From contig PYIY01000082.1 of assembly GCA_003635195.1 (NCBI GenBank), positions 1 to 64,000 on the forward strand: a stretch of 64,000 bases of DNA, given 5' to 3'. A program made the position numbers and the translations under genes. Of this stretch, positions 1-64,000 are shown piece by piece. Within the stretch, counting starts at the first letter, position 1. Each line of letters opens with the position of its first letter. The notes below the pieces were generated by a model. That model was given only the letters and a program-made list of their open reading frames with translations. It did not search any database and was not told the DNA's origin. Origin of the DNA: Candidatus Poribacteria bacterium (GTDB lineage Bacteria > Poribacteria > WGA-4E > WGA-3G).

Positions 1-3
1 TTT

Positions 4-913
4 TATAGTAAAGCCCGCAAATAATTTGACATATTCTGAGATTTATGGTATCGTCTAAGTCTTATGAGTTATTCATCAGATTTTCGCAAATGCGTGCTTG
101 ATTTCGTTGCTAATGGCGGTAGTAAAGCCGAAGCTTCACGACGATTTGGCATCTCTCGCGGCATCATCTATGACTGGTTGGCAGCTGAAGACCCGTTGAC
201 GTGTAAAAAACCGGGGCCTCAAGGCCCTCGAAACCTTGATTATCAAGCACTCAAGCAACACGTCGCTGATTTCCCAGATGCTACCCAACAGGAGCGTGCT
301 GACCATTTTGGTGTCTCGAAACATGGTATTTGGTATGCGTTGAAAAAACTCAATATCACGCGAAAAAAAAGACCACGACCTACAAAGAACAGTGTCCAGT
401 GAAACGGCGAGAGTATCTCTCAGCACTTCAGCAAGAGACAGAAAAGGGCAAAAAGTTAGTTTATCTTGACGAGAGTGGTTTCAGTGAAACCGCCTTCCGT
501 CGGTATGCTTATGCCCCGAAAGGTATGCGTGTTGAAGATAAAGTGCCAAGCCATAGGTATACCACCACGACTTTGATTGCTGCACGTCTTGATGGATGTT
601 TCACGGCACCTCTGCTTTTTGAGGGCAGTTGTGATGCGATTGCCTTCAACACGTGGCTTTCGGAGATGTTATGTCCATTACTTGATGATAACCATGTTGT
701 AATTATGGATAATGCCTCTTTCCACAAAGGGTCAGAGACAGCAGCATTGATCCGGGGTTCTGGTGCGGATCTATTGTTTTTACCCCCGTATTCCCCGGAG
801 TTGAATCCGATTGAGAAGGATTTCGCCAACATCAAGCGGATACGTCAATACAATGCTGAGACTTCCATTGATGAAATTATAAAAGTGTATAATTAATTAC
901 GGGTTTTACTATA
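4..913 (+). mobile_element. IS630-family insertion sequence with terminal inverted repeats
   Basis: Left end tatagtaaagcccgcaaataatt matches the reverse complement of the right end aattaattacgggttttactata with a few mismatches; TA at both borders; encodes an IS630-type DDE transposase. Confidence 0.85.
64..896 (+). CDS. IS630 family transposase in two overlapping frames (64-402 and 330-896), probable -1 frameshift
   Basis: ORF1 has an HTH (SKAEASRRFGISRGIIYDWL); ORF2 has DDE motifs (LDESGF, VIMDNASFHK, LPPYSPELNPIE); A8 run at 363-370 lies in the overlap. Confidence 0.8.
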
Positions 914-915
914 AT

Positions 916-1596
916 ATGGATCCACCACGTATCATAGATCGATTTATATTGGAAGGATATCCGAAGTCCGGCTTGAATGTCAAATTCGCATTCTCCTCAG
1001 ATGGCAAAATGTTAGCAGCCGGGGGTGAAGATGGTTTAGTTCATGTGTGGAACCTTACCGCATCCAATAAGGTTCGGCATCAGTTTACAGCCAAGCGGCA
1101 TAATGACTGGATTCGTACATTGGCGTTTTCACCCGATGCAAAGATGCTCGCAAGCGGCGATGCAGGCAGAACGTTCTGTTTGTGGCGTGTAGCAGATGGG
1201 GCTTTGCTTTTTACTTCCACAGCACACAAATCATTGATCGATGCATTGGCATTTTCACCCGATGGAAAGATACTCGCAAGCGGTAGTAATGAGCTCTTTT
1301 TCTGGGATACAGCCACCGGCAGACAACTTCGTCCCAATCGTCGGGAGTTGACTGCGCTGCTCTCAGCTTTGGTTTTTTCACCGGACGGCAACACGCTTGT
1401 TGCCGGGAATTGGGACGGCATCATTGAATTGTGGGATGTTCGCACGGGTGGGCTTTTATCCACTCACACAGGACACACAAAGGCAATTAATGCCCTGAAA
1501 TTTTCTGCTGATAGCAAAACTCTGGTTAGTGCCAGTTTTTGGGGGACAACCCTCGTCTGGGACTGGGAAACACTCAAGAAAATCGGGAACCGATAA
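916..1596 (+). CDS. WD40 repeat protein
   Basis: Repeated LAFSPDGKxLASG...WD units; starts immediately next to the IS630 end, so may be 5'-truncated. Confidence 0.75.
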   Translation: MDPPRIIDRFILEGYPKSGLNVKFAFSSDGKMLAAGGEDGLVHVWNLTASNKVRHQFTAKRHNDWIRTLAFSPDAKMLASGDAGRTFCLWRVADGALLFTSTAHKSLIDALAFSPDGKILASGSNELFFWDTATGRQLRPNRRELTALLSALVFSPDGNTLVAGNWDGIIELWDVRTGGLLSTHTGHTKAINALKFSADSKTLVSASFWGTTLVWDWETLKKIGNR

Positions 1597-1619
1597 TGGC
1601 ATTACAATTGTAGTCTATC

Positions 1620-3090
1620 ACCTAATCTTCGGGCAGGAAGCCCAAACTTTTAAGTTTGGGAGGAATGCCCGCTCCTATATTTTTCTTGACATTGCTATCA
1701 AGTTTGCGGTATAATGATAGTATCAGGTTGGCAAGCATTCTTAGCGTTGCCACTCGGCAATGTGCTTGCCTCCCACTAAGAAGGGGATAAACGCCTGATG
1801 CCTGATACACCATGAGATTAACTTTTAGATACCCTGTGTATCCTACGAAAACACAGGAAACAACATTATTACGTTGGTTAGACCACCTTTGTGGTCTTCA
1901 GAACTCTGCTCGCCATGACCGCAAGGTTGCTTGGGAGACAGAAGGTGAACGCGTCTCTTGCAACGATCAACAAAAGAAGTTGAAAGTTGCCCGTGAAAAA
2001 TACGAGGACTTTCACGAAGTGCCTCAAGATATGCAGGTCTGTGCTTTGGAACGCACGGATAAAGCATTTGATGGTTTTTATAGACGCTGCGAAAAAGGAG
2101 CTGCGAAAAAGGGGTATCCAAGACACAGAAAACAGGTTAAATCTATGTCATGGAAACTCCGTAAGCACAAACTCAAAACAGGTGAACGTGTCCGTCAAAA
2201 TCCGATCCGCGAAACAGCATGGAAACATGACCGTTTGAAAGTGCCGAAACTTGGCGAAGTCAAGATATACATGCACCGCCCGCTTCAAGGCGACCCGAAA
2301 GAAGTCACGCTTGTTAAAAAAGCAAGTGGTTGGTATGCTCATATTTCTTGTGAACTCCCTGATACACCGAAAATTGAACCGACTCAAGCGATAGCTGTTG
2401 ATATGGGAACGACGCATTATCTAACGACTTCTGAAGGCGAAAAAGAAGACAACCCGCGTTGGTATCGTCAAACAGAAGGACTGCTCCGAAAACACTCCAA
2501 AGACCTTTCCCGAAAGAAAAAAGGGAGCAACCGAAGGAAAAAACAGCAACATAAACTCGCATTGCACCATGAACGAACAACAAACAAACGTAAAGACTTT
2601 ATCGGCAAACTTGTTTACAAACTCTACCACCATGAGAAAAATAATGTATTAGTGGCAGAGGATTTAAGCGTATCTAATATGGTAAAGAACAAACACCTCA
2701 GCAAGAGTATCAGCGACGCGTCTTGGTCAATCTTCTTTCAGTGGTCTGGAAACATAGCCGAAAGAGACGGTTTCCACTTCCACCAAGTTGATCCTAAGAA
2801 CACTTCGCAAACTTGCTCAAGTTGTGGTCAGAAGTCGCCAAAGAAACTATCGTTGGCGATACGAACTTTTAACTGTCAGGCTTGTGGCACATCTTTAGAC
2901 CGCGACCACAACGCTGCGATAAACATACTTTTAAAGGCTGCTGCAGCCTTTCGTGGAGAGCGGTGGGTTGCCACCCTCTATGAAACGAGAAACAAGAACG
3001 AAGCACGAGACACGGGCTTTAAGCATGCAGAGCAGTTAATGCTGTTTAATGCTGTTACAAGCCCAAGTCTTTAGGCTTGGGTAGTTGACT
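1620..3090 (+). mobile_element. IS200/IS605-type (IS1341-like) element carrying only tnpB
   Basis: Subterminal hairpins (gcccaaacttttaagtttggg near 1647; gcccaagtctttaggcttggg at 3061-3081) flank a TnpB ORF; no TnpA. Confidence 0.7.
1812..3074 (+). CDS. tnpB: RNA-guided endonuclease TnpB family / OrfB transposase
   Basis: RuvC-like motifs AVDMGTTHYLTT, VLVAEDLSVSNM, DRDHNAAINI; zinc finger CSSCGQK...CQACG. Confidence 0.9.
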   Translation: MRLTFRYPVYPTKTQETTLLRWLDHLCGLQNSARHDRKVAWETEGERVSCNDQQKKLKVAREKYEDFHEVPQDMQVCALERTDKAFDGFYRRCEKGAAKKGYPRHRKQVKSMSWKLRKHKLKTGERVRQNPIRETAWKHDRLKVPKLGEVKIYMHRPLQGDPKEVTLVKKASGWYAHISCELPDTPKIEPTQAIAVDMGTTHYLTTSEGEKEDNPRWYRQTEGLLRKHSKDLSRKKKGSNRRKKQQHKLALHHERTTNKRKDFIGKLVYKLYHHEKNNVLVAEDLSVSNMVKNKHLSKSISDASWSIFFQWSGNIAERDGFHFHQVDPKNTSQTCSSCGQKSPKKLSLAIRTFNCQACGTSLDRDHNAAINILLKAAAAFRGERWVATLYETRNKNEARDTGFKHAEQLMLFNAVTSPSL

Positions 3091-3114
3091 AATACTGCAA
3101 AAAGGATTTTGAAA

Positions 3115-4698
3115 ATGAAAAAGCCGATACTTTTCTATATTATTGCCCTGCTGTTAATGCCTTGTCTATCCGTGTCAAATGGATTCGCCCAAGACCATAC
3201 ACAAGGGGACCTGCCTGAAGGGGCGAAAATGTGCATTGGCAAAGGGGCGGCAAGTGACATCGCCTTTACCCCAGATGGCACGCAATTTGCTGTCACTACC
3301 AATATTGGCATCTGGATATATGATGCGAAAACTGGTGCAGAAATCACCACCCTTAAACAACCTGGCCGCGGTTACGGGAAAATAGCATTCTCACCAGATG
3401 GGAACGTCCTCGCTTCTGCAACGGGCAGTAACGGACCTGGGGAAGTTCAATTGTGGGACAAAGCTGCTGGACAACTTATCACAACGCTACCGTCACCTAC
3501 GGGTATCTCCTCTCTATTTTTTTCTGAGGATGGCACGAAACTCGCCTGTGCAGGAGCTTCTGGGCGTGTTCATGTATGGGAGATTAGCCCCGAAACACCT
3601 CCTGTGCTTGTTACAGACATAAGATTATATTTTGAAAGTTGGAATGATCTTTGGCTAACTCAACTCTCGCCGGACGGGCGTTTTCTTGCTATCACAATAC
3701 CCAATTGGCAAGCTAAAGAGTTCCCAATCCAATTGTGGGATGGTAAGACAGGAGAACGTTTGCATACTTTGAAGGGGCATACACAATCGGTGACTGCGCT
3801 AACGTTTTCACCCGACAGCAAGACATTAGTAAGTGGTGATGAGTATCAAACAATGCGTGTGTGGGATACCGAATCCGGCAACCTACAATCGACGATGCGG
3901 TGGCGGAGTCGCATCCCCACCTATGCGTTAGCATTTTCGCCGAAGGGTAGATTTCTTACCAGTGGGCATGGTGATGGGGTTCGCTTGTGGCATTATACGG
4001 TTGGCGAGGTGCAACACTGGGATTATGCAATCGGTGAATATCAAAACATTATGGATTTAAAAGCACACAAAGACTATGTTTACAGATTCGCATTTTCGCC
4101 TGACGAATTGACGCTGCTCACTGTTAGTAAAGACGGCACCATTATCGCATGGGATACGACCACCGGTAACCAACGTTTTACGTGCGAAGGGCACCAGCAA
4201 GGTCTCCAAGTTTTAGTAAGTTACCAAAAATTCCACGTCGTTGCCCACAATCTGGACGAAACAGGAGACCTCAAGGCTGAATGTAAAGCGCATCTCGGTG
4301 AAGGCGTACGACTCGCCGACTGGAACGACATCCTCGCCTATTACCGAGAAGACGGTTCAATGGCGGATTTCATCACCGAACTCAAAATACCGCTTGAGTA
4401 TGGCAATCCCGGGGATATGGAAGCCATCCCGAACACCGCCTATCGTATTTCAAGGAATGGCAAGCTGCGATGGCAAGGGGATCGCCACTATTTCTTTGCG
4501 CGGCATGATCACGTCAAGCGAGCAGATTTTTTAGCACACGACAACATCGATAATTACTTACTATCACTGGGTTCATGGTTCGGAAAAGGCGGCTTCGCAC
4601 TCTGTTATGGGGACCTCAATAGCACGGTGCCACCGCCAGATCCTCCAGAACCACCAGGGGGCATTTTATCACCCCCTGGATCGCAACTGCTCGATTGA
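3115..4698 (+). CDS. Secreted WD40 repeat protein
   Basis: N-terminal signal peptide (MKKPILFYIIALLLMPCLSVSNGFAQ) followed by WD40 units; ORF 3085-4698 with the likely ATG at 3115. Confidence 0.8.
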   Translation: MKKPILFYIIALLLMPCLSVSNGFAQDHTQGDLPEGAKMCIGKGAASDIAFTPDGTQFAVTTNIGIWIYDAKTGAEITTLKQPGRGYGKIAFSPDGNVLASATGSNGPGEVQLWDKAAGQLITTLPSPTGISSLFFSEDGTKLACAGASGRVHVWEISPETPPVLVTDIRLYFESWNDLWLTQLSPDGRFLAITIPNWQAKEFPIQLWDGKTGERLHTLKGHTQSVTALTFSPDSKTLVSGDEYQTMRVWDTESGNLQSTMRWRSRIPTYALAFSPKGRFLTSGHGDGVRLWHYTVGEVQHWDYAIGEYQNIMDLKAHKDYVYRFAFSPDELTLLTVSKDGTIIAWDTTTGNQRFTCEGHQQGLQVLVSYQKFHVVAHNLDETGDLKAECKAHLGEGVRLADWNDILAYYREDGSMADFITELKIPLEYGNPGDMEAIPNTAYRISRNGKLRWQGDRHYFFARHDHVKRADFLAHDNIDNYLLSLGSWFGKGGFALCYGDLNSTVPPPDPPEPPGGILSPPGSQLLD

Positions 4699-4719
4699 TG
4701 AGACTAAGGCAGAAAATCT

Positions 4720-6156
4720 CTACATTTCCGCCAGTTTTTTCTGGAGCCATCGCGTCATCGGCGCGTGCCCCGGATCGCAGACTTCGATGAAATGTCCCGG
4801 CAAGGGTTGACCAATCAACGCCTCAACATCCCGCCGCCGTTCCGTGACAACTGCCGGATGGTCACTCGCGACGTTCACCGTCTCCTCTGGGTCGTTTCGG
4901 ACATCAAAGAGCTCATCGCCTCTTTCATCGTTATAACCTACTGAAGTGCAGAAATTCCAGTGGTCATCGCGCACGCTAACGCGTCCGCGGGCGTTCCCTG
5001 TAGCAAAGCCAGCCCAACCTGTGATAATCCGTTCTCGAAGCATTGCCTTCTTCTGTGTAACGAGTTGCCACATATCCTCACCATCCGTCCAACCGCACGG
5101 AATGTCAAGCAGACTGAGGAGCGTTGGCATTAGATCGTGGTTCTGCACAAACGCAAAAATTTCCTTGTCGTTCGGTCCTTCAGGATGTCGGATCATCAAG
5201 TTCAGCTGCGTGTTGAACGGGTGCAGCTTGTTCGCGCCCTTCCCGAAACTCCCGTGGTCGCGGAGCTGCGTGCCGTGGTCGGACATCAGCACAACTAATG
5301 TATCATCTTTGATGTTCAGCTGCTCTATCTTATCCAGTAGCACGCCAACCCATTTATCGACAAATGTGACCTCTCCGAGGTAGAGTGCCTCAATTCGGCG
5401 CAGCTCATCTTCCGTAGGACCGTCGCCCTCGTTCGCACTGCCCGGCGTAATGAAATCTTTACCCGAATAATCGGGGAAATAGATGTCTGCGTAAGATTTC
5501 GGCGGGTCCCACGGTTCATGCGGATCGAAACTATCGATCCACAGGAAAAATGGACCGACGGTGTGATTATCTTCAAGCCAGTCCGCTGCGGCACGGAAAA
5601 CGCGCGCACAACTATACTCATCTTCTGATTGACGATGCCGTTGTGATAACAGATAATTGACAAGCCCAGCATGGCGTTGCCAGTTGAGCGGTTCACGAAC
5701 ATGTTTTCGGAGTTGTTCTTCAACCAAGCGCGGATCGCCGCTGTGCCAGTTATCTGATTCTTGCCCGCGAATGAAATCGAAATGCGCAAATCCTCGCGAG
5801 AAATTCATCGTCGGCTTGAACATGTGGTAGGTATCAGCAATCAGCGCGGTGAGATACCCCCGTTCCAATAAGACCTCGGCAATCGTATCTTGTTCGGGTG
5901 GAATCTTGTGCCAACCCGGAGCGTGGTGCCAATGTCCACGCCGATCAAAGTTATATCTCCACGGGAAACTCCGCATGCCTGTGAAGTTACCACGGCGTAT
6001 CTGAAGTGTCGGTTGCCCTTCACCAAATGCGCGGGTGAAACGGACGCTCTCGGATGCGAGTGCATCGAGGTTCGGCGTTTGCACGTGGCTATATTTTTTA
6101 CCTTCACCGATGATGTCGGCGCGAAACGTATCTAAACAGATGCAGACAATGTTCAT
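4720..6156 (-). CDS. Sulfatase family protein
   Basis: MNIVCICLDTFRADIIG...TPNLDALA, SDHGTQLRDHG: alkaline phosphatase/sulfatase signatures. Confidence 0.85.
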   Translation of the reverse strand: MNIVCICLDTFRADIIGEGKKYSHVQTPNLDALASESVRFTRAFGEGQPTLQIRRGNFTGMRSFPWRYNFDRRGHWHHAPGWHKIPPEQDTIAEVLLERGYLTALIADTYHMFKPTMNFSRGFAHFDFIRGQESDNWHSGDPRLVEEQLRKHVREPLNWQRHAGLVNYLLSQRHRQSEDEYSCARVFRAAADWLEDNHTVGPFFLWIDSFDPHEPWDPPKSYADIYFPDYSGKDFITPGSANEGDGPTEDELRRIEALYLGEVTFVDKWVGVLLDKIEQLNIKDDTLVVLMSDHGTQLRDHGSFGKGANKLHPFNTQLNLMIRHPEGPNDKEIFAFVQNHDLMPTLLSLLDIPCGWTDGEDMWQLVTQKKAMLRERIITGWAGFATGNARGRVSVRDDHWNFCTSVGYNDERGDELFDVRNDPEETVNVASDHPAVVTERRRDVEALIGQPLPGHFIEVCDPGHAPMTRWLQKKLAEM

Positions 6157-6160
6157 ATTT

Positions 6161-6874
6161 TTATGCCTCCTTCATTTCATCAAGAATCATTTCGGCAGCT
6201 TCCAACGGATCCTCCGCCTCTATAATAGGTCTGCCAACGACAATATAATCTGCGCCTCGGTTAATTGCCTCTGCTGGTGTAGTGATCCGACGCTGGTCGC
6301 CAGTCTCTGCCCACTCCGGACGGATACCGGGTGTGACAATCAAAAAGTTATCGCCGCACGCTTTCCGGATCGGTTCAATCTCCAACGGTGATGCGACAAC
6401 CCCATCCAATCCGGCTTCCTGTGCCAACTCTGCGAGATAGACAACCTGTTCTGACAGCGTCCGTGCCGAGGCAAAACCCAACCGAAAGCTGGTTTCTTCG
6501 ATGCTCGTTAGAATAGTCACACCGAGTAGAATAGGTCTCGGAATATCTGCTTTGTAGGCGGTATCGTCCGCGCTTGCTCTCGCTGCCTTCATCATCATAA
6601 GTCCACCGGAAGCGTGCATGTTAATCATATTTGCGCCGTGTTTTGTCATCATGCCGACATCGCGCGCCACTGTATTCGGAATGTCGTGGAATTTCAGGTC
6701 AATGAAAACTTTATGTCCATTTTGCTCGAACCATGGAAAGGCTTCCATGCCGAGCGCACTAAACGCCTGAAAGCCCATCTTGAACCAACGGACCGTATCC
6801 ATAAGCGTTCCAGATAACCAGTCAATCTCTTCACCATCGTCGGTATCCAATGCGACGATTAATCTGTCTCTCAA
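6161..6874 (-). CDS. pyrF: Orotidine 5'-phosphate decarboxylase
   Basis: LIVALDT, FIDLKFHDIPNTV, VTPGIRPE, ADYIVVGRPI motifs. Confidence 0.93.
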   Translation of the reverse strand: MRDRLIVALDTDDGEEIDWLSGTLMDTVRWFKMGFQAFSALGMEAFPWFEQNGHKVFIDLKFHDIPNTVARDVGMMTKHGANMINMHASGGLMMMKAARASADDTAYKADIPRPILLGVTILTSIEETSFRLGFASARTLSEQVVYLAELAQEAGLDGVVASPLEIEPIRKACGDNFLIVTPGIRPEWAETGDQRRITTPAEAINRGADYIVVGRPIIEAEDPLEAAEMILDEMKEA

Positions 6875-6885
6875 TTTTCGCCTCC

Positions 6886-7293
6886 TTATCCGTGTTTAAG
6901 AGTATTGGTGTTTTCTGGATCTTGTGCTTCCGAGTGGTGAGTGGGACCGGATTTCGCGTTAGGGACCTGTTGTGTTCTACAGTTTTCAATATGCGCAGCC
7001 AGTTCTGGCATCTGTGCATGGTCATATTTTTCAATAAGCAAGATAGCAAATTCCATCAATGGCGCGAAAATGTGATTTTCGTCTTCACGCACGACATCGG
7101 TTAAGTCACCAAGCAGGACTACAAGGTGTTCGTAGTCGTCTTCGGTCACAGTCGGGATATTGTCGTCTTTGTAGGCACCAACCGCGTGAATTAAAACTTC
7201 TAAGGCTGCCGCAAGAGATTGCGGATTGCTATGCGGGGCGTGCGTCAACTCTACTCGCGATACGTCAGATATACGGTGTTCTTCAGTTACCAT
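6886..7293 (-). CDS. Possible HigA-like antitoxin lacking an obvious HTH
   Basis: Acidic protein directly downstream of a HigB-like toxin; the segment TVTEDDYEHLVVLLGDLTDVV...LMEFAILLIEKYDHAQMP resembles the N-terminal region of HigA-type antitoxins. Confidence 0.45.
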   Translation of the reverse strand: MVTEEHRISDVSRVELTHAPHSNPQSLAAALEVLIHAVGAYKDDNIPTVTEDDYEHLVVLLGDLTDVVREDENHIFAPLMEFAILLIEKYDHAQMPELAAHIENCRTQQVPNAKSGPTHHSEAQDPENTNTLKHG

Positions 7294-7332
7294 AATTTAC
7301 TCCTAACATTTTTCAGTAATAGGTTTTCCCTC

Positions 7333-7614
7333 TCAGGGCCTCCATTTATCATACTCGGGGTGTGTCAACACACGATGGATAGAAACCGTTTGCCGCTCAT
7401 AGTGGATGAATGCTATAAGGCGAGCCTTGTTCCCTCCGATATTGAAAACAGTCCAACCTTCAACTCGATCAGCGTGAGGAAAAACCTCACGCAATTCTAC
7501 AATAGAACAGAAATTTCTCCCGCTTATCAATCTATACCAATGGTTGAGTGCCGATCTGGTATTCGGATGCTTCTGGGCAAAATCCCTCAATAGTGTGTAC
7601 GGACCTGTACGCAT
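7333..7614 (-). CDS. higB: HigB-type mRNA interferase toxin
   Basis: LNHWYRLI...FCSIVELREVFPHADRVEGWTVFNIGGNKARLIAFIHYERQTVSIHRVLTHPEYDKWRP matches the HigB toxin family. Confidence 0.85.
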   Translation of the reverse strand: MRTGPYTLLRDFAQKHPNTRSALNHWYRLISGRNFCSIVELREVFPHADRVEGWTVFNIGGNKARLIAFIHYERQTVSIHRVLTHPEYDKWRP

Positions 7615-7647
7615 TGATTCTTTGTATTCCTTCTCTTACAATATTAT

Positions 7648-9144
7648 CTAAACCGGCACTTCTAAAACTTCATCAACGATTTGTCCCGTCTCTCGGTGCG
7701 CCTCCTCAATTTGTGTCTGGCAATTATAGATATGCTGTTCGATTTCATTGAGTTGTGCTTCAAAATTACCTATCATCCGATGAACCTCCGCGGGAGACGT
7801 GCCGCCGAGGCTCTGATTGTTCTGAATCGCTAACTCTGCATCCAAAATTTGTTTCAACTGTGAAATCGGTATGTCAATATTTTTTTCTTTCAAGAGTTCC
7901 TGCGTGAGTTCCCAATCCGAGAACGTCTTTTCCCGATTCACGAGTTCACCGACAAGCCATCCGACAATCTCGTGGCACTCCCGAAAACTGATTTTATGCT
8001 CCTTAACCAAATAATTCGCCAACTCCGTCGCCGTCGCGAAGTTTGCATTCGCCAATTCAGCCATCCGTCCCGTCTTGAAGTCTGTCGTTTTGAGAAGTTC
8101 GGGCAACATACCGAGACACGCTTTCACAATATCAAACGCTTCCCACAACGGCGGTTTATCCTCTTGGAAATCACGGTTATACCCCATCGGCAGCCCCTTA
8201 AGATTCGTCAACAGGTCGAGCAATGCGCCGTAGACGCGTCCGGTGCGTCCTCGTGTGAGTTCGGCGATGTCCGGATTCTTTTTCTGCGGCATGATGGAAC
8301 TCCCGAAACTATACGTATCGTCAAGTACCGCCATCCCGAATTCATAGGTTGTCCAGTAGACGATTTCTTCGCTGATTCGTGAGAGATTCGCCATCACGAG
8401 CGACAACGCGAAAAGCGTCTCTGCGATAAAATCACGGCTGCTGATAACATCAAGGGCGTGTTCGTGTGGGGCATCGAAACCGAGCAGCTTTGTTGTCAGT
8501 TCTCGGTCAATCGGGAAGGTCGTGCCAGCCAAAGCACATGCGCCGAGCGGGTTCGTATTGGCAAGTGCATAAGCCGATTGCAGACGTTTCTGGTCTCTCA
8601 GGAACATGCTCACATAAGCCGTCGCCCAGAAACCGAGACTGATCGGCTGTGCGTGCTGTGTATGCGTATAGCCGGGCATTACAGTATCGGCATGTGCTTT
8701 CGCTATATATAGGAACGCTTCGCAGAGTGTGGAGAGTCCGCGCTGGATATTGAGGATCTCATCTCGGATGTAAAGGTGTGCATCAACGAGTACCTGATCG
8801 TTACGGGAACGCGCCGTGTGAAGTCTGCCGCCGAATTCGCGACCTGCATTCTCAATCAAATACGATTCGACGTTCATGTGGACATCTTCTTTATTCGGAT
8901 CAAGCGTAAAATTGCTGTTCTGAAAATCTTCTTCCGCTTTCTGGAGCCAGCGCAAAATCTCGCGTAGGTCAGCATTGGAGATGATCTCTTGCCGAGCGAG
9001 CATAATCGCGTGTGCTTGGCTGCCCCAGATATCGTATCCGATGAGGCGTGTATCGGCTTCGATAGAATGCGTGAAGGCTATTGTTTCTGTGGTGAGGTTT
9101 GTGCTAAAACGTCCACCCCAGAGTGTTTTTTTCGGTTTTCCCAT
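7648..9144 (-). CDS. argH: Argininosuccinate lyase
   Basis: LWGGRFS, MNVESYLIENAG, RSRNDQV, GYTHTQHAQP, GSSIMPQKKNPD motifs. Confidence 0.95.
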   Translation of the reverse strand: MGKPKKTLWGGRFSTNLTTETIAFTHSIEADTRLIGYDIWGSQAHAIMLARQEIISNADLREILRWLQKAEEDFQNSNFTLDPNKEDVHMNVESYLIENAGREFGGRLHTARSRNDQVLVDAHLYIRDEILNIQRGLSTLCEAFLYIAKAHADTVMPGYTHTQHAQPISLGFWATAYVSMFLRDQKRLQSAYALANTNPLGACALAGTTFPIDRELTTKLLGFDAPHEHALDVISSRDFIAETLFALSLVMANLSRISEEIVYWTTYEFGMAVLDDTYSFGSSIMPQKKNPDIAELTRGRTGRVYGALLDLLTNLKGLPMGYNRDFQEDKPPLWEAFDIVKACLGMLPELLKTTDFKTGRMAELANANFATATELANYLVKEHKISFRECHEIVGWLVGELVNREKTFSDWELTQELLKEKNIDIPISQLKQILDAELAIQNNQSLGGTSPAEVHRMIGNFEAQLNEIEQHIYNCQTQIEEAHRETGQIVDEVLEVPV

Positions 9145-9150
9145 ATTCCA

Positions 9151-9354
9151 TCAGTTTTCCGTTTTATCAAGCAAATCAAAAACCTCTGCTGCTACTGAAT
9201 TTTGATCCCATTCCGTCCAGACCCCATAGTCGTCATCAAAAATGATAGTTTCATGACGCGCCCGATATAAATCGTGAATAACTTGTTCAATATGATACAG
9301 CTCATCGGTGCTTAAGTTCGGCAATGCTGCGATTATTTTTTCAATTGTCCGCAT
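9151..9354 (-). CDS. Small conserved hypothetical protein
   Basis: 67-aa ORF 6 bp upstream of argH; pattern of a small antitoxin or regulator but no firm family. Confidence 0.4.
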   Translation of the reverse strand: MRTIEKIIAALPNLSTDELYHIEQVIHDLYRARHETIIFDDDYGVWTEWDQNSVAAEVFDLLDKTEN

Positions 9355-9510
9355 TTGGTAAAAAGTCTCTTGTATCGCAAACTGTATGAAGTTTCAGAAA
9401 ATAATTCGGTAATGCGTCAGCAGCCTCTTGGTGTAGGAGCGAGCTGCGCTCGCGATCCGTAACTGATGTAATTATACATTGAACGTTATACGAAAATCAC
9501 AATGCATCTG

Positions 9511-9933
9511 TTATAGATGTGCCCATGGATCAATAAGTTCAACCCCAACCCCTTCAAAATCTGTAATGTTTCGCGTTGCAATAGATGCCTCTCGGGAACG
9601 AGCGATCGCAGCAATCTGACAATCGGCTTGGCTTATCGGTCTACCGGTTGCGTGTCGTTGAGCGAAAATTTCGGCGTAAATGTTCGCTGCATCACTATCA
9701 AAAACCAGGATACGTCCAGCCAATAACACAGCAAATACGCGGGCAGCAGCCTCTGAAAGGTTCCGCTGTCGCCTTCCATCGGGCAAGAGTGCTATACCGG
9801 TCAAAATTTCCGCTTCGGTGACAGTTGTCACGAACAAGCTGCTTGCAGACTGGGCACGAAACCAAGCGCGAACCACCTGTTGTGGACTGTCCCGCATGAG
9901 CTCCGAGACGACATTAGTATCAAGAACAATCAT
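9511..9933 (-). CDS. vapC: PIN-domain toxin, VapC/FitB type
   Basis: MIVLDTNVVSELMR...ISQADCQIAAIARSREASIATRNITDFEGVGVELIDPW; ORF 9511-10116 with internal ATG at 9933 as the likely start. Confidence 0.85.
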   Translation of the reverse strand: MIVLDTNVVSELMRDSPQQVVRAWFRAQSASSLFVTTVTEAEILTGIALLPDGRRQRNLSEAAARVFAVLLAGRILVFDSDAANIYAEIFAQRHATGRPISQADCQIAAIARSREASIATRNITDFEGVGVELIDPWAHL

Positions 9934-9943
9934 AATTAGTATT

Positions 9944-10192
9944 TTAGTCAAAACGAGGCGGTTCTCGCATTGGTTCCCGAGGAGGTATCTCAAGTTCCAC
10001 CCCGCCGAAAGGTTTGAAAAGTTCGTGGATCGCGGTTCCAAGATCTTGTGAGGGAACTTCGTGATCAGGAGAGACGTTTCGCGTCTCTGCATCTTGAAGA
10101 TAAACGAGATAATCAACAGCAGATTTGAGTTTTTCAGTAGAGAGTTGTCTGATTAACGTAACTGCCTGCTCTTGCAAATCAGTTTTTCCCAT
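9944..10192 (-). CDS. Putative antitoxin paired with the PIN toxin
   Basis: 82-aa ORF 10 bp upstream of vapC on the same strand. Confidence 0.6.
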   Translation of the reverse strand: MGKTDLQEQAVTLIRQLSTEKLKSAVDYLVYLQDAETRNVSPDHEVPSQDLGTAIHELFKPFGGVELEIPPREPMREPPRFD

Positions 10193-10209
10193 GATATATG
10201 TCTCCTTTG

Positions 10210-11064
10210 CTACGTAACTTGTGGTGGACGACGTATTGACATCGGTTGGATAATCTTACGCTGGTCTGGAGTCAAACGTGCTAACAACGCATCTGAATGC
10301 GGATAGTCGAACCGTTCACGGACATATCTCGGCGAATAACGATAGACGATTGATCTGCGATACCCCTCATTTGTCCGCTCCGCCGATCCGTGCGTAATCG
10401 CATCTGTGAACATCACAACATCGCCTGCCTTGAGATAGATCTCCTGTGTCGCGAAGGCTGTCCCTGCCGGTTTACCGGTTATGCCATCATAAACCAAACC
10501 TTTCCCGTCGTGCTTCAAACGTGGGTGTATCTCCGTGCATTTATGGCTCCCCGGAACAAGGACAGGCGCGCCATCACCCGGTCCAATATCGTTGAGTGCC
10601 ATGAGAACGTTAATCTGACCTACCATCCACTCGCCTGTGTTCTCCTGCCGGAATGTCAGGTAACTCAACGGAACATGCCCACCACAGTGGATATGAATAA
10701 AACCACCAGGACCGCGGACATTGAGGAAATTCTCGTGGATCGAAAGTCCATTGACTTCATGGATGTATTTCCGAACCAGCCCGATCCATGCCGGATGATC
10801 GATTAACTTCTGAAAAACATCGCCACCCTCAATGATATTCTGGAAATTCACGCCGTTCTCAATATTGTAGGTATGCGTCTCAATATTGCCGACCCAGCGC
10901 GGAATCCGTTTATCCTCTATGTTTTCTTCCCAAGGTTGTTCGACGTATGCCCAATGTGCATCAATCCACGCGTTCATCTTATCCAGATCGTCTTCTGAGA
11001 TCGCATCTTCTAAAATGAGATAGCCTTGCAAGTCGAATAGATAATCTTGTATCTCTTGATCCAT
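10210..11064 (-). CDS. Phytanoyl-CoA dioxygenase family protein
   Basis: YLILEDAISEDDLDKM, HxD-type iron-site region, GDVVMFTDAITHGS, YRRSIVYRYSPRY. Confidence 0.85.
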   Translation of the reverse strand: MDQEIQDYLFDLQGYLILEDAISEDDLDKMNAWIDAHWAYVEQPWEENIEDKRIPRWVGNIETHTYNIENGVNFQNIIEGGDVFQKLIDHPAWIGLVRKYIHEVNGLSIHENFLNVRGPGGFIHIHCGGHVPLSYLTFRQENTGEWMVGQINVLMALNDIGPGDGAPVLVPGSHKCTEIHPRLKHDGKGLVYDGITGKPAGTAFATQEIYLKAGDVVMFTDAITHGSAERTNEGYRRSIVYRYSPRYVRERFDYPHSDALLARLTPDQRKIIQPMSIRRPPQVT

Positions 11065-11123
11065 GTTCCGTCTCCTCAGCCAACAGGTGCGGTTTCAACC
11101 GCACCCATAGAATACCACCACAA

Positions 11124-11927
11124 TTACAGATACGCGTCCAATTCAGATTCCGTCGGGGTTGGCGTAGAGATACCCCCTTCAGGGACATCCACTTTTGCCG
11201 TCCACGCAATCGCGTTGAGAATGAACTTACGGAGTGTGTCATCTGCCCAATTGCGATGGAGATGCCCACCGGTGAACCCGAACCCGCGGCCACCGTCTGA
11301 ACGTTCCACACACCACGCCAGATGCTGTGGCTCACTGTTCGCCACTGATGCGCGGACGTGCGGGTTCCCGCTATGCGGTCCATCCGGTCTTTCAAGCGTT
11401 GATTCAGGCGCGATTGCACTCAACAGGGGTGTCACACCTTGCATATTCTCACGGAAGCGCATGTGATAATACCATTCGTCTTCCAAAGAAAACGGTTCCA
11501 ACCCCTGAGTTATCGGGTGTTCAGGAAATCCTGTAAACGTTGCCGTCCAATACGGATTGACCGAAAGATGTGTTTCAAAATAGCCGCCGATCCAGTCCAA
11601 GAAGCGATCTCCGGGGTCACCTTTCGGCACTTCGACCGCGTAGTGCAACATCGCAAGTCCAATGCCTTGATCCATCAGTTCAGAAATCTGTTCGAGGTGC
11701 GGAATGCTCAAGTGTCCAGTACCACCATCAGAATAAACAATGATTGCATCTGTATCTGCGAAAGTTTTCGGGTCCTCGGGCCAACCTTGAGAGACAACGA
11801 CTTCCACACCCTCAACATTCTTGTTCAACAAATCCGCGAAGAGAGCACATCCAGCGGGATGCTCATGCGAACCGCCGCCATGGCTTGCGCTGCCTGCCAC
11901 CATAACAATTCGAGATTTTTTTGACAT
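11124..11927 (-). CDS. ThuA-like domain protein
   Basis: IVMVAGSASHGGGSHEHPAG...WYYHMRF...GRGFGFTGGHLHRNW typical of ThuA-like glutamine amidotransferase folds. Confidence 0.8.
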   Translation of the reverse strand: MSKKSRIVMVAGSASHGGGSHEHPAGCALFADLLNKNVEGVEVVVSQGWPEDPKTFADTDAIIVYSDGGTGHLSIPHLEQISELMDQGIGLAMLHYAVEVPKGDPGDRFLDWIGGYFETHLSVNPYWTATFTGFPEHPITQGLEPFSLEDEWYYHMRFRENMQGVTPLLSAIAPESTLERPDGPHSGNPHVRASVANSEPQHLAWCVERSDGGRGFGFTGGHLHRNWADDTLRKFILNAIAWTAKVDVPEGGISTPTPTESELDAYL

Positions 11928-12140
11928 ATTTTACTCCTCTGTTTGGAATATCTATCAGTGTATCATATCTTACCTCTTTTTGCCAAACTTTTTGCTAAAT
12001 AGCAATCAGTTATCAACCATCAGCAGTCAGTTCCATTAGTTTTGATTAGCGTGTATACTAACCCTAAAAGAAAATATTGACAATCCTCAAGAAACGCACT
12101 AAAATATTCCCTAAACTTAACACAAAATAGGAGGAACCCC

Positions 12141-12998
12141 ATGGAGAAATTCCCGATCGTTGACACACATGTTCATCTCTGGCACCCGAAACAGTTGCGC
12201 TATCCATGGCTTTCGGAAGTCCCCACGCTAAACAGACCTTATCTCCTAACAGATTACATCGAAGCGTACAGTGAATTAGAAATCGAATCCATCGTCTTTG
12301 TCCAATGCGACACACATCCCGATGACGGCTTGAAAGAGACGGCGTGGGTTACCGATCTCGCAACAAGAGTAGAACCTCGGATTCAAGGCATTGTCGCATG
12401 GGCACCGCTTGAGGAAGGCACGCGGGTGGCACCCTTTGTCGAAAAATTGGCAGAGAATCGGCTTGTCAAAGGTATCCGCCGCCTCATCCAATCCGAAAGC
12501 GTCGATTTCTGCGTCCAACCCAACTTTGTGAGCGGTGTCAAGACGCTCTCCCGTTACGGTTTGAGTTTCGACATCTGTATCTTCCACCCACAACTCGCCA
12601 ATGCGATTCGGCTTGTGGAACAGTGCCCGCATGTCCAATTCATCTTGGATCATATCGGCAAACCTGATATCAAGAACCAACTTTTTGACCCGTGGAAACA
12701 GGAACTTGAGACGCTCGCGGCTTTCCCGAACGTTCATTGCAAAATATCAGGTTTGGTAACAGAGGCGGATCTTGAGGCGTGGACACCTGCCGATCTACAA
12801 CCGTATATTGAACACGTCATCACCTGTTTCGGTTTTGATCGGGTTATATATGGCAGCGATTGGCCCGTCTCCACACAAGCCAGCGATTATCCTCGCTGGG
12901 TGCAGACTTTGCAGGATGCTGTATCAGGCTATTCACTTGAAGAATTGCGTAATCTGTTTCGCGACAACGCCATCAAATTTTATAAACTCGATTCATAA
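12141..12998 (+). CDS. Amidohydrolase family protein (COG3618, fuconolactonase-like)
   Basis: PIVDTHVHLWHPKQLRYPWL, FILDHIGKP, CKISGLVTEAD, VIYGSDWPV. Confidence 0.88.
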   Translation: MEKFPIVDTHVHLWHPKQLRYPWLSEVPTLNRPYLLTDYIEAYSELEIESIVFVQCDTHPDDGLKETAWVTDLATRVEPRIQGIVAWAPLEEGTRVAPFVEKLAENRLVKGIRRLIQSESVDFCVQPNFVSGVKTLSRYGLSFDICIFHPQLANAIRLVEQCPHVQFILDHIGKPDIKNQLFDPWKQELETLAAFPNVHCKISGLVTEADLEAWTPADLQPYIEHVITCFGFDRVIYGSDWPVSTQASDYPRWVQTLQDAVSGYSLEELRNLFRDNAIKFYKLDS

Positions 12999-13014
12999 GA
13001 AAAGCACTTAAAAA

Positions 13015-13062
13015 AAGAAAAGGGAAGGCGGTATCTTCCATCCTTCCCCTCTTTCGTCTTTT
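13015..13062. terminator. Bidirectional rho-independent terminator between convergent genes
   Basis: GGGAAGG...CCTTCCC stem (13022-13028 / 13042-13048) flanked by A-rich and T-rich tracts. Confidence 0.7.
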
Positions 13063-13080
13063 TACCGTTCTGTCACTTGA

Positions 13081-15264
13081 CTAACCGCCTGCTTTCACTT
13101 CTCGTCGGCGTGGATGTAAAACAAACTCCGTATACCCGTTCGGCACCTCACACCCCTTAAACACCAGGTCTAAAGCCGCCTGAAACGCGATACTCTGCTC
13201 ATAATTTGGCGACATATCCCGATAGTTCGGGTCTCCTGCATTCTGTTCGTCAACAATTTTTGCCATCCGTTGGAACGTCTCTGTTACTTGTTCCCTCGTA
13301 ACGATCCCATGGTGGAGCCAATTGGCGATATGCTGACTCGAAATCCGCAGCGTCGCCCGATCCTCCATCAAACCGACGTTGTTAATATCCGGTATCTTCG
13401 AGCAGCCGATCCCCTGGTCCACCCATCGCACGACGTAGCCCAAGATGCCCTGTGCATTGTTATCCAACTCGCGCTGAATCTCATCGGGCTGCAACTCGCG
13501 TTCTGTTAACAATGGTGGTGTTAGCAGATCTGTCAGGCTCGCGCGCTGTCTTGCGGATAATTCTTTTATCCAGTTCCCAACGTCAACTCGATGGTAATGC
13601 ATCGCATGCAACGTCGCAGCGGTTGGCGATGGCACCCACGCTGTCGTCGCACCCGCCAATGGATGATTTACCTTCGTTTCAACCATCTCAGCCATCTGAT
13701 CAGGTTTCGTCCACATCCCTTTGCCGATCTGTGCGGTACCGAGCAACCCCGTCTCGATGCCTACATCAACGTTCCAATCTTCATAAGCGAGCATCCAGGG
13801 TTCGTTGCGAATGTCCATTTTCGGAATCATCGGTCCTGCTTCCATACTCGTATGGATTTCATCGCCGGTTCTATCCAAAAATCCGGTATTAATAAAGACG
13901 AGTCGTTCTCTCGCAATTCGGATCGACTCCTTGAGATTGACAGTCGTCCGTCGCTCCTCATCCATAATCCCGATCTTAATAGTATTCGTTGGAAGTCCAA
14001 GCGCGGACTCTATCCATTCAAACAATCGAATCGTCATATCGACTTCTTCGGGGCCATGGAACTTCGGTTTGACGATGTAGATACTCCCTGTTTTGCTATT
14101 GGTATGGAGACCATTATTTTCCAGATCATGCATTGCAGCGAAACTCGTTACCATCGCGTCAAGAATTCCTTCGGGAATTTCCTCACCGTCTGCTGTCGTA
14201 ACAGCATCCGTGTACATGTGGAGTCCAACATTCCGAATGAGAAGGAGGCTTCTGCCGGGTAGGGTCAAGGTGCTGCCATCAGGTGCGGTAAACGTCTTAT
14301 CCGGCGCGAGGCGACGGGTCAGCATTTCGCCGCTTTTCTCAAACGTCGTCTCCAGCGTTCCCTTCATGATACCATTCCAGTTGCTATAGACGCGCACCTT
14401 GTCTGCCGCGTCCACTGCAGCAACAGAATCCTCACAATCCTGAATCGTCGTGATTGCCGACTCAAGGATAACATCAAACACACCGGCAGAATGTGCCTTT
14501 CCGACAGGATGTTCTCGATCTACCCGTATTTCAATATGCAGCCCGTGATTCCGAAGTAAAAGAGCACTGAGTTCACCGTTGTTTTGGGTAAACCCTACAA
14601 ATTTGCTTGGATCTGCTAAACCAACTTCACTCCCGCCCTTGAGTGTTGCGCGTAACTGTTGCTCACCATGAACGGCTTTGAGGGAAAATTGCGTAATATC
14701 AGAGAAACTCCCCGTTTCAAGCCCAGTCATCTCATCTAAAAACTGTTCGGTGTACGCGATGACTTTCGCACCTCGGATCGGGTTATAGGTGGCACTTCGG
14801 GTCGCCCCGTCCGATTCATCAATCACATCGGTGCCATAAAGTGCATCGTAGAGACTTCCCCAACGCGCGTTCGCTGCATTCAGGGCATACCGTGCGTTGT
14901 CGGTCGGTACCACGAGTTGGGGACCTGAGATGAGTGAAATTTCTAAGTCAACATCCTCGGTAATCACAGTAAAATCTCGACCTTCAGGGAGCAGATAACC
15001 GATTTCAGTAAGGAACGCCGAATACGCCGCACTGTCCAACGGTTCATCTTTGCGCGCCAGATGCCACGCGTCGATCTGTTGCTGAAGCACATCCCGTTTC
15101 TCCAAAAGCGACCTGTTCTCCGGTGCGAACGCCGCAATGATGTCGCCGAATGCTTTCCAGAAGGTATCTGGTTCTACCCCCGTGCCGGGGGCAATCTCAT
15201 CTCTTACGAGTGCGTACAAGCCTTCATCTATTCTGAGGTTACCGATTTCAATCCGGTTTCCCAT
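13081..15264 (-). CDS. glcB: Malate synthase G
   Basis: Full-length GlcB similarity ([50 protein letters not shown]); ATG at 15264 preferred over the long ORF start at 15612. Confidence 0.93.
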
Positions 15265-15451
15265 GCTATTGTCTCCATTCAAGGTGCTGTAGGGTGTTGG
15301 ATCCTCGTTAGCCAATGCTTCGTTGCACCGGCAACCAATTTCGCCTGAATTGCCAAATATCATAGCAACAAATCTGCAGTTTGTCAATTGATTTTTATGG
15401 TATAGGATTTGCGCACTATCCCTCAAGTCCCTGATAACGGGATTTAGGGGG

Positions 15452-16243
15452 CTAAAAATGTGGCTGGTTTCTCTTCTTGATGGGGGATTTTCGCCGATCC
15501 TTCCGCCGCGCTTTAAACACATCGCTTGTCTGTTCAATATGTTTAACACGATCCAGGAAGTACAAACGCATGGGTGCCGCAGATTTATAATGCGGGTTAT
15601 CCACAAAAACATCTGGTTCGCCTAACAATTCGTTGATGAGACCCTTTGTCCAGCCACGTTCAGAGATGAGCCGTGTCGGGGTGATTTTTTCTTTCTCACG
15701 CACTGCCTTGCGTGCCGCAGCTTTCTGCTGCTTTTCGGTTTGCCACAACATTTTGTAATCGTCTGAACGTTCGACTTTGCGAACATCGGATTTTAGATAA
15801 ATTGGATAGGTCAAGCGCCCTCCTAAAAAGGTCAGGGAGAAAGACTCAGACGACAAGAATCTATTCACGCGTTCGGGTGTCCAATGTCCACGCCTCAACA
15901 ATTCTTCGCGCGAAAAGTGGGTGTCGGGATGTACTTCTATTTCTATATTCCAAATCTCGCAGAATCTTCCTCGCATTGAGACATCGTGGATATTCTCAAG
16001 CATCAATTCTTTTTCTGCTTTCTCAATATCATTGTAACGAAAGAGCCGAACCGCGTTTAAATCCTCTAATGTAATTACAGTAACACCATCTACCGTTCTC
16101 CCTAATTTTCTTTCAACTTCAAAATCACGGAGTTGGGATTCAGAGAGAATCGTGCCACGTTTTCCGAGTTGGGATTTAGTGATGTATCCGCCTTTTCTGA
16201 TGGTAAAATTACGCGCGGGTCGCCGATGCTTTTGCTGGTTCAT
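15452..16243 (-). CDS. Hypothetical protein
   Basis: 263-aa ORF with no strong family recognised. Confidence 0.45.
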
Positions 16244-16449
16244 GCTGAATACCTCCGGGCAGTTTTCTGTCGTGCTCAGGACGGTTTCAACATCAGATTA
16301 TACTACACTTATAGGCAATTGCCAACTCTTTTTTCACCGAAGGAAAACTACTATAAAATCTTGTCAATATCCCAGACAACTGATACAATAGACACAGATT
16401 TAACGCCTCAATTTGTAATTGAGAAACCACCTGAAAGGGAAAATAAAAA

Positions 16450-17529
16450 ATGAAAATCGGAATCATCGGCTGTGGCACGATCAGTAGTGCCTATTTCGAA
16501 GGCGCACGGAAAACCGATATCTTAGAAATCAAAGCCTGCGCGGACCTCCGTCCGGAAGCCGCACAAGCACAAGCCGAGAAATACAACAGCCACGCATGCA
16601 CCGTTGATGAACTGCTCGCAGATCCAGAAATCGAACTCGTCGTGAACCTCACGATTCCAAGAGCACACGTTGAAGTCGGCTTGCAAGTCTTAGAAGCAGG
16701 CAAACACGTCTATAGCGAGAAACCGCTCGGCGTAGATACCGAAAGCGGAAAACAACTCGTCACCGCTGCAACAAAAAAAGAACTCCGCGTCGGATCGGCA
16801 CCAGATACCTTCCTCGGCGCAGGCATCCAGACCTCTCGGAAAGCACTGGACGCTGGGAAAATCGGCAGACCCATTGCTGGCACCGCATTCATGTGCGGAC
16901 ACGGACACGAAAGTTGGCACCCGAATCCCGCCTTCTATTACGACATCGGCGGCGGCCCGATGCTGGATATGGGACCTTACTACGTAACAGCACTCGTCAA
17001 TATCCTCGGTCCCGTCAAGCGTGTCGCAGCGATTACCACAAAGGCATTTGAAGAGCGCGTCGCAACGAGTCAAGCCGCAAAAGGCTTACGCATCCCCGTC
17101 AAAATCACAACGCATCTCACCGGCACCATCGAATTTCAGAACGGTGCAATCATCACAATGATTATGAGTTTCGACATGTGGCGGCACAGTTTACCCTGCA
17201 TCGAAATCTACGGCGAAACCGGCTCAATGACAGTCCCCGATCCAAACGGGTTTGGCGGTCCTGTCCATGTCTGTCCCGCGGGTGGCAATTGGGAGGAGGA
17301 GGAAATCCCTTTCCCGAATAATGCACGGATGATTGGCGTTATTGATATGGTATCGGCAATCCAATCGGGACGCGCGCATCGAGCAAACGGCGCGTTGGCA
17401 TATCACGTGCTTGAAGTGATGTGTGCCTTCGATAAATCCTCCGAAACCGGCGAACACGTCGGCATTGAAAGCACAACGGAACGTCCTGATCCTGTACCCA
17501 TCGGTTTAAACGAATGGGAGGTGGATTAG
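16450..17529 (+). CDS. Gfo/Idh/MocA family oxidoreductase
   Basis: KIGIIGCGTISSAYFEGA, EKPLGVD, GGGPMLDMGPYYVTALV. Confidence 0.92.
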   Translation: MKIGIIGCGTISSAYFEGARKTDILEIKACADLRPEAAQAQAEKYNSHACTVDELLADPEIELVVNLTIPRAHVEVGLQVLEAGKHVYSEKPLGVDTESGKQLVTAATKKELRVGSAPDTFLGAGIQTSRKALDAGKIGRPIAGTAFMCGHGHESWHPNPAFYYDIGGGPMLDMGPYYVTALVNILGPVKRVAAITTKAFEERVATSQAAKGLRIPVKITTHLTGTIEFQNGAIITMIMSFDMWRHSLPCIEIYGETGSMTVPDPNGFGGPVHVCPAGGNWEEEEIPFPNNARMIGVIDMVSAIQSGRAHRANGALAYHVLEVMCAFDKSSETGEHVGIESTTERPDPVPIGLNEWEVD

Positions 17530-17680
17530 ATTTTTAGTTGTCAGTACGATTTTCTCCCACTGCGAGGCATGAAAAATCTTTCAGTTGCCAGAAAGGGAGT
17601 TCGGATAATTCCAAAACCTCTTAACTGAAGACTGAAAACTTAGTACTGACAACTATATTCACTTCAAAATGCGACGACGT

Positions 17681-18643
17681 TCAACGCCCAAGCACATTGC
17701 TATTTTTGAGATACCTATAGAGGTCGCTATCTGTTGTCAAGATGAGCTTCGTGCTCTCACCTGTCGTCTTCCGATACGTCTCTAAGGTTTGAATAAAAGC
17801 GTAGAACTCCGGATCTTGACCGTGTGCTTCGGCATAAATCTGGATCGCTTGCGCATCCGCATCGCCCTTGATCTGCTCGGCTTGCTTATAGGCTTCCGAC
17901 TGAATTCGCTCTAACTCTTTCTGTTTCTGCCCGCTGATGTCGGCGGCTTCACCCTCACCCTCGGATTTGTACTTCTCAGAGATGCGTTGACGTTCCGAAA
18001 TCATTTGGTCAAAGACCTTCTTGCGGACCTCGTCTACATAGTTAATTCGTTTGATCTGAACATCGACGAGTTCAATGCCGTATTGTGGAACAGTCTCTTG
18101 AACCTTCTCAAGGATCAGGCGTGTAATCCGTTCCCTGCCAACCTGAATCTCTTCCAACGGTTCACCAGATTGTCCCTCTTCTCCTTCGAGTACTTCCAGA
18201 TCGAGGCTTAAGACGCGATTTGAATCTCGTACGACTTCAATCAAGAGTTGCGCTGTCACCAAATCCCGCGCCGCGGAATCGATGATGTCATCCAAACGGG
18301 ACTGCGCAAACTGTTCTGTGCCGAGTGCTTGATAGAATTTGAGAGCATCCTTAATACGCCACCGTGCTGTCGTATCAAGCCAGATGAACCGCTTGTCCTT
18401 TGTCGGAATCTGGTTCGGTGAACCGTCCCATTCAAGGACACGTTTCTCAAAACGATGCACCTGCTGAATAAAAGGTGTTTTGATTTTTAATCCGGCGGTA
18501 ACAATAGGCTGCCCGACAGGACGACCGAATTCGGTAATAACCACCTGCTCACCTTCATAGACAGTGTAGAACATTCCAGCAGCAACCGGCAGTGCTAAAA
18601 TTACAATGATAATCACAGGTATAAGTATCTTTTTCGATCTCAT
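17681..18643 (-). CDS. hflC: HflC membrane protease regulatory subunit
   Basis: SPFH/band-7 protein: VYEGEQVVITEFGRPVG, FVWLDTTARWRI-like segment, GEGEAADISGQKQKELERIQSEAY. Confidence 0.92.
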   Translation of the reverse strand: MRSKKILIPVIIIVILALPVAAGMFYTVYEGEQVVITEFGRPVGQPIVTAGLKIKTPFIQQVHRFEKRVLEWDGSPNQIPTKDKRFIWLDTTARWRIKDALKFYQALGTEQFAQSRLDDIIDSAARDLVTAQLLIEVVRDSNRVLSLDLEVLEGEEGQSGEPLEEIQVGRERITRLILEKVQETVPQYGIELVDVQIKRINYVDEVRKKVFDQMISERQRISEKYKSEGEGEAADISGQKQKELERIQSEAYKQAEQIKGDADAQAIQIYAEAHGQDPEFYAFIQTLETYRKTTGESTKLILTTDSDLYRYLKNSNVLGR

Positions 18644-18667
18644 CAGAATACTCCTTTCGCAGATCCG

Positions 18668-19636
18668 CTATTCATTGAGTTGCAGAAGTGGGATAGGTGA
18701 ATTGGTTTTACTGTCTATGACATAAATCTCTTTGACCTGCGGCAAAATTTCTTGCATCGCTTCGAGATAGAGGCGGCGACGGGTAACCTCCTTCGCCTTT
18801 TGATACTCTGAGCGAATCGCCTTGAACCGATCGGCATCACCTTGCGCTTCGTTCACGCGTTTGAGTGCGTAACCCTGTGCCTCCGAAATCTTTTGTGCCG
18901 CCAAACCTTTTGATTTCGGCACGGATTGGTTGTAATCGCGCCACGCTTCGTTGATTAAACGCTCCTTCTCCTGCTTCGCCTCATTAACGGCGTTAAACGC
19001 TGCTTTCACCGTTTCGGGTGGATTGACATCTTGCAAGGTCACTGTCGCCACATCTAAACCCGTCTGATACAGATCAAGAAGTTGCTGTAGATGTTGTTCA
19101 ACCTCTGCAGCGATTTCAATACGACCGACAGTTAACACTTCAGTCACAGTCCGGTCCCCAACGACTCGACTCATTACTGATTCTGAGAGGTCTCGCAAAG
19201 CGCGCTGCGGATTCCGGACAAAAAACAGGAAACTTTTTGGGTCTTTGATTTTATACTGCACGACCCATTCCACATCGGCAATACTCAGGTCGCCCGTCAG
19301 GAGCAGCGATTCCTCGGAGTAGTCTCGCGTGTCATACTGCGTACGCACGCCGGCTCTCAACGTCCGAAAACCGAACTCCTCTTTAAAAACTTTCCGGACG
19401 GGAACGTTAATGGCTCTCTCAATGCCGAGCGGCAATTTGAAGTGGAGCCCGGGTTCGGCTTGCCGGACAGACTTCCCGAACATCAAGACGACAGCGATCT
19501 CGTCTGCCTCAACCGTATAAAAACTTGTTGCCAAACACGCGAGGATGATAATGCCGAGGATCACCATCAGCACCCTTTTGGGCGTGATGAGATGCCTATA
19601 GGGCTGCTGCGTAATTAATTCTTGGAGGTCTTGCAT
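18668..19636 (-). CDS. hflK: HflK membrane protease regulatory subunit
   Basis: FYTVEADEIAVVLMFGKSVRQAEPGLHFKLP; paired with hflC. Confidence 0.92.
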   Translation of the reverse strand: MQDLQELITQQPYRHLITPKRVLMVILGIIILACLATSFYTVEADEIAVVLMFGKSVRQAEPGLHFKLPLGIERAINVPVRKVFKEEFGFRTLRAGVRTQYDTRDYSEESLLLTGDLSIADVEWVVQYKIKDPKSFLFFVRNPQRALRDLSESVMSRVVGDRTVTEVLTVGRIEIAAEVEQHLQQLLDLYQTGLDVATVTLQDVNPPETVKAAFNAVNEAKQEKERLINEAWRDYNQSVPKSKGLAAQKISEAQGYALKRVNEAQGDADRFKAIRSEYQKAKEVTRRRLYLEAMQEILPQVKEIYVIDSKTNSPIPLLQLNE

Positions 19637-20225
19637 AAGAATTCTCCTTTTTCGTTATATGTATTCATAAAGCAATCATAACGCCTTTGGCAAAATCAGT
19701 CAAGGAGAAATAGTTGTCAGTCGGCGAACAGAGGTTTGCTGCGTAAGTCCTACAAAGGTTGTTTGATGGAAGGGAGAAGATCGGAAAATTGGTTGTTTTA
19801 TATCGGGCGGGATGGTTCGTTGTTCCCAGTTTGAGAGTTGAGAAGTTGTGAAGTACCTAAAAATCAACACGATATAGCGAAATGCTGCGACAGGCTGCGA
19901 ATTTTTCTGGGGTTTTTTGAAAAACATAACATATATTAGGTGTTAACGCCTGCGAAAAGGACAACGCCAAAAACGGACAATTGAATGCCCCTGTATCGCA
20001 CGCCGAATCAGAAAAGAAAAAATAGGGACTAAACTTTTTGAATTCACCTCAAAATATCTTCTCGTCCTATTCTTCGGTATTTCCCCAATCCACTCCACGC
20101 CACTCTCTTTATATTCAGGGTAAGGTTCATAATCCTAATACCTTTTTGTCTGAATCGCGGATTACACAGATGACGCGGATTTTAAGATGCCCTCGTGTCA
20201 AATCATCGCTGCTCTATCGGTATTG

Positions 20226-20400
20226 AAAACCCCTTCTAACTCTCAAGGCGGAAGAGGCTCACCTCAATGACTATGATGATATAATGAAGGCTGAAACACG
20301 CATTGGGCATTTTATCGAACAGGTCTATAATCAGAAACGCCCACATTCGGCGTTAGGGTATTTGACACCTATGGAATTTCAACGAAAAACCTTATCTTAA
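20226..20400 (+). pseudogene. IS3-family transposase C-terminal remnant
   Basis: Translation LLTLKAEEAHLNDYDDIMKAETRIGHFIEQVYNQKRPHSALGYLTPMEFQRKTLS* is the rve C-terminus; upstream part missing. Confidence 0.8.
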
Positions 20401-20493
20401 CTTTGCGAAATTGTGGTCTAAATAAGCGTATGCACTTCACTTTTCATTTCAAGTGCGAAGACTCTGATGATAGCATTGATGCTGATCATAAAG

Positions 20494-23400
20494 GTTTCAA
20501 TCTCGTAATCGAGATACTTTTCTTTTCAAGAATATTGGTACTGTTCTTTCAACGAGTGTCTCATCTTTATCGTTTCAATCTCGTAATCGAGATACTTTTC
20601 TTTTCAAGTCCGGGAATTCTGTTTACATCATCGAACGCGATCTGTTTCAATCTCGTAATCGAGATACTTTTCTTTTTAAGTAGAAAATTGAGCGGGTGTT
20701 GACGTTCTTTACCGAAATGTTTCAATCTCGTAATCGAGATACTTTTCTTTTCAAGGCTCACACGCCCCTGCCCTCTTTATTCGCCTATCAAGTTTCAATC
20801 TCGTAATCGAGATACTTTTCTTTTCAAGTTACAAGCAATAGGATAGGTTGGGTTTACGAAATCACTGTTTCAATCTCGTAATCGAGATACTTTTCTTTTC
20901 AAGCAAAGCAATCTCAACCGTCCTATCGCTTGACCCTGTAGTTTCAATCTCGTAATCGAGATACTTTTCTTTTCAAGAACTTTACCGCTGGATTCAATAA
21001 AACCTGTCGGGTCTGAGTTTCAATCTCGTAATCGAGATACTTTTCTTTTCAAGACTGTCCCGGAAGTAGTTAGGCGTGCCGTCATAGAAGTTTCAATCTC
21101 GTAATCGAGATACTTTTCTTTTCAAGTAGGACTTCAGCAAAGGGGTCAGAGAACGACAAGGTAGGTTTCAATCTCGTAATCGAGATACTTTTCTTTTCAA
21201 GATCCGAAGTCACCACTGCTCGACCAGAACAACTACGTTTCAATCTCGTAATCGAGATACTTTTCTTTTCAAGTTAGGAGGTATTTATATGATAGGTTTC
21301 TTTGATCTCGAGTTTCAATCTCGTAATCGAGATACTTTTCTTTTCAAGTGAATTGTAAAAGTGCTGGTGTCCCGTATTTCTTTAGTTTCAATCTCGTAAT
21401 CGAGATACTTTTCTTTTCAAGTCTTTGCTCAACGGGGATACGTCTTGTATCTGTTTGGTTTCAATCTCGTAATCGAGATACTTTTCTTTTCAAGCAGGGA
21501 CTTTGGATACGGCAGGTGCAGCCGTAGGAATGTTTCAATCTCGTAATCGAGATACTTTTCTTTTCAAGTGTGTATCCATTCTCGATAATGGAATATGCTT
21601 TCGCTGTTTCAATCTCGTAATCGAGATACTTTTCTTTTCAAGTTGTGGACGACATTCCATTACCTGTTCCCGCACGTGTTGTTTCAATCTCGTAATCGAG
21701 ATACTTTTCTTTTCAAGTGCAGGCAAGAATCACCAGATGGAAAACGCTATCCGAGTTTCAATCTCGTAATCGAGATACTTTTCTTTTCAAGAAACATTTG
21801 GAGCTATAAGAAGGGCTGCACATGGCACGTTTCAATCTCGTAATCGAGATACTTTTCTTTTCAAGTGCTATAACCCGACCACTCGGATACAGGATAAATC
21901 TATGTTTCAATCTCGTAATCGAGATACTTTTCTTTTCAAGACAACAATTGTCGCTGAACCGACGCACACATTCCTGCGTTTCAATCTCGTAATCGAGATA
22001 CTTTTCTTTTCAAGCATGTATCTCAAGGGAGAGGTGTGATACAGTTTCTCAGTTTCAATCTCGTAATCGAGATACTTTTCTTTTCAAGCCGATAGCGATG
22101 ATGTACCGTATGCATCTATCGTTGGTTTCAATCTCGTAATCGAGATACTTTTCTTTTCAAGGCAAGCAAAGCAAAGCGGAGCAACGCGAACAGGAAAAGT
22201 TTCAATCTCGTAATCGAGATACTTTTCTTTTCAAGGATAGCGTGACAGCGTCTTTGACTTCAAAGCGTAAAAGTTTCAATCTCGTAATCGAGATACTTTT
22301 CTTTTCAAGTGACGTAGCAGGCTTTGTTACCCACGCCAGCAGGTTGTTTCAATCTCGTAATCGAGATACTTTTCTTTTCAAGATTTTCAGACCACTGATG
22401 AACAACACAGGATCGGTAAGTTTCAATCTCGTAATCGAGATACTTTTCTTTTCAAGAAACGGATGTTATCAACCGTAACGGTAGCGAATTTCTGTTTCAA
22501 TCTCGTAATCGAGATACTTTTCTTTTCAAGTTCTGCGCGAAGTCGTTACCGCGGATAGGATTCAAGTTTCAATCTCGTAATCGAGATACTTTTCTTTTCA
22601 AGTTTTTCTTTAGGTATCATGCAACCCTTATTGTTTAAGTTTCAATCTCGTAATCGAGATACTTTTCTTTTCAAGGGGGTTATCATTCTCTCAATCTGTT
22701 TCGCTTATTGCTGTTTCAATCTCGTAATCGAGATACTTTTCTTTTCAAGCCTCGTCTGGTATGCTCGTGAGAATAATATCGAATTGTTTCAATCTCGTAA
22801 TCGAGATACTTTTCTTTTCAAGCATCTTCAAACACTATATCATACAAATAGTAAGTAGTTTCAATCTCGTAATCGAGATACTTTTCTTTTCAAGAACGGA
22901 TCCGCATCTAATGCACCTTCCTTTCGTTCTGTTTCAATCTCGTAATCGAGATACTTTTCTTTTCAAGACTGGATGCGACACAGAAGCATACTGCAGAATT
23001 CTTGTTTCAATCTCGTAATCGAGATACTTTTCTTTTCAAGTCAAATGCTTAGTATAGATCGTTTCATGACAGTCTGGTTTCAATCTCGTAATCGAGATAC
23101 TTTTCTTTTCAAGTGGTTATTCTGAGGATGTTCTTTTTCCGTTTGATTAGTTTCAATCTCGTAATCGAGATACTTTTCTTTTCAAGCTATTGTTTACCCT
23201 ACGACTGAGTGTTCTGATTACCGATGTTTCAATCTCGTAATCGAGATACTTTTCTTTTCAAGCGAATAAGTTGCGAATTCGCAACCCTGTCGTCCTACAC
23301 GCAGTTTCAATCTCGTAATCGAGATACTTTTCTTTTCAAGCTCACTGAAATACCAGCAGTTCAAACCCGGTGTACGAGTTTCAATCTCGTAATCGAGATA

Positions 23401-26387
23401 CTTTTCTTTTCAAGCTTATTAACGCTTACAACGACTTCACACTTGACAGGTTTCAATCTCGTAATCGAGATACTTTTCTTTTCAAGGAAAATGTTTCAGT
23501 TGGTGGTGAATTGAAATCTGTGGAGTTTCAATCTCGTAATCGAGATACTTTTCTTTTCAAGCACATCATCAATGACACTCCAATAAAAGAAACACCTTTA
23601 AGTTTCAATCTCGTAATCGAGATACTTTTCTTTTCAAGCCAATGACCTTTTTGGTGTAATAGACAGAGCTAATGTTTCAATCTCGTAATCGAGATACTTT
23701 TCTTTTCAAGCACTACGCCTTCATTTGCCTTCAGCGCAATTGACGTGTTTCAATCTCGTAATCGAGATACTTTTCTTTTCAAGTAATGAGGTCCCACCGC
23801 ATGTGCATAAAGACCAGCATGTTTCAATCTCGTAATCGAGATACTTTTCTTTTCAAGGAAGTCGCCATATTTATTAGCGACCGCCAAGCTTTGGAGTTTC
23901 AATCTCGTAATCGAGATACTTTTCTTTTCAAGAACGACTTGCGGGGTTGGAGCAGGAATCGGCACGCGGTTTCAATCTCGTAATCGAGATACTTTTCTTT
24001 TCAAGGGTAATGGAGGTAGTATAGGGTATTTATAGTTTAACAGTTTCAATCTCGTAATCGAGATACTTTTCTTTTCAAGGTTGCAATCGTGCTTGGATAG
24101 ACCACCCTTTCAGGAATAGTTTCAATCTCGTAATCGAGATACTTTTCTTTTCAAGCACCGACCTATGAATTTTGCAACACCGTCTGCTTTCTCGTTTCAA
24201 TCTCGTAATCGAGATACTTTTCTTTTCAAGGCAAGCACTTCGTTGGAAACTTTGGTAAACTTCATAGTTTCAATCTCGTAATCGAGATACTTTTCTTTTC
24301 AAGTACAGGGAAAACGCCCTGCGCGTCTACTTGCGATTTTGTTTCAATCTCGTAATCGAGATACTTTTCTTTTCAAGAATGATTTAGGAGATGACATGTT
24401 ATATTTAATCAACCGTTTCAATCTCGTAATCGAGATACTTTTCTTTTCAAGCGATTCCTATGTATTTGCATAGGTTGCGAAATTCGCGTTTCAATCTCGT
24501 AATCGAGATACTTTTCTTTTCAAGCGAACCACAGGAAGATTTAAACAACTGGCAATGGCTGTTTCAATCTCGTAATCGAGATACTTTTCTTTTCAAGAGT
24601 TTCAGGTGTTGTCGGTGCTTTTGCGTAAGCATCGTTTCAATCTCGTAATCGAGATACTTTTCTTTTCAAGCCAGCAACGCCGAGCGCAAAGGCGCAAAGA
24701 GAACAGTTTCAATCTCGTAATCGAGATACTTTTCTTTTCAAGAGGGCGCAAAAATAACGGTACATCATGGTCAACCCACGTTTCAATCTCGTAATCGAGA
24801 TACTTTTCTTTTCAAGACTGTTATGGCGAAAAGGGCTGAGGAGGTCTCGTTCTTGTTTCAATCTCGTAATCGAGATACTTTTCTTTTCAAGTATGGTGTT
24901 TTTCAACTCCGAGACACGCCTCGCAAAGTTTCAATCTCGTAATCGAGATACTTTTCTTTTCAAGTCAGGAGAAATACAACCTACACTACATCGAACCCGA
25001 ATTGTTTCAATCTCGTAATCGAGATACTTTTCTTTTCAAGCAACGTGTCATCATCCGCCTCAAAAACCCAATCAGAGTTTCAATCTCGTAATCGAGATAC
25101 TTTTCTTTTCAAGTTTGGTGCTATAACAAACCGAGATGTAGAGTCTTTATGTTTCAATCTCGTAATCGAGATACTTTTCTTTTCAAGAAGACTGCACCCT
25201 TTTCCATTTTCTCGATAACACCTGTTTCAATCTCGTAATCGAGATACTTTTCTTTTCAAGCTGGCGATATCCAGTCCGCCGCGGAAGTACTTACGCAGAG
25301 TTTCAATCTCGTAATCGAGATACTTTTCTTTTCAAGCCAGATAGGGTCATCTATGCGGTAAGGGTTATCATGTTTCAATCTCGTAATCGAGATACTTTTC
25401 TTTTCAAGCGACATCGGTGAATAACGCTTGTTATGGGAGCATAAAATGGTTTCAATCTCGTAATCGAGATACTTTTCTTTTCAAGAAGTCAAGAATTTGA
25501 CCTTCATAGAGACGGATCACGTTATGTTTCAATCTCGTAATCGAGATACTTTTCTTTTCAAGAGTGTGGTTACATCGGTTCCCAACGACAGTAGACGCGT
25601 TTCAATCTCGTAATCGAGATACTTTTCTTTTCAAGGAACGACCATGTGGTAGAAGCAGATATAAATGACCATATGTTTCAATCTCGTAATCGAGATACTT
25701 TTCTTTTCAAGACCTATTTTTCGTTACCCGTGCCGACATTATCCTGGCGAAGTTTCAATCTCGTAATCGAGATACTTTTCTTTTCAAGTCTCCGCACAAA
25801 TCACGTAGGGCAGTGTGGATATGCTTTCGTTTCAATCTCGTAATCGAGATACTTTTCTTTTCAAGTCGGCAAGCAGTCAAAACGTATAAAAACTATTATC
25901 GCAGTTTCAATCTCGTAATCGAGATACTTTTCTTTTCAAGAGTGACAACAGAAGGTTGGAGCGCAGGAAATTTCTCTATGTTTCAATCTCGTAATCGAGA
26001 TACTTTTCTTTTCAAGCACCAGTTAAATATCGGCGCACCGAACACGGTTCTGTTTCAATCTCGTAATCGAGATACTTTTCTTTTCAAGGTGGCAAGCGAT
26101 TGACGCTACACAATTCCAAAAGACCAGTTTCAATCTCGTAATCGAGATACTTTTCTTTTCAAGCCATTGCATCGCAGCGCGTTTATCTGCGTCTGACCAC
26201 TTGTTTCAATCTCGTAATCGAGATACTTTTCTTTTCAAGGACCCACTGGGGTGGGCAATCTTGATAATCACTTTTATGTTTCAATCTCGTAATCGAGATA
26301 CTTTTCTTTTCAAGGAGGTTGAACGGCTACGTCGCGATCTATGAGCAGATGTTTCAATCTCGTAATCGAGATACTTTTCTTTTCAAG
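20494..26387 (-). CRISPR. CRISPR array, 80 repeats / 79 spacers, 37-nt repeat; inferred transcription on the minus strand
   Basis: Direct count of repeat starts from 20494 to 26351, pitch 72-78 nt (spacers 35-41 nt). Minus-strand repeat CTTGAAAAGAAAAGTATCTCGATTACGAGATTGAAAC has a TCTCG-ATTA-CGAGA hairpin followed by ATTGAAAC. The only variant repeat noticed (20644-20680) is near the left, distal end. Confidence 0.98.
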
Positions 26388-26576
26388 AGCCGCCCACCAG
26401 AACCCTTGCCGCACGTGCCTCAATTATAGGCATTTCTGTGCGCGAGGTATTTTGTCGTAACCACAAACGCCAGAAATATACCAATGGAAGTACAAAAGCA
26501 CGAGTCATAAGGGTTTTCACCTCTCTATGAGGGACAAGGGTTTTTCGATCCCTTTCCGATCATAGAAATAATCTTT
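26388..26576 (-). promoter_or_regulatory. Candidate CRISPR leader
   Basis: Noncoding DNA between the array's cas-proximal end and cas2; TATAAT on the minus strand (26423-26428) 35 nt before the first repeat. Confidence 0.5.
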
Positions 26577-26711
26577 TAGGACTTACGCACAACGCAGATA
26601 TTGAAGCGTGAAGGGACGGAAGGAAGGGAAGGATGGAAGACCTCCCTCCACGCTTCCACGCTTCCACGCTTCCAATCCCGAAGAAACGAAAGGATTTTGC
26701 ACAAGTCCTAT
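26577..26711. repeat. MITE-like inverted-repeat element between leader and cas2
   Basis: Ends taggacttacgcacaa and ttgcacaagtccta are inverted copies with mismatches; inner gaagcgtgaaggga / tccctccacgcttcc inverted pair and cttccacg tandem repeats. Confidence 0.5.
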
Positions 26712-26725
26712 CCTTTTTGTCAATT

Positions 26726-26998
26726 TTACACGATGTATGACTGTTCGTCAAGTCCTTTTTTTACGCCGATCCGGTTAATCTGTTTTTCACAGGCTCCACA
26801 GAGATGGTAAAATGTAATCGTATCCTCACTGAAATCGATCACCTTCTCCAATCGGTTCTGCAAGCGTAATAGGGCACGGCGATCCGTGTTGCACTCAAAG
26901 ACACTAAACTGGATACGATTCCCAAAATCCTTCAGAATCTTGGCGACCTTGTTTCGACGTTTGTCATCGGTTATATCATAAGCGACTGTATAATGCAT
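26726..26998 (-). CDS. cas2: CRISPR-associated endonuclease Cas2
   Basis: MHYTVAYDITDDKRRNKVAKILKDFGNRIQFSVFEC; ATG at 26998 preceded by a GAGGAG SD. Confidence 0.93.
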   Translation of the reverse strand: MHYTVAYDITDDKRRNKVAKILKDFGNRIQFSVFECNTDRRALLRLQNRLEKVIDFSEDTITFYHLCGACEKQINRIGVKKGLDEQSYIV

Positions 26999-27004
26999 TG
27001 GTAA

Positions 27005-27110
27005 CTCCTCAGTCAAGGTACCCACTACCTAAAGGTAGGGGCTTGTGCTTCATAGCAGTAAGCGTTTTTCTCTGAGAGAAACCCGTCTGACAACTGCTCC
27101 ACAATAGCGG
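27005..27110 (-). mobile_element. IS200/IS605-type right-end remnant between cas1 and cas2
   Basis: agtcaaggtacccactacctaaaggtaggggcttgt (+) aligns with the reverse complement of the tnpB element right end (agtcaactacccaagcctaaagacttgggcttgt). Confidence 0.5.
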
Positions 27111-27229
27111 CCAAGCCAGCTATGCACCGAAGTGCCTGATCTTATACGGCATGTGATTTGTCAACGAGTGCGGACGTTACTCCTGCTACTCTATCCATAC
27201 TCTTCCTCGGATGTTTACGGGTTTTGGTC

Positions 27230-28870
27230 TTATCGAACCGTCAATGGCGTATATTGATCGATTTCACCTGTTAGGTATTTCGCCAAGAGCCGTACTTGCA
27301 ATTCCATTGCACGCCGAAATGTGAGTTTATACTTAAAAAGCGGATGCGTAATCGTCTCGTTTTTCCGCGTTTCGTAAGCCGTATAAAACACCTTCCGACG
27401 ATGATCCTTGAGATACCAGCCACCGTGAGACTGCGTGAAATCATCAATCTTGATCCGCCGGTTATTGATGAGCGTAATCACGACGGAGTCCGCAATAATA
27501 GGACGGAATTCCTCCATCAAATCAAGGGCAAGGCACGGTTTGCCGTATTTCAACTGATGAAAGAAACCGACATAAGGATCCAACCCGACCGTCTGTATGG
27601 CTGAGATGATATCCGCTGTCAGCAGTGAATACGCGAAACTTAACAGCGCATTCGTCGCATCCGCGGGTGGACGCCGACTTCGCCGTTGGAAATCAAAACC
27701 CATCTCTGATTTGAGCATAAAGTTGAATGCCCCGAAATATGCAGCAGAAGCGTTGCCTTCTATGCCCAGTAACCCTGAAAGTTCAGTCGCCTTGTCAATA
27801 CGCTTCTCCATCGCTTGTATTGCCTTAATATTAGCGAGCAACGGTTCCAATGCTGAATCTGTGCTGTCTGGAGATTGCCATTTCCGGCGTTGGAGCATCA
27901 TCCGCATGTTCGCCACTTTTCCGCGCACAAACGCTTTCGAGAGGTCAAGGCAGGCATCTGGACTATTCGCGACTTTGTGTTGGGCACACCGCAACAACGA
28001 ATTTCGGGACACTTGCGGGGTCAACGCGCCATGATACCGTCCATAAGCAGAAAGAAACACAACAGGGATGCCCTCATGCAAGAGGGTCTGCATCGCAGGT
28101 GTGGTGAGGTTAACGTTGCCAGAGATAACGACTTGGCCGAGATGGATAATCGGAATATCTCTAATAATCTCGTTTTCCCTCGCGACAAGGATACGTTCAC
28201 CTGTCTTTTTGATAGCACATCCCGGTTCATCAACATAAAGCACATTATCGACACCAAGCGCAGGTTTGATCCGTTTTGGACGCTCGTCTAACTCGTGGAG
28301 ATAGGCGACTTCATCAGGGAGGCAGATTGGACGGACACTACAACCGTTGCATCGATTATCATGAACCGGTTTCGGAATCTTTCTCGAATCCAAGAGCGAG
28401 CGTGCCTCTGCTACATAACGCAGCGTTGTCTCTCGGAGTTCGCTATCAAAAGGGACCTTCCGTCGCCGCTTAGAACCGATGTAGAAAACATAGCCGTGTG
28501 GAATCGAGATTCCTGTTTTCTCCTCTAATAAGAGTCCTTGTAAGCAGAGTTGTACTTGATCGTTTAGCCAATCGCCGGTGCCTGCTTTTTTGAATTCAAT
28601 TGGATATGGGATGCCGTCTCTTTCTTCAACGAGGTCGGTGTAGCCGGAGACACCGAGTGCATCGGAGGCGAGGTATTGTCGGCGCGAAATGGTTTTGTCT
28701 CCTTTTTTCCGATCGGTCACGGCTGTATGGACATGCTCATGCTTGATTTTGCCTTCTTCAACGTGGTCGTTGACGACTTGATGCCCTTCAATCGATTCAT
28801 AATAAAACCGTCGAGGACAAAACACGTAAGTATTTACTTGTGAAAGTGGGATATAATTCTTCTCAGACAT
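27230..28870 (-). CDS. cas4-cas1: Cas4-Cas1 fusion protein
   Basis: N-terminal Cas4 (QVNTYVFCPRRFYYE, IEFKKA, RCNGCSVRPIC) joined to Cas1 (LLGIEGNASAAYFGAF, NALLSFAYSLLTADI, PCLALDLMEEFRPIIAD). Confidence 0.93.
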   Translation of the reverse strand: MSEKNYIPLSQVNTYVFCPRRFYYESIEGHQVVNDHVEEGKIKHEHVHTAVTDRKKGDKTISRRQYLASDALGVSGYTDLVEERDGIPYPIEFKKAGTGDWLNDQVQLCLQGLLLEEKTGISIPHGYVFYIGSKRRRKVPFDSELRETTLRYVAEARSLLDSRKIPKPVHDNRCNGCSVRPICLPDEVAYLHELDERPKRIKPALGVDNVLYVDEPGCAIKKTGERILVARENEIIRDIPIIHLGQVVISGNVNLTTPAMQTLLHEGIPVVFLSAYGRYHGALTPQVSRNSLLRCAQHKVANSPDACLDLSKAFVRGKVANMRMMLQRRKWQSPDSTDSALEPLLANIKAIQAMEKRIDKATELSGLLGIEGNASAAYFGAFNFMLKSEMGFDFQRRSRRPPADATNALLSFAYSLLTADIISAIQTVGLDPYVGFFHQLKYGKPCLALDLMEEFRPIIADSVVITLINNRRIKIDDFTQSHGGWYLKDHRRKVFYTAYETRKNETITHPLFKYKLTFRRAMELQVRLLAKYLTGEIDQYTPLTVR

Positions 28871-28909
28871 GCTAACCGCTCCTTTTTTCCAATCTTCTAT
28901 CCTGTCAAT

Positions 28910-29740
28910 CTACTGTATTCTTCTTGTTTGTCCCATCCCCATTGTTGTCTTATAGCCCGTGCCGCAATAGAATGCAAAGGCTGCTAAGCAATTGACGGTT
29001 CGGAGCAGCTCTGTATCCAGCGAATCTTCGGGATAGAAAACACAAGCATAGGTGCCGACCCACCCAGATTCAATATGCTTTCCGAAGTGGAGTCTCTTCG
29101 ATTTAGCATCGACGCTGGTCACCTGTCCATACTCCGTAACGAATTCCAAGATTTCGGTTTTATCAAGTTTTATAGGTGCGAAGGCGTTCCACTTGTTAAC
29201 CCAACTCTGATAGCACCGGACGATATCTACATAATCCTCGTTGCGGGTTTTCTGACCGCGCGGGGTCATCCTACGGAAGGCGGTCGGCGAATAGAAACGG
29301 AAACTCATCCGGGTATCCGTTTTTGCGGATTGAACGAGTTCGGCGTAGGTTTCGCTTTTGCCCCAGCTGCGTTCCTCTGTAGCATGTGAGACCATCTGTC
29401 TTACCTGAAAGACTGCTTCTCCCAAGCGAATAGGCGGCATCGCCAGTGTCAAGAATGCTTTCCCGAAGTGTTGAAATAGCTCATCATCAAGAAAGGTGAA
29501 TCGGAGTTTGCACTCGGTGCCTGCCCTGATATGAAGTAGGTTATTACGTTTTTTCGCTTCAGCAATGAGCGGCGAAACGGTAAAAGGTTTTTGTGCTGCG
29601 TGGGCATGAACGGCTTCCGCAACCTCTGGATTGCTCTCTTTAAGGATAGAGAGGAACGCTGCGTGGGCATAATGTCCCATCGTTGGACGGAGTGTAACAT
29701 CGGTTTCGGGTATGAGTGAGATGTGTGTGCTGATCGGCAT
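28910..29740 (-). CDS. cas6: Cas6 endoribonuclease
   Basis: RAMP fold with C-terminal glycine-rich motif CGTGYKTTMGMGQTR; position in the cas operon. Confidence 0.85.
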   Translation of the reverse strand: MPISTHISLIPETDVTLRPTMGHYAHAAFLSILKESNPEVAEAVHAHAAQKPFTVSPLIAEAKKRNNLLHIRAGTECKLRFTFLDDELFQHFGKAFLTLAMPPIRLGEAVFQVRQMVSHATEERSWGKSETYAELVQSAKTDTRMSFRFYSPTAFRRMTPRGQKTRNEDYVDIVRCYQSWVNKWNAFAPIKLDKTEILEFVTEYGQVTSVDAKSKRLHFGKHIESGWVGTYACVFYPEDSLDTELLRTVNCLAAFAFYCGTGYKTTMGMGQTRRIQ

Positions 29741-29754
29741 GAGTGGGTCTCCTT

Positions 29755-32061
29755 TTACGTGGCAGCAGTTTGATCTTTCTCTTTCCATTTGCCTTGCAAC
29801 TCTGCATGAATTAGAAACGCTTGGGATCCGAGAATTAATTGATACTCCTGTTGTCCATCATTAAAGGTTACATTCAGTGGATAGGAAAATTGTCCTCTCG
29901 TTTCAAGTATGTTGTTAAGGGCGTACTGATTTTCTCGCTTCGATAAAAGACATGTAATGTACCCTTTTTTCTTCAGAGCATCCTGCATTTCAAGCGGAAC
30001 AGATTCCAATCGTAAGCCTTTTAATGCGGTGGGTCCCCAACAGTGTTGACGTTCAAAGGACTCTCGATCAATCCCACCAGCATCGTAATTGAATTGAACA
30101 CGGGTTGGTGGCGTTTTTAAACGATTCGCCTGCACGAAAAATTCGCAATAATTTCCCCAATCTCCTGTGAGTTCATGATACTTTTCCTTTGTCGGAATAA
30201 TGATAAACTCATAATGTGATAGAACATGAAACAGGTCATATTCGGTGTGTTTTGCAGTATTCTGGAACAGATGATTCGGGTCATAGATACCGCAACGAAT
30301 GCCGATGTCCGAACCGCGAAAGTTAAAGAGCGACTGAATAGGGGTGTATTTCTGCTCCGCGTACGCAACAATTTCCGAGCGGTTGTTTTTGAGAAGTGTC
30401 GCAAGTATTACTTTCTCCTTTTCTTTTGGTAACTGTTCAAAGGTTTCCAGTTCCCCTTTCATCCATGCTTGGTATCGACAGTAACTCCACGCAGTGCGTT
30501 CCCATTGATGTCGGATATAATCGTTGTAGGTATTGTCTTTGAAAGCATTAATGACAATTTCATAGGTAACATGCCACTGAATTTTTTTAAACATTTCCTC
30601 AAATGTTGTGTCGCTCTGTGGTGCGAAAACCTGTTGGATTGTCTCAAAGAGTTCTTTAATTCTGTCTTGCCGTTCTTCAAGTGTTCGCCTATAAAGTTCG
30701 TAAAGCGGATAGAATGCCTCAAGCACTGCATAGGACTGAATGTAGTGGTAAAACTGGTTATCCTCTCCTAGCGACTCTTTAACGAGTGTTGCAAATTCTC
30801 GGCGGTCATAAGTTTTCTCTGGCTGTAATTGTGTGTGAAGTTTTCCTTGTACAAATGCGTGCGCAATGCTGGCGTGCGTGGTGTCATCCTTACCGAGCAA
30901 TCTACCTGTCCGTCCAATCCGCTGTGTGAATTCTGATCCGTAAAGTGCGTCAAAACAGACGAAATCAATGTTCTGTCGTGATTTATCCATTTTTTTGAAA
31001 TTATACCCGATGTCCACTGTAGGCGTTGCGAGAACAAGTGGAAACGACTCTGTTGCCTTACGTCTCTCATCTGTCGCGACTGCACCGGTGATCAATCCGA
31101 TTTTTTCTCTCAATCCTGCCGCTTGTAGTGTCTGTTTAATTTCATTAATGGTTCGGAGAAAACTACTGATAATCGCGCCTTCTTTTCCTAAATGCAGCGG
31201 ATCACTAATCCATTCAGGGTGCGCCTTAAGTAGATTCTGCATTTTGCCACTGTGTATTGTCAATTCAACTTCAGAAAGTGTCTGTATCTTTTCATAACTG
31301 TTGCTTTCAATTGGTTCATTGTTTGGGCTGATGCTCTCATACTTTAACCCAATTGTGTCAAGATAAGCGAGTACCTTCTCATCGGGTGTTGCCGAAAGCA
31401 GGCAGACCTTCCGTTTGTTATTATCAAAGTAACCAAATTCCTTAGACAGAATGAAAAACATCAGAAAGTTGGCGATCTGTTTGGCGTTGTAGTAGTGAAA
31501 CTCGTCAACGACGATGTAGTTGAAATCTTGTAAGAAATGATGGAATAGGTTAGCCGTATCCAGTTTCGAGTAAACGCTGTAAAAGCAGAGGTAAAAAATA
31601 TCGGGGTTTGTGACGAAAATTAAGGGAGCTTGCCGTGTTACCTTGGGAAAATAGGCACTCGGATTTTGGATCAATTCGTGCAGTTTTCTCGGATTTCTAA
31701 GACGATAACCGGGGTCATCAATGACTTCCCATTCACGGAGTTTCTGACCCGTGACTTCAGCAACATAGAAATCCAATCCGTGTTCCTCAACAAACTCTCG
31801 AATGTCGTTTGCGTGTTGATGAATCAACTCGTTCGTCGGTGCGATGAACAAAACGTTATCGTTTTTCAAATCGAAAAGCTGGAGCAACGCAGCACGAGTT
31901 TTTCCTGTTCCTGTGTTGTAGGTGTTGATGACAAGATCGTTTGTCTTGAGGGCATCATAGGTGCGTTGCTGATGGTAGAGTGGTGGGTGTTTTAAGCCAA
32001 GCTCATTTGTTGGACTAATTTTTTCATAGCCCGCGTTTAGATTAATCGTGATCTCTGACAT
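29755..32061 (-). CDS. cas3: Cas3' helicase without HD domain (type I-D)
   Basis: Walker A NTGTGKTRAA, DEFH box VVDEFHYY, motif VI RIGRTGRL; no N-terminal HD. Confidence 0.9.
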   Translation of the reverse strand: MSEITINLNAGYEKISPTNELGLKHPPLYHQQRTYDALKTNDLVINTYNTGTGKTRAALLQLFDLKNDNVLFIAPTNELIHQHANDIREFVEEHGLDFYVAEVTGQKLREWEVIDDPGYRLRNPRKLHELIQNPSAYFPKVTRQAPLIFVTNPDIFYLCFYSVYSKLDTANLFHHFLQDFNYIVVDEFHYYNAKQIANFLMFFILSKEFGYFDNNKRKVCLLSATPDEKVLAYLDTIGLKYESISPNNEPIESNSYEKIQTLSEVELTIHSGKMQNLLKAHPEWISDPLHLGKEGAIISSFLRTINEIKQTLQAAGLREKIGLITGAVATDERRKATESFPLVLATPTVDIGYNFKKMDKSRQNIDFVCFDALYGSEFTQRIGRTGRLLGKDDTTHASIAHAFVQGKLHTQLQPEKTYDRREFATLVKESLGEDNQFYHYIQSYAVLEAFYPLYELYRRTLEERQDRIKELFETIQQVFAPQSDTTFEEMFKKIQWHVTYEIVINAFKDNTYNDYIRHQWERTAWSYCRYQAWMKGELETFEQLPKEKEKVILATLLKNNRSEIVAYAEQKYTPIQSLFNFRGSDIGIRCGIYDPNHLFQNTAKHTEYDLFHVLSHYEFIIIPTKEKYHELTGDWGNYCEFFVQANRLKTPPTRVQFNYDAGGIDRESFERQHCWGPTALKGLRLESVPLEMQDALKKKGYITCLLSKRENQYALNNILETRGQFSYPLNVTFNDGQQEYQLILGSQAFLIHAELQGKWKEKDQTAAT

Positions 32062-32142
32062 AGCAAAACCTCTAAAGAACTTGTAGGGTGTGCTTGCAAT
32101 TGTTCCATAGGCACGACACACCCTACAGAAATTTAGTTCAGT

Positions 32143-32859
32143 CTAAAAATCGGTGTAAAATTGCATCTGTGCTGGTAGTAGCGTTTTATCACCATCCGCC
32201 AGTTCATAGAAATCCCCAGACAATTGGACTTGGCGAATTAGCGGTGCCGGGCGGATATTGAGCAGGTCGAACATGCCAATTTGTGTTTCAGACGGTAGAT
32301 CGTTTGGATTCAGATAATCTCGGTAAGGCACGTCTTGGGCATGGACTTCGCGATAGTGCTGCTTGTAAGCAGAGATTTTCGCTTTGCTCATGAACTTACC
32401 GAGGCGGATATAACGCGGCACTCGAAATTCGTTACGGCTAGTGAGATAGAAAACCCCTTTGTTGCCTATAGACAGCAGCTTCAACCTTCCAATCTGTGGG
32501 AAATTCGTCGCCCGTGCCTTCAAGCGTGGATTGAAAATGCGTTCCCGATCGACTGAGATCGCGTTCTGTTCCATCTGATACCAATATGAATCAGAAAGGG
32601 CGTTGAATCGCGTGACCGTGAAACGTGGTTTTTCAGTCAATGTGCCGGGTGTAACATAGATACCCGCCTCGTTGAGTTTTTCCAAATCCTGAGCGTAGGT
32701 GATTTCAGCGTCGTTATGGTAACTTGCACTGCACAATCCAAGCGCATAGGCGAGAGCGTAATTACCGATGACCGCTTCTGTCTGAAAGAAGTTGTTTACC
32801 TCGCGGCTGGCGAAAAAGAGATTTTCCATGAGTTGAAACTCACAACGATAAATATGCAT
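32143..32859 (-). CDS. csc1: Csc1 (Cas5 of type I-D)
   Basis: MHIYRCEFQLMENLFFASREVN...ETEAVIGNYALAYALG-like RAMP; between csc2 and cas3'; ATG at 32859. Confidence 0.85.
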   Translation of the reverse strand: MHIYRCEFQLMENLFFASREVNNFFQTEAVIGNYALAYALGLCSASYHNDAEITYAQDLEKLNEAGIYVTPGTLTEKPRFTVTRFNALSDSYWYQMEQNAISVDRERIFNPRLKARATNFPQIGRLKLLSIGNKGVFYLTSRNEFRVPRYIRLGKFMSKAKISAYKQHYREVHAQDVPYRDYLNPNDLPSETQIGMFDLLNIRPAPLIRQVQLSGDFYELADGDKTLLPAQMQFYTDF

Positions 32860-32905
32860 AAGATACCTCCAATGTAGGATAGGGTTACCTATCCTACGTT
32901 TCACG

Positions 32906-33877
32906 CTAGCGATAGAGTTCTGTAATGCTATCTAACAGCCCTTTCACCTCATCTGACGACGCGAATTTTTGCTGAATTTCACTAATTAAGGCAGTTATGT
33001 CAGACTCAGTGAGCGGTTGCACCGTGCCTATCACTTCACCCGTTAACGCTCTAACCGCATCGGTAATCACTGATTCAACCTTGTTTTCGTCAAGTGGAAA
33101 CTGTCTACCCTCTGGACCGAGACGGTCATAAACACACTGCGTTAACTCCAAATTACTGAAGATCTCACAATCACTGAAAATGGCACCGACAAGGGTGTTC
33201 CGCATCTTGCCAAGCCGCGAGGAGATAGCCCCGTAACGACGACTCCGCAACACGTTCGCTATGACGTAGTGGATCTCGTCCACTGTCAAATCTTTGAGGG
33301 TCTGCATGTCAACGAACAGTGTTTCCGGCTTGACATACTCATCCTCTTGAATGCTTGAGGATGCCTGTCCAGTAACCGGATCGCGCATTGTGTTGTTATC
33401 ATATAGCGCGTTGAATGTCCGCTTTGCTGTGACGGTTTGGTAGGGTAAAACGCTGAAGGCATCGTCCGTGATGACGCGAGATTTTTGCGCGCCACCGCCC
33501 CCGACAGCATAACCGTAAATCATGCAGTCAGCACACTGTGCACATGGGTTGTTGCGATTGAGCGCGCAAATGTTTTCCTCTGTTGCGTCTCCAGTGTAGA
33601 ATAGTAAGGCATGCTGTCGCAGGAGTTCGCGACCTGTGCGCCGTTCAACAGCAGTCTGTTTACGTTTGCTAATCGTCACGCGAGAGATGGGATCGCGGTT
33701 TTCCTCCTCAAGTCCAGCGTGGACTGTATCTCGGCTTAACCCTTCACCAGAACCCTCTGTGCGGAAGATCATCTCTGATTCTGCCTTCCGTAACACAATT
33801 AGCGTCAGATAACGGCTCTGTGGAAAGTTTTCGTATTCATCGACTATAAAGTCAGTGTATTTATCAAGCGTACTCAT
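32906..33877 (-). CDS. csc2: Csc2 (Cas7 of type I-D)
   Basis: CALNRNNPCAQCADCMIYGYAVGGGGAQKSRVITDDAFSVLPY, typical of Csc2. Confidence 0.92.
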   Translation of the reverse strand: MSTLDKYTDFIVDEYENFPQSRYLTLIVLRKAESEMIFRTEGSGEGLSRDTVHAGLEEENRDPISRVTISKRKQTAVERRTGRELLRQHALLFYTGDATEENICALNRNNPCAQCADCMIYGYAVGGGGAQKSRVITDDAFSVLPYQTVTAKRTFNALYDNNTMRDPVTGQASSSIQEDEYVKPETLFVDMQTLKDLTVDEIHYVIANVLRSRRYGAISSRLGKMRNTLVGAIFSDCEIFSNLELTQCVYDRLGPEGRQFPLDENKVESVITDAVRALTGEVIGTVQPLTESDITALISEIQQKFASSDEVKGLLDSITELYR

Positions 33878-36756
33878 GATTGTTGTTCCTCCTTGTCTCT
33901 ATCGCGTTTTGGAATCATTTCGGTAATAAAATAAAGATATCCAGAACGAATCCGTTTTCGGTTTTCAAGCAAGTTAAGCAAATTGCCTTGATAAACGCCT
34001 TTGTAGATATGATCAAAAAGAACGGTGACAAATTGCGAGATGTTCTCCAATTTTTTCGCGCCAAAGAACCGCTTATCAAGACGCTCAATCGCTCGAGCGA
34101 CCTCTTTAGACATAATAGCCCGCGCCTCTTCTTCGGTTTCATGCTCCGACTGCCAGCGTTCAAGGCTGTCAAAGGCAACATCAAGTGGTTTGGCGAGTGA
34201 ATTATCTTTGAGACTGTCGCCCTTCAACTGCCCTTCCCACGCAATACGAGCGAGTTCTTTAATGTGAGACATAATCGTATCTCCTCCTTTCTGTGCCACG
34301 ACATCGGCAATAAGTTGCACAGTGTCGCGGACGGTTACGAACTGTCGCGGTTCATTTCCGGCTTGTTCGCGTTTAATCATTCGGTGGGTTACATAGTAGA
34401 GTTCAAGTACATCGTAATTTAAACTCCGAATCAAACGTACCAGATCATCCGTGTCAATACTTCCGATTTTCGATCGGATAGTATGCAACTTGAGCAGTTG
34501 TTCAAATACTTGTTGAGTTATATCATGGTTGAGATTGTTATCCGGCAACCATCCCCGAAATGCGGGAGGGATATGGTCGATGAAAAGGTGGCTGAATTCA
34601 TCGCTGGAAAAGAGTGGAATCGACGAATCGGTCAGCACTGCCCGGCACCCTAAAAAGCGTTGATATAACAAAGCATTTTCAATGGCAAATAAAATATTCT
34701 CTGTATGATTGTTCCCAGGCGTATTAACCGGAATCGTTAAAATGTTTCCAAGTGCCTCCGAGAACTTCGGCAGTGGATTTCCGTTGACTTTCGTTCGTGA
34801 AAACGTTAATTCCAACTGTGTCCTTTCCTGATAACTCCGGAGAACATCGTCTGTCTTGAGAAACACGGACGGAAAATCAGGATTGTGGAATTTTTCCTGT
34901 GCTCGTTGAAAAGCTCGAATAAAAACATCAGTAAAAAAGGAAATTGGGTACAGATGGATAAAAAACGTCGCTGTGCTACCGCCGACATTGTAACAGAGTT
35001 TGTTAAGCATGTATTGGGTTCGGCATACACTACAGACGCGGCGTTTCGGCTCACGTGATGATCCACCTTCAAGCCGATTGGAAAACTGTTGCACCTTGAT
35101 ATTCGCTGGTACATCTGGTTTCATCCACAATGCTGTATCAAATTCGGAACCGCAGGTACTACACTGAACGTGGTTATCCTCAACATAACGTTTTAGGTTT
35201 ATGTCAAAACCTCGTTTCCTATCAGCAACAAAGTTGAAATCAACGTATTTGAGAACGTAATCGACCAACAGTCCAAATTCGCTTTCGGTTTCTAAAGTCC
35301 CTAACAATTGGGTGCCGTCTTGGACAATCAACGCGTAAATCTCATCAAACTCACGACCGGCATTGTGAAGATCGCGTCCGATGATGTAGCCGCGGTCCCA
35401 AAGGGCATTAAATAATGCATATCGCTCACGATAGGCTGTATCCTCAGCATTCAATGGCAATTCAAGCAGTCCGTAGATATGTAACCACGCGTCGGTGACG
35501 GTCTCAGAGAAATGCTTATTCAGGAAGATATAGTATGTTCTCACCAACTCCCCGATCCGCATAGCGTCATCATCGGGGGGTAGCCGGTAGGTTTCCGTAT
35601 CTAAGATTTCACCGAGCAGCGTCCGCTGTCCAACCGTTCCTTCTGGGGTAAAAAGAGGTGGTTGTTCACCTTGCTGCTCAACGGCATTCGGATCCGGCTC
35701 GCCCAATTTATCTCGAATTCCCTCAAGTCTTTCCCGACACTTTATGTTCATGGCATCCACTTTCGCGTTTGCGACGTACTTGCGCTCGCTGATGATATTT
35801 CGGACTTCATTCCAAATTTCTGCGAAAGATACGCCGAGTGCAATACACTTTTCATCAACTTTTATACCGGCGGGGCTGCCTTGAATAAACTTGATGAATT
35901 CTCCACGAGTTTTTGACTCAATAGTATGGACAACAGCGTTTCCAATTTCAGCAATTTCATCAGTTGTGATGTGGATGTCGCGTTCCCGATCAACAAGATA
36001 CGCTACACCATCAGGATAATAAAGCAGCGGTAGCAAATCTTTTTCCGATTCCAGATACTTCACAATCTCGTTGTGTATAAGGTTCGTCAGAATACCGCGC
36101 TGTTCGCTTACTTTATGGTATACGAATTTGTACTGAACATCACAGATACTGTTGATTTCCAAAAGAAAATCTCGTTTCTTTGGACGTTCCTCAAGCGTTT
36201 TCGAGAGGTCAATCACATCTATCGCTCGGATGATCGGGACCAGGTAGTTTAGGAGTCTGTCTTTATCCAGCGAATATGGATCGTAACGCTGATCAAGGGT
36301 TTCACCGTAGGTGTTATGGAAGCGTGAATGGGCACGGACCAGGACCTCAATATCCTTCAAATAATCTTGCCATTCCGGGAAGAAGTGATCTATCTCAAGA
36401 TCCGCCAATACGCCACTAATGTTTTCAGCGTTTGCCAAATAGTTAAACGAACGCTTTGTTTCCTGAAATTCTTCAAGCTTGTTCAGATCGTGGACGCTGA
36501 AAGCACCGAATAGAACCTGGATCTCAAAGTCTGTCAAATCCAAAATTGGACGTAACCGTTCCAAGACACAAATCCCGTTAAGAATGTGGAGGTAGAGCGA
36601 TTCACCAGCTTTCGCGCCATATTGGATAATTTCCTGATAGGCACGCAATTTTCGGTTGGCGATTTTGTCCATATAACTTTGAAAGAGGTTCTCCGTATCC
36701 GAATCAATTCCAAAGGTAAATAATAAATCTTCAATTTCGGATTTCCGTTTTGCCAT
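33874..36756 (-). CDS. cas10d: Cas10d (Csc3) with N-terminal HD nuclease domain
   Basis: FGAFSVHDLNKLEEF HD motif, CSTCG...CSVC zinc-binding cysteines, position upstream of csc2; ATG at 36756. Confidence 0.9.
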   Translation of the reverse strand: MAKRKSEIEDLLFTFGIDSDTENLFQSYMDKIANRKLRAYQEIIQYGAKAGESLYLHILNGICVLERLRPILDLTDFEIQVLFGAFSVHDLNKLEEFQETKRSFNYLANAENISGVLADLEIDHFFPEWQDYLKDIEVLVRAHSRFHNTYGETLDQRYDPYSLDKDRLLNYLVPIIRAIDVIDLSKTLEERPKKRDFLLEINSICDVQYKFVYHKVSEQRGILTNLIHNEIVKYLESEKDLLPLLYYPDGVAYLVDRERDIHITTDEIAEIGNAVVHTIESKTRGEFIKFIQGSPAGIKVDEKCIALGVSFAEIWNEVRNIISERKYVANAKVDAMNIKCRERLEGIRDKLGEPDPNAVEQQGEQPPLFTPEGTVGQRTLLGEILDTETYRLPPDDDAMRIGELVRTYYIFLNKHFSETVTDAWLHIYGLLELPLNAEDTAYRERYALFNALWDRGYIIGRDLHNAGREFDEIYALIVQDGTQLLGTLETESEFGLLVDYVLKYVDFNFVADRKRGFDINLKRYVEDNHVQCSTCGSEFDTALWMKPDVPANIKVQQFSNRLEGGSSREPKRRVCSVCRTQYMLNKLCYNVGGSTATFFIHLYPISFFTDVFIRAFQRAQEKFHNPDFPSVFLKTDDVLRSYQERTQLELTFSRTKVNGNPLPKFSEALGNILTIPVNTPGNNHTENILFAIENALLYQRFLGCRAVLTDSSIPLFSSDEFSHLFIDHIPPAFRGWLPDNNLNHDITQQVFEQLLKLHTIRSKIGSIDTDDLVRLIRSLNYDVLELYYVTHRMIKREQAGNEPRQFVTVRDTVQLIADVVAQKGGDTIMSHIKELARIAWEGQLKGDSLKDNSLAKPLDVAFDSLERWQSEHETEEEARAIMSKEVARAIERLDKRFFGAKKLENISQFVTVLFDHIYKGVYQGNLLNLLENRKRIRSGYLYFITEMIPKRDRDKEEQQS

Positions 36757-36835
36757 GATGTCTCCTTTCCAATTGCGTTGATTTGGGCTGATGTATAATC
36801 GCGCAAACCGGCAATTGATTTTCAATCTTCCTTAA

Positions 36836-36864
36836 ATTATACCATATAAAATTAGTGTTTTACA
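36836..36864 (-). promoter_or_regulatory. Candidate cas operon promoter
   Basis: TATAAT on the minus strand (36836-36841) about 80 nt upstream of cas10d; weak -35. Confidence 0.4.
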
Positions 36865-36950
36865 CAAATTTCAAAAAATTCGACCTAAAAATGCAGAAAT
36901 CCAGTCTTTTTTGGTCTTTTTTGAAAAAAATCAGAAATTGCGAAAATTCC

Positions 36951-36979
36951 TTGACTTTTTGTGTAAGAGAGGTTATACT
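36951..36979 (+). promoter_or_regulatory. Sigma70-type promoter of ncRNA unit A
   Basis: TTGACT (36951-36956), 17-nt spacer, TATACT (36974-36979). Confidence 0.7.
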
Positions 36980-36985
36980 TCTATT

Positions 36986-37240
36986 GTGTAATCACTTGCA
37001 GAAGTAAAGTAGCAGCCGAAAACTGTTGCGTATGCCGAGCTGCTTATCGACCAGTCGGTAAGATAGGTTGCCCACCTTTTCACCAAGGTGGTTTTCTGCC
37101 GGAGAACAGACATCTAAAAACATTAGATGAGAATCAGAAGTAAAATCGCAGCCGAAAACTGTTGCGTATGCCATGTTGCCTGTTAAGCCGGTTAGCAGGC
37201 TAGGTTGCCCACCCTCTCACCAAGGTGGTTTTCTGTAGTT
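36986..37240 (+). ncRNA. Unannotated structured ncRNA unit A (two motifs, 36999-37098 and 37135-37235)
   Basis: Each motif has GCAGC...GCTGC/GTTGC closing stem, a variable-sequence hairpin and a terminator-like CCACC...GGTGG-TTTTCTG hairpin. G-U pairs occur only when read on +. Confidence 0.7.
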
Positions 37241-37394
37241 TGTTTAGTAGGGTGGGGTTGTGTGCTCTGCCCTATTTACATATACACCGTGGGACGCGGT
37301 CCCAAGCGTTTTACACGAAAGACAGAAAAATTGACCTAAAAATGCAGAAAATTCGGTCTTTTTTTCAAAAAAAATCAAATATCACGCAAATTTC

Positions 37395-37423
37395 TTGACT
37401 TTTTACGCAAAATTGGGTATACT
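37395..37423 (+). promoter_or_regulatory. Sigma70-type promoter of ncRNA unit B
   Basis: TTGACT (37395-37400), 17-nt spacer, TATACT (37418-37423). Confidence 0.7.
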
Positions 37424-37429
37424 TTATTG

Positions 37430-37655
37430 GATAATTCACTTGCAGAAGTAAAGTAGCAGCCGAAAACTATTGCGTAGGCTGAGCTGCCTACCGACCGGTC
37501 GGTAGGATAGGTTGCCCACCTTCTCGCTAAGGTGGTTTTCTGTCGGTTCCCAGAAGTAAAATCGCAGCCGAAAACTATTGCGTAGGCTGAGTTGTCTCCT
37601 GGCCGGCTGGGAGAATAGGTTGCCCACTCTCTGACGAGGGTGGTTTTCTGTTTTA
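37430..37655 (+). ncRNA. Unannotated structured ncRNA unit B (two motifs, 37443-37542 and 37551-37650)
   Basis: Paralogous to unit A including promoter region; hairpin CCTACCGACCGGTCGGTAGG and terminator-like hairpins. Confidence 0.7.
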
Positions 37656-38252
37656 AAGTTCAACAAGACTACCGCGTTGCTTTGCCTCCGAAAAAAGTGT
37701 CTCAAGATCAGGAGCTTGGTGCTTAAGCAATTCCCCTGCAGCACCAGCTAGGGCATCGGCTAATCGGATGAGAGGTTCATTTTCATCTTTTGAAACTCGA
37801 ATTACCTTTTTTACCGGAAAGCCGAGTTGACGTAAGCCCGTTTTATAAGCACTACGTTTGGCTTTTGCCAGACCGTCAACATAAACGTACACATGAGAAT
37901 TAGAAGGGCTTAACCTGAGTATTGCTTTCGCAATACCATCAATTGTTGCAGCATCGTAATCTGTCCTTTTACGGAAGACACTATAAAACAACGTGACGTT
38001 GAGAGTGGCCGCCTTTTGAATCACAGCACGTAGGTAGTCCAAACGTCTACTTCTTTCTGAAGATGCCCACTTCTTTTTTCTCTTGCCCGAAGTTTCTTCA
38101 AAAGATTCACAAAGTTGACGAAGTTTATCACTGTCCTCTACCGCTACCACAGCGACGATGAACAATCGGCCTCTTGTATCTTGTCCAGATTCGTCAATGT
38201 AGAGGTCCACGCGTTTTTGATTTGCAACCACTGGTTTGGTGTTGCTGCCCAT
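37653..38252 (-). CDS. DUF3800 domain-containing protein
   Basis: VDLYIDESGQDTRGRLFIVAVVAVED and VYVYVDGLAK...IRLADALAGA, typical of DUF3800 (RNase H-like fold prediction). Confidence 0.8.
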   Translation of the reverse strand: MGSNTKPVVANQKRVDLYIDESGQDTRGRLFIVAVVAVEDSDKLRQLCESFEETSGKRKKKWASSERSRRLDYLRAVIQKAATLNVTLFYSVFRKRTDYDAATIDGIAKAILRLSPSNSHVYVYVDGLAKAKRSAYKTGLRQLGFPVKKVIRVSKDENEPLIRLADALAGAAGELLKHQAPDLETLFSEAKQRGSLVEL

Positions 38253-38304
38253 TCCATTCTATCTCATTTTTTTGTTGCATACGAAAACACTAATAACATA
38301 ATAT

Positions 38305-38333
38305 AGTATAACTGCATTTTGTGGAAATGTCAA
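38305..38333 (-). promoter_or_regulatory. Promoter of the DUF3800 gene
   Basis: Minus strand TTGACA (38333-38328), 17-nt spacer, TATACT (38310-38305); predicted start near 38298. Confidence 0.8.
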
Positions 38334-38334
38334 A

Positions 38335-38442
38335 TTTTTTATCTCGTAATCGAGAATCTTTTTGTTAAAATGTCGAAATGCGGCATACGAAAACTCTAAT
38401 TTTTCAATCTCGCCCTCAAGAATCTTATTTGCCACAATCGTA
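38335..38442 (-). ncRNA. CreA/CreR-like crRNA-resembling RNA: degenerate repeat (38437-38401), 29-nt spacer (38400-38372), degenerate repeat (38371-38335)
   Basis: Repeat-like segments match the array repeat at about 23/37 and 27/37 with the hairpin preserved in both; consensus promoter upstream; guide matches the adjacent gene's start region. Confidence 0.8.
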
Positions 38443-38448
38443 CATAAT

Positions 38449-38477
38449 ATTATATATCGCTGAGATTGGTCTGTCAA
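38449..38477 (-). promoter_or_regulatory. Consensus sigma70 promoter of the crRNA-like gene
   Basis: Minus strand TTGACA (38477-38472), 17-nt spacer, TATAAT (38454-38449). Confidence 0.85.
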
Positions 38478-38539
38478 GGCAAAAAACTAAAACTTTCAGG
38501 ACAAGTTCAATTTCTTATACTCCGTTGAACTATGAAACT

Positions 38540-39559
38540 TTACAAATCCTCAGCGTAGATTCCATGCATCCGGCGTACAATCTCGCCAAATTCCGCCCGG
38601 AATTCTGGTGGGTCCAAGACCTCTACCGCATCGCCGAGACTCAATACCCAAAATGTGAAGTCTTCTTTCGGGACCTCATAACGGACAATCACAGATCCAT
38701 CTGGGCACCGTTCTATAATCTCTTGTGACCGATGCCGTTCCTTTTCCGTAATGAGATACGCTTTGTGTGCCGCGATTTTGAGCGTCACGGTAATCGGATC
38801 CCCGCTAAAGAGTTCCCATCGAGAATCCAAATTTTCGGACAATGAGAAATCTGGAGGGGGCTCAAACGTTTCCTCTGTCAATTCAACTTCCTGAAAGCGG
38901 AGGATTTTGAAGGTAAGAGACACATTCTCTGATAAATTAGAGTGCGCCTCAAGATACCAATCATCTTTACGGAAAAAGATAGCATACGGGTGGAGCATAT
39001 GTTCAATAGGGTCTGTTTTCCCACCCGGTAGATAACTTGCACGCACCGCCCTTCGAGTTAGAAGTGCTTTCTCCAGCACGCCAAAATATCCATCACTCTC
39101 AGTGTGAAATCTATCTGATTTAAGCTGGATTGAGACGCTGTCGCTTTGGAGATAGTCCGATTCTGCCTCACGAAGAGTGTTTGCTTCCTTTTCTTGTAGT
39201 GCCTTTTCAATGTACCTCGCAAGTGGTGGGTGCAGTCTTTCCAAAAGGCTTTTGAGAGACTTGGAAAAACGCTGCTGCTTTGCAAGGGGTGAAGCCTCAA
39301 TCACCAATTTCAGATTCCGAGCTTCTTCCTTTGTAATACGAGGGGAAGGCATCTTGCGTTGCCCACGAATTCTATAGAAGCTCTGCCTTTTTTCCACAAT
39401 GTAGTACTCTTCCAGAATCTTCAGATCGCTATAGATACGGCTTTGATCAACATCATACAATCTTGCTAATGTAGCAACCTTCATGCCTGAAGATCTTTCC
39501 AGCGTCCTGACTAGATCCAAGATACGCTGTACCTGTTTTCTACCATCACTATATCCCAT
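38540..39559 (-). CDS. HTH-WYL domain transcriptional regulator
   Basis: N-terminal HTH (MKVATLARLYDVDQSRIYSDLKILEE), WYL-like region (VRASYLPGGK...LHPYAIFFRKDDWYLEAHS); likely start ATG at 39559. Confidence 0.85.
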   Translation of the reverse strand: MGYSDGRKQVQRILDLVRTLERSSGMKVATLARLYDVDQSRIYSDLKILEEYYIVEKRQSFYRIRGQRKMPSPRITKEEARNLKLVIEASPLAKQQRFSKSLKSLLERLHPPLARYIEKALQEKEANTLREAESDYLQSDSVSIQLKSDRFHTESDGYFGVLEKALLTRRAVRASYLPGGKTDPIEHMLHPYAIFFRKDDWYLEAHSNLSENVSLTFKILRFQEVELTEETFEPPPDFSLSENLDSRWELFSGDPITVTLKIAAHKAYLITEKERHRSQEIIERCPDGSVIVRYEVPKEDFTFWVLSLGDAVEVLDPPEFRAEFGEIVRRMHGIYAEDL

Positions 39560-40509
39560 ATCTTTCTCCTTTTGAATAGCTGTCAGAACCTCTCCAGCCA
39601 AACGGAAACAATCAGATATAACTATGTTAAGCATAACATAAGAAAATATCCAATGCAAATACCTCTTAGCCAAGGATATGTAAAATTTTTGACAGTAATG
39701 ACTCCCACGCTTTTGTAGAACGGGTTTTCAACCTCCATGTAGAAGCGATGATTTGATAGTAGGATGTCTTAAAATTCGCGTAATCTGAGTAATCCGCGAT
39801 TTGAGGTGGACACGCCCACATGCGACGCGCATTATCGCGCTTTGTATCCGTCCTGAAAAAATAAATTTGAACTCTCATATTATATATGTTATCATGTATA
39901 TACAAACCTAAATTAATTAAAAATATATAATGTATGAAAGGAGCATAGCGCGTAGGTTTTGATGAGCATCCTCAAAACCGGATAGCAAAATAAATCGTTG
40001 CCGACGACTGACTGACAACCAAACCAAATGTTACACTTTTCGCCAAATTATTTTTTTTTCCACAATGACAAGCAACAGCAAAATTGCCTCTAAACCCTTA
40101 CAGTGGCTAAGTTTATACCGATAATCAATTTACAGCAAATGTTACACTGGTGTAACATTTTTAGGACTTACGGACTTTACTCTTAAAATCCTCCTACCGC
40201 TCTGAAGAAACACCGTTTTTGCTTGGGCGTTTCTTAAGCAAACTCCCTATCGCAGATGTATTATTATATCGTTAATTTATATTTAACTCTAAATCTTACT
40301 ATAACCTAAGTTGCCACCTATTTGTGCACATAGCACTCCGCTGGAGTGCAAGAAATTGTAGACCCTATTCTATAGATATACCACCCCGCTGCGGTGAGGA
40401 AAATGCCTAAGCCTCTCGTTGGAACATTCGGAATTGGTTAGTGGCAGCTTGGGTTAAGTATAACAGAAAAAACGCTGAACGCAAACGTTCCCATCATATT
40501 AACAGGTAG

Positions 40510-41298
<789 letters not shown>

Positions 41299-41299
41299 A

Positions 41300-42694
41300 A
41301 TGGATACCGCTATTGTTCTCGCTGCAGGATTAGGACGCAAGGTATGGCCCTATGGTGAATTTCGGCAGAAATGCACAATCCCTGTCGCCAATAAGCCGAT
41401 TGTTCGCCGAGTCGTAGAAAATTTGCTTGAGGCAGGCTATCAGCGCATTGTTGTTGTGGTAGGGCATCACGCGCAACAGGTGCGCGGCGCACTTGCCGAT
41501 ATACCGAACACTGTTTTCGTTACGCAGCATTCGCTTGAAGGCACCGCAAGTGCGGTGCTAACAGCACTCGAACATCTCGAAGATCAACCCTATCTCGTCG
41601 TTTACGGTGACACCGTAACCACTGCTGATAATCTCCGTAACTTTACTAAAGAATTCCGATCATACAACGTAGAAGCCGCGGCACTCGTGCAAGCACTCGG
41701 AGACGAAGACGCAAGCGACTGGCTTTGCGCCGGTATCGGGACGGAGGAGGTCGAAAACAGGCGTGTTTTAAAACTTAACGGTATTGAGGGACACCCACGC
41801 GGCGGCTCACATCGGCTTTGTGGCGTATACGCTTTCAAGAGTTGCGCGACAACCTACCTCTTAAGCAACCCCGGCATCGTTACACGTGTACCCGTAGGTG
41901 GCATGCCGCCACCTGAATCCGAAATCGCACAATCCTTACAACTGATGGTGGACGACGGAAGGACTGTATTAGCGGTTCAGGCAGAGGATTTCTTCGTTGA
42001 TGTCGATAAGCCGTGGCACGTGCTGGAAGCGAACAATCGGCTCGTCGATTATCTCACGAAACAGGTTACAGAAGATCAAATAGCAGATGGCGCGAAAATC
42101 TCGGATGCCGCTGAAATTAATGGACACGTTGTGTTGGGAAAAAATAGCGTGATCGGACCCCGTGTCGTCGTCAACGGCACCCTTATCGCAGGCGCGAATA
42201 ACAACATCACAAACGGTGCGATTCTACACGGGAATATCTTCGTCGGAGACCAGTGTAGAATCAGCGATTATTGCGATGTCGGCAGTAGTGCCATCGGAAA
42301 TCGGTGTATCATCGGGCACGGTGCCGAAATGGCGGGTGTCTTGTTCGATAAGGTCTATCTTTATCATTACTGTGAGATGTCCGGCGTTTTCGGGTGCGCT
42401 ACCGATATCGGTGCAGCAACGGTATGCGGGACGCTCCGGTTCGATGATAAGGATACCCCAATACAAGTGGAAGGACGTTACGAAATCCCGCCCTACGGCG
42501 CGAATGCGACCTACATGGGTGACTATTGCCGGACCGGGGTGAATGCCATAATTATGCCGGGGCGGCGGATCGGGGCTTATAGTGTTGTTGGCCCGGGGGT
42601 TATTTTATACGACGATGTACCGAGCAAAACTATGGTGATGGCGAAACAGGAATTAATTACCAAACCGTGGGGACCGGAACGTTATGGATGGTAA
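41300..42694 (+). CDS. GlmU-like sugar-1-phosphate nucleotidylyltransferase/acyltransferase
   Basis: AIVLAAGLGRKVWPYGE, YGDTVTT, left-handed beta-helix hexapeptides. Confidence 0.85.
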   Translation: MDTAIVLAAGLGRKVWPYGEFRQKCTIPVANKPIVRRVVENLLEAGYQRIVVVVGHHAQQVRGALADIPNTVFVTQHSLEGTASAVLTALEHLEDQPYLVVYGDTVTTADNLRNFTKEFRSYNVEAAALVQALGDEDASDWLCAGIGTEEVENRRVLKLNGIEGHPRGGSHRLCGVYAFKSCATTYLLSNPGIVTRVPVGGMPPPESEIAQSLQLMVDDGRTVLAVQAEDFFVDVDKPWHVLEANNRLVDYLTKQVTEDQIADGAKISDAAEINGHVVLGKNSVIGPRVVVNGTLIAGANNNITNGAILHGNIFVGDQCRISDYCDVGSSAIGNRCIIGHGAEMAGVLFDKVYLYHYCEMSGVFGCATDIGAATVCGTLRFDDKDTPIQVEGRYEIPPYGANATYMGDYCRTGVNAIIMPGRRIGAYSVVGPGVILYDDVPSKTMVMAKQELITKPWGPERYGW

Positions 42695-42743
42695 ATGTCT
42701 CTTCGCAGTAGGAGCGAGCTGTGCTCGCGATATTTCTAAAACA

Positions 42744-43130
42744 CTAACCCGTAAGGAGTTCCTTAAGCAGATTTGTCAATTCCTCATTGTCAGCAGCGAG
42801 TTCAAAGACGCGTTTAATTTTGTCTGCACGGGCCCCTTCGGATTCGGAGGTCTCATCTGGAGACCAGAGCACTTCAAGTTTCTTCGGGTTAAGTCGGTCG
42901 TATGTAACCTTGACAAGCGTAAAGGGATAATTCTCAGGGATAATGACGATCCAATCAATAGTTTCACCACGGGCGGAGTATTGTCTATCTACAATTAGTT
43001 TTGAGTCTTGATGCGGTACGTTCTTTTTAACCCACTGCTTACGATCAAGGGTGTCTGTTTCAAAATGACCGACTTCTAACCAATTGCGTCCTGCGCCGTT
43101 CGGTTTGGTGGTAACTTCAATGCGTTGCAT
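42744..43130 (-). CDS. Conserved hypothetical protein
   Basis: 128-aa ORF in an otherwise unexplained gap. Confidence 0.5.
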   Translation of the reverse strand: MQRIEVTTKPNGAGRNWLEVGHFETDTLDRKQWVKKNVPHQDSKLIVDRQYSARGETIDWIVIIPENYPFTLVKVTYDRLNPKKLEVLWSPDETSESEGARADKIKRVFELAADNEELTNLLKELLTG

Positions 43131-43459
43131 GGCTGTCTGTTCTCCGTTCCGTATTTAGATTTTCCCGCAATCCGCGCGGTTAAAAAGTTTTCGTAAAAGA
43201 TTCTAACACGCTGAACCCAAAAAGTCAAGCGTCTGAATGACAAAGGCGGGGTTATTTAGTTTTATGAAATATTTCGACATGCCGGAGTTAATCTCGAAAA
43301 CACGAAAAAGTGATAAAATATGACTAAATGTGGGTTTTAAGTAAAATTAATTTGCATTTTTTCTGAAAAAACAGTATAATTGTAAAAGGGGATAGTATTT
43401 TCGCGCGGTATGCGCGAAATTTGCATTTAATTGCGTCAGGCTGAAGGGACACCCTTGAC

Positions 43460-44737
43460 ATGAAAGTCGAAATGAGATATGGAACCGGCACATTACCGAT
43501 TGAAATTCCTGATAAGAACGTTGCCGGCGTTCTTGAAATTTCGGAAAGTGTTCCGCTATCGGATGAAGATGGCGCGGTTCGAGAGGCGATTGCGCAACCG
43601 ATTGCATCGCCACCGTTGGTCGAGCTTGCAAAGGGTCGCGAGTCGGCATGTATTGTTATCTCTGATGTGACCCGCCCGGTGCCAAATAAGGTCATCCTCC
43701 CACCCATACTGGAAGCACTCAAACGATCCGGGATTCCACGCGAAAAGATTACTATCCTGATCGCGACCGGCATCCACCGTCCTAATGTCGGTGAAGAACT
43801 CGAACAGATGGTTGGACGCACTATTATGGATACATACCGTATTGTCAACCATTTTTCGCAGAAGCCAGAAACCCACGCATATTTAGGTAAGACGCAGAAC
43901 GGGACACCGGTTCACATTGATAAAACCTATCTCGAATCGGACCTGAAAATCACGACAGGATTGATTGAACCACACCTGATGGCTGGATATTCTGGCGGCC
44001 GGAAGGCGGTCTGTCCGGGTGTTGCTTCTGTTGAGACAATGAAAGTGATGCACGGGCCTGAACTCATGGAACACCCGAAGTCGGCAGTTGGCATTTTAGA
44101 GGGAAATCCGTTTCACATAGAAGCAACCGAAATCGCTCTAATGGCGGGTGTTGATTTCAACCTGAACGTTGCGATCGACAAGCAACGTCAAATCACTGGC
44201 GTATTCGCGGGCGATATGGTTGAATCCCATCTTGTCGGTGCGCAATTTGTGGAAAGAGAGGCGAAGGTTACACTCCCTACGCCAGCGGATGCAGTCGTCG
44301 TCTCCAGCGCGGGCTCTCCCTTGGACACAACGTTTTACCAAGCAATCAAAGGTTTACTTACGGCTGTTGAAATAGTGAAGCAGGGCGGTAGTATTTTGCT
44401 CGTTGCGGCGTGCAGTGAGGGCATCGGCAGCAAACCGTTTACTGACCTCATTTTTAAGACTGATGATTTAACTGCGTTTGTACAGGGACTTTACAATCCA
44501 GCAAACTTTGTTATTGATCAGTGGCAACTTGAAGAATTAGCGAAAGTTGCCCGGAAAGCAGATATCTATTTTTATACCGACGGAATTCCGTACCACCAAC
44601 GGGCAAAGCTCTTCGTGCATCCGTTGAAAAGTGCACAGGAAGGCATTGACGAAATTTTAGCCCGCTACGGGGCAGATGTCCAAATCGCTGCGATTCCTGA
44701 AGGTCCATACGTTTTAGCGCAGTTGGAAAAGGCTTAA
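43460..44737 (+). CDS. larA: LarA-type nickel-dependent lactate racemase family protein
   Basis: ISDVTRPVPNKVILPP, ATGIHRPN, GLIEPHLMAGYSGGRKAVCPGVAS. Confidence 0.88.
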   Translation: MKVEMRYGTGTLPIEIPDKNVAGVLEISESVPLSDEDGAVREAIAQPIASPPLVELAKGRESACIVISDVTRPVPNKVILPPILEALKRSGIPREKITILIATGIHRPNVGEELEQMVGRTIMDTYRIVNHFSQKPETHAYLGKTQNGTPVHIDKTYLESDLKITTGLIEPHLMAGYSGGRKAVCPGVASVETMKVMHGPELMEHPKSAVGILEGNPFHIEATEIALMAGVDFNLNVAIDKQRQITGVFAGDMVESHLVGAQFVEREAKVTLPTPADAVVVSSAGSPLDTTFYQAIKGLLTAVEIVKQGGSILLVAACSEGIGSKPFTDLIFKTDDLTAFVQGLYNPANFVIDQWQLEELAKVARKADIYFYTDGIPYHQRAKLFVHPLKSAQEGIDEILARYGADVQIAAIPEGPYVLAQLEKA

Positions 44738-44815
44738 TCCCAAACGGAAATTAGCATCGAAACTCTCGCCACCGAGGGAAACCGCAATAATACCGAAGTT
44801 GAGATAAATAGCAAA

Positions 44816-45487
44816 ATGGCAAATTCTATTGTGGCACTCAGAGCTTATGGGGATGGTTTACACTTAATCATTAGGCCCCACTTATCGATAGCAGAAGTTG
44901 AGGCTGCGATTCAGCAGGAGATATCGCGCATGAATCGCTCTTTAGCTGGGACATCGGTGCAAATTGATCTTAAGTCTCCAACCTTGAAAGAGGAGGAGAT
45001 CGAGCTGCTCAGCTCGAAACTCCAGGAAACCTACGATCTCACAGTACGTGGTGTCGAAGTCGCTGATGAGCCGATCGCGCCACCCATCGCTGCCGCGCCA
45101 ACAACGCATATCATATCGCAAACGACAGATACCCGTCCCTCGCGAGACAGTGAACTGTCCCGGATTGTACCGAACACAATTCGTTCTGGCCAAACAGAGG
45201 AATTTCCACAAGGGAGTCTTATTATTTACGGCGATGTTAACTCGGGTGGTGAAGTAAAAGCAGGCGGGGACATCGTTGTGCTTGGTACGCTGCGTGGGAG
45301 TGCTTACGCTGGCATGAATGGTAGGTTATCCGCCGTGATTATCGCAATGGATTTCGCGCCCTTAAAACTTCAGATAGGAAATTATGTGAACCGTTCATCG
45401 GTTAATCAGCAACCCCGAGGTTATCCAGAGATTGCCCGCATCGGGGCAGAAGACGTAATTATTGTTGAGAAATTTGTTAAATTTTAG
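44816..45487 (+). CDS. minC: Septum site-determining protein MinC
   Basis: SGQTEEFPQGSLIIYGDVNSGGEVKAGGDIVVLGTLRGSAYAG; followed by minD. Confidence 0.92.
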   Translation: MANSIVALRAYGDGLHLIIRPHLSIAEVEAAIQQEISRMNRSLAGTSVQIDLKSPTLKEEEIELLSSKLQETYDLTVRGVEVADEPIAPPIAAAPTTHIISQTTDTRPSRDSELSRIVPNTIRSGQTEEFPQGSLIIYGDVNSGGEVKAGGDIVVLGTLRGSAYAGMNGRLSAVIIAMDFAPLKLQIGNYVNRSSVNQQPRGYPEIARIGAEDVIIVEKFVKF

Positions 45488-45504
45488 GATAGGAGGTTCC
45501 GGTT

Positions 45505-46299
45505 ATGGGAAAAGTGATCGTAGTGACATCAGGAAAGGGAGGTGTCGGCAAAACAACCTCTACAGCCAACTTAGGGACAGCACTTGCACTCCTGGGTAAA
45601 ACCGTTGTAGTTGTTGACGCGGATGTCGGGCTTCGGAATCTCGATATCGTGATGGGACTTGAGAGCCGGATTGTTTATACTTCGATGGATGTCATTGAGA
45701 AGCAGTGTGAACTCAGTAAAGCACTCGTTAGAGATCGTCGCGTTGATGGGCTGATGCTGCTCGCAGCCTCGCAGAAAAATAACAAAGACGATATCCAACC
45801 AGAACAGATGAAAGCCATCTGCGACAAACTCCGGACTGCGCACGATTTCGTCCTGGTGGACTCGCCTGCCGGCATTGAGCGCGGTTTTAGTAATGCCTCT
45901 GCTGGCGCGGACGAAGCCATCGTCGTTACAACCCCGGATGTCTCTGCTATTCGGGATGCCGATAGGATTATCGGTTTGCTCCAAAACGCGAGGATTGAAC
46001 CGATCAACCTTGTCCTCAATCGCTTCTCCCCAGAACTGGTAGGGAATGGGAGCATGATGGATCAAGCCGACGTGTTGGATATCCTGAATATTAACCTCAT
46101 CGGCGTTGTGCCAGAAGACAGTGGGGTCATCACCTCTACAAACCGAGGCATCCCGCTTGTATATGAAGACGGTTCACCCGGTGCTCAAGCGTACATGCGT
46201 ATTGCACGGCGACTGACCGGACAACGCATCCCAATCCATGATTTTGAACAGAAAGGCTTATTCAGCAATATTTTAAACTGGTTCACGAGAAAGAGGTGA
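45505..46299 (+). CDS. minD: Septum site-determining protein MinD
   Basis: VIVVTSGKGGVGKTTSTANLG, DADVGLRNLD, DSPAGIERGF. Confidence 0.96.
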   Translation: MGKVIVVTSGKGGVGKTTSTANLGTALALLGKTVVVVDADVGLRNLDIVMGLESRIVYTSMDVIEKQCELSKALVRDRRVDGLMLLAASQKNNKDDIQPEQMKAICDKLRTAHDFVLVDSPAGIERGFSNASAGADEAIVVTTPDVSAIRDADRIIGLLQNARIEPINLVLNRFSPELVGNGSMMDQADVLDILNINLIGVVPEDSGVITSTNRGIPLVYEDGSPGAQAYMRIARRLTGQRIPIHDFEQKGLFSNILNWFTRKR

Positions 46300-46301
46300 T
46301 A

Positions 46302-46764
46302 GACCTCGCCCTAAAGGGCGAGGCTTCCGCAAAGTTTTTTGATTTGCGAAAGCATTTGTGGCTTCAAACGACATCGCGATTGATTTGAGAATGCCAAAAG
46401 CAACCGTCTTACTATGCCTAAGCACAACGGACGCTAACCCGACCCCGCACCGAGGTACCTTGCGCACATTTTGATGTGTGTTAGAAGCTATTAACTTCTT
46501 TACATTCTCGTGAGATTCGCCATTACGCGTCTTTCTCTAACACATGTCGAGCATATTTTAGATATTTATAAGGTGTATAAGCTTTTACGTAGTTGACTCA
46601 ATATCAAGCAATATACCAATGCATCAACTCACAACCAATGCCGAATACGCTATTATTATACCACATTTTTTCAACAATGTTAAGTTTTTTTTTGGACACA
46701 ACCCAAAGAACCGCCACGACACTCCCGCTCTAAAGAGCGAGGTTTTGTAGCGGAAGAGGTGATA
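46302..46764. mobile_element. Noncoding insertion between minD and minE (IS605-like/MITE-like hairpin ends)
   Basis: 10-bp direct repeat agaggtgata at 46292-46301 and 46755-46764; terminal hairpins ctcgccctaaagggcgag and cgctctaaagagcg. Confidence 0.6.
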
Positions 46765-46775
46765 AGGAGTTTCTG

Positions 46776-47048
46776 ATGAATATCAGCATAAAACAGTTGT
46801 TCGGGCGCAAACCGAAATCGAGTAGTATCGCTAAACAGCGCCTGAAACTGGTCATCACACAAGATAGGTTAGATGTTGATGACCGGGTTATGACAAGGTT
46901 ACATCATGAATTAGCAGAGGTGCTGGCAAAATATTTTGAATTTTCAGCCAGCTCTGTTAAGATGGACTTGAAACAGGAGGGAAATTCCTACATCCTTGTC
47001 GCGGATTTTCCTTATACGAAATTCCACGATACGGGTATGAGACAATAA
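46776..47048 (+). CDS. minE: Cell division topological specificity factor MinE
   Basis: SIAKQRLKLVITQDR...VLAKYFEFSASSVKMDLKQEGNSYILVADFP. Confidence 0.88.
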   Translation: MNISIKQLFGRKPKSSSIAKQRLKLVITQDRLDVDDRVMTRLHHELAEVLAKYFEFSASSVKMDLKQEGNSYILVADFPYTKFHDTGMRQ

Positions 47049-47110
47049 TCGGTGGGTGAGAGATTTATGCGTTTTGAAAGCGTGTCCGCGAGTTCTAAGG
47101 GTTTTCTGCG

Positions 47111-47911
47111 TCAAAGAATCAATTCCCAAATCGCCTTCGCAACCCCGTTATCGTCATTCGTTGTTGTGATGAAGTCGGCACAAGCCCGAATCGGTGGCAC
47201 CGCGTTTGCCATGGCTATCCCGAAACCTGCCGTTTGGAGTAGACTCTCATCGTTGTAACTATCGCCAAAAGCAACAACCGTATCCATGGGGATGTTGAAC
47301 CCGTTGGCGAGTGCTGTCAGTGCGCGTCCTTTAGTGACCTCCGGATTCATAAATTCAATATATTCTGCTTGGGTCTGCGTAACATAAAGCTTCTCTGCGT
47401 AATTGGTTTGAAAACGCCTTAGGAGGGGTTGCAACTTTTCAGGTGTATGGATAATAAGCAACTTCGTTGGCGTTTCATCTGCGAACTGACGTAGGTCTCC
47501 GATAGGCATCGCTGGAACCCCCGTTCGTGCTTCATAAAGGTCGCTCCATGCGTTCCGCTCGGCGACATAGAGTTCGTCGTTCAGACAGAAATTGAGATGT
47601 AATCCCTGCTCGATGCAGTCATTGACAACCGCCATCGCGTAATCCGATGGAACAGGCGTGTGATGATAGACCTCGGCAGTCGTGGCATGTCGTACCATCC
47701 CCCCGTTGTAAGAGATAATAGGATTTTCAAGCCCGATCTGATCGCTAATCGGTTGGATAGAACGGTGCATCCTGCCAGAAACTAATACCACGAGTATATC
47801 GTTTGCCGCGAGTGCTTGGAGTGCCTCGCGGTTTTTCTCTGACAACTTATGATCACTGCTTAGGAGCGTTCCATCTAAGTCGAAAGCCGCTAAGCGACAC
47901 GGTATTTTCAT
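47111..47911 (-). CDS. Cof-type HAD-IIB family hydrolase
   Basis: AAFDLDGTLLSSDHKLS, VAFGDSYNDESLLQTAGFGIAMANA. Confidence 0.92.
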   Translation of the reverse strand: MKIPCRLAAFDLDGTLLSSDHKLSEKNREALQALAANDILVVLVSGRMHRSIQPISDQIGLENPIISYNGGMVRHATTAEVYHHTPVPSDYAMAVVNDCIEQGLHLNFCLNDELYVAERNAWSDLYEARTGVPAMPIGDLRQFADETPTKLLIIHTPEKLQPLLRRFQTNYAEKLYVTQTQAEYIEFMNPEVTKGRALTALANGFNIPMDTVVAFGDSYNDESLLQTAGFGIAMANAVPPIRACADFITTTNDDNGVAKAIWELIL

Positions 47912-48064
47912 TTTTTAATGTATTACTCCTATGCTAAAGAAACGCCCAATCAAAAACCCTTCCACTTCGTTTCAGGCAGGTTTTTGGTTAATGCACCACT
48001 GGATTCGGATATTGGTTCGCTATTTACTTACTGATGGCTGATGGCTGACTGCCGACAGCCATTT

Positions 48065-49183
48065 TCACCAAACTGCCTGTTCCGTCTCTCGGTCAAAGAG
48101 ATGCATTTCTGATTCATCAAAATCTAACCAAACAGTATCCCCCACTGTAACCCGAAACGTTGGATGTGTTCTCATCCGAAGTAAGATAGGGTCCTGCGTC
48201 TCCGAATGGGTGCCGAGACGGATGTCAAGAATATTGACTGCTCCGAGCGGTTCAATGAGATGCACCTGAGCAGAAATACTACGTTCATTGGGGTGACGCA
48301 TCGCTGTGATATGCTCAGGACGCACGCCAAACACCAAACCGCTTTTTTCGGTGCCTGAAGGGATCGCTGCCTGCCGTTCTGGCGAGAGGCGAAGATGGAC
48401 ATCGGTGTGACTGAGATGTAGTACGGATTCCCCTTCCTTGAGCGTAAGTTCCGCATCAAGGAGGTTCATGGTCGGCATACCCATAAACCCAGCAACAAAG
48501 AGGCTCTGAGGTTTATTGTAAATTTCATGCGGGGTCCCGATCTGTTGTAGGATTCCTTGGTGGATCACAGCGATTCTGTCTGCAAGGGACATCGCTTCAA
48601 CTTGGTCATGTGTCACAAAGATGGTCGTCGCGCCGATTTCATGTTGGAGGCGTTTAATTTCGGCGCGCGTGTCAACGCGAATCTTCGCATCTAAATTCGC
48701 CATAGGTTCATCAAGGAGATAAACCTTGGGTTGTCGGACCATTGCGCGTCCGAGCGCGACGCGTTGCATCTCGCCACCGCTGAGAACACTCGGTTTCCTA
48801 TTTAACATGTCAGATATTTGTAGAATCTCTGCAACACGTTTGACTTGGGTGTCAATCTCCGATTTGGAGATATTTACCGCTTTGAGTGGAAAAGCGATGT
48901 TATCGTAGACATTCAGATGTGGGTAGAGCGCGTAAAATTGAAAGACAAAAGCGATGTCCCGGTCAGCAGGCGAAAGATCGTTGACACGTTCCCCGTCAAT
49001 GAAGATGTCGCCTTCTTCAGGATTTTCTAAGCCTGCGATGAGACGGAGCGTTGTTGTTTTACCACAGCCAGAGGGACCGAGAAAAACGACGAACTCTTTG
49101 TCCTCAACTTCGAGGTTAAAATCTTTGACAGCGACGACATCGCCAAAGCGTTTTACAACGTTTTCAAGTTTAATATGCGCCAT
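48065..49183 (-). CDS. ABC transporter ATP-binding protein (UgpC/MsmK type)
   Basis: Walker A GPSGCGKTTTLRLIAGL, VLSGGEMQRVALGRAMVRQPKVYLLDEPMANLD, TOBE region. Confidence 0.92.
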   Translation of the reverse strand: MAHIKLENVVKRFGDVVAVKDFNLEVEDKEFVVFLGPSGCGKTTTLRLIAGLENPEEGDIFIDGERVNDLSPADRDIAFVFQFYALYPHLNVYDNIAFPLKAVNISKSEIDTQVKRVAEILQISDMLNRKPSVLSGGEMQRVALGRAMVRQPKVYLLDEPMANLDAKIRVDTRAEIKRLQHEIGATTIFVTHDQVEAMSLADRIAVIHQGILQQIGTPHEIYNKPQSLFVAGFMGMPTMNLLDAELTLKEGESVLHLSHTDVHLRLSPERQAAIPSGTEKSGLVFGVRPEHITAMRHPNERSISAQVHLIEPLGAVNILDIRLGTHSETQDPILLRMRTHPTFRVTVGDTVWLDFDESEMHLFDRETEQAVW

Positions 49184-49377
49184 AATATTAGTTGTCAGTT
49201 GTCAGTTATCGGTTATCAGAGGAATGGCTTTCAGCAATCAGCCGTCGGTTTTCAGGAAGATGGCTGTCGGCTATCGGAGACCATTGGCTATCAGTAACAA
49301 GAGGCTTCTGATGAACAGAAGGGAAATACCCAAGCAAAAACACCCGCTTTGCTGATTGCTGACGGCTGACGGCTACT

Positions 49378-49938
49378 TTACATTAGAAAGTGCATCACTG
49401 CCCCCGAAACGAGCGGGACGGTGAGATTGTCGTCAATCGGGAAAGGCATGAGTTCCACGATTGTCGCCACCAAAGCACCGATGATCGCTATAACAGGGTT
49501 TAACTTGATTAAAGCGACTGCGGCACAGACAACGAAACACGCAGCACTCCCCTCCAAACTTTTTTTGCCGAGAAGTTTCGTCCGTCCCCACTTTTTGCCC
49601 ACGAGTGCGGCTGCCATATCCCCTAATACCATAAAAAAGATACAGACAATCGCAAGCGTCTTAGCAAACAAAAAAATACACAGGAACGCACTGATTAGAT
49701 AGTAGGTCGCGCCTGTTACTGCGCCTTTACGTTCATGTCTACGGAGGAGAGGTTTAAAAATTCGGAAAAAGAACTCGCCGAAATGTGGGGAACACCATTT
49801 CACCAATTCCACGGCAAGCGCGAAGCCAGTCAGTATCCCCATTAAAATCAACATCGTCGGTTTATCCAGGAAGAGATAGATAACCGGTAGGGTGAGTCCT
49901 GATAAATGAATGCTTTTCCGGAGCAGCTCGCCTATCAT
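49378..49938 (-). CDS. Membrane diacylglycerol/dolichol kinase or phosphatidate cytidylyltransferase-like protein
   Basis: RKSIHLSGLTLPVIYLFLD, GDMAAALVGKKWGRTKLLGKKSLEGSAACF. Confidence 0.75.
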   Translation of the reverse strand: MIGELLRKSIHLSGLTLPVIYLFLDKPTMLILMGILTGFALAVELVKWCSPHFGEFFFRIFKPLLRRHERKGAVTGATYYLISAFLCIFLFAKTLAIVCIFFMVLGDMAAALVGKKWGRTKLLGKKSLEGSAACFVVCAAVALIKLNPVIAIIGALVATIVELMPFPIDDNLTVPLVSGAVMHFLM

Positions 49939-50238
49939 CGCTTTGCCCTCCACACAATCCAATAATATCCGCCTAATTATTATAGGATTTACAAGAGAAA
50001 ATATCAAGGGAATAGTAACCAGTGGCCAGTAACCAGTGGCCAGTTAAGAGGGTTCCGATTCATCAACAATCTCTTTTCTGGAAACTGGAAACTCCTAAAA
50101 CTGACGACTTTTTCTACTTTTTGACAAAAAAAACACACATTTTTGTTGCATTCAGAGATTATAATTTTTTTACTATTCAAACAATATTAAAAATCTACGA
50201 GAGGATTTCAAGTTTGCCCAAAGGGATAAAAATATAAA

Positions 50239-53112
50239 ATGAGAGGACTTCTTAATATAGGTTTACAGGTTCCACCTTTCCGTGGACGGCTTCGTATCGG
50301 ATACCTGTTGCTTTTGTTAATTGGCGCAGCACTCACATTCTGCGAAGTAGGGGCTGATAACCATGAAACGCAACAGCTCGTCAAAATAACTGGTATTGTT
50401 GTAGATAGCGATACCGAGGCACCGCTGTTAGATGTAACAATTCGGGTTACTGATACCCAAATCCGTGTAAAGACTGATGAGACAGGCGCGTTTTCGCTGG
50501 AATTACCGATCGGCACTTATAAAATCCATGCAAGCGCGTCGTTTTATAACACCTATGCTATCACCGATTTTCAAGTAAAAGCAGGAGAAACACCGGAACC
50601 GCTGCGCATACAATTGGTAGCACAGGTGGTGAAACTTGATGCGATTAAGATGCCAGTCCAGCTGAGCCAGTCCAGCGAACGTGGGCTGCTTGAAAAACGG
50701 ATGCGCAGCTCCCGAATTGAGGACAGCATCAGTACGGAAGAAATTAGCCGACTCCCCGCATCGTCTGCGGGTGAGGCGATTAAACGGGTGACCGGTGTCA
50801 GTATCGTTGGTGGACGTTATGTGTTCGTCCGGGGATTAGGAGAACGTTACAGTAACACGCTCCTTAATAATGTTGAAATTCCGAGCCCTGAACCGAACAG
50901 ACGGGTTGTACCTATGGATATTTTTCCGGCAAGCCTACTCGCGAGTCTACAGACAGTAAAGACTTTCTCCCCTGACCAACCGGGCGGTTTCGCTGGCGGT
51001 TCCGTCCAAGTGTTTACGAAAGACTTTCCTGAAGATTTGACGATGTCGTTATCCATGTCAACGGGTTTCAACACACAAGCAACAGGAGAAGACGGTTTAA
51101 CTTATCCGGGTGGCGATTTTGATTTCTTAGGATTTGACGACGGTTCGCGTAAACTACCGAATATCATTCGAGATGAGGCAGCGGATGTGCCTATCCGGGA
51201 GCGTGGACGTTTTACACCCGCTGGCTTTACGCCCAAAGAAATTCAAACCTTCGGACAATCGTTTGAAAACGTCTGGTCACCTGAACGACAGTCTCTGCCG
51301 GTCAATCAAGGTTATAAATTTAGCCTCGGTAATAGCAATCCCCTTTTCGGTAAAGATTTCGGCTATTTGGGGGTCATCTCTTATGGTAACAGGCACAGTT
51401 ACGGAACACAAGTTCGCAACGCCTTCCGTATCGGTCTGAATGAGACGCTTTCACCTGTTACCTCATATAATATTGAACGGAGTGGTAACGAAGTAGACTG
51501 GGGTACTGTTTTAAATACCAGCCTGCGCTTCTCAACGCAACATCAAGTCAGCCTACGGTCGCTTTTCACGCACACTGCTGAAGATGAAACCCGAACGTGG
51601 GAAGGCTTCAATGCCGACAGAAACACAGATATGCGAAGCACTCGCCTCCGATACGTTGAACGCCAACTGTTCTCTGGACAGTTGGCAGGTATGCATGATT
51701 TCAACTTTGGTGAACCGGATCCGGAGTTAGAAGTCCCGGAGGCACCTGAGGTCTCTATGGAGTGGCGACTGACCTATTCGCGTGCGTCGCGCGATGAACC
51801 CGACACGCGTGAGAATATCTACGAAGATAGAGGCGATGGCACATACACATTCCGTGATGTCACACAAAGTGGAAGCCGATTTTTCTTTGATCTCGAGGAC
51901 GACGAATATAACGCCCGCGCCGATTGGAAAGTTCGGATTGGTCCAGAAGGGCTTTTCAAATTTGGAGGGTTACTCCGAGATAGAGCACGGACATTCGATG
52001 TCCGTAGATTTAGATTCCTGCCTTCTGATCGAGTGGACGCTGCCGTCAATCTATCCGACCCACCGGAAATACTTTTCCAAACCCGAAACATAGCACCGCG
52101 CGTCTTTGAATTGCGCGAATCGACGCGTTCTACCGATAACTACTTGGCGGATCATAATATTTATTCAGGTTACCTGATGCTTGATCTCCCGCTTTCTGCC
52201 AAATGGCAGGTTATGACCGGGGTCCGATTGGAATCTTCCGATCAAAAGGTAACCACCTACGATCCATTCGCTGCCTCTCGCAAGGAAATTGAAGCGAATT
52301 TGCAGACTCTTGATTGGCTGCCGGGGCTGAATGTCACATATCGTCTAACGGAGCGGATGAATTTGCGTCTCGCAGCATCCCGGACGATAACACGTCCAGA
52401 TTTCCGTGAACTCGCCCCATTTGAGTTCACAGATTTCGTCGGCGGCAGGACGATTCTTGGTAACCCGGACTTGGAACGGACGCAGATCAACAATTTCGAT
52501 TTCCGTTGGGAAGTCTTTCCGCAGATAGGCGGTATCTTGGCTGTCAGTGCATTCTATAAACGGTTCCAAAAACCGATTGAACAAATTGTCCAACCCCAAG
52601 CAGAAGTCCGAATTACCTATGAAAACGCTGAGGGTGCCCACAATTACGGATTGGAGTTAGAGGCACGCCAGCATCTCGGTGTCCTTACAGATGCGTTGCG
52701 TAACTTTTCGATTAACACGAACACTGCCCTGATTTCCTCGCAAGTCGTCCTACCGGGGGATGTCGGCATCCAGACTTCTTCGGAGCGACCCCTCCAGGGA
52801 CAGTGTCCGTACATTGTTAACTTGTCCATCGGTTATGAAGAACCCAACTGGGGTATTTCAAGCGCGATTGCGTATAACATCTTTGGACGTAGACTCTCTG
52901 AGGTGGGTAATCACGGGGCACCAGATGTTTACGAGCAGCCCCGTGGCCAATTGGATGTAAGTTTCAGCCGAATCGTTGCAAATTATTTCAAATTCAGCGT
53001 TTCGGCGAAAAATCTACTTGATCCCTACGTCCATTATAAGATAGGAGAAGCAACCTATCTTGCGTACAAACTTGGTCGATCGTTCTCGTTTGGGATAAGT
53101 TACAATTTGTAG
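50239..53112 (+). CDS. TonB-dependent receptor with carboxypeptidase regulatory-like N-terminal domain
   Basis: ITGIVVDSDTEAPLLDVTIRV; plug VKRVTGVSIVGGRYVFVRGLGERYSNTLLNN-type; C-terminal beta-barrel ending SFSFGISYNL. Confidence 0.9.
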   Translation: MRGLLNIGLQVPPFRGRLRIGYLLLLLIGAALTFCEVGADNHETQQLVKITGIVVDSDTEAPLLDVTIRVTDTQIRVKTDETGAFSLELPIGTYKIHASASFYNTYAITDFQVKAGETPEPLRIQLVAQVVKLDAIKMPVQLSQSSERGLLEKRMRSSRIEDSISTEEISRLPASSAGEAIKRVTGVSIVGGRYVFVRGLGERYSNTLLNNVEIPSPEPNRRVVPMDIFPASLLASLQTVKTFSPDQPGGFAGGSVQVFTKDFPEDLTMSLSMSTGFNTQATGEDGLTYPGGDFDFLGFDDGSRKLPNIIRDEAADVPIRERGRFTPAGFTPKEIQTFGQSFENVWSPERQSLPVNQGYKFSLGNSNPLFGKDFGYLGVISYGNRHSYGTQVRNAFRIGLNETLSPVTSYNIERSGNEVDWGTVLNTSLRFSTQHQVSLRSLFTHTAEDETRTWEGFNADRNTDMRSTRLRYVERQLFSGQLAGMHDFNFGEPDPELEVPEAPEVSMEWRLTYSRASRDEPDTRENIYEDRGDGTYTFRDVTQSGSRFFFDLEDDEYNARADWKVRIGPEGLFKFGGLLRDRARTFDVRRFRFLPSDRVDAAVNLSDPPEILFQTRNIAPRVFELRESTRSTDNYLADHNIYSGYLMLDLPLSAKWQVMTGVRLESSDQKVTTYDPFAASRKEIEANLQTLDWLPGLNVTYRLTERMNLRLAASRTITRPDFRELAPFEFTDFVGGRTILGNPDLERTQINNFDFRWEVFPQIGGILAVSAFYKRFQKPIEQIVQPQAEVRITYENAEGAHNYGLELEARQHLGVLTDALRNFSINTNTALISSQVVLPGDVGIQTSSERPLQGQCPYIVNLSIGYEEPNWGISSAIAYNIFGRRLSEVGNHGAPDVYEQPRGQLDVSFSRIVANYFKFSVSAKNLLDPYVHYKIGEATYLAYKLGRSFSFGISYNL

Positions 53113-53334
53113 TGGGAATTAGCTATCAGCCATCAGCTGTCAGCGATCAGGAAGAAAAATCTGCAAAGCAGAAAAAATCATAACATTGTCAACTTTTCGC
53201 AACAATTTATCGGTATCCTTATAGTAGCGACGGAAAAATTAATAATAATGTACATCGTTAAATCACTCTTATCATTGCCTGTTCGCTATAGCGATTAGGC
53301 ATACGAAAAAACAATAAAGGAGCTTAGATCGCTA

Positions 53335-54705
53335 ATGTTAAATATTGGCTCCACTCCTGTATCCACGAAGAAAAGGGATTTGTATCAGAATTGGCTGTTT
53401 CAGTTAATAGCGATTTTCGCCGTTGGCATAGCGTTGGCTTTCGTCGGATGTGGTACCGATGAAGAAGAGACCGACGAAACGGATGAAGCACTCGTCCCAG
53501 AAGAAACTGTTATTGATATTGACGGCCGCCAAGTGGTCATTCTTGAAGGCAAATTGAATGCCGATAAAACGCTTTCAGCGGCTTACGATTATCTCCTACG
53601 CGGTGCCGTATTTGTTGAAGGCGGCGCAACGTTAACGATTGAACCCGGTGTCAAAATTTTCGGGGAACAGGCAAGCAACGGCACACTCATTATTGCACAA
53701 GGTTCTAAGATTATGGCAGACGGTACCGCTGACGCACCAATCGTTATGTCGAGTGATGCCTTTGAAGGTTCCCGCGCACGTGGACAGTGGGGTGGTTTGA
53801 TTGTCAACGGTTCTGCCCCTACAAACCAAGGTCTAACTTTCGGTGAAGGCGACACGGGCGCGTTCGGTGGAAATAACCCCGCTGACAGCAGCGGCGTGCT
53901 TCGTTACGTCCGTATTGAATACGCAGGTATCGAATTTAGCCCCGATAACGAATTGAACGGCATCGCCTTCCAAGGTGTTGGATCTGGGACTGTTGTAGAT
54001 CACGTCCAAGTACACATGAACCAAGATGATGGCATTGAGATGTTCGGCGGCACCGTCAACCTTAAATATGCCCTCGTGACGGGTGCACGCGACGATTCTT
54101 TTGACTGGACAGACGGTTGGACAGGTAAGGGACAATTCTGGGTCGCACAACAGTATGGGGATGACGCAGATAACGGCTTTGAAGTCGATAACAGCAGTAA
54201 AGATAACGAAGCGACACCCCGTTCCGCTGCGACGATCTTCAACGTAACGCTCGTCGGTGATCCATCCGGTCCTGAAAGCGACAACGGTATGTTGATTCGT
54301 GAAGGCGCGGCTGGTATGTATGCCAACTTCATTGTTACCGGATTTAACAAAGTCGGACTTGATATCAATAACGAAGCGACACATGCCCAAGCAGATAACG
54401 GTAAATTGGTTGTCAAGAATAGCATTTTCTTTGAAAATGGAAAAGGCAATTTTGGAGACGAAAAGGACGACGACGGATTTGATGAAGCCGCTTTTGCTAC
54501 CAAAAATGGGAACATGGAAACTGACCCGAACTTGGCAGATCCGTTCAACAAGAACGCACCGAACTTCACCCCGGGCGCAGGTGCCAAAGCAGTATCGCCA
54601 GCACCGCCACCTTCTGACGGCTTCTTTGAACCCGCTGACTTTATCGGTGGTGTGAGTCCGTCCAACAACTGGACAACAGGATGGACAACGAGTGCGCAGA
54701 AGTAG
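53335..54705 (+). CDS. Putative outer-membrane lipoprotein with right-handed beta-helix repeats
   Basis: Lipobox-like AFVGCGTDEEE; LTIEPGVKIFGEQASNGTLIIAQGSKIMADGTADAPIVMSS. Confidence 0.75.
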   Translation: MLNIGSTPVSTKKRDLYQNWLFQLIAIFAVGIALAFVGCGTDEEETDETDEALVPEETVIDIDGRQVVILEGKLNADKTLSAAYDYLLRGAVFVEGGATLTIEPGVKIFGEQASNGTLIIAQGSKIMADGTADAPIVMSSDAFEGSRARGQWGGLIVNGSAPTNQGLTFGEGDTGAFGGNNPADSSGVLRYVRIEYAGIEFSPDNELNGIAFQGVGSGTVVDHVQVHMNQDDGIEMFGGTVNLKYALVTGARDDSFDWTDGWTGKGQFWVAQQYGDDADNGFEVDNSSKDNEATPRSAATIFNVTLVGDPSGPESDNGMLIREGAAGMYANFIVTGFNKVGLDINNEATHAQADNGKLVVKNSIFFENGKGNFGDEKDDDGFDEAAFATKNGNMETDPNLADPFNKNAPNFTPGAGAKAVSPAPPPSDGFFEPADFIGGVSPSNNWTTGWTTSAQK

Positions 54706-55222
54706 TGTACCCACTGTTCACACATCTTACCTGCTTTTAACTGTCCTGTTGGTTTACAGCAGTTTGGTAGGTTGTGAGAAACCGAAGTGTAGGGGTTGGG
54801 TTACCCAACCCCTACACTCGCCAGACCAACTCGGTCTGGCAGTCGTTGACGCACTTAACCGAAAAGATATTGAGCACTTGAACCGATTGCGTGTGCAACG
54901 TGAAGCGTTTATAGATTGGATTTGGCCCGCGTTCCCCGCAAGCCGCCCACCGAGCAATTTTCCGGGTGATTTCGCGTGGTCAAACATGAATAAGAAATGT
55001 AATACAGGTATGAAAAAGTGGATCGCCCGTTATGGAGGATACAATCTGAAATTCGTGGCTATCCGCTTTGATCGACCGTCAGAAACTTACGACGGATTCC
55101 AACTTTTACGTGGGACCGTTTTGACGTTACAGAACGCCGCTGGCGAAAAACGGGAATTGAAGATTCTCGGTTCGGTAGTTGTTAAAAACGGCAGATATAA
55201 GTTACTGAGTTACGAAGACTAA
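54692..55222 (+). CDS. Putative lipoprotein
   Basis: Signal LLLTVLLVYSSLVGCEK; contains an in-frame palindromic insertion (54786-54818). Confidence 0.55.
   Translation: MRRSSVPTVHTSYLLLTVLLVYSSLVGCEKPKCRGWVTQPLHSPDQLGLAVVDALNRKDIEHLNRLRVQREAFIDWIWPAFPASRPPSNFPGDFAWSNMNKKCNTGMKKWIARYGGYNLKFVAIRFDRPSETYDGFQLLRGTVLTLQNAAGEKRELKILGSVVVKNGRYKLLSYED
54786..54818. repeat. Perfect 16-bp-arm palindrome inside a CDS
   Basis: AGTGTAGGGGTTGGGT-T-ACCCAACCCCTACACT. Confidence 0.9.
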
Positions 55223-55274
55223 TTACCGATATAGCACGCTCACAGCGTGCTGAAAGGAGCGAGGATAGAAGGGT

Positions 55275-56150
55275 ATGATGACAATTGCCGATGTTCAGCG
55301 GCAGAACCGAGAAGCCGCCCAAAAACGGAAAAAGAAAGCGATCCGAATCGCATGGAGTTTCGCAATCGGATTGCACGTTATCGGGATTATCGCTGGAGGT
55401 GTTTACTTTATTCGGAAAACAGTGTTAGAGAAACACGACGACAAAGTAGATAGCGTCGTCTTGGAGGCATCAAAACCACAGCCGAAACGCCGCACACCCC
55501 CGCGTACAACACGAAAACCGAAAAAACCGAAGTTTTCTAAGGTTCGGGTCCCTAAAGGACAACCTGTCACGACGAGTGCTAAAATTCCGATGGGCAACGC
55601 ACGCTTCACACTGCCGACGAGTGATGTTCCGACCCGTCGTGTAATGGCACCGAGCATGGCAGGGATCGGCAAAAACCTGTTCAAAGCAACGCAACAACAG
55701 GCAAATATCGTTACAACGATGCCGAAGTTTGAGGTGCCAAAGTTTGAAAGCACCAGTTTGGTGTCGAGAATGGATATGGGAACAAATCTTGCACAAACGG
55801 AATTCGACGATCCGGGGAACTTAGAACTCGCTTCAGTCAACATAGGCGACGCGAAACAGTCGTTTAACGATTTCTTAAAAGCGGTACGGGACCGGATCAA
55901 AGATGTCCAACGTTTTCCACCACGCGTGCGGAATCTCGACGACGGGACAACAACGACAGTTCGGTTCACGCTTTTCAAAAATGGAACCATTCAGAATCCA
56001 GTCGTCAGCGATTCTTCTGGCTCCAAAGTACTTGACAGTGCTGCAATTGCCGCAGTTCAAAACGCTGTGCCGTACCCGCCTTTCCCTGAAGGACAAGAAG
56101 GGAACAGCCTGCGACTTGAGATACCCATTATTTTCGAGTTGACGAATTAA
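55275..56150 (+). CDS. tonB: Energy transducer TonB family protein
   Basis: Single N-terminal TM, proline/lysine-rich linker, C-terminal VRFTLFKNGTIQNPVVSDSSGSKVLDSAAIAAVQNAVPYPPFPEG. Confidence 0.85.
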   Translation: MMTIADVQRQNREAAQKRKKKAIRIAWSFAIGLHVIGIIAGGVYFIRKTVLEKHDDKVDSVVLEASKPQPKRRTPPRTTRKPKKPKFSKVRVPKGQPVTTSAKIPMGNARFTLPTSDVPTRRVMAPSMAGIGKNLFKATQQQANIVTTMPKFEVPKFESTSLVSRMDMGTNLAQTEFDDPGNLELASVNIGDAKQSFNDFLKAVRDRIKDVQRFPPRVRNLDDGTTTTVRFTLFKNGTIQNPVVSDSSGSKVLDSAAIAAVQNAVPYPPFPEGQEGNSLRLEIPIIFELTN

Positions 56151-56211
56151 GTTAGGTATTTGTAGGCGCGCTTCGGAAACACACCAATTTTGCCAAGATA
56201 GCGTAACGTAG

Positions 56212-56240
56212 AAAGGGACGACCTTGTGTCGTCCCTTTTT
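56212..56240 (+). terminator. Rho-independent terminator after tonB
   Basis: AAAGGGACGAC-CTTGT-GTCGTCCCTTTTT. Confidence 0.85.
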
Positions 56241-56373
56241 ATTCATTTTCAATTGACATCTGTGTGTTAATATGCTATAGTAATGTTAAGCGAAATTGAT
56301 ATTGTATATTGTAAGGTATTAACTTACGAAAGGGAGTTTCTGTATTTCTCTTTCACTCGTATAAAGAGAACCT

Positions 56374-59280
56374 ATGAATCGAGAACACACCAACAGCGAA
56401 GATACCATTACCACTCTATTCGTCGAAATCCTAATGCCAATGAGCGCAACATGGAATATCTACGAACAGACAACAAAACCACTCGTGGAAAATCGGAGGA
56501 AGCCGGATGTCATCATCCGTACAGTTGAACGATATCCGATAGCAGTTGAAGTAAAGGTTGACTACAAGCGCGGCCCCAATGAAACCGGTGAGAGTCAGGC
56601 ACGCGAACGTTACTTAGGCAAGACCCTCCGCACGACAGGCGAAAAAATTGCCAGTGCAATAGCGATCCGCCTTCCATACAGATTTCGCAACATGCCACGC
56701 GACGAAATCCGCGAGAATTTAGAAGTATCAAAAAACTTCGCGTATGCGCTGCTTAACCTTGAGGAACCACACAGATTCCCAGAGAAAGGCTGGCTCTATG
56801 GCAGCATTGCCGACATTGCAACTGCTATCCGCATTGGTGCAACACCCATCACCAAGATTGAGAGGGCTGCCGAAGTACTGGAACAAGGTATCCATAATGC
56901 TGCTGTCATCGTCAATAGCGCAATTCAACACCGACCGCATATCGGTAAGAGAATTGGTGAACTCCTTGTCCAAGAACCTGGGGAACAGACAACGCAGATG
57001 GCAATGCTGATTATCAGCAACGCCTTGGTGTTCCAGAGTTCCCTCGCCCGTAAGCCGGACTTGGAAACCGTCCCATCGCTCAGTGAACTCACCGCTGATT
57101 ACGGGCAACTCGATTCAGACGAGGTCCTCAGCGCATGGCGAGAAATTCAAAAGGTTAACTACGCCCCGATTTTCAACGTCGCCTATAATCTCGTCGAAAC
57201 GCTCGCTGCCGATGATAAATTCGTCGGTGAGATTTTGAGCGTGCTACGCGATACCGCCCGCGAATTGGAGAGAATGGGACTCGCCCAAGAACATGAACTC
57301 GCTGGTATTGTGTTCCAGAAACTCATTGACAATCGGAAAATTCTCAAGGCGAACTATACCCGCCCTGAATCCTCTGCACTCCTCTGTGCCCTTGCCTTAC
57401 CAGAACTCAAAACGGATCCGAAAAAACTGAAAATTGCAGACTTCGCTTGCGGCACCGGTTCACTCCTCAACGGTGTTTATCAACGCTTACTGATGCTTTA
57501 CGAGCAGGCGGGCGATAAAGGCGAAGTCATCCATCAGGACATGATGGAGAATAATCTTGTCGGGTGTGACATTCTGCCGAACGCAGCACACCTGACCGCC
57601 TCTATTATTGCCAGTACCTATCCTGATGTCCGCATCGGTGGCACGCGCATCCACACAATGCCTTACGGCACCCCGCGTGCAGATGGACTTTACGCTATCG
57701 GTGCCCTCAACCTGCTCAGTGACCCGACAGGGACGCTCCCGTTGACCTTAGATACAACGGAAACCGCCACCGGACAAGGGACTGAAACGACTGATCTTAG
57801 GGATGCATTCAGACATGGCGAATTTGACATCGTTATCCAAAATCCACCCTATACCCGTAGTGGTGCGGATAGTAACTCTAACCTGCCTAAGAGCATTTTC
57901 GCCGACAAAAAGGACGCAGCGGCAATGCAAGCATCACGAAGGGCACAGGGCCGTCGGCTTGGTGGCAATAATCCTGGAGCGGGTCCCGACTTTGTCGATC
58001 TCGCTGACAGAATGCTGAAACGCAATGGCAAAATGGCATTTGTGTTACCTGTCACAGCGATCGCAGGAAGTAGTTGGCAAAACGTGCGAAAGTTGTGGGC
58101 AGAGGAATATCATGATATTCTTGTCATCACGATTGCTGATGCTCTCACTCAGAATTGTGCATTCTCGGCGGATACCAACATGGCAGAGTGTCTCGTTATC
58201 GCAACGAAGGGAAAATCAAAGAACACTGGGCGTGCGTTATTTGTATGCCTTGAACGTTGTCCTGATGGTGAACTGGAAGCCCAAGAAATCGCAAAGGTTA
58301 TTTTTTCGGTCAACGATGTTCGCCAACTTGAGGATGGTATTAACAGAGGCAATCCTATTCATGTTGGGGATGACGTTATCGGGTTTGTCATTTCTGCACC
58401 TTTGACCTCCGGGGCAGTAGGATGGCCTATAGCCCGCGTTAGAAACATAACGACGATTCAATCGGCATACCAACTCACCAATGGACGGTTGCAACTGCCT
58501 CGACAGAAAGCCGTTATCGACTTACCAATCTGTTCTCTCTCAGATATTGCTCAATTTGGAGCGGATCATCGCGATATCCATGATCCGGGAAAGCGCGGTG
58601 CTTTTGACATTGAGGACGGATGTCCTGATACTGCGGAATATCCGTGCTTGTGGCATCTCAATAGCAATGTGCAGCGGTCAATGGTTGTATTGCCCGATGC
58701 TCACGCGTTCATTCGTCCGCATGCGGAAGTGAAGGCACGGGAGATACTCAAACGCAATAGTAGGGCCCATTTCAATATAGACTTGCGATTCAATTCACAC
58801 TCCTTGTTAGTGGCTTGTACAGAGCAGGAGACTATCGGTGTTGATTCAATGCCAAACATCGTTTTTAAAAAGAAACGGATTTATGATTACGTTTGGGCCT
58901 TATGGGGTAATTCTACATTAGGTCTATTATGCTATTGGTTAATTTGTGGGAAGCAACAAGCAGGACGAGGTAGAAGTTCAAAAGCGGCCTTGGAATCAAT
59001 GTCCACGTTGAATGTCCGCGAACTCTCCAAGGAAGCATTGACAAATGCTGAGCGGATTTTCAACGAACTGAAGGATCAAAAAATGCTACCGTTCAACCAG
59101 ATGGATGAGGACCCAGTGCGTCATAAACTGGATCGGTTGTTGTTATCAGAGGTGTTAGGCATCACGGAGGCAGAGCGTCCAGATGTGCATGAAGGACTTG
59201 CGCTGCTTCGCAAAATGTTATGCCAAGAGCCGAGTATTCACGGTGGGAAGAAGTCGAGGGTTAAGTTGGATGCCGCTTAG
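56374..59280 (+). CDS. N6-adenine DNA methyltransferase with N-terminal nuclease-like domain (type I/IIG-like)
   Basis: RRKPDVIIRTVERYPIAVEVKVDYK (PD-(D/E)XK-like), ADFACGTGSLLNGV, IVIQNPPYTRSG. Confidence 0.8.
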   Translation: MNREHTNSEDTITTLFVEILMPMSATWNIYEQTTKPLVENRRKPDVIIRTVERYPIAVEVKVDYKRGPNETGESQARERYLGKTLRTTGEKIASAIAIRLPYRFRNMPRDEIRENLEVSKNFAYALLNLEEPHRFPEKGWLYGSIADIATAIRIGATPITKIERAAEVLEQGIHNAAVIVNSAIQHRPHIGKRIGELLVQEPGEQTTQMAMLIISNALVFQSSLARKPDLETVPSLSELTADYGQLDSDEVLSAWREIQKVNYAPIFNVAYNLVETLAADDKFVGEILSVLRDTARELERMGLAQEHELAGIVFQKLIDNRKILKANYTRPESSALLCALALPELKTDPKKLKIADFACGTGSLLNGVYQRLLMLYEQAGDKGEVIHQDMMENNLVGCDILPNAAHLTASIIASTYPDVRIGGTRIHTMPYGTPRADGLYAIGALNLLSDPTGTLPLTLDTTETATGQGTETTDLRDAFRHGEFDIVIQNPPYTRSGADSNSNLPKSIFADKKDAAAMQASRRAQGRRLGGNNPGAGPDFVDLADRMLKRNGKMAFVLPVTAIAGSSWQNVRKLWAEEYHDILVITIADALTQNCAFSADTNMAECLVIATKGKSKNTGRALFVCLERCPDGELEAQEIAKVIFSVNDVRQLEDGINRGNPIHVGDDVIGFVISAPLTSGAVGWPIARVRNITTIQSAYQLTNGRLQLPRQKAVIDLPICSLSDIAQFGADHRDIHDPGKRGAFDIEDGCPDTAEYPCLWHLNSNVQRSMVVLPDAHAFIRPHAEVKAREILKRNSRAHFNIDLRFNSHSLLVACTEQETIGVDSMPNIVFKKKRIYDYVWALWGNSTLGLLCYWLICGKQQAGRGRSSKAALESMSTLNVRELSKEALTNAERIFNELKDQKMLPFNQMDEDPVRHKLDRLLLSEVLGITEAERPDVHEGLALLRKMLCQEPSIHGGKKSRVKLDAA

Positions 59281-59433
59281 CCTTGTAAAATATTGAATTT
59301 TTTCGTTAAGATTATGTTATACTAAAAGTGTGAGGTTAACCGTAATAGATAATCCCTTTGTGCTTTCTACTAACCCAGAAAACTTGCTCGATTTGGAAGA
59401 TCTGTAGCACGAATGAAACTGATGTAGGAATTC

Positions 59434-60072
59434 ATGCAATCAATTCACTATAATGACAACGTGTTTATCAATTGTCCATTTGATTCAGCTTACAAGCACT
59501 TGTTTGATGCAATGGTATTCGCAATACACGATTGCGGTTTTATCCCGCGTTGTGCACTTGAAGAAGAAGACGCGAGCCAAGTTCGGATTGATAAAATTTA
59601 TAGCATTATTGCAGACTGCCGTTATGGAATTCACGATATATCCAGAACGGAATTAGACAGGGATTCAGATCTTCCGCGATTTAATATGCCTTTGGAATTG
59701 GGAATTTTTCTTGGAGCAAAGAAATTCGGTATAGAAGAACAGAAAGGGAAAAAGTGCCTAATACTGGATACCGAACGGTAGCGGTATCAACAGTTTATCT
59801 CTGACATTGCCGGTCAAGATATTCAAGCACACAACGACACACCTGAAGCAATTGTAAAAGTTGTCCGCAATTGGCTCCGCAGTGCATCAAGAAGTGAAAC
59901 AATTCCAGGGGGCAGCATCATTTGGAGACGTTACCAAGATTTTAGAAGGGATTTGCCTCAAACAGCTCGAGAATGTCAGTTAACGGTTGAAGACCTGATT
60001 TTTAATGATTATACTTTGGTGGTTACGCGATGGTTAAAAACTGAGGCGAATAGTTTATCGCAATATGTTTGA
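59434..60072 (+). pseudogene. TIR-like/nucleotide-binding defence-associated protein interrupted by an in-frame amber codon (59779-59781)
   Basis: NVFINCPFDSAYKHLFDAMVFAIHDCGF...YGIHDISRTELD...LPRFNMPLELGIFLGAKKFG...ILDTER*RYQQFISDIAGQDIQAHN...; same frame stays open to 60072. Confidence 0.65.
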
Positions 60073-60085
60073 AGGAGGGCTTAAC

Positions 60086-61870
60086 GTGGCACAAGGAAGA
60101 ATCATCAAAGATACGCCCAAACGAGGGAAACTCACCAAAAGTCAAGTTAAACGAGCGGTAGAGAAAGTTGTACTCGGTAAACCCAGTGATGGAGAGACAA
60201 TCTCTTCTGCACAATATAGTAAAACGCGATTGCGCTTGAGTATCCCTGGAATAGAACTTCAAAATCCAGAGATGTTACAAGCCTTTATTGAAACAGGCTT
60301 ACTACTGCCTGATGTACCACTAACGAATCATTCCGTGGAACTTCGACTTTGGGTGCCCTGGCCAGCAGACAGAACAGATTTTTCGCTATATAAAATTGAT
60401 CCAAATACAGGTCAGGTATATGATGATTCAGGTTTCATGATGGAGGTCGAGCACACGAAAACTAACTTTTGCCCCCAACTTCCTGATAGCGTCTGGGAAA
60501 ACGCGCCTCGCGTTCACTGGGAAACATTCTCCGAACATGTTGAAGACTTGATAAAAATCATTATCCGAACGCAACAGAGGCGACAGTGGAACTGGCCCCT
60601 TCTGCCTGAGGGGGATTCCCACTGGGTTGCCTACTTCAACGAATTTTTAGAACACTTTGAATTCCAAAAACAGAAATTCGCAACGCTAAATCCCCAACGT
60701 GTCCTTTTAGTCTGCATCGGAGGTTTATCGTCCCCAGTCGAGATGCTAACGCAATGCCTTCATAAGAATCTTGATCGGAATTCAAACATCACCGAGATAA
60801 CGATGGTTGTTGAGGATTGTGTTGATTTTGAAATGGGAGAACTTACGGAGTTAATTGCGAATTCTCTTACCCCTATCAAACTAGATATTAACGTTGCTTC
60901 TTTGGATGTGATTGCTGAAATACTCAAGCATCACCGCGCTGCAGGAAAAAGTTTGTCCCAAATACTGCCCACAAGAAATAGAACTGATATGTTAAAGAGT
61001 TTTCGCGCTACCTATATTGATTATCTCGCCCACTTAAAAAACGGTGATCGCGAATTGCGGGCAGATATACTTGGTGCCATTCAGCGTGACTGTGACGCTC
61101 GTATTGAAAGATGGGATCGGTTTCTTCACATTGGCATTGACTTCGCTTTTTCGGAAGATGATTTAGAGAGGTTCATTGATTTTGATAGGGACCTACTTAA
61201 TGCCATAGACATGGATGATGGTATATCTGAAACCATATCTAACGCGATTGAAACTCTGGAGAAAATGCTCGGCCGGGAAAGCCGTCAAAAACACTCCAGC
61301 CATAGTGAAAACCTTTCTCAAAACCGCACAGTAAAAACAGTTCTCCTATCATCAGATTTGAAAGAAGTTGCCGATCAATTCATGCGGGAGTATGAGTCTT
61401 TTGATAATTCGGATGAGGCGAGACAATTTCAAATGTCGGTGCAGTACCTTGAAGAAGCAGTAAATAAAGAAAAAAGTAACCAGCAAATTAGAATTTTGTT
61501 GCGTAGATGTCGTGTTAGTTTTCAGGATTTCGTGGATGCTGAAAAATGGAAAAAACCTTTGGAAATCCTTGAAGCGTTTTTGCAATTGGAAGGTGCAGAA
61601 GAGTTCATAGCAAGTTGCAAGGTTCCTAAAGCAGACGGAAGCATTAGACCTCTCCAAGTCGAGATTGAAGAATTTAGTACCTTAGTTGAAGTTTTGAAGG
61701 AGTACAACGAACTTAGATCAGTTGGTGTAGGACCAAATAGAGAGCAAATAGAACAATGGGAAGCGAAATTCAAATCGATTGTATTGAGATTGTTTGCCGA
61801 TCCACAATCTCAGAAAGTCATTCAATTTCTTACAGAGGAAGTTATTGAGCATATTAAGAGTGCATTTTGA
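60086..61870 (+). CDS. Uncharacterised protein in the putative defence operon
   Basis: ORF 60065-61870; AAGGAGGG SD at about 60072-60079 supports a GTG start at 60086. No recognised domain. Confidence 0.6.
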   Translation: MAQGRIIKDTPKRGKLTKSQVKRAVEKVVLGKPSDGETISSAQYSKTRLRLSIPGIELQNPEMLQAFIETGLLLPDVPLTNHSVELRLWVPWPADRTDFSLYKIDPNTGQVYDDSGFMMEVEHTKTNFCPQLPDSVWENAPRVHWETFSEHVEDLIKIIIRTQQRRQWNWPLLPEGDSHWVAYFNEFLEHFEFQKQKFATLNPQRVLLVCIGGLSSPVEMLTQCLHKNLDRNSNITEITMVVEDCVDFEMGELTELIANSLTPIKLDINVASLDVIAEILKHHRAAGKSLSQILPTRNRTDMLKSFRATYIDYLAHLKNGDRELRADILGAIQRDCDARIERWDRFLHIGIDFAFSEDDLERFIDFDRDLLNAIDMDDGISETISNAIETLEKMLGRESRQKHSSHSENLSQNRTVKTVLLSSDLKEVADQFMREYESFDNSDEARQFQMSVQYLEEAVNKEKSNQQIRILLRRCRVSFQDFVDAEKWKKPLEILEAFLQLEGAEEFIASCKVPKADGSIRPLQVEIEEFSTLVEVLKEYNELRSVGVGPNREQIEQWEAKFKSIVLRLFADPQSQKVIQFLTEEVIEHIKSAF

Positions 61871-61892
61871 GGAACTTCTTATTGAAAGTTGG

Positions 61893-62033
61893 ATGAACGG
61901 AAATATACTGAACCCCTATCTTCCAACGTGGAACTTCACACATATCCACCGGAAAATTGAACGAATTTGTCGCGAGACAGGCTATCCGGGACCTCGTGTA
62001 AACTTGCCAAAGGCGATAATGGAGGAACTTTAA
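61893..62033 (+). CDS. Small hypothetical protein
   Basis: 46 aa MNGNILNPYLPTWNF...; its stop overlaps the next start (taATG). Confidence 0.4.
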   Translation: MNGNILNPYLPTWNFTHIHRKIERICRETGYPGPRVNLPKAIMEEL

Positions 62034-62215
62034 TGTGTAAGGACCCAGTGGAAGACATTCGACAAGCAAAAGCACGTCTCGTCGCCATCTTCGGGGACTT
62101 GGAAACCTATATGGAATTTATGATGCGGCGACAGAAAAAGCGAATGAAACAAGGCGTGAAATACGCCGATTTCTGCACATCTCGTAACAAGAAACCCAAA
62201 ATGCCTACCTCCTAA
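62033..62215 (+). CDS. Small hypothetical protein, translationally coupled
   Basis: 60 aa MCKDPVEDIRQAKARLVAIFGDLETYMEFMMRRQKKRMKQG... Confidence 0.4.
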   Translation: MCKDPVEDIRQAKARLVAIFGDLETYMEFMMRRQKKRMKQGVKYADFCTSRNKKPKMPTS

Positions 62216-62226
62216 GCATTGCCAAG

Positions 62227-62457
62227 TCACTTTTCTTGATGTAACACCGCGCTCATATACGCAAGGCAGGCGCGAATGTCCTCTTGCACAATGTGAGGAT
62301 AATTCTCAAGAATCTCTGCCTCAGTCCAACCGTGTCCTAACAAACCAATGATGAATTCAACGGCTAATCGTGTGCCTTTAATCACTGGTTTTCCGGTGAG
62401 AATATTCTCGTCACAGACGATCCGTTCTGCTAATGTCCGAGGGATATAACCTGGCAT
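62227..62457 (-). CDS. DUF433 domain protein (antitoxin-like)
   Basis: RIVCDENILTGKPVIKGTRLAVEFIIGLLGHGWTEAEILENYPHIVQEDIRACLAY. Confidence 0.88.
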   Translation of the reverse strand: MPGYIPRTLAERIVCDENILTGKPVIKGTRLAVEFIIGLLGHGWTEAEILENYPHIVQEDIRACLAYMSAVLHQEK

Positions 62458-62713
62458 AATGTTCCCCCTTCCGTGCTATCAATAATTAAGACTGTATGCA
62501 GCTACGATCATTTCTGCCAGACCACGACGCGATGTTAACGATAAACAGATGCGTACTTGCTGCTTCTACTGCATCAATAGATATTTCCATTATACCACGC
62601 TTCTCTATGAATGTCAAACGACGAGTGAAAGGAAAACCGAAAATTTCTTGACATTTCTCCCAACTTCTGATAGGATAGATGGCGCGACACAAAAAATGGA
62701 AGGAGCAAATTCA

Positions 62714-63751
62714 GTGGCACAAGAAACAGTTAAAGTCGGTATTATCGGTGCAGGTGGGAATACGAGATCCCGGCATATTCCGGGACTGCAAGCGATTGAA
62801 GGCGTTGAGATCATTGGGGTCTGCAATCGGAGTCAGGAATCCTCACAACGGGTGGCAGACGAGTTCGGTATCCCGAAAACCTACGGCAATTGGCAAGACG
62901 CAATCGGCGATCCAGATACGAACGCGATTGTCATCGGGACATGGCCCTATATGCATTGCCGCGCAACAGTGGCAGCACTTCGGGCAAATAAACACGTGAT
63001 GTGCGAGGCGCGGATGGCTATGAACGCCAGAGAAGCACATATCATGCGGATGGCATCGCGTCAAAAAACACATCTCATCGCACAGATTGTCCCATCGCCG
63101 ATGACGCTCCGAGTCGATAACACGATAAAACGACTCATCGCTGAAGGCTATATCGGTGATGTGCTTGCTATAGAAGCACGCGCAGGTGGCGCGTTTCTGG
63201 ACAGCGAATCAGCACTTCAGTGGCGACAAGATTTCGACCTCAGTGGACTCAACATCATGAGTATGGGGATCTGGTACGAAGCGTTGATGCGTTGGGTCGG
63301 AGAAGCGACACGGATTATGGCGATGGGCAAAACCTTCGTCAAAATGCGTCCGGATGCTGAAGGTGTGATGCGTTCCGTGCGGATACCGGAACATATTGAT
63401 GTCGTTGGGGATCTCGCATGCGGTGCGCAGCTGCATATACAGGTCTCTAATGTCGCGGGGTTGGCAGGCGCACCAGAGGTCTATGTCTTCGGGAGCAATG
63501 GAACTTTACGCTTTTCTATGAATAAACTCTACGGTGGACAGAAAGATGATACTGAGCTGAGCGAAATTGATATACCGGATACAGAGGCAGGCGGATGGCG
63601 AGTGGAGGAAGAATTTGTCAACGCTATCCGTGGCGGTGAGGTGATTACGCACACCGACTTCGATACAGGTGTAAAATACATGGAGTTTACAGAGGCGGTC
63701 ACGCGGAGCATGCAGTCAGGGACAGCGATTACGTTGCCGCTTCATGTTTAG
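62714..63751 (+). CDS. Gfo/Idh/MocA family oxidoreductase
   Basis: VKVGIIGAGGNTRSRHIPGLQAIEGVEIIGVCNRS; GGAAGGAG SD precedes GTG at 62714 (alternative ATG at 62696). Confidence 0.88.
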   Translation: MAQETVKVGIIGAGGNTRSRHIPGLQAIEGVEIIGVCNRSQESSQRVADEFGIPKTYGNWQDAIGDPDTNAIVIGTWPYMHCRATVAALRANKHVMCEARMAMNAREAHIMRMASRQKTHLIAQIVPSPMTLRVDNTIKRLIAEGYIGDVLAIEARAGGAFLDSESALQWRQDFDLSGLNIMSMGIWYEALMRWVGEATRIMAMGKTFVKMRPDAEGVMRSVRIPEHIDVVGDLACGAQLHIQVSNVAGLAGAPEVYVFGSNGTLRFSMNKLYGGQKDDTELSEIDIPDTEAGGWRVEEEFVNAIRGGEVITHTDFDTGVKYMEFTEAVTRSMQSGTAITLPLHV

Positions 63752-63809
63752 CGTCGGTTACGGAGAACCCAACGGCGTGTGCCTACTACTTTGGGAAGGA
63801 AGAAACGAT

Positions 63810-64000
63810 TGACATTAGGAGAACTCTTTGATCTTTGTCAGGACATTGAACTGCGACAAGCCAAACTCTACGCATCGCTTTCGCTGCTTTTGGGGAGTGT
63901 TGATGAAAGAATCGCACGCTTTTGGGAACAGATGAGCACTGAAGAGTGGCAGCACTATATCCTCGTGGATTTCGGACGTTCTTTATGCATTAATGCGTTT
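63810..64000 (+). CDS. Partial ferritin-like/rubrerythrin-type protein, truncated by window end
   Basis: LTLGELFDLCQDIELRQAKLYASLSLLLGSVDERIARFWEQMSTEEWQHYILV. Confidence 0.5.

Follow-up and report, generated by a model that had tools for sequence, protein, structure and literature searches.

Type III toxin-antitoxin systems such as ToxIN pair a nuclease gene with an adjacent structured RNA made of tandem repeats. Structured RNAs associated with genes for DUF3800 proteins, the DUF3800 motif RNAs, were reportedly described by Weinberg et al. in 2017. For DUF3800, an association with non-coding RNAs has been noted and an RNase H fold predicted earlier (PMC10910872), and it has also been recorded as accessory to class 2 CRISPR loci (PMC10910872, PMC12669027); these genes and their neighboring structured RNAs have so far been catalogued without a function. 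Repression by a CRISPR-like guide is known from: 1) CreTA, CRISPR-regulated toxin-antitoxin RNA pairs, for which in haloarchaea Cascade requires positions 1-5 and 7-11 of the CreA guide to repress the toxin promoter (PMC8501985), and for which in the type I-F version from Acinetobacter the guide is directed to a site immediately downstream of the promoter, with its 6th nucleotide left unpaired (PMC10097628); 2) CrePA, a CRISPR-repressed protein toxin, for which an anti-anti-CRISPR role is predicted and whose CreP, a protein of the KilA-N kind, acts on cell division (PMC12737573). A 2025 review lists further CRISPR types, and further targets in the cell, among the open questions (PMC12737573). 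As for type I-D systems, their PAM is GTN and WYL proteins serve as their regulators (PMC10212523). Here we describe a locus in which a DUF3800 gene, as judged from sequence comparisons, is apparently kept in check by a decoy CRISPR guide, an arrangement suggestive of a self-destruct or backup device for the event that CRISPR immunity is disabled.

The stretch of DNA analyzed (the window; 64,000 nucleotides from the start of contig PYIY01000082.1 of a Candidatus Poribacteria bacterium) carries a type I-D operon with the gene order Cas10d, Csc2, Csc1, Cas3d, Cas6, Cas4-Cas1, which begins with cas10d (33874-36765, minus strand) and extends to 27230. Its CRISPR array of about 80 repeats (20494 to about 26390, minus strand, which is also the crRNA strand) has the repeat GTTTCAATCTCGTAATCGAGATACTTTTCTTTTCAAG with the crRNA-sense core CTCGATTACGAGATTGAAAC. 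A gene for a WYL-domain regulator is found at 38540-39673 on the minus strand. A sequence-only reading of the intervening DNA had described four copies of a structured motif in two tandem paralogous units with promoters at 36951 and 37395, all of which are indeed present on the plus strand, and had left out a DUF3800 gene (37653-38252) and a pseudo-CRISPR (38335-38437) beyond them. The motifs are about 100 nt long and form two promoter-driven pairs, each behind a TTGACT-N17-TATACT promoter read from the sequence. Pair A (promoter 36951-36979; motif A1 at 36999-37099, covariance model score 119.6 bits; motif A2 at 37135-37236, 111.1 bits) has the longer spacing, approximately 136 nt, and is not directly followed by a DUF3800 gene. 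Pair B (promoter 37395-37423; B1 at 37443-37543, 123.1 bits; B2 at 37551-37651, 113.1 bits) ends with the 3' end of B2 adjoining the stop codon of the DUF3800 gene, which converges on it. A conserved AT-rich block precedes both RNA units (36854-36899 and 37305-37350) and recurs upstream of the RNA or of cas genes in relatives; it is possibly an operator for the WYL regulator.

To characterize the fold we examined an alignment of 42 distinct homologous copies, in which 97.1% of the cells of the 27 consensus pairs are standard-paired, 14 of these pairs have changes on both sides, and covariation scores 0.314, above shuffles (0.181) and slid controls (at most 0.10). The pairing, the two-sided changes and the covariation score above controls together place the motif region beyond chance, in line with the structured RNA genes first proposed for it. 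The consensus comprises P1 (CAGAA/UUCUG), P2 (GCAGCC/GGUUGC, columns 15-20/70-75; 97.6% paired, with G-C replaced by A-U in six copies), the variable hairpin P3, P4 (CCACC/GGUGG) and a small GC(GUAU)GC hairpin whose A-U/G-C cap covaries. All eight pairs of P3 covary, its sequence changing while its pairing is kept, as had been surmised from the window's copies. Likewise, the argument that wobble pairs reveal the strand is borne out: columns 18-72 form a G-U pair in 39 of the 42 copies, and since this would become C-A on the opposite strand the RNA is read on the plus strand. The GCAGC segment was also rightly seen to pair, but the partner assigned to it, GCUGC or GUUGC (columns 15-19/42-46; 93.3% paired), is weaker than the GGUUGC of P2; the GCAGCC/GGUUGC and GCAGC/GCUGC helices have one covarying column in common and could alternate. 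The GAAAAC/GUUUUC alternative is paired in 98.8% of the cells and never covaries, its columns hardly varying.

Searches with Rfam assigned the motif to no catalogued family: the window yielded no match at gathering scores, and the RNA region only nonsense matches at E-values up to 10. The RF02969 model had no match anywhere in the genomes of the phylum, but as its controls likewise remained without a match this carries no weight. No CRISPR repeat or anti-repeat, as would mark array-derived or tracrRNA-like RNA, was detected within 36999-37651, so that a derivation of the RNA from the CRISPR repeat was rejected. Taken together, the comparative evidence indicates that the four motifs are real structured RNA genes and that they represent a new covarying family, set apart from the known ones by Rfam models.

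The gene that converges on pair B (37653-38252, minus strand) codes for a protein of 199 residues whose only Pfam match is DUF3800 (PF12686, E 3.9e-9); a TTGACA-N17-TATACT promoter for it is read at 38305-38333 on the same strand. The protein is conserved as such across loci, and it is thus neither the small-RNA toxin of CreTA nor the KilA-N protein of CrePA in the strict sense. As sequence searches against solved structures gave no match, we turned to a fold search with the predicted structure (pLDDT 91), in which RNase HII/H2 was the best match (E 6.5e-6, probability 1.0). D20, D126 and D166 are conserved across the DUF3800 alignment and E21 in most members; we take these acidic residues, as a pattern rather than by residue-by-residue superposition, to resemble the DEDD site of type 2 RNases H. 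Searches for relatives on plasmids, phages and viral contigs found none, and the array spacers have no matches to the RNA or to DUF3800 beyond short, chance-level ones.

Directly upstream of the DUF3800 promoter lies a CreA-like unit on the minus strand, which has a TTGACA-N17-TATAAT promoter of its own (38449-38477) and comprises: 1) pseudo-repeat 1 (38401-38437), which is identical to the array repeat at 22 of 37 positions and ends in the crRNA-type handle GAGATTGAAAA; 2) a 29-nt pseudo-spacer, ATTAGAGTTTTCGTATGCCGCATTTCGAC (38372-38400), with a seed match to the DUF3800 start site; 3) pseudo-repeat 2 (38335-38371), which at 27 of 37 positions is the best match to the array repeat anywhere in the window outside the array. 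In crRNA sense the pseudo-spacer begins ATTAGAGTTTTCGTATGC, and the DUF3800 start site (38277-38297, minus strand) reads GTT-ATTAGTGTTTTCGTATGC, with the PAM GTT at 38297-38295 followed by ATTAGTGTTTTCGTATGC at 38294-38277. Seed positions 1-5 and 7-11 match this site at 10 of 10 positions, and position 6 is the sole mismatch in the first 18 nt. Thus, as in CreTA and CrePA, degenerate repeats outside the array surround a spacer-like sequence, which partially matches, next to a PAM, the start of the gene that it would control. Because their repeats are so degenerate, such units are missed by repeat-only CRISPR annotation. The same 11-nt seed also matches at 10 of 10 positions near the promoter of the cas operon (36851-36861), with AAA where the PAM is expected; this is possibly a relic or a CreR-like site.

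BLASTN searches recovered the motif from 15 genomes of the genus, the window's own included, and from none of 24 genomes outside it. As had been suggested for the motif, we then searched related genomes with a covariance model (R1, built from the 42 copies), which, run over 85 genomes of the phylum, detected the RNA at 27 loci in 25 Poribacteria genomes, spanning four genera of a single family. Copies come in pairs, or in triplets in one genus, with a spacing of about 108 or 131-137 nt, of which the window holds one pair each; lone copies occur only at L119 and L122. Each of the 15 RNA-positive genomes in the genus has a gene for the WYL regulator. The proposed linkage to type I-D genes held in so far as the RNA often adjoins them, but in relatives it is also found beside type I-B genes, a type I restriction-modification (RM) gene, ParA/ParB-like genes, or nothing CRISPR-like; hence it was rejected as a generic type I-D component. 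The region is a hot spot, one flank of which is conserved (WYL, BioD and nucleotidyltransferase genes; 38540-42700 in the window, and in relatives), with a type I-D system (of two lineages), a type I-B system or a type I RM system on the other side. At L041/L124 and L119 the RNA and DUF3800, or its remains, lie beside ParA/ParB-like genes with no CreA-like unit, which suggests that the pair moves on plasmid-like DNA.

The consistent partner of the RNA is the convergent DUF3800 gene rather than the cas genes. DUF3800 or a part of it is present at 15 of the 27 loci, and at most of those with both, the RNA ends 2-7 nt past the DUF3800 stop. At the other 12 the RNA has no detectable DUF3800 and usually sits between the cas genes and the WYL gene. 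Within the R1-type family DUF3800 never occurs without the RNA, so that the RNA is kept without the protein and never the reverse, an asymmetry typical of toxin and antitoxin that would also fit an RNA with a job of its own; the RNA-only loci show no visible decay, which is odd for orphan antitoxins. Outside this RNA family, DUF3800 homologs that are 34-38% identical are likewise accompanied by an RNA at this spot. When R1 was run unfiltered over seven loci, its best match was L036, from another Poribacteria family (27 bits, E 1.6e-4), followed by L047 from Andersenbacteria, a weak match (10.9 bits, E 2.3) for which the evidence is position and not score; both lie on the convergent strand directly after the stop of a 34%-identical DUF3800 gene, and at L036/L125 and L047 this arrangement is found without cas genes. 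Other Poribacteria DUF3800 clades have different convergent promoter-RNA-terminator units at the 3' spot, whose RNAs, when aligned by eye, share a core with GAAnAC on the 5' side and UAGG on the 3' side of a helix. The occurrence of related or analogous convergent RNAs with diverged DUF3800 genes, including those of another phylum, indicates that these RNAs are DUF3800-associated. A larger DUF3800 class of about 284 residues (L154, G000:C19) also has a convergent promoter and a hairpin RNA of unrelated sequence at its 3' end.

The CreA-like layout recurs at 12 DUF3800 loci, namely the window, L043, L048, L049, L052, L053, L055, L056, L115 and L117, and, before a second DUF3800 clade, L096 and L098. 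Seed positions 1-5 and 7-11 match the target at 10 of 10 positions in ten of these (9 of 10 in L096, 8 of 10 in L056), and the PAM is GTN in 11, the exception being L049 with GCT. The seeds differ between loci (ATTAG.GTTTT, ATTAG.ATTTT, ATCAG.ATTTT, ATTGG.ATTTT, ATTTG.ATTTT) and the targets change with them. Several of the loci (L043, L048) adjoin type I-B rather than I-D genes; the repeat core CTCGNNNNCGAGATTGAAAC is nevertheless present in all 11 CreA-DUF3800 genomes tested, those with type I-B neighbors included, and hence the pseudo-repeats match a repeat of the same genome. Among the CreA-bearing DUF3800 genes, those of L048 and L052 read as interrupted, and there are truncated ones as well. 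The L098 unit (L098:3785-4651, G000:C29) belongs to the second type I-D locus of the window's own genome, where the clade-b DUF3800 gene is co-directional with the cas genes and faces a short convergent RNA, GUGCAGGACUGAACCC...UGUAGGCCCUGC. At L060 (7607-7705), from a genome in which no cas10d was detected, two near-perfect ectopic repeats are separated by 64 nt and lie close to Uma2-like ORFs; they could represent either a remnant or a further guide unit.

A thirteenth unit precedes an ORF of about 80 codons upstream of cas10d in a relative (L099:6645-7107, the same as L071:947-1410; G030). It has the unrelated seed ATGGT.GCGTT on both sides, with the PAM GTT and a mismatch at position 6, and its ORF, which matches no Pfam family, is a candidate for another CRISPR-repressed gene. 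Position 6 is mismatched in 8 of the 13 units, as against 3 of 130 other seed positions (p 5e-8), and for 12 of the 13 no more than 0.4% of shuffled target regions attain the score for seed plus PAM. The unit is found at 10 of the 15 RNA loci with DUF3800 and at none without (p 7e-4, computed with 11 DUF3800-less loci; the twelfth, L119, also lacks it). As most of the loci are related by descent these p-values overstate independence, and it is L099 and the co-varying seeds that carry most weight. Five loci with both DUF3800 and the RNA (L041, L044, L051, L061, L122) have no CreA-like unit, suggesting that CRISPR control is an add-on. Thus, the link to cas genes as such, proposed from the window alone, gives way to a different CRISPR link, namely a crRNA-like unit that lies outside the array and is directed at the promoter of DUF3800.

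The agreement of the window with CreTA in the seed, position 6 and the target site, along with the GTN PAM and the WYL gene, points to Cascade as the probable repressor of DUF3800. We consider it somewhat more probable than an even chance that the RNAs are partners of a nuclease-like DUF3800 protein whose gene the local CRISPR-Cas system carries as a toxin-like cargo under CRISPR repression. While the anatomy of this module is well supported, we infer the toxicity of the predicted nuclease from its fold and from the asymmetry between RNA and DUF3800, and the role of the RNA likewise. In our best reading, the module would be a I-D/I-B CRISPR-repressed one that follows the CreTA/CrePA logic, with DUF3800 as effector and the RNA as its probable antitoxin. 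Cas6 would mature a pseudo-crRNA from the CreA-like unit, with which Cascade would bind the DUF3800 start site and, because the pairing is partial, block transcription without cutting. Upon loss or inhibition of Cascade, by gene loss or an anti-CRISPR protein, DUF3800 would be made and might attack cellular nucleic acid, and the ensuing dormancy or death might guard the CRISPR locus or abort infection. The RNA might bind DUF3800 through its conserved core (the P2 helix, which has GAAnAC on one side and UAG opposite) and would most likely restrain it in the manner of an RNA antitoxin. Its tandem copies might act as a sponge, and pair A and the RNA-only loci might be surviving antitoxin. More tentatively, and with somewhat less than an even chance of being right in full, the module could be a doubly restrained device, in which the guide and a I-D or I-B Cascade block transcription, the tandem RNA restrains the protein, and a disabling of CRISPR that outpaces the antitoxin leads to abortive infection.

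The main rival to the antitoxin role retains the CRISPR-repressed DUF3800 module and makes the RNA a cofactor, an activator or guide required for an active ribonucleoprotein. The constant presence of an RNA partner with DUF3800 across divergent clades and phyla and the conserved core speak for it, as do the earlier records of DUF3800 with non-coding RNAs and at class 2 CRISPR loci (PMC10910872, PMC12669027). However, the RNA persists at 12 of 27 loci without detectable DUF3800, has a separate, constitutive-looking promoter, and contains no variable guide-like segment, P3 varying in sequence with its pairing kept; we regard a cofactor role as a serious but clearly less probable option. It is improbable that the RNA regulates the WYL/CRISPR locus, as a protein sponge or a regulator of cas genes, and adjoins DUF3800 only incidentally: its constant company of the WYL gene in the genus and the position of the DUF3800-less copies between cas and WYL genes would suit such a role, but at L120 and L124 it has neither as adjacent genes, and DUF3800 homologs far outside the genus have a convergent RNA where no cas genes occur (L036/L125, L047).

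As to the pseudo-repeat unit, ectopic repeats can be remnants, and the seed match near the cas promoter at 36851, albeit with AAA in place of a PAM, might speak for a CreR-type autoregulator of cas genes. Yet a decayed CRISPR remnant or such an autoregulator, in place of a DUF3800 repressor, is very unlikely given the unit's own consensus promoter, a conserved seed whose target co-varies, the GTN PAM at the DUF3800 start site and its absence from DUF3800-less RNA loci. The tandem, duplicated motifs at a variable genomic hot spot also bring transposon ends or other untranscribed repeats to mind, an explanation we find barely credible, as the motifs have compensatory changes with one-strand G-U pairs and consensus promoters, and are accompanied by no transposase, inverted pair or mobility outside one family.

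If the doubly restrained reading is true, this would be the first protein/RNA toxin-antitoxin system under CRISPR guidance, and it would give a function to the long-puzzling DUF3800-ncRNA pairs. With the guide target, PAM and seed readable from the sequence, that function is directly testable. The module would also add type I-D, and a class of RNase-H-like proteins, to the range of CRISPR-repressed toxins; in the literature, as incompletely covered here, we found no paper combining DUF3800, CreA or a type I-D CreTA.

In comparison with the known systems, the module shares with the type I-B and I-F CreTA a pseudo-spacer that is enclosed by degenerate repeats and adjoins a type I cas operon, and the PAM with a partial seed match (1-5 and 7-11, the 6th unpaired) at the promoter or start of the controlled gene (PMC8501985, PMC10097628). 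It departs from CreTA in its effector, a protein of about 200 residues instead of a toxic small RNA, in its I-D (and I-B) setting, and in its additional structured RNA family. As in CrePA, a crRNA-like guide would repress a protein-coding gene (PMC12737573), but here the protein is an RNase HII-like DUF3800 and has an RNA partner. Like the DUF3800 motif RNAs (Rfam RF02968, RF02969 and others), the structured RNA adjoins a DUF3800 gene (15 of 27 loci, and distant homologs); it differs in that it matches none of the Rfam covariance models and comes in tandem pairs or triplets tied to CRISPR loci. The tandem-repeat structured RNA beside a nuclease-like gene is reminiscent of ToxIN, from which the module differs in that the genes are convergent with separate promoters rather than in one operon, the repeats number 2-3 and measure about 100 nt, and the predicted fold is that of RNase HII/H2 and not of ToxN. 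The module thus works like CreTA and CrePA and is neither in the strict sense, its effector being neither an RNA nor a KilA-N protein.

Follow-up and report, generated by a model that had tools for sequence, protein, structure and literature searches.

A CreA-like guide predicted to repress a DUF3800 gene beside type I-D cas genes in Poribacteria

Layout of the locus and the guide-target match

Poribacteria are bacterial symbionts of sponges. In the window, the whole 64-kb stretch of poribacterial DNA analysed here, the minus strand carries in succession the gene of a WYL regulator, a degenerate mini-CRISPR (creA), a DUF3800 gene, RNA repeats and a type I-D cas operon. The regulator (38,540–39,673) is an HTH-WYL-WCX protein according to the Pfam WYL and WCX profiles, and it is a conserved neighbour found at most module loci. 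The cas genes (26,726–36,825; cas10d, csc2, csc1, cas3', cas6, cas4-cas1 and cas2) were annotated with Pfam, NCBIfam and PADLOC. Their assignment to type I-D is based on Csc2 by Pfam, Csc1, Csc3 and Cas3' by NCBIfam, and Cas10_Id by PADLOC. A CRISPR array of ~80 repeats, with the repeat CTTGAAAAGAAAAGTATCTCGATTACGAGATTGAAAC, occupies positions 20,495–26,390 on the same strand.

The mini-array begins with the promoter sequence TTGACA-N17-TATAAT (38,449–38,477), and a similar promoter precedes its first degenerate repeat, psiR1, in most homologues. psiR1 (38,401–38,437) retains an intact 8-nt handle, ATTGAAAA. It lies where a preliminary description had placed it, but our recount gives an ungapped identity to the array repeat of 22/37 rather than about 23/37. 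The 29-nt guide ATTAGAGTTTTCGTATGCCGCATTTCGAC (38,372–38,400), the seed of which varies in step with its target across 13 loci, is followed by the second degenerate repeat, psiR2 (38,335–38,371). As described before, psiR2 is about 27/37 identical to the array repeat (counted by eye) and keeps its hairpin when folded, whereas its handle has degenerated to ATAAAAAA. Next comes the DUF3800 promoter, TTGACA-N17-TATACT (38,305–38,333), also recognisable in homologues, and at the predicted start site a GTT PAM (38,297–38,295) directly precedes the protospacer (38,294–38,277). The positions of both promoters, the guide, psiR2, the PAM and the target, read on the minus strand, agree with those first given.

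The guide is identical to the protospacer at 17 of 18 positions, with a sole mismatch at position 6, as first described. A GTN PAM followed by a match to guide positions 1–5 and 7–11 occurs at this one site in the 64-kb window, both strands considered. The characterized archaeal CreA needs exactly positions 1–5 and 7–11 (PMC8501985), and type I-D effectors use a GTN PAM and flip out every sixth base (PMC9123187; PMC10212523). We also scanned 433 repeat handles from 36 loci, most of them belonging to array spacers, using shuffled flanks as a control. Eleven handles had a perfect GTN-plus-seed site within 400 nt downstream, all of them in ectopic mini-arrays, against 0.0 expected from the control. 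Thus, given its uniqueness in the window and the outcome of the handle scan, the match is beyond chance. A seed-site match of the array spacer at 24,487 was set aside, as it resembles a palindromic self-match.

Base pairing between the 5' part of psiR1 and the 3' half of the guide is possible, both in the window (38,437–38,372) and in homologues. The summed score of this long stem is 188, where the random mean is 163 and the random maximum 190, which is suggestive but statistically weak. In G060, the stem carries a matching change, from TGTGGCA/TGCCGCA to TGTGGTA/TACCGCA.

Guides, targets and cargo in other genomes

The search covered 86 genomes, 31 of which have Csc2, together with a scan of genome contigs. 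It identified 13 DUF3800-type creA modules spread over 12 Poribacteria genomes, that of the window contributing two of them. Guide and target are identical at positions 1–5 and 8–9 in all 13 loci, at position 7 in 12 and at positions 10–11 in 11 of them, while agreement falls to 6/13 at position 6, 4/13 at position 12 and at most 7/13 further on. This profile reads as the type I crRNA pattern in which every sixth base is free. Guide and target also bear matched changes, namely T to C at position 3 in G032, A to G and A to T at position 4 in G057 and G028, respectively, G/A at position 7, and T to C at position 9 in G074. When targets were permuted among the 13 loci, the observed fit was not reached in 200,000 tries (p ~5e-6), a value that is indicative only as the loci are related. 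The loss of the match in close relatives that retain the locus had been named beforehand as the outcome that would speak against the guide; what we found is that guide and target co-vary across the 13 loci, only positions 6 and 12 being free within the first 12. The PAM is GTT, GTC or GTG at 12 of the 13 loci. The exception, GCT in G060, and the weaker seeds of L097 and G055 count against the Cascade-guided repression proposed below.

The second locus of the same genome, on contig C29, comprises a WYL gene, a mini-array, a different DUF3800 gene and a type I-D cas3'. Its guide starts with ATTAGAA and its target with ATTAGTA, compared with ATTAGAG and ATTAGTG in the window. Position 7 has therefore changed in both partners, and position 6 is mismatched at both loci. 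The presence of a second DUF3800, only 24% identical to the first, behind the same kind of creA supports Cascade-guided repression.

Three further poribacterial loci have unrelated guides that match their own GTT-flanked sites in front of other cargo, with position 6 mismatched in all three. In G062, a mini-array after a WYL-family regulator has the guide ATGGTTGCGTTATA and the target GTT-ATGGTAGCGTTATA, followed by a 79-aa gene. In G022, the guide ATGATCTTGTTATG and the target GTT-ATGATATTGTTATG precede a homologue 53% identical to that gene. The G021 pair, ATGTTGGTATTATGT and GTT-ATGTTAGTATTATGT, precedes a 16-codon mini-ORF. Outside Poribacteria, a generic scan of type I-D loci of other phyla (genomes and five plasmids) yielded one new case, nearly all other matches being self-matches of array repeats. 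It is found on a Chloroflexota plasmid (Candidatus Chlorohelix, NZ_CP128402.1, L149:3841-4340), flanked by a WYL gene and the I-D cas3'. There, a degenerate repeat and the guide TACTTATATAGACT are followed 110 nt on by the target GTT-TACTTATATAGACT, a 50-aa ORF and I-D cas genes. From these comparisons the cargo behind creA appears to be exchangeable. The proposal of a CreA-type module thus gains support from the co-variation at 13 loci and from the unrelated guide-target pairs in three more genomes.

The effector next to creA-DUF3800 varies as well. We found two diverged I-D modules, in the order cas10d-csc2-csc1-cas3' (lineage A) or cas3'-cas10d-csc2-csc1 (lineage B), and a I-B effector in G032 (L062) and G073 (L063). 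PADLOC detected Cas8b, Cas7b and Cas5b on L063, and similar ORFs are present on L062. Both loci keep WYL-creA-DUF3800 and the same family of Cas6, Cas4-Cas1 and Cas2 as the I-D loci, which points to effector swapping under one module. The creA module is thus not tied to type I-D, since it is also found beside I-B effectors.

The DUF3800 protein and its RNA elements

The putative repressed cargo of the window is a 199-aa protein (37,653–38,252, minus strand). DUF3800 is the only Pfam domain assigned to it (PF12686; 37.8 bits for a gathering score of 21). An AlphaFold2 model built from an alignment of eight sequences (pLDDT 85.5) gave RNase HII (PDB 3p83 and 1eke) as its best fold match, with E ~1e-6 and a TM score of ~0.5; a sequence search of the PDB with the protein had no match. 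By motif, residues D20, E21, D126 and D166 would correspond to the D-E-D-D set of RNase HII. The comparison of the window and G060 genes gave a dN of 0.06 and a dS of 0.29, indicating that DUF3800 is under purifying selection. Nevertheless, two of the 13 genes are interrupted in draft assemblies, by a stop in G073 and a frameshift in G061, and in G060 the substitution E21K in the putative active site occurs together with the GCT PAM. These cases (L063:5195-5800, L065:4478-5049 and L071:711-1307) weigh against Cascade-guided repression and might reflect decay of the cargo or its control, or assembly errors. No relatives of DUF3800 were found in viral contigs or in plasmids.

Directly behind the DUF3800 gene, a ~100-nt structured RNA element is present four times on the minus strand (37,551–37,650, 37,443–37,542, 37,135–37,235 and 36,999–37,098). 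Such elements occur as two to four tandem copies straight after the gene and nowhere else in the genome of the window. An alignment of 45 copies defined four helices, with 14 of 25 pairs changed on both sides, and 93.6% of its cells pair, compared with 30–49% when the alignment is slid. A search of Rfam gave no match. The element also accompanies DUF3800 at L093:9599-9802, where creA is absent. Copies are present at L104:9119-9324 too, and the element persists at loci that have lost DUF3800. The DUF3800b loci have a different element, a 41-nt hairpin, GCAGGRCCTACAYCCACCRCCGAGGGAGGGTTCAGTCCTGC, which is found once in the genome of the window. It follows DUF3800b and also lies in several promoter regions of I-D loci (L003:4721-4761 on the minus strand, L064:9679-9719, L083:2209-2249, L084:6441-6481 and L087:8979-9019).

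A probably Cascade-repressed cargo and alternative readings

A Cascade guide is the only explanation that we could sustain, because of the pairing rules, the PAM, the register of the handle and the co-evolution of guide and target. On sequence grounds, the guide-target relation is almost certainly real. The mini-array would then be a creA-like gene, with the local Cas6 cutting its transcript before the product is loaded into the type I-D effector. The loaded effector would bind the DUF3800 start site through the GTN PAM and pairing at positions 1–5 and 7–11, thereby blocking transcription. Repression is the likely outcome of a target at the start site, and the match, presumably too short to license cutting, argues against cleavage. 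Processing by Cas6 and binding by Cascade are predicted steps, and repression of DUF3800 by the creA-guided effector is very probable. Once released by the loss or inhibition of Cascade, through mutation or an anti-CRISPR, DUF3800 would be expected to harm the cell or induce dormancy. As a whole, creA-guided Cascade repression of DUF3800 as a harmful or dormancy-inducing cargo is the best explanation, with a probability of roughly 0.8. The toxin or sentinel role on its own, proposed because of the resemblance to CreTA and CrePA and the exchange of cargo, is somewhat favoured.

The main rival to the toxin role keeps the same Cascade-guided repression but casts DUF3800 as a nuclease that is regulated for use in defence or as a CRISPR accessory, such as a backup effector or an anti-anti-CRISPR sentinel, rather than an addiction toxin. 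It is a serious though less probable option. Some V-A2 and VI-F loci encode DUF3800 proteins with an RNase H fold as accessories (PMC12669027; PMC10910872), and the cas genes are retained at many related I-D loci from which DUF3800 has been lost. Moreover, L093:8077-12578 encodes ParA, Antitox_RHH, DUF3800, two RNA elements and Cas6 before a further type I cas operon, creA being absent; the occurrence of DUF3800 behind an antitoxin-like RHH gene without creA also counts against the reading as a creA-controlled toxin. On the other side, creA is strictly paired with an intact gene, being also absent where the 5' part of DUF3800 is missing (L073, L078-L083, L085, L101 and L099), and unrelated cargo has been exchanged. 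This resembles toxin-antitoxin turnover more closely but is not decisive.

Another possibility, which we find rather unlikely, is that DUF3800 and the tandem RNA constitute by themselves a toxin-antitoxin pair of protein and RNA resembling type III, with creA as a second lock. The tandem arrangement right behind DUF3800, the strong covariation and the restriction of the elements to this site of the genome favour it, as do their association with DUF3800 outside creA control in L093 and their persistence where the protein has been lost. In known type III pairs, however, the RNA lies upstream of the protein gene, whereas here it is downstream, and the elements could instead act as substrates, as terminators or as a guide RNA. 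Such a pair would be compatible with creA-guided repression of DUF3800.

The preliminary description had also likened the element to CreR RNAs, which target cas promoters. In that case the guide would mainly control the cas operon, either at a site within its promoter or because transcription from the DUF3800 promoter runs on into the operon. CreR-type autoregulation is known for types I-B, I-E and V-A (PMC13131331), and on the plus strand at 36,851, ATTAGTGTTTTAC matches guide positions 1–5 and 7–11. Yet AAA stands in place of a GTN PAM, and the site is half of a palindrome, TTTTGCGTAAAACGCAAAT / ATTWGTGTAAAACACTAAT (36,851–36,869, minus strand), located just before the -10 element. At WYL-linked loci the palindrome is present with or without creA, and the altered guides of G032, G057, G028 and G074 have no counterpart in it. 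Furthermore, a separate conserved promoter serves the cas genes; it lies ~830 nt downstream of the DUF3800 stop and is unchanged at loci without creA. Since the seed-like site lacks a PAM and the palindrome is conserved without creA, this part of the description is unsupported, and autoregulation seems very improbable. The palindrome is likely an operator, perhaps bound by the WYL regulator.

The least credible reading dispenses with a guide and treats the two copies as protein-binding operators, for instance of the WYL regulator, or as a local duplication whose copies gene conversion keeps similar; the copies are indeed merely ~100–130 nt apart and the cas-promoter palindrome resembles the seed, but copy 1 invariably starts right at the repeat handle, copy 2 has a GTN-like PAM before it in every case, identity ends after the seed with positions 6 and 12 free, three loci with wholly different sequence pairs obey the same rules, and the palindrome is independent of guide changes. 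On register, position profile and this independence we rejected the WYL-operator version.

Among known systems, CreTA was described for type I-B of haloarchaea and type I-F of Acinetobacter. Its psiR1 is the more diverged repeat but keeps the handle, while psiR2 has lost it (PMC9458426). The window shares with it an ectopic degenerate mini-CRISPR adjoining cas genes, the same asymmetry between psiR1 (handle kept) and psiR2 (handle degenerate), and a PAM-flanked partial seed match at the promoter of the gene that follows. In contrast with CreT, a small RNA, the window cargo is a conserved protein (199–215 aa across loci), the mini-ORF of G021 being the sole likeness to a small cargo. The Poribacterial module also differs in its setting, type I-D with a sibling I-B, and in the structured RNA repeats of the DUF3800 gene. 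CrePA, which according to a review (PMC12737573) combines CreA with a protein toxin that is typically a KilA-N protein, similarly has a creA-like guide with a target at the promoter of a protein-coding cargo, here presumably repressed. It differs in its KilA-N cargo, a domain that Pfam did not detect in the RNase HII-fold DUF3800 protein of the window. As in CreR, degenerate repeats close to the cas genes are predicted to yield a crRNA-like RNA, but there is no PAM-flanked match in the cas promoter. The V-A2 and VI-F DUF3800 accessory proteins and the Rfam DUF3800-I/-IX motifs likewise associate an RNase H-like fold and ncRNA with CRISPR-Cas, but the window differs in its type I system, the probable repression by creA and an RNA without Rfam match. 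We found no report in the open literature of CreTA-, CreR- or CrePA-type modules in type I-D or with DUF3800, and state this novelty with reserve. The module is probably best filed as CreTA/CrePA-like, the host system being type I-D and the cargo a nuclease gene.

More tentatively, the locus may represent a cassette slot under the control of Cascade, in I-D and its sibling I-B, in which the DUF3800 nuclease is doubly restrained, by Cascade and by its own RNA, and acts as a sentinel for CRISPR loss. If Cascade-guided repression holds, creA guides co-evolve with interchangeable cargo, mainly a DUF3800 nuclease of RNase HII fold with a dedicated tandem RNA, and CRISPR-repressed modules would extend to type I-D in two phyla. 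The co-evolution record would display natural pairing rules, with a seed at positions 1–5 and 7–11, free positions 6 and 12, and a GTN PAM. DUF3800, a domain of unknown function that recurs near CRISPR-Cas systems and ncRNAs, would gain a testable role. Finally, these analyses suggest that the position behind creA accommodates exchangeable toxins or sentinels, which makes it a place to look for new cargo.
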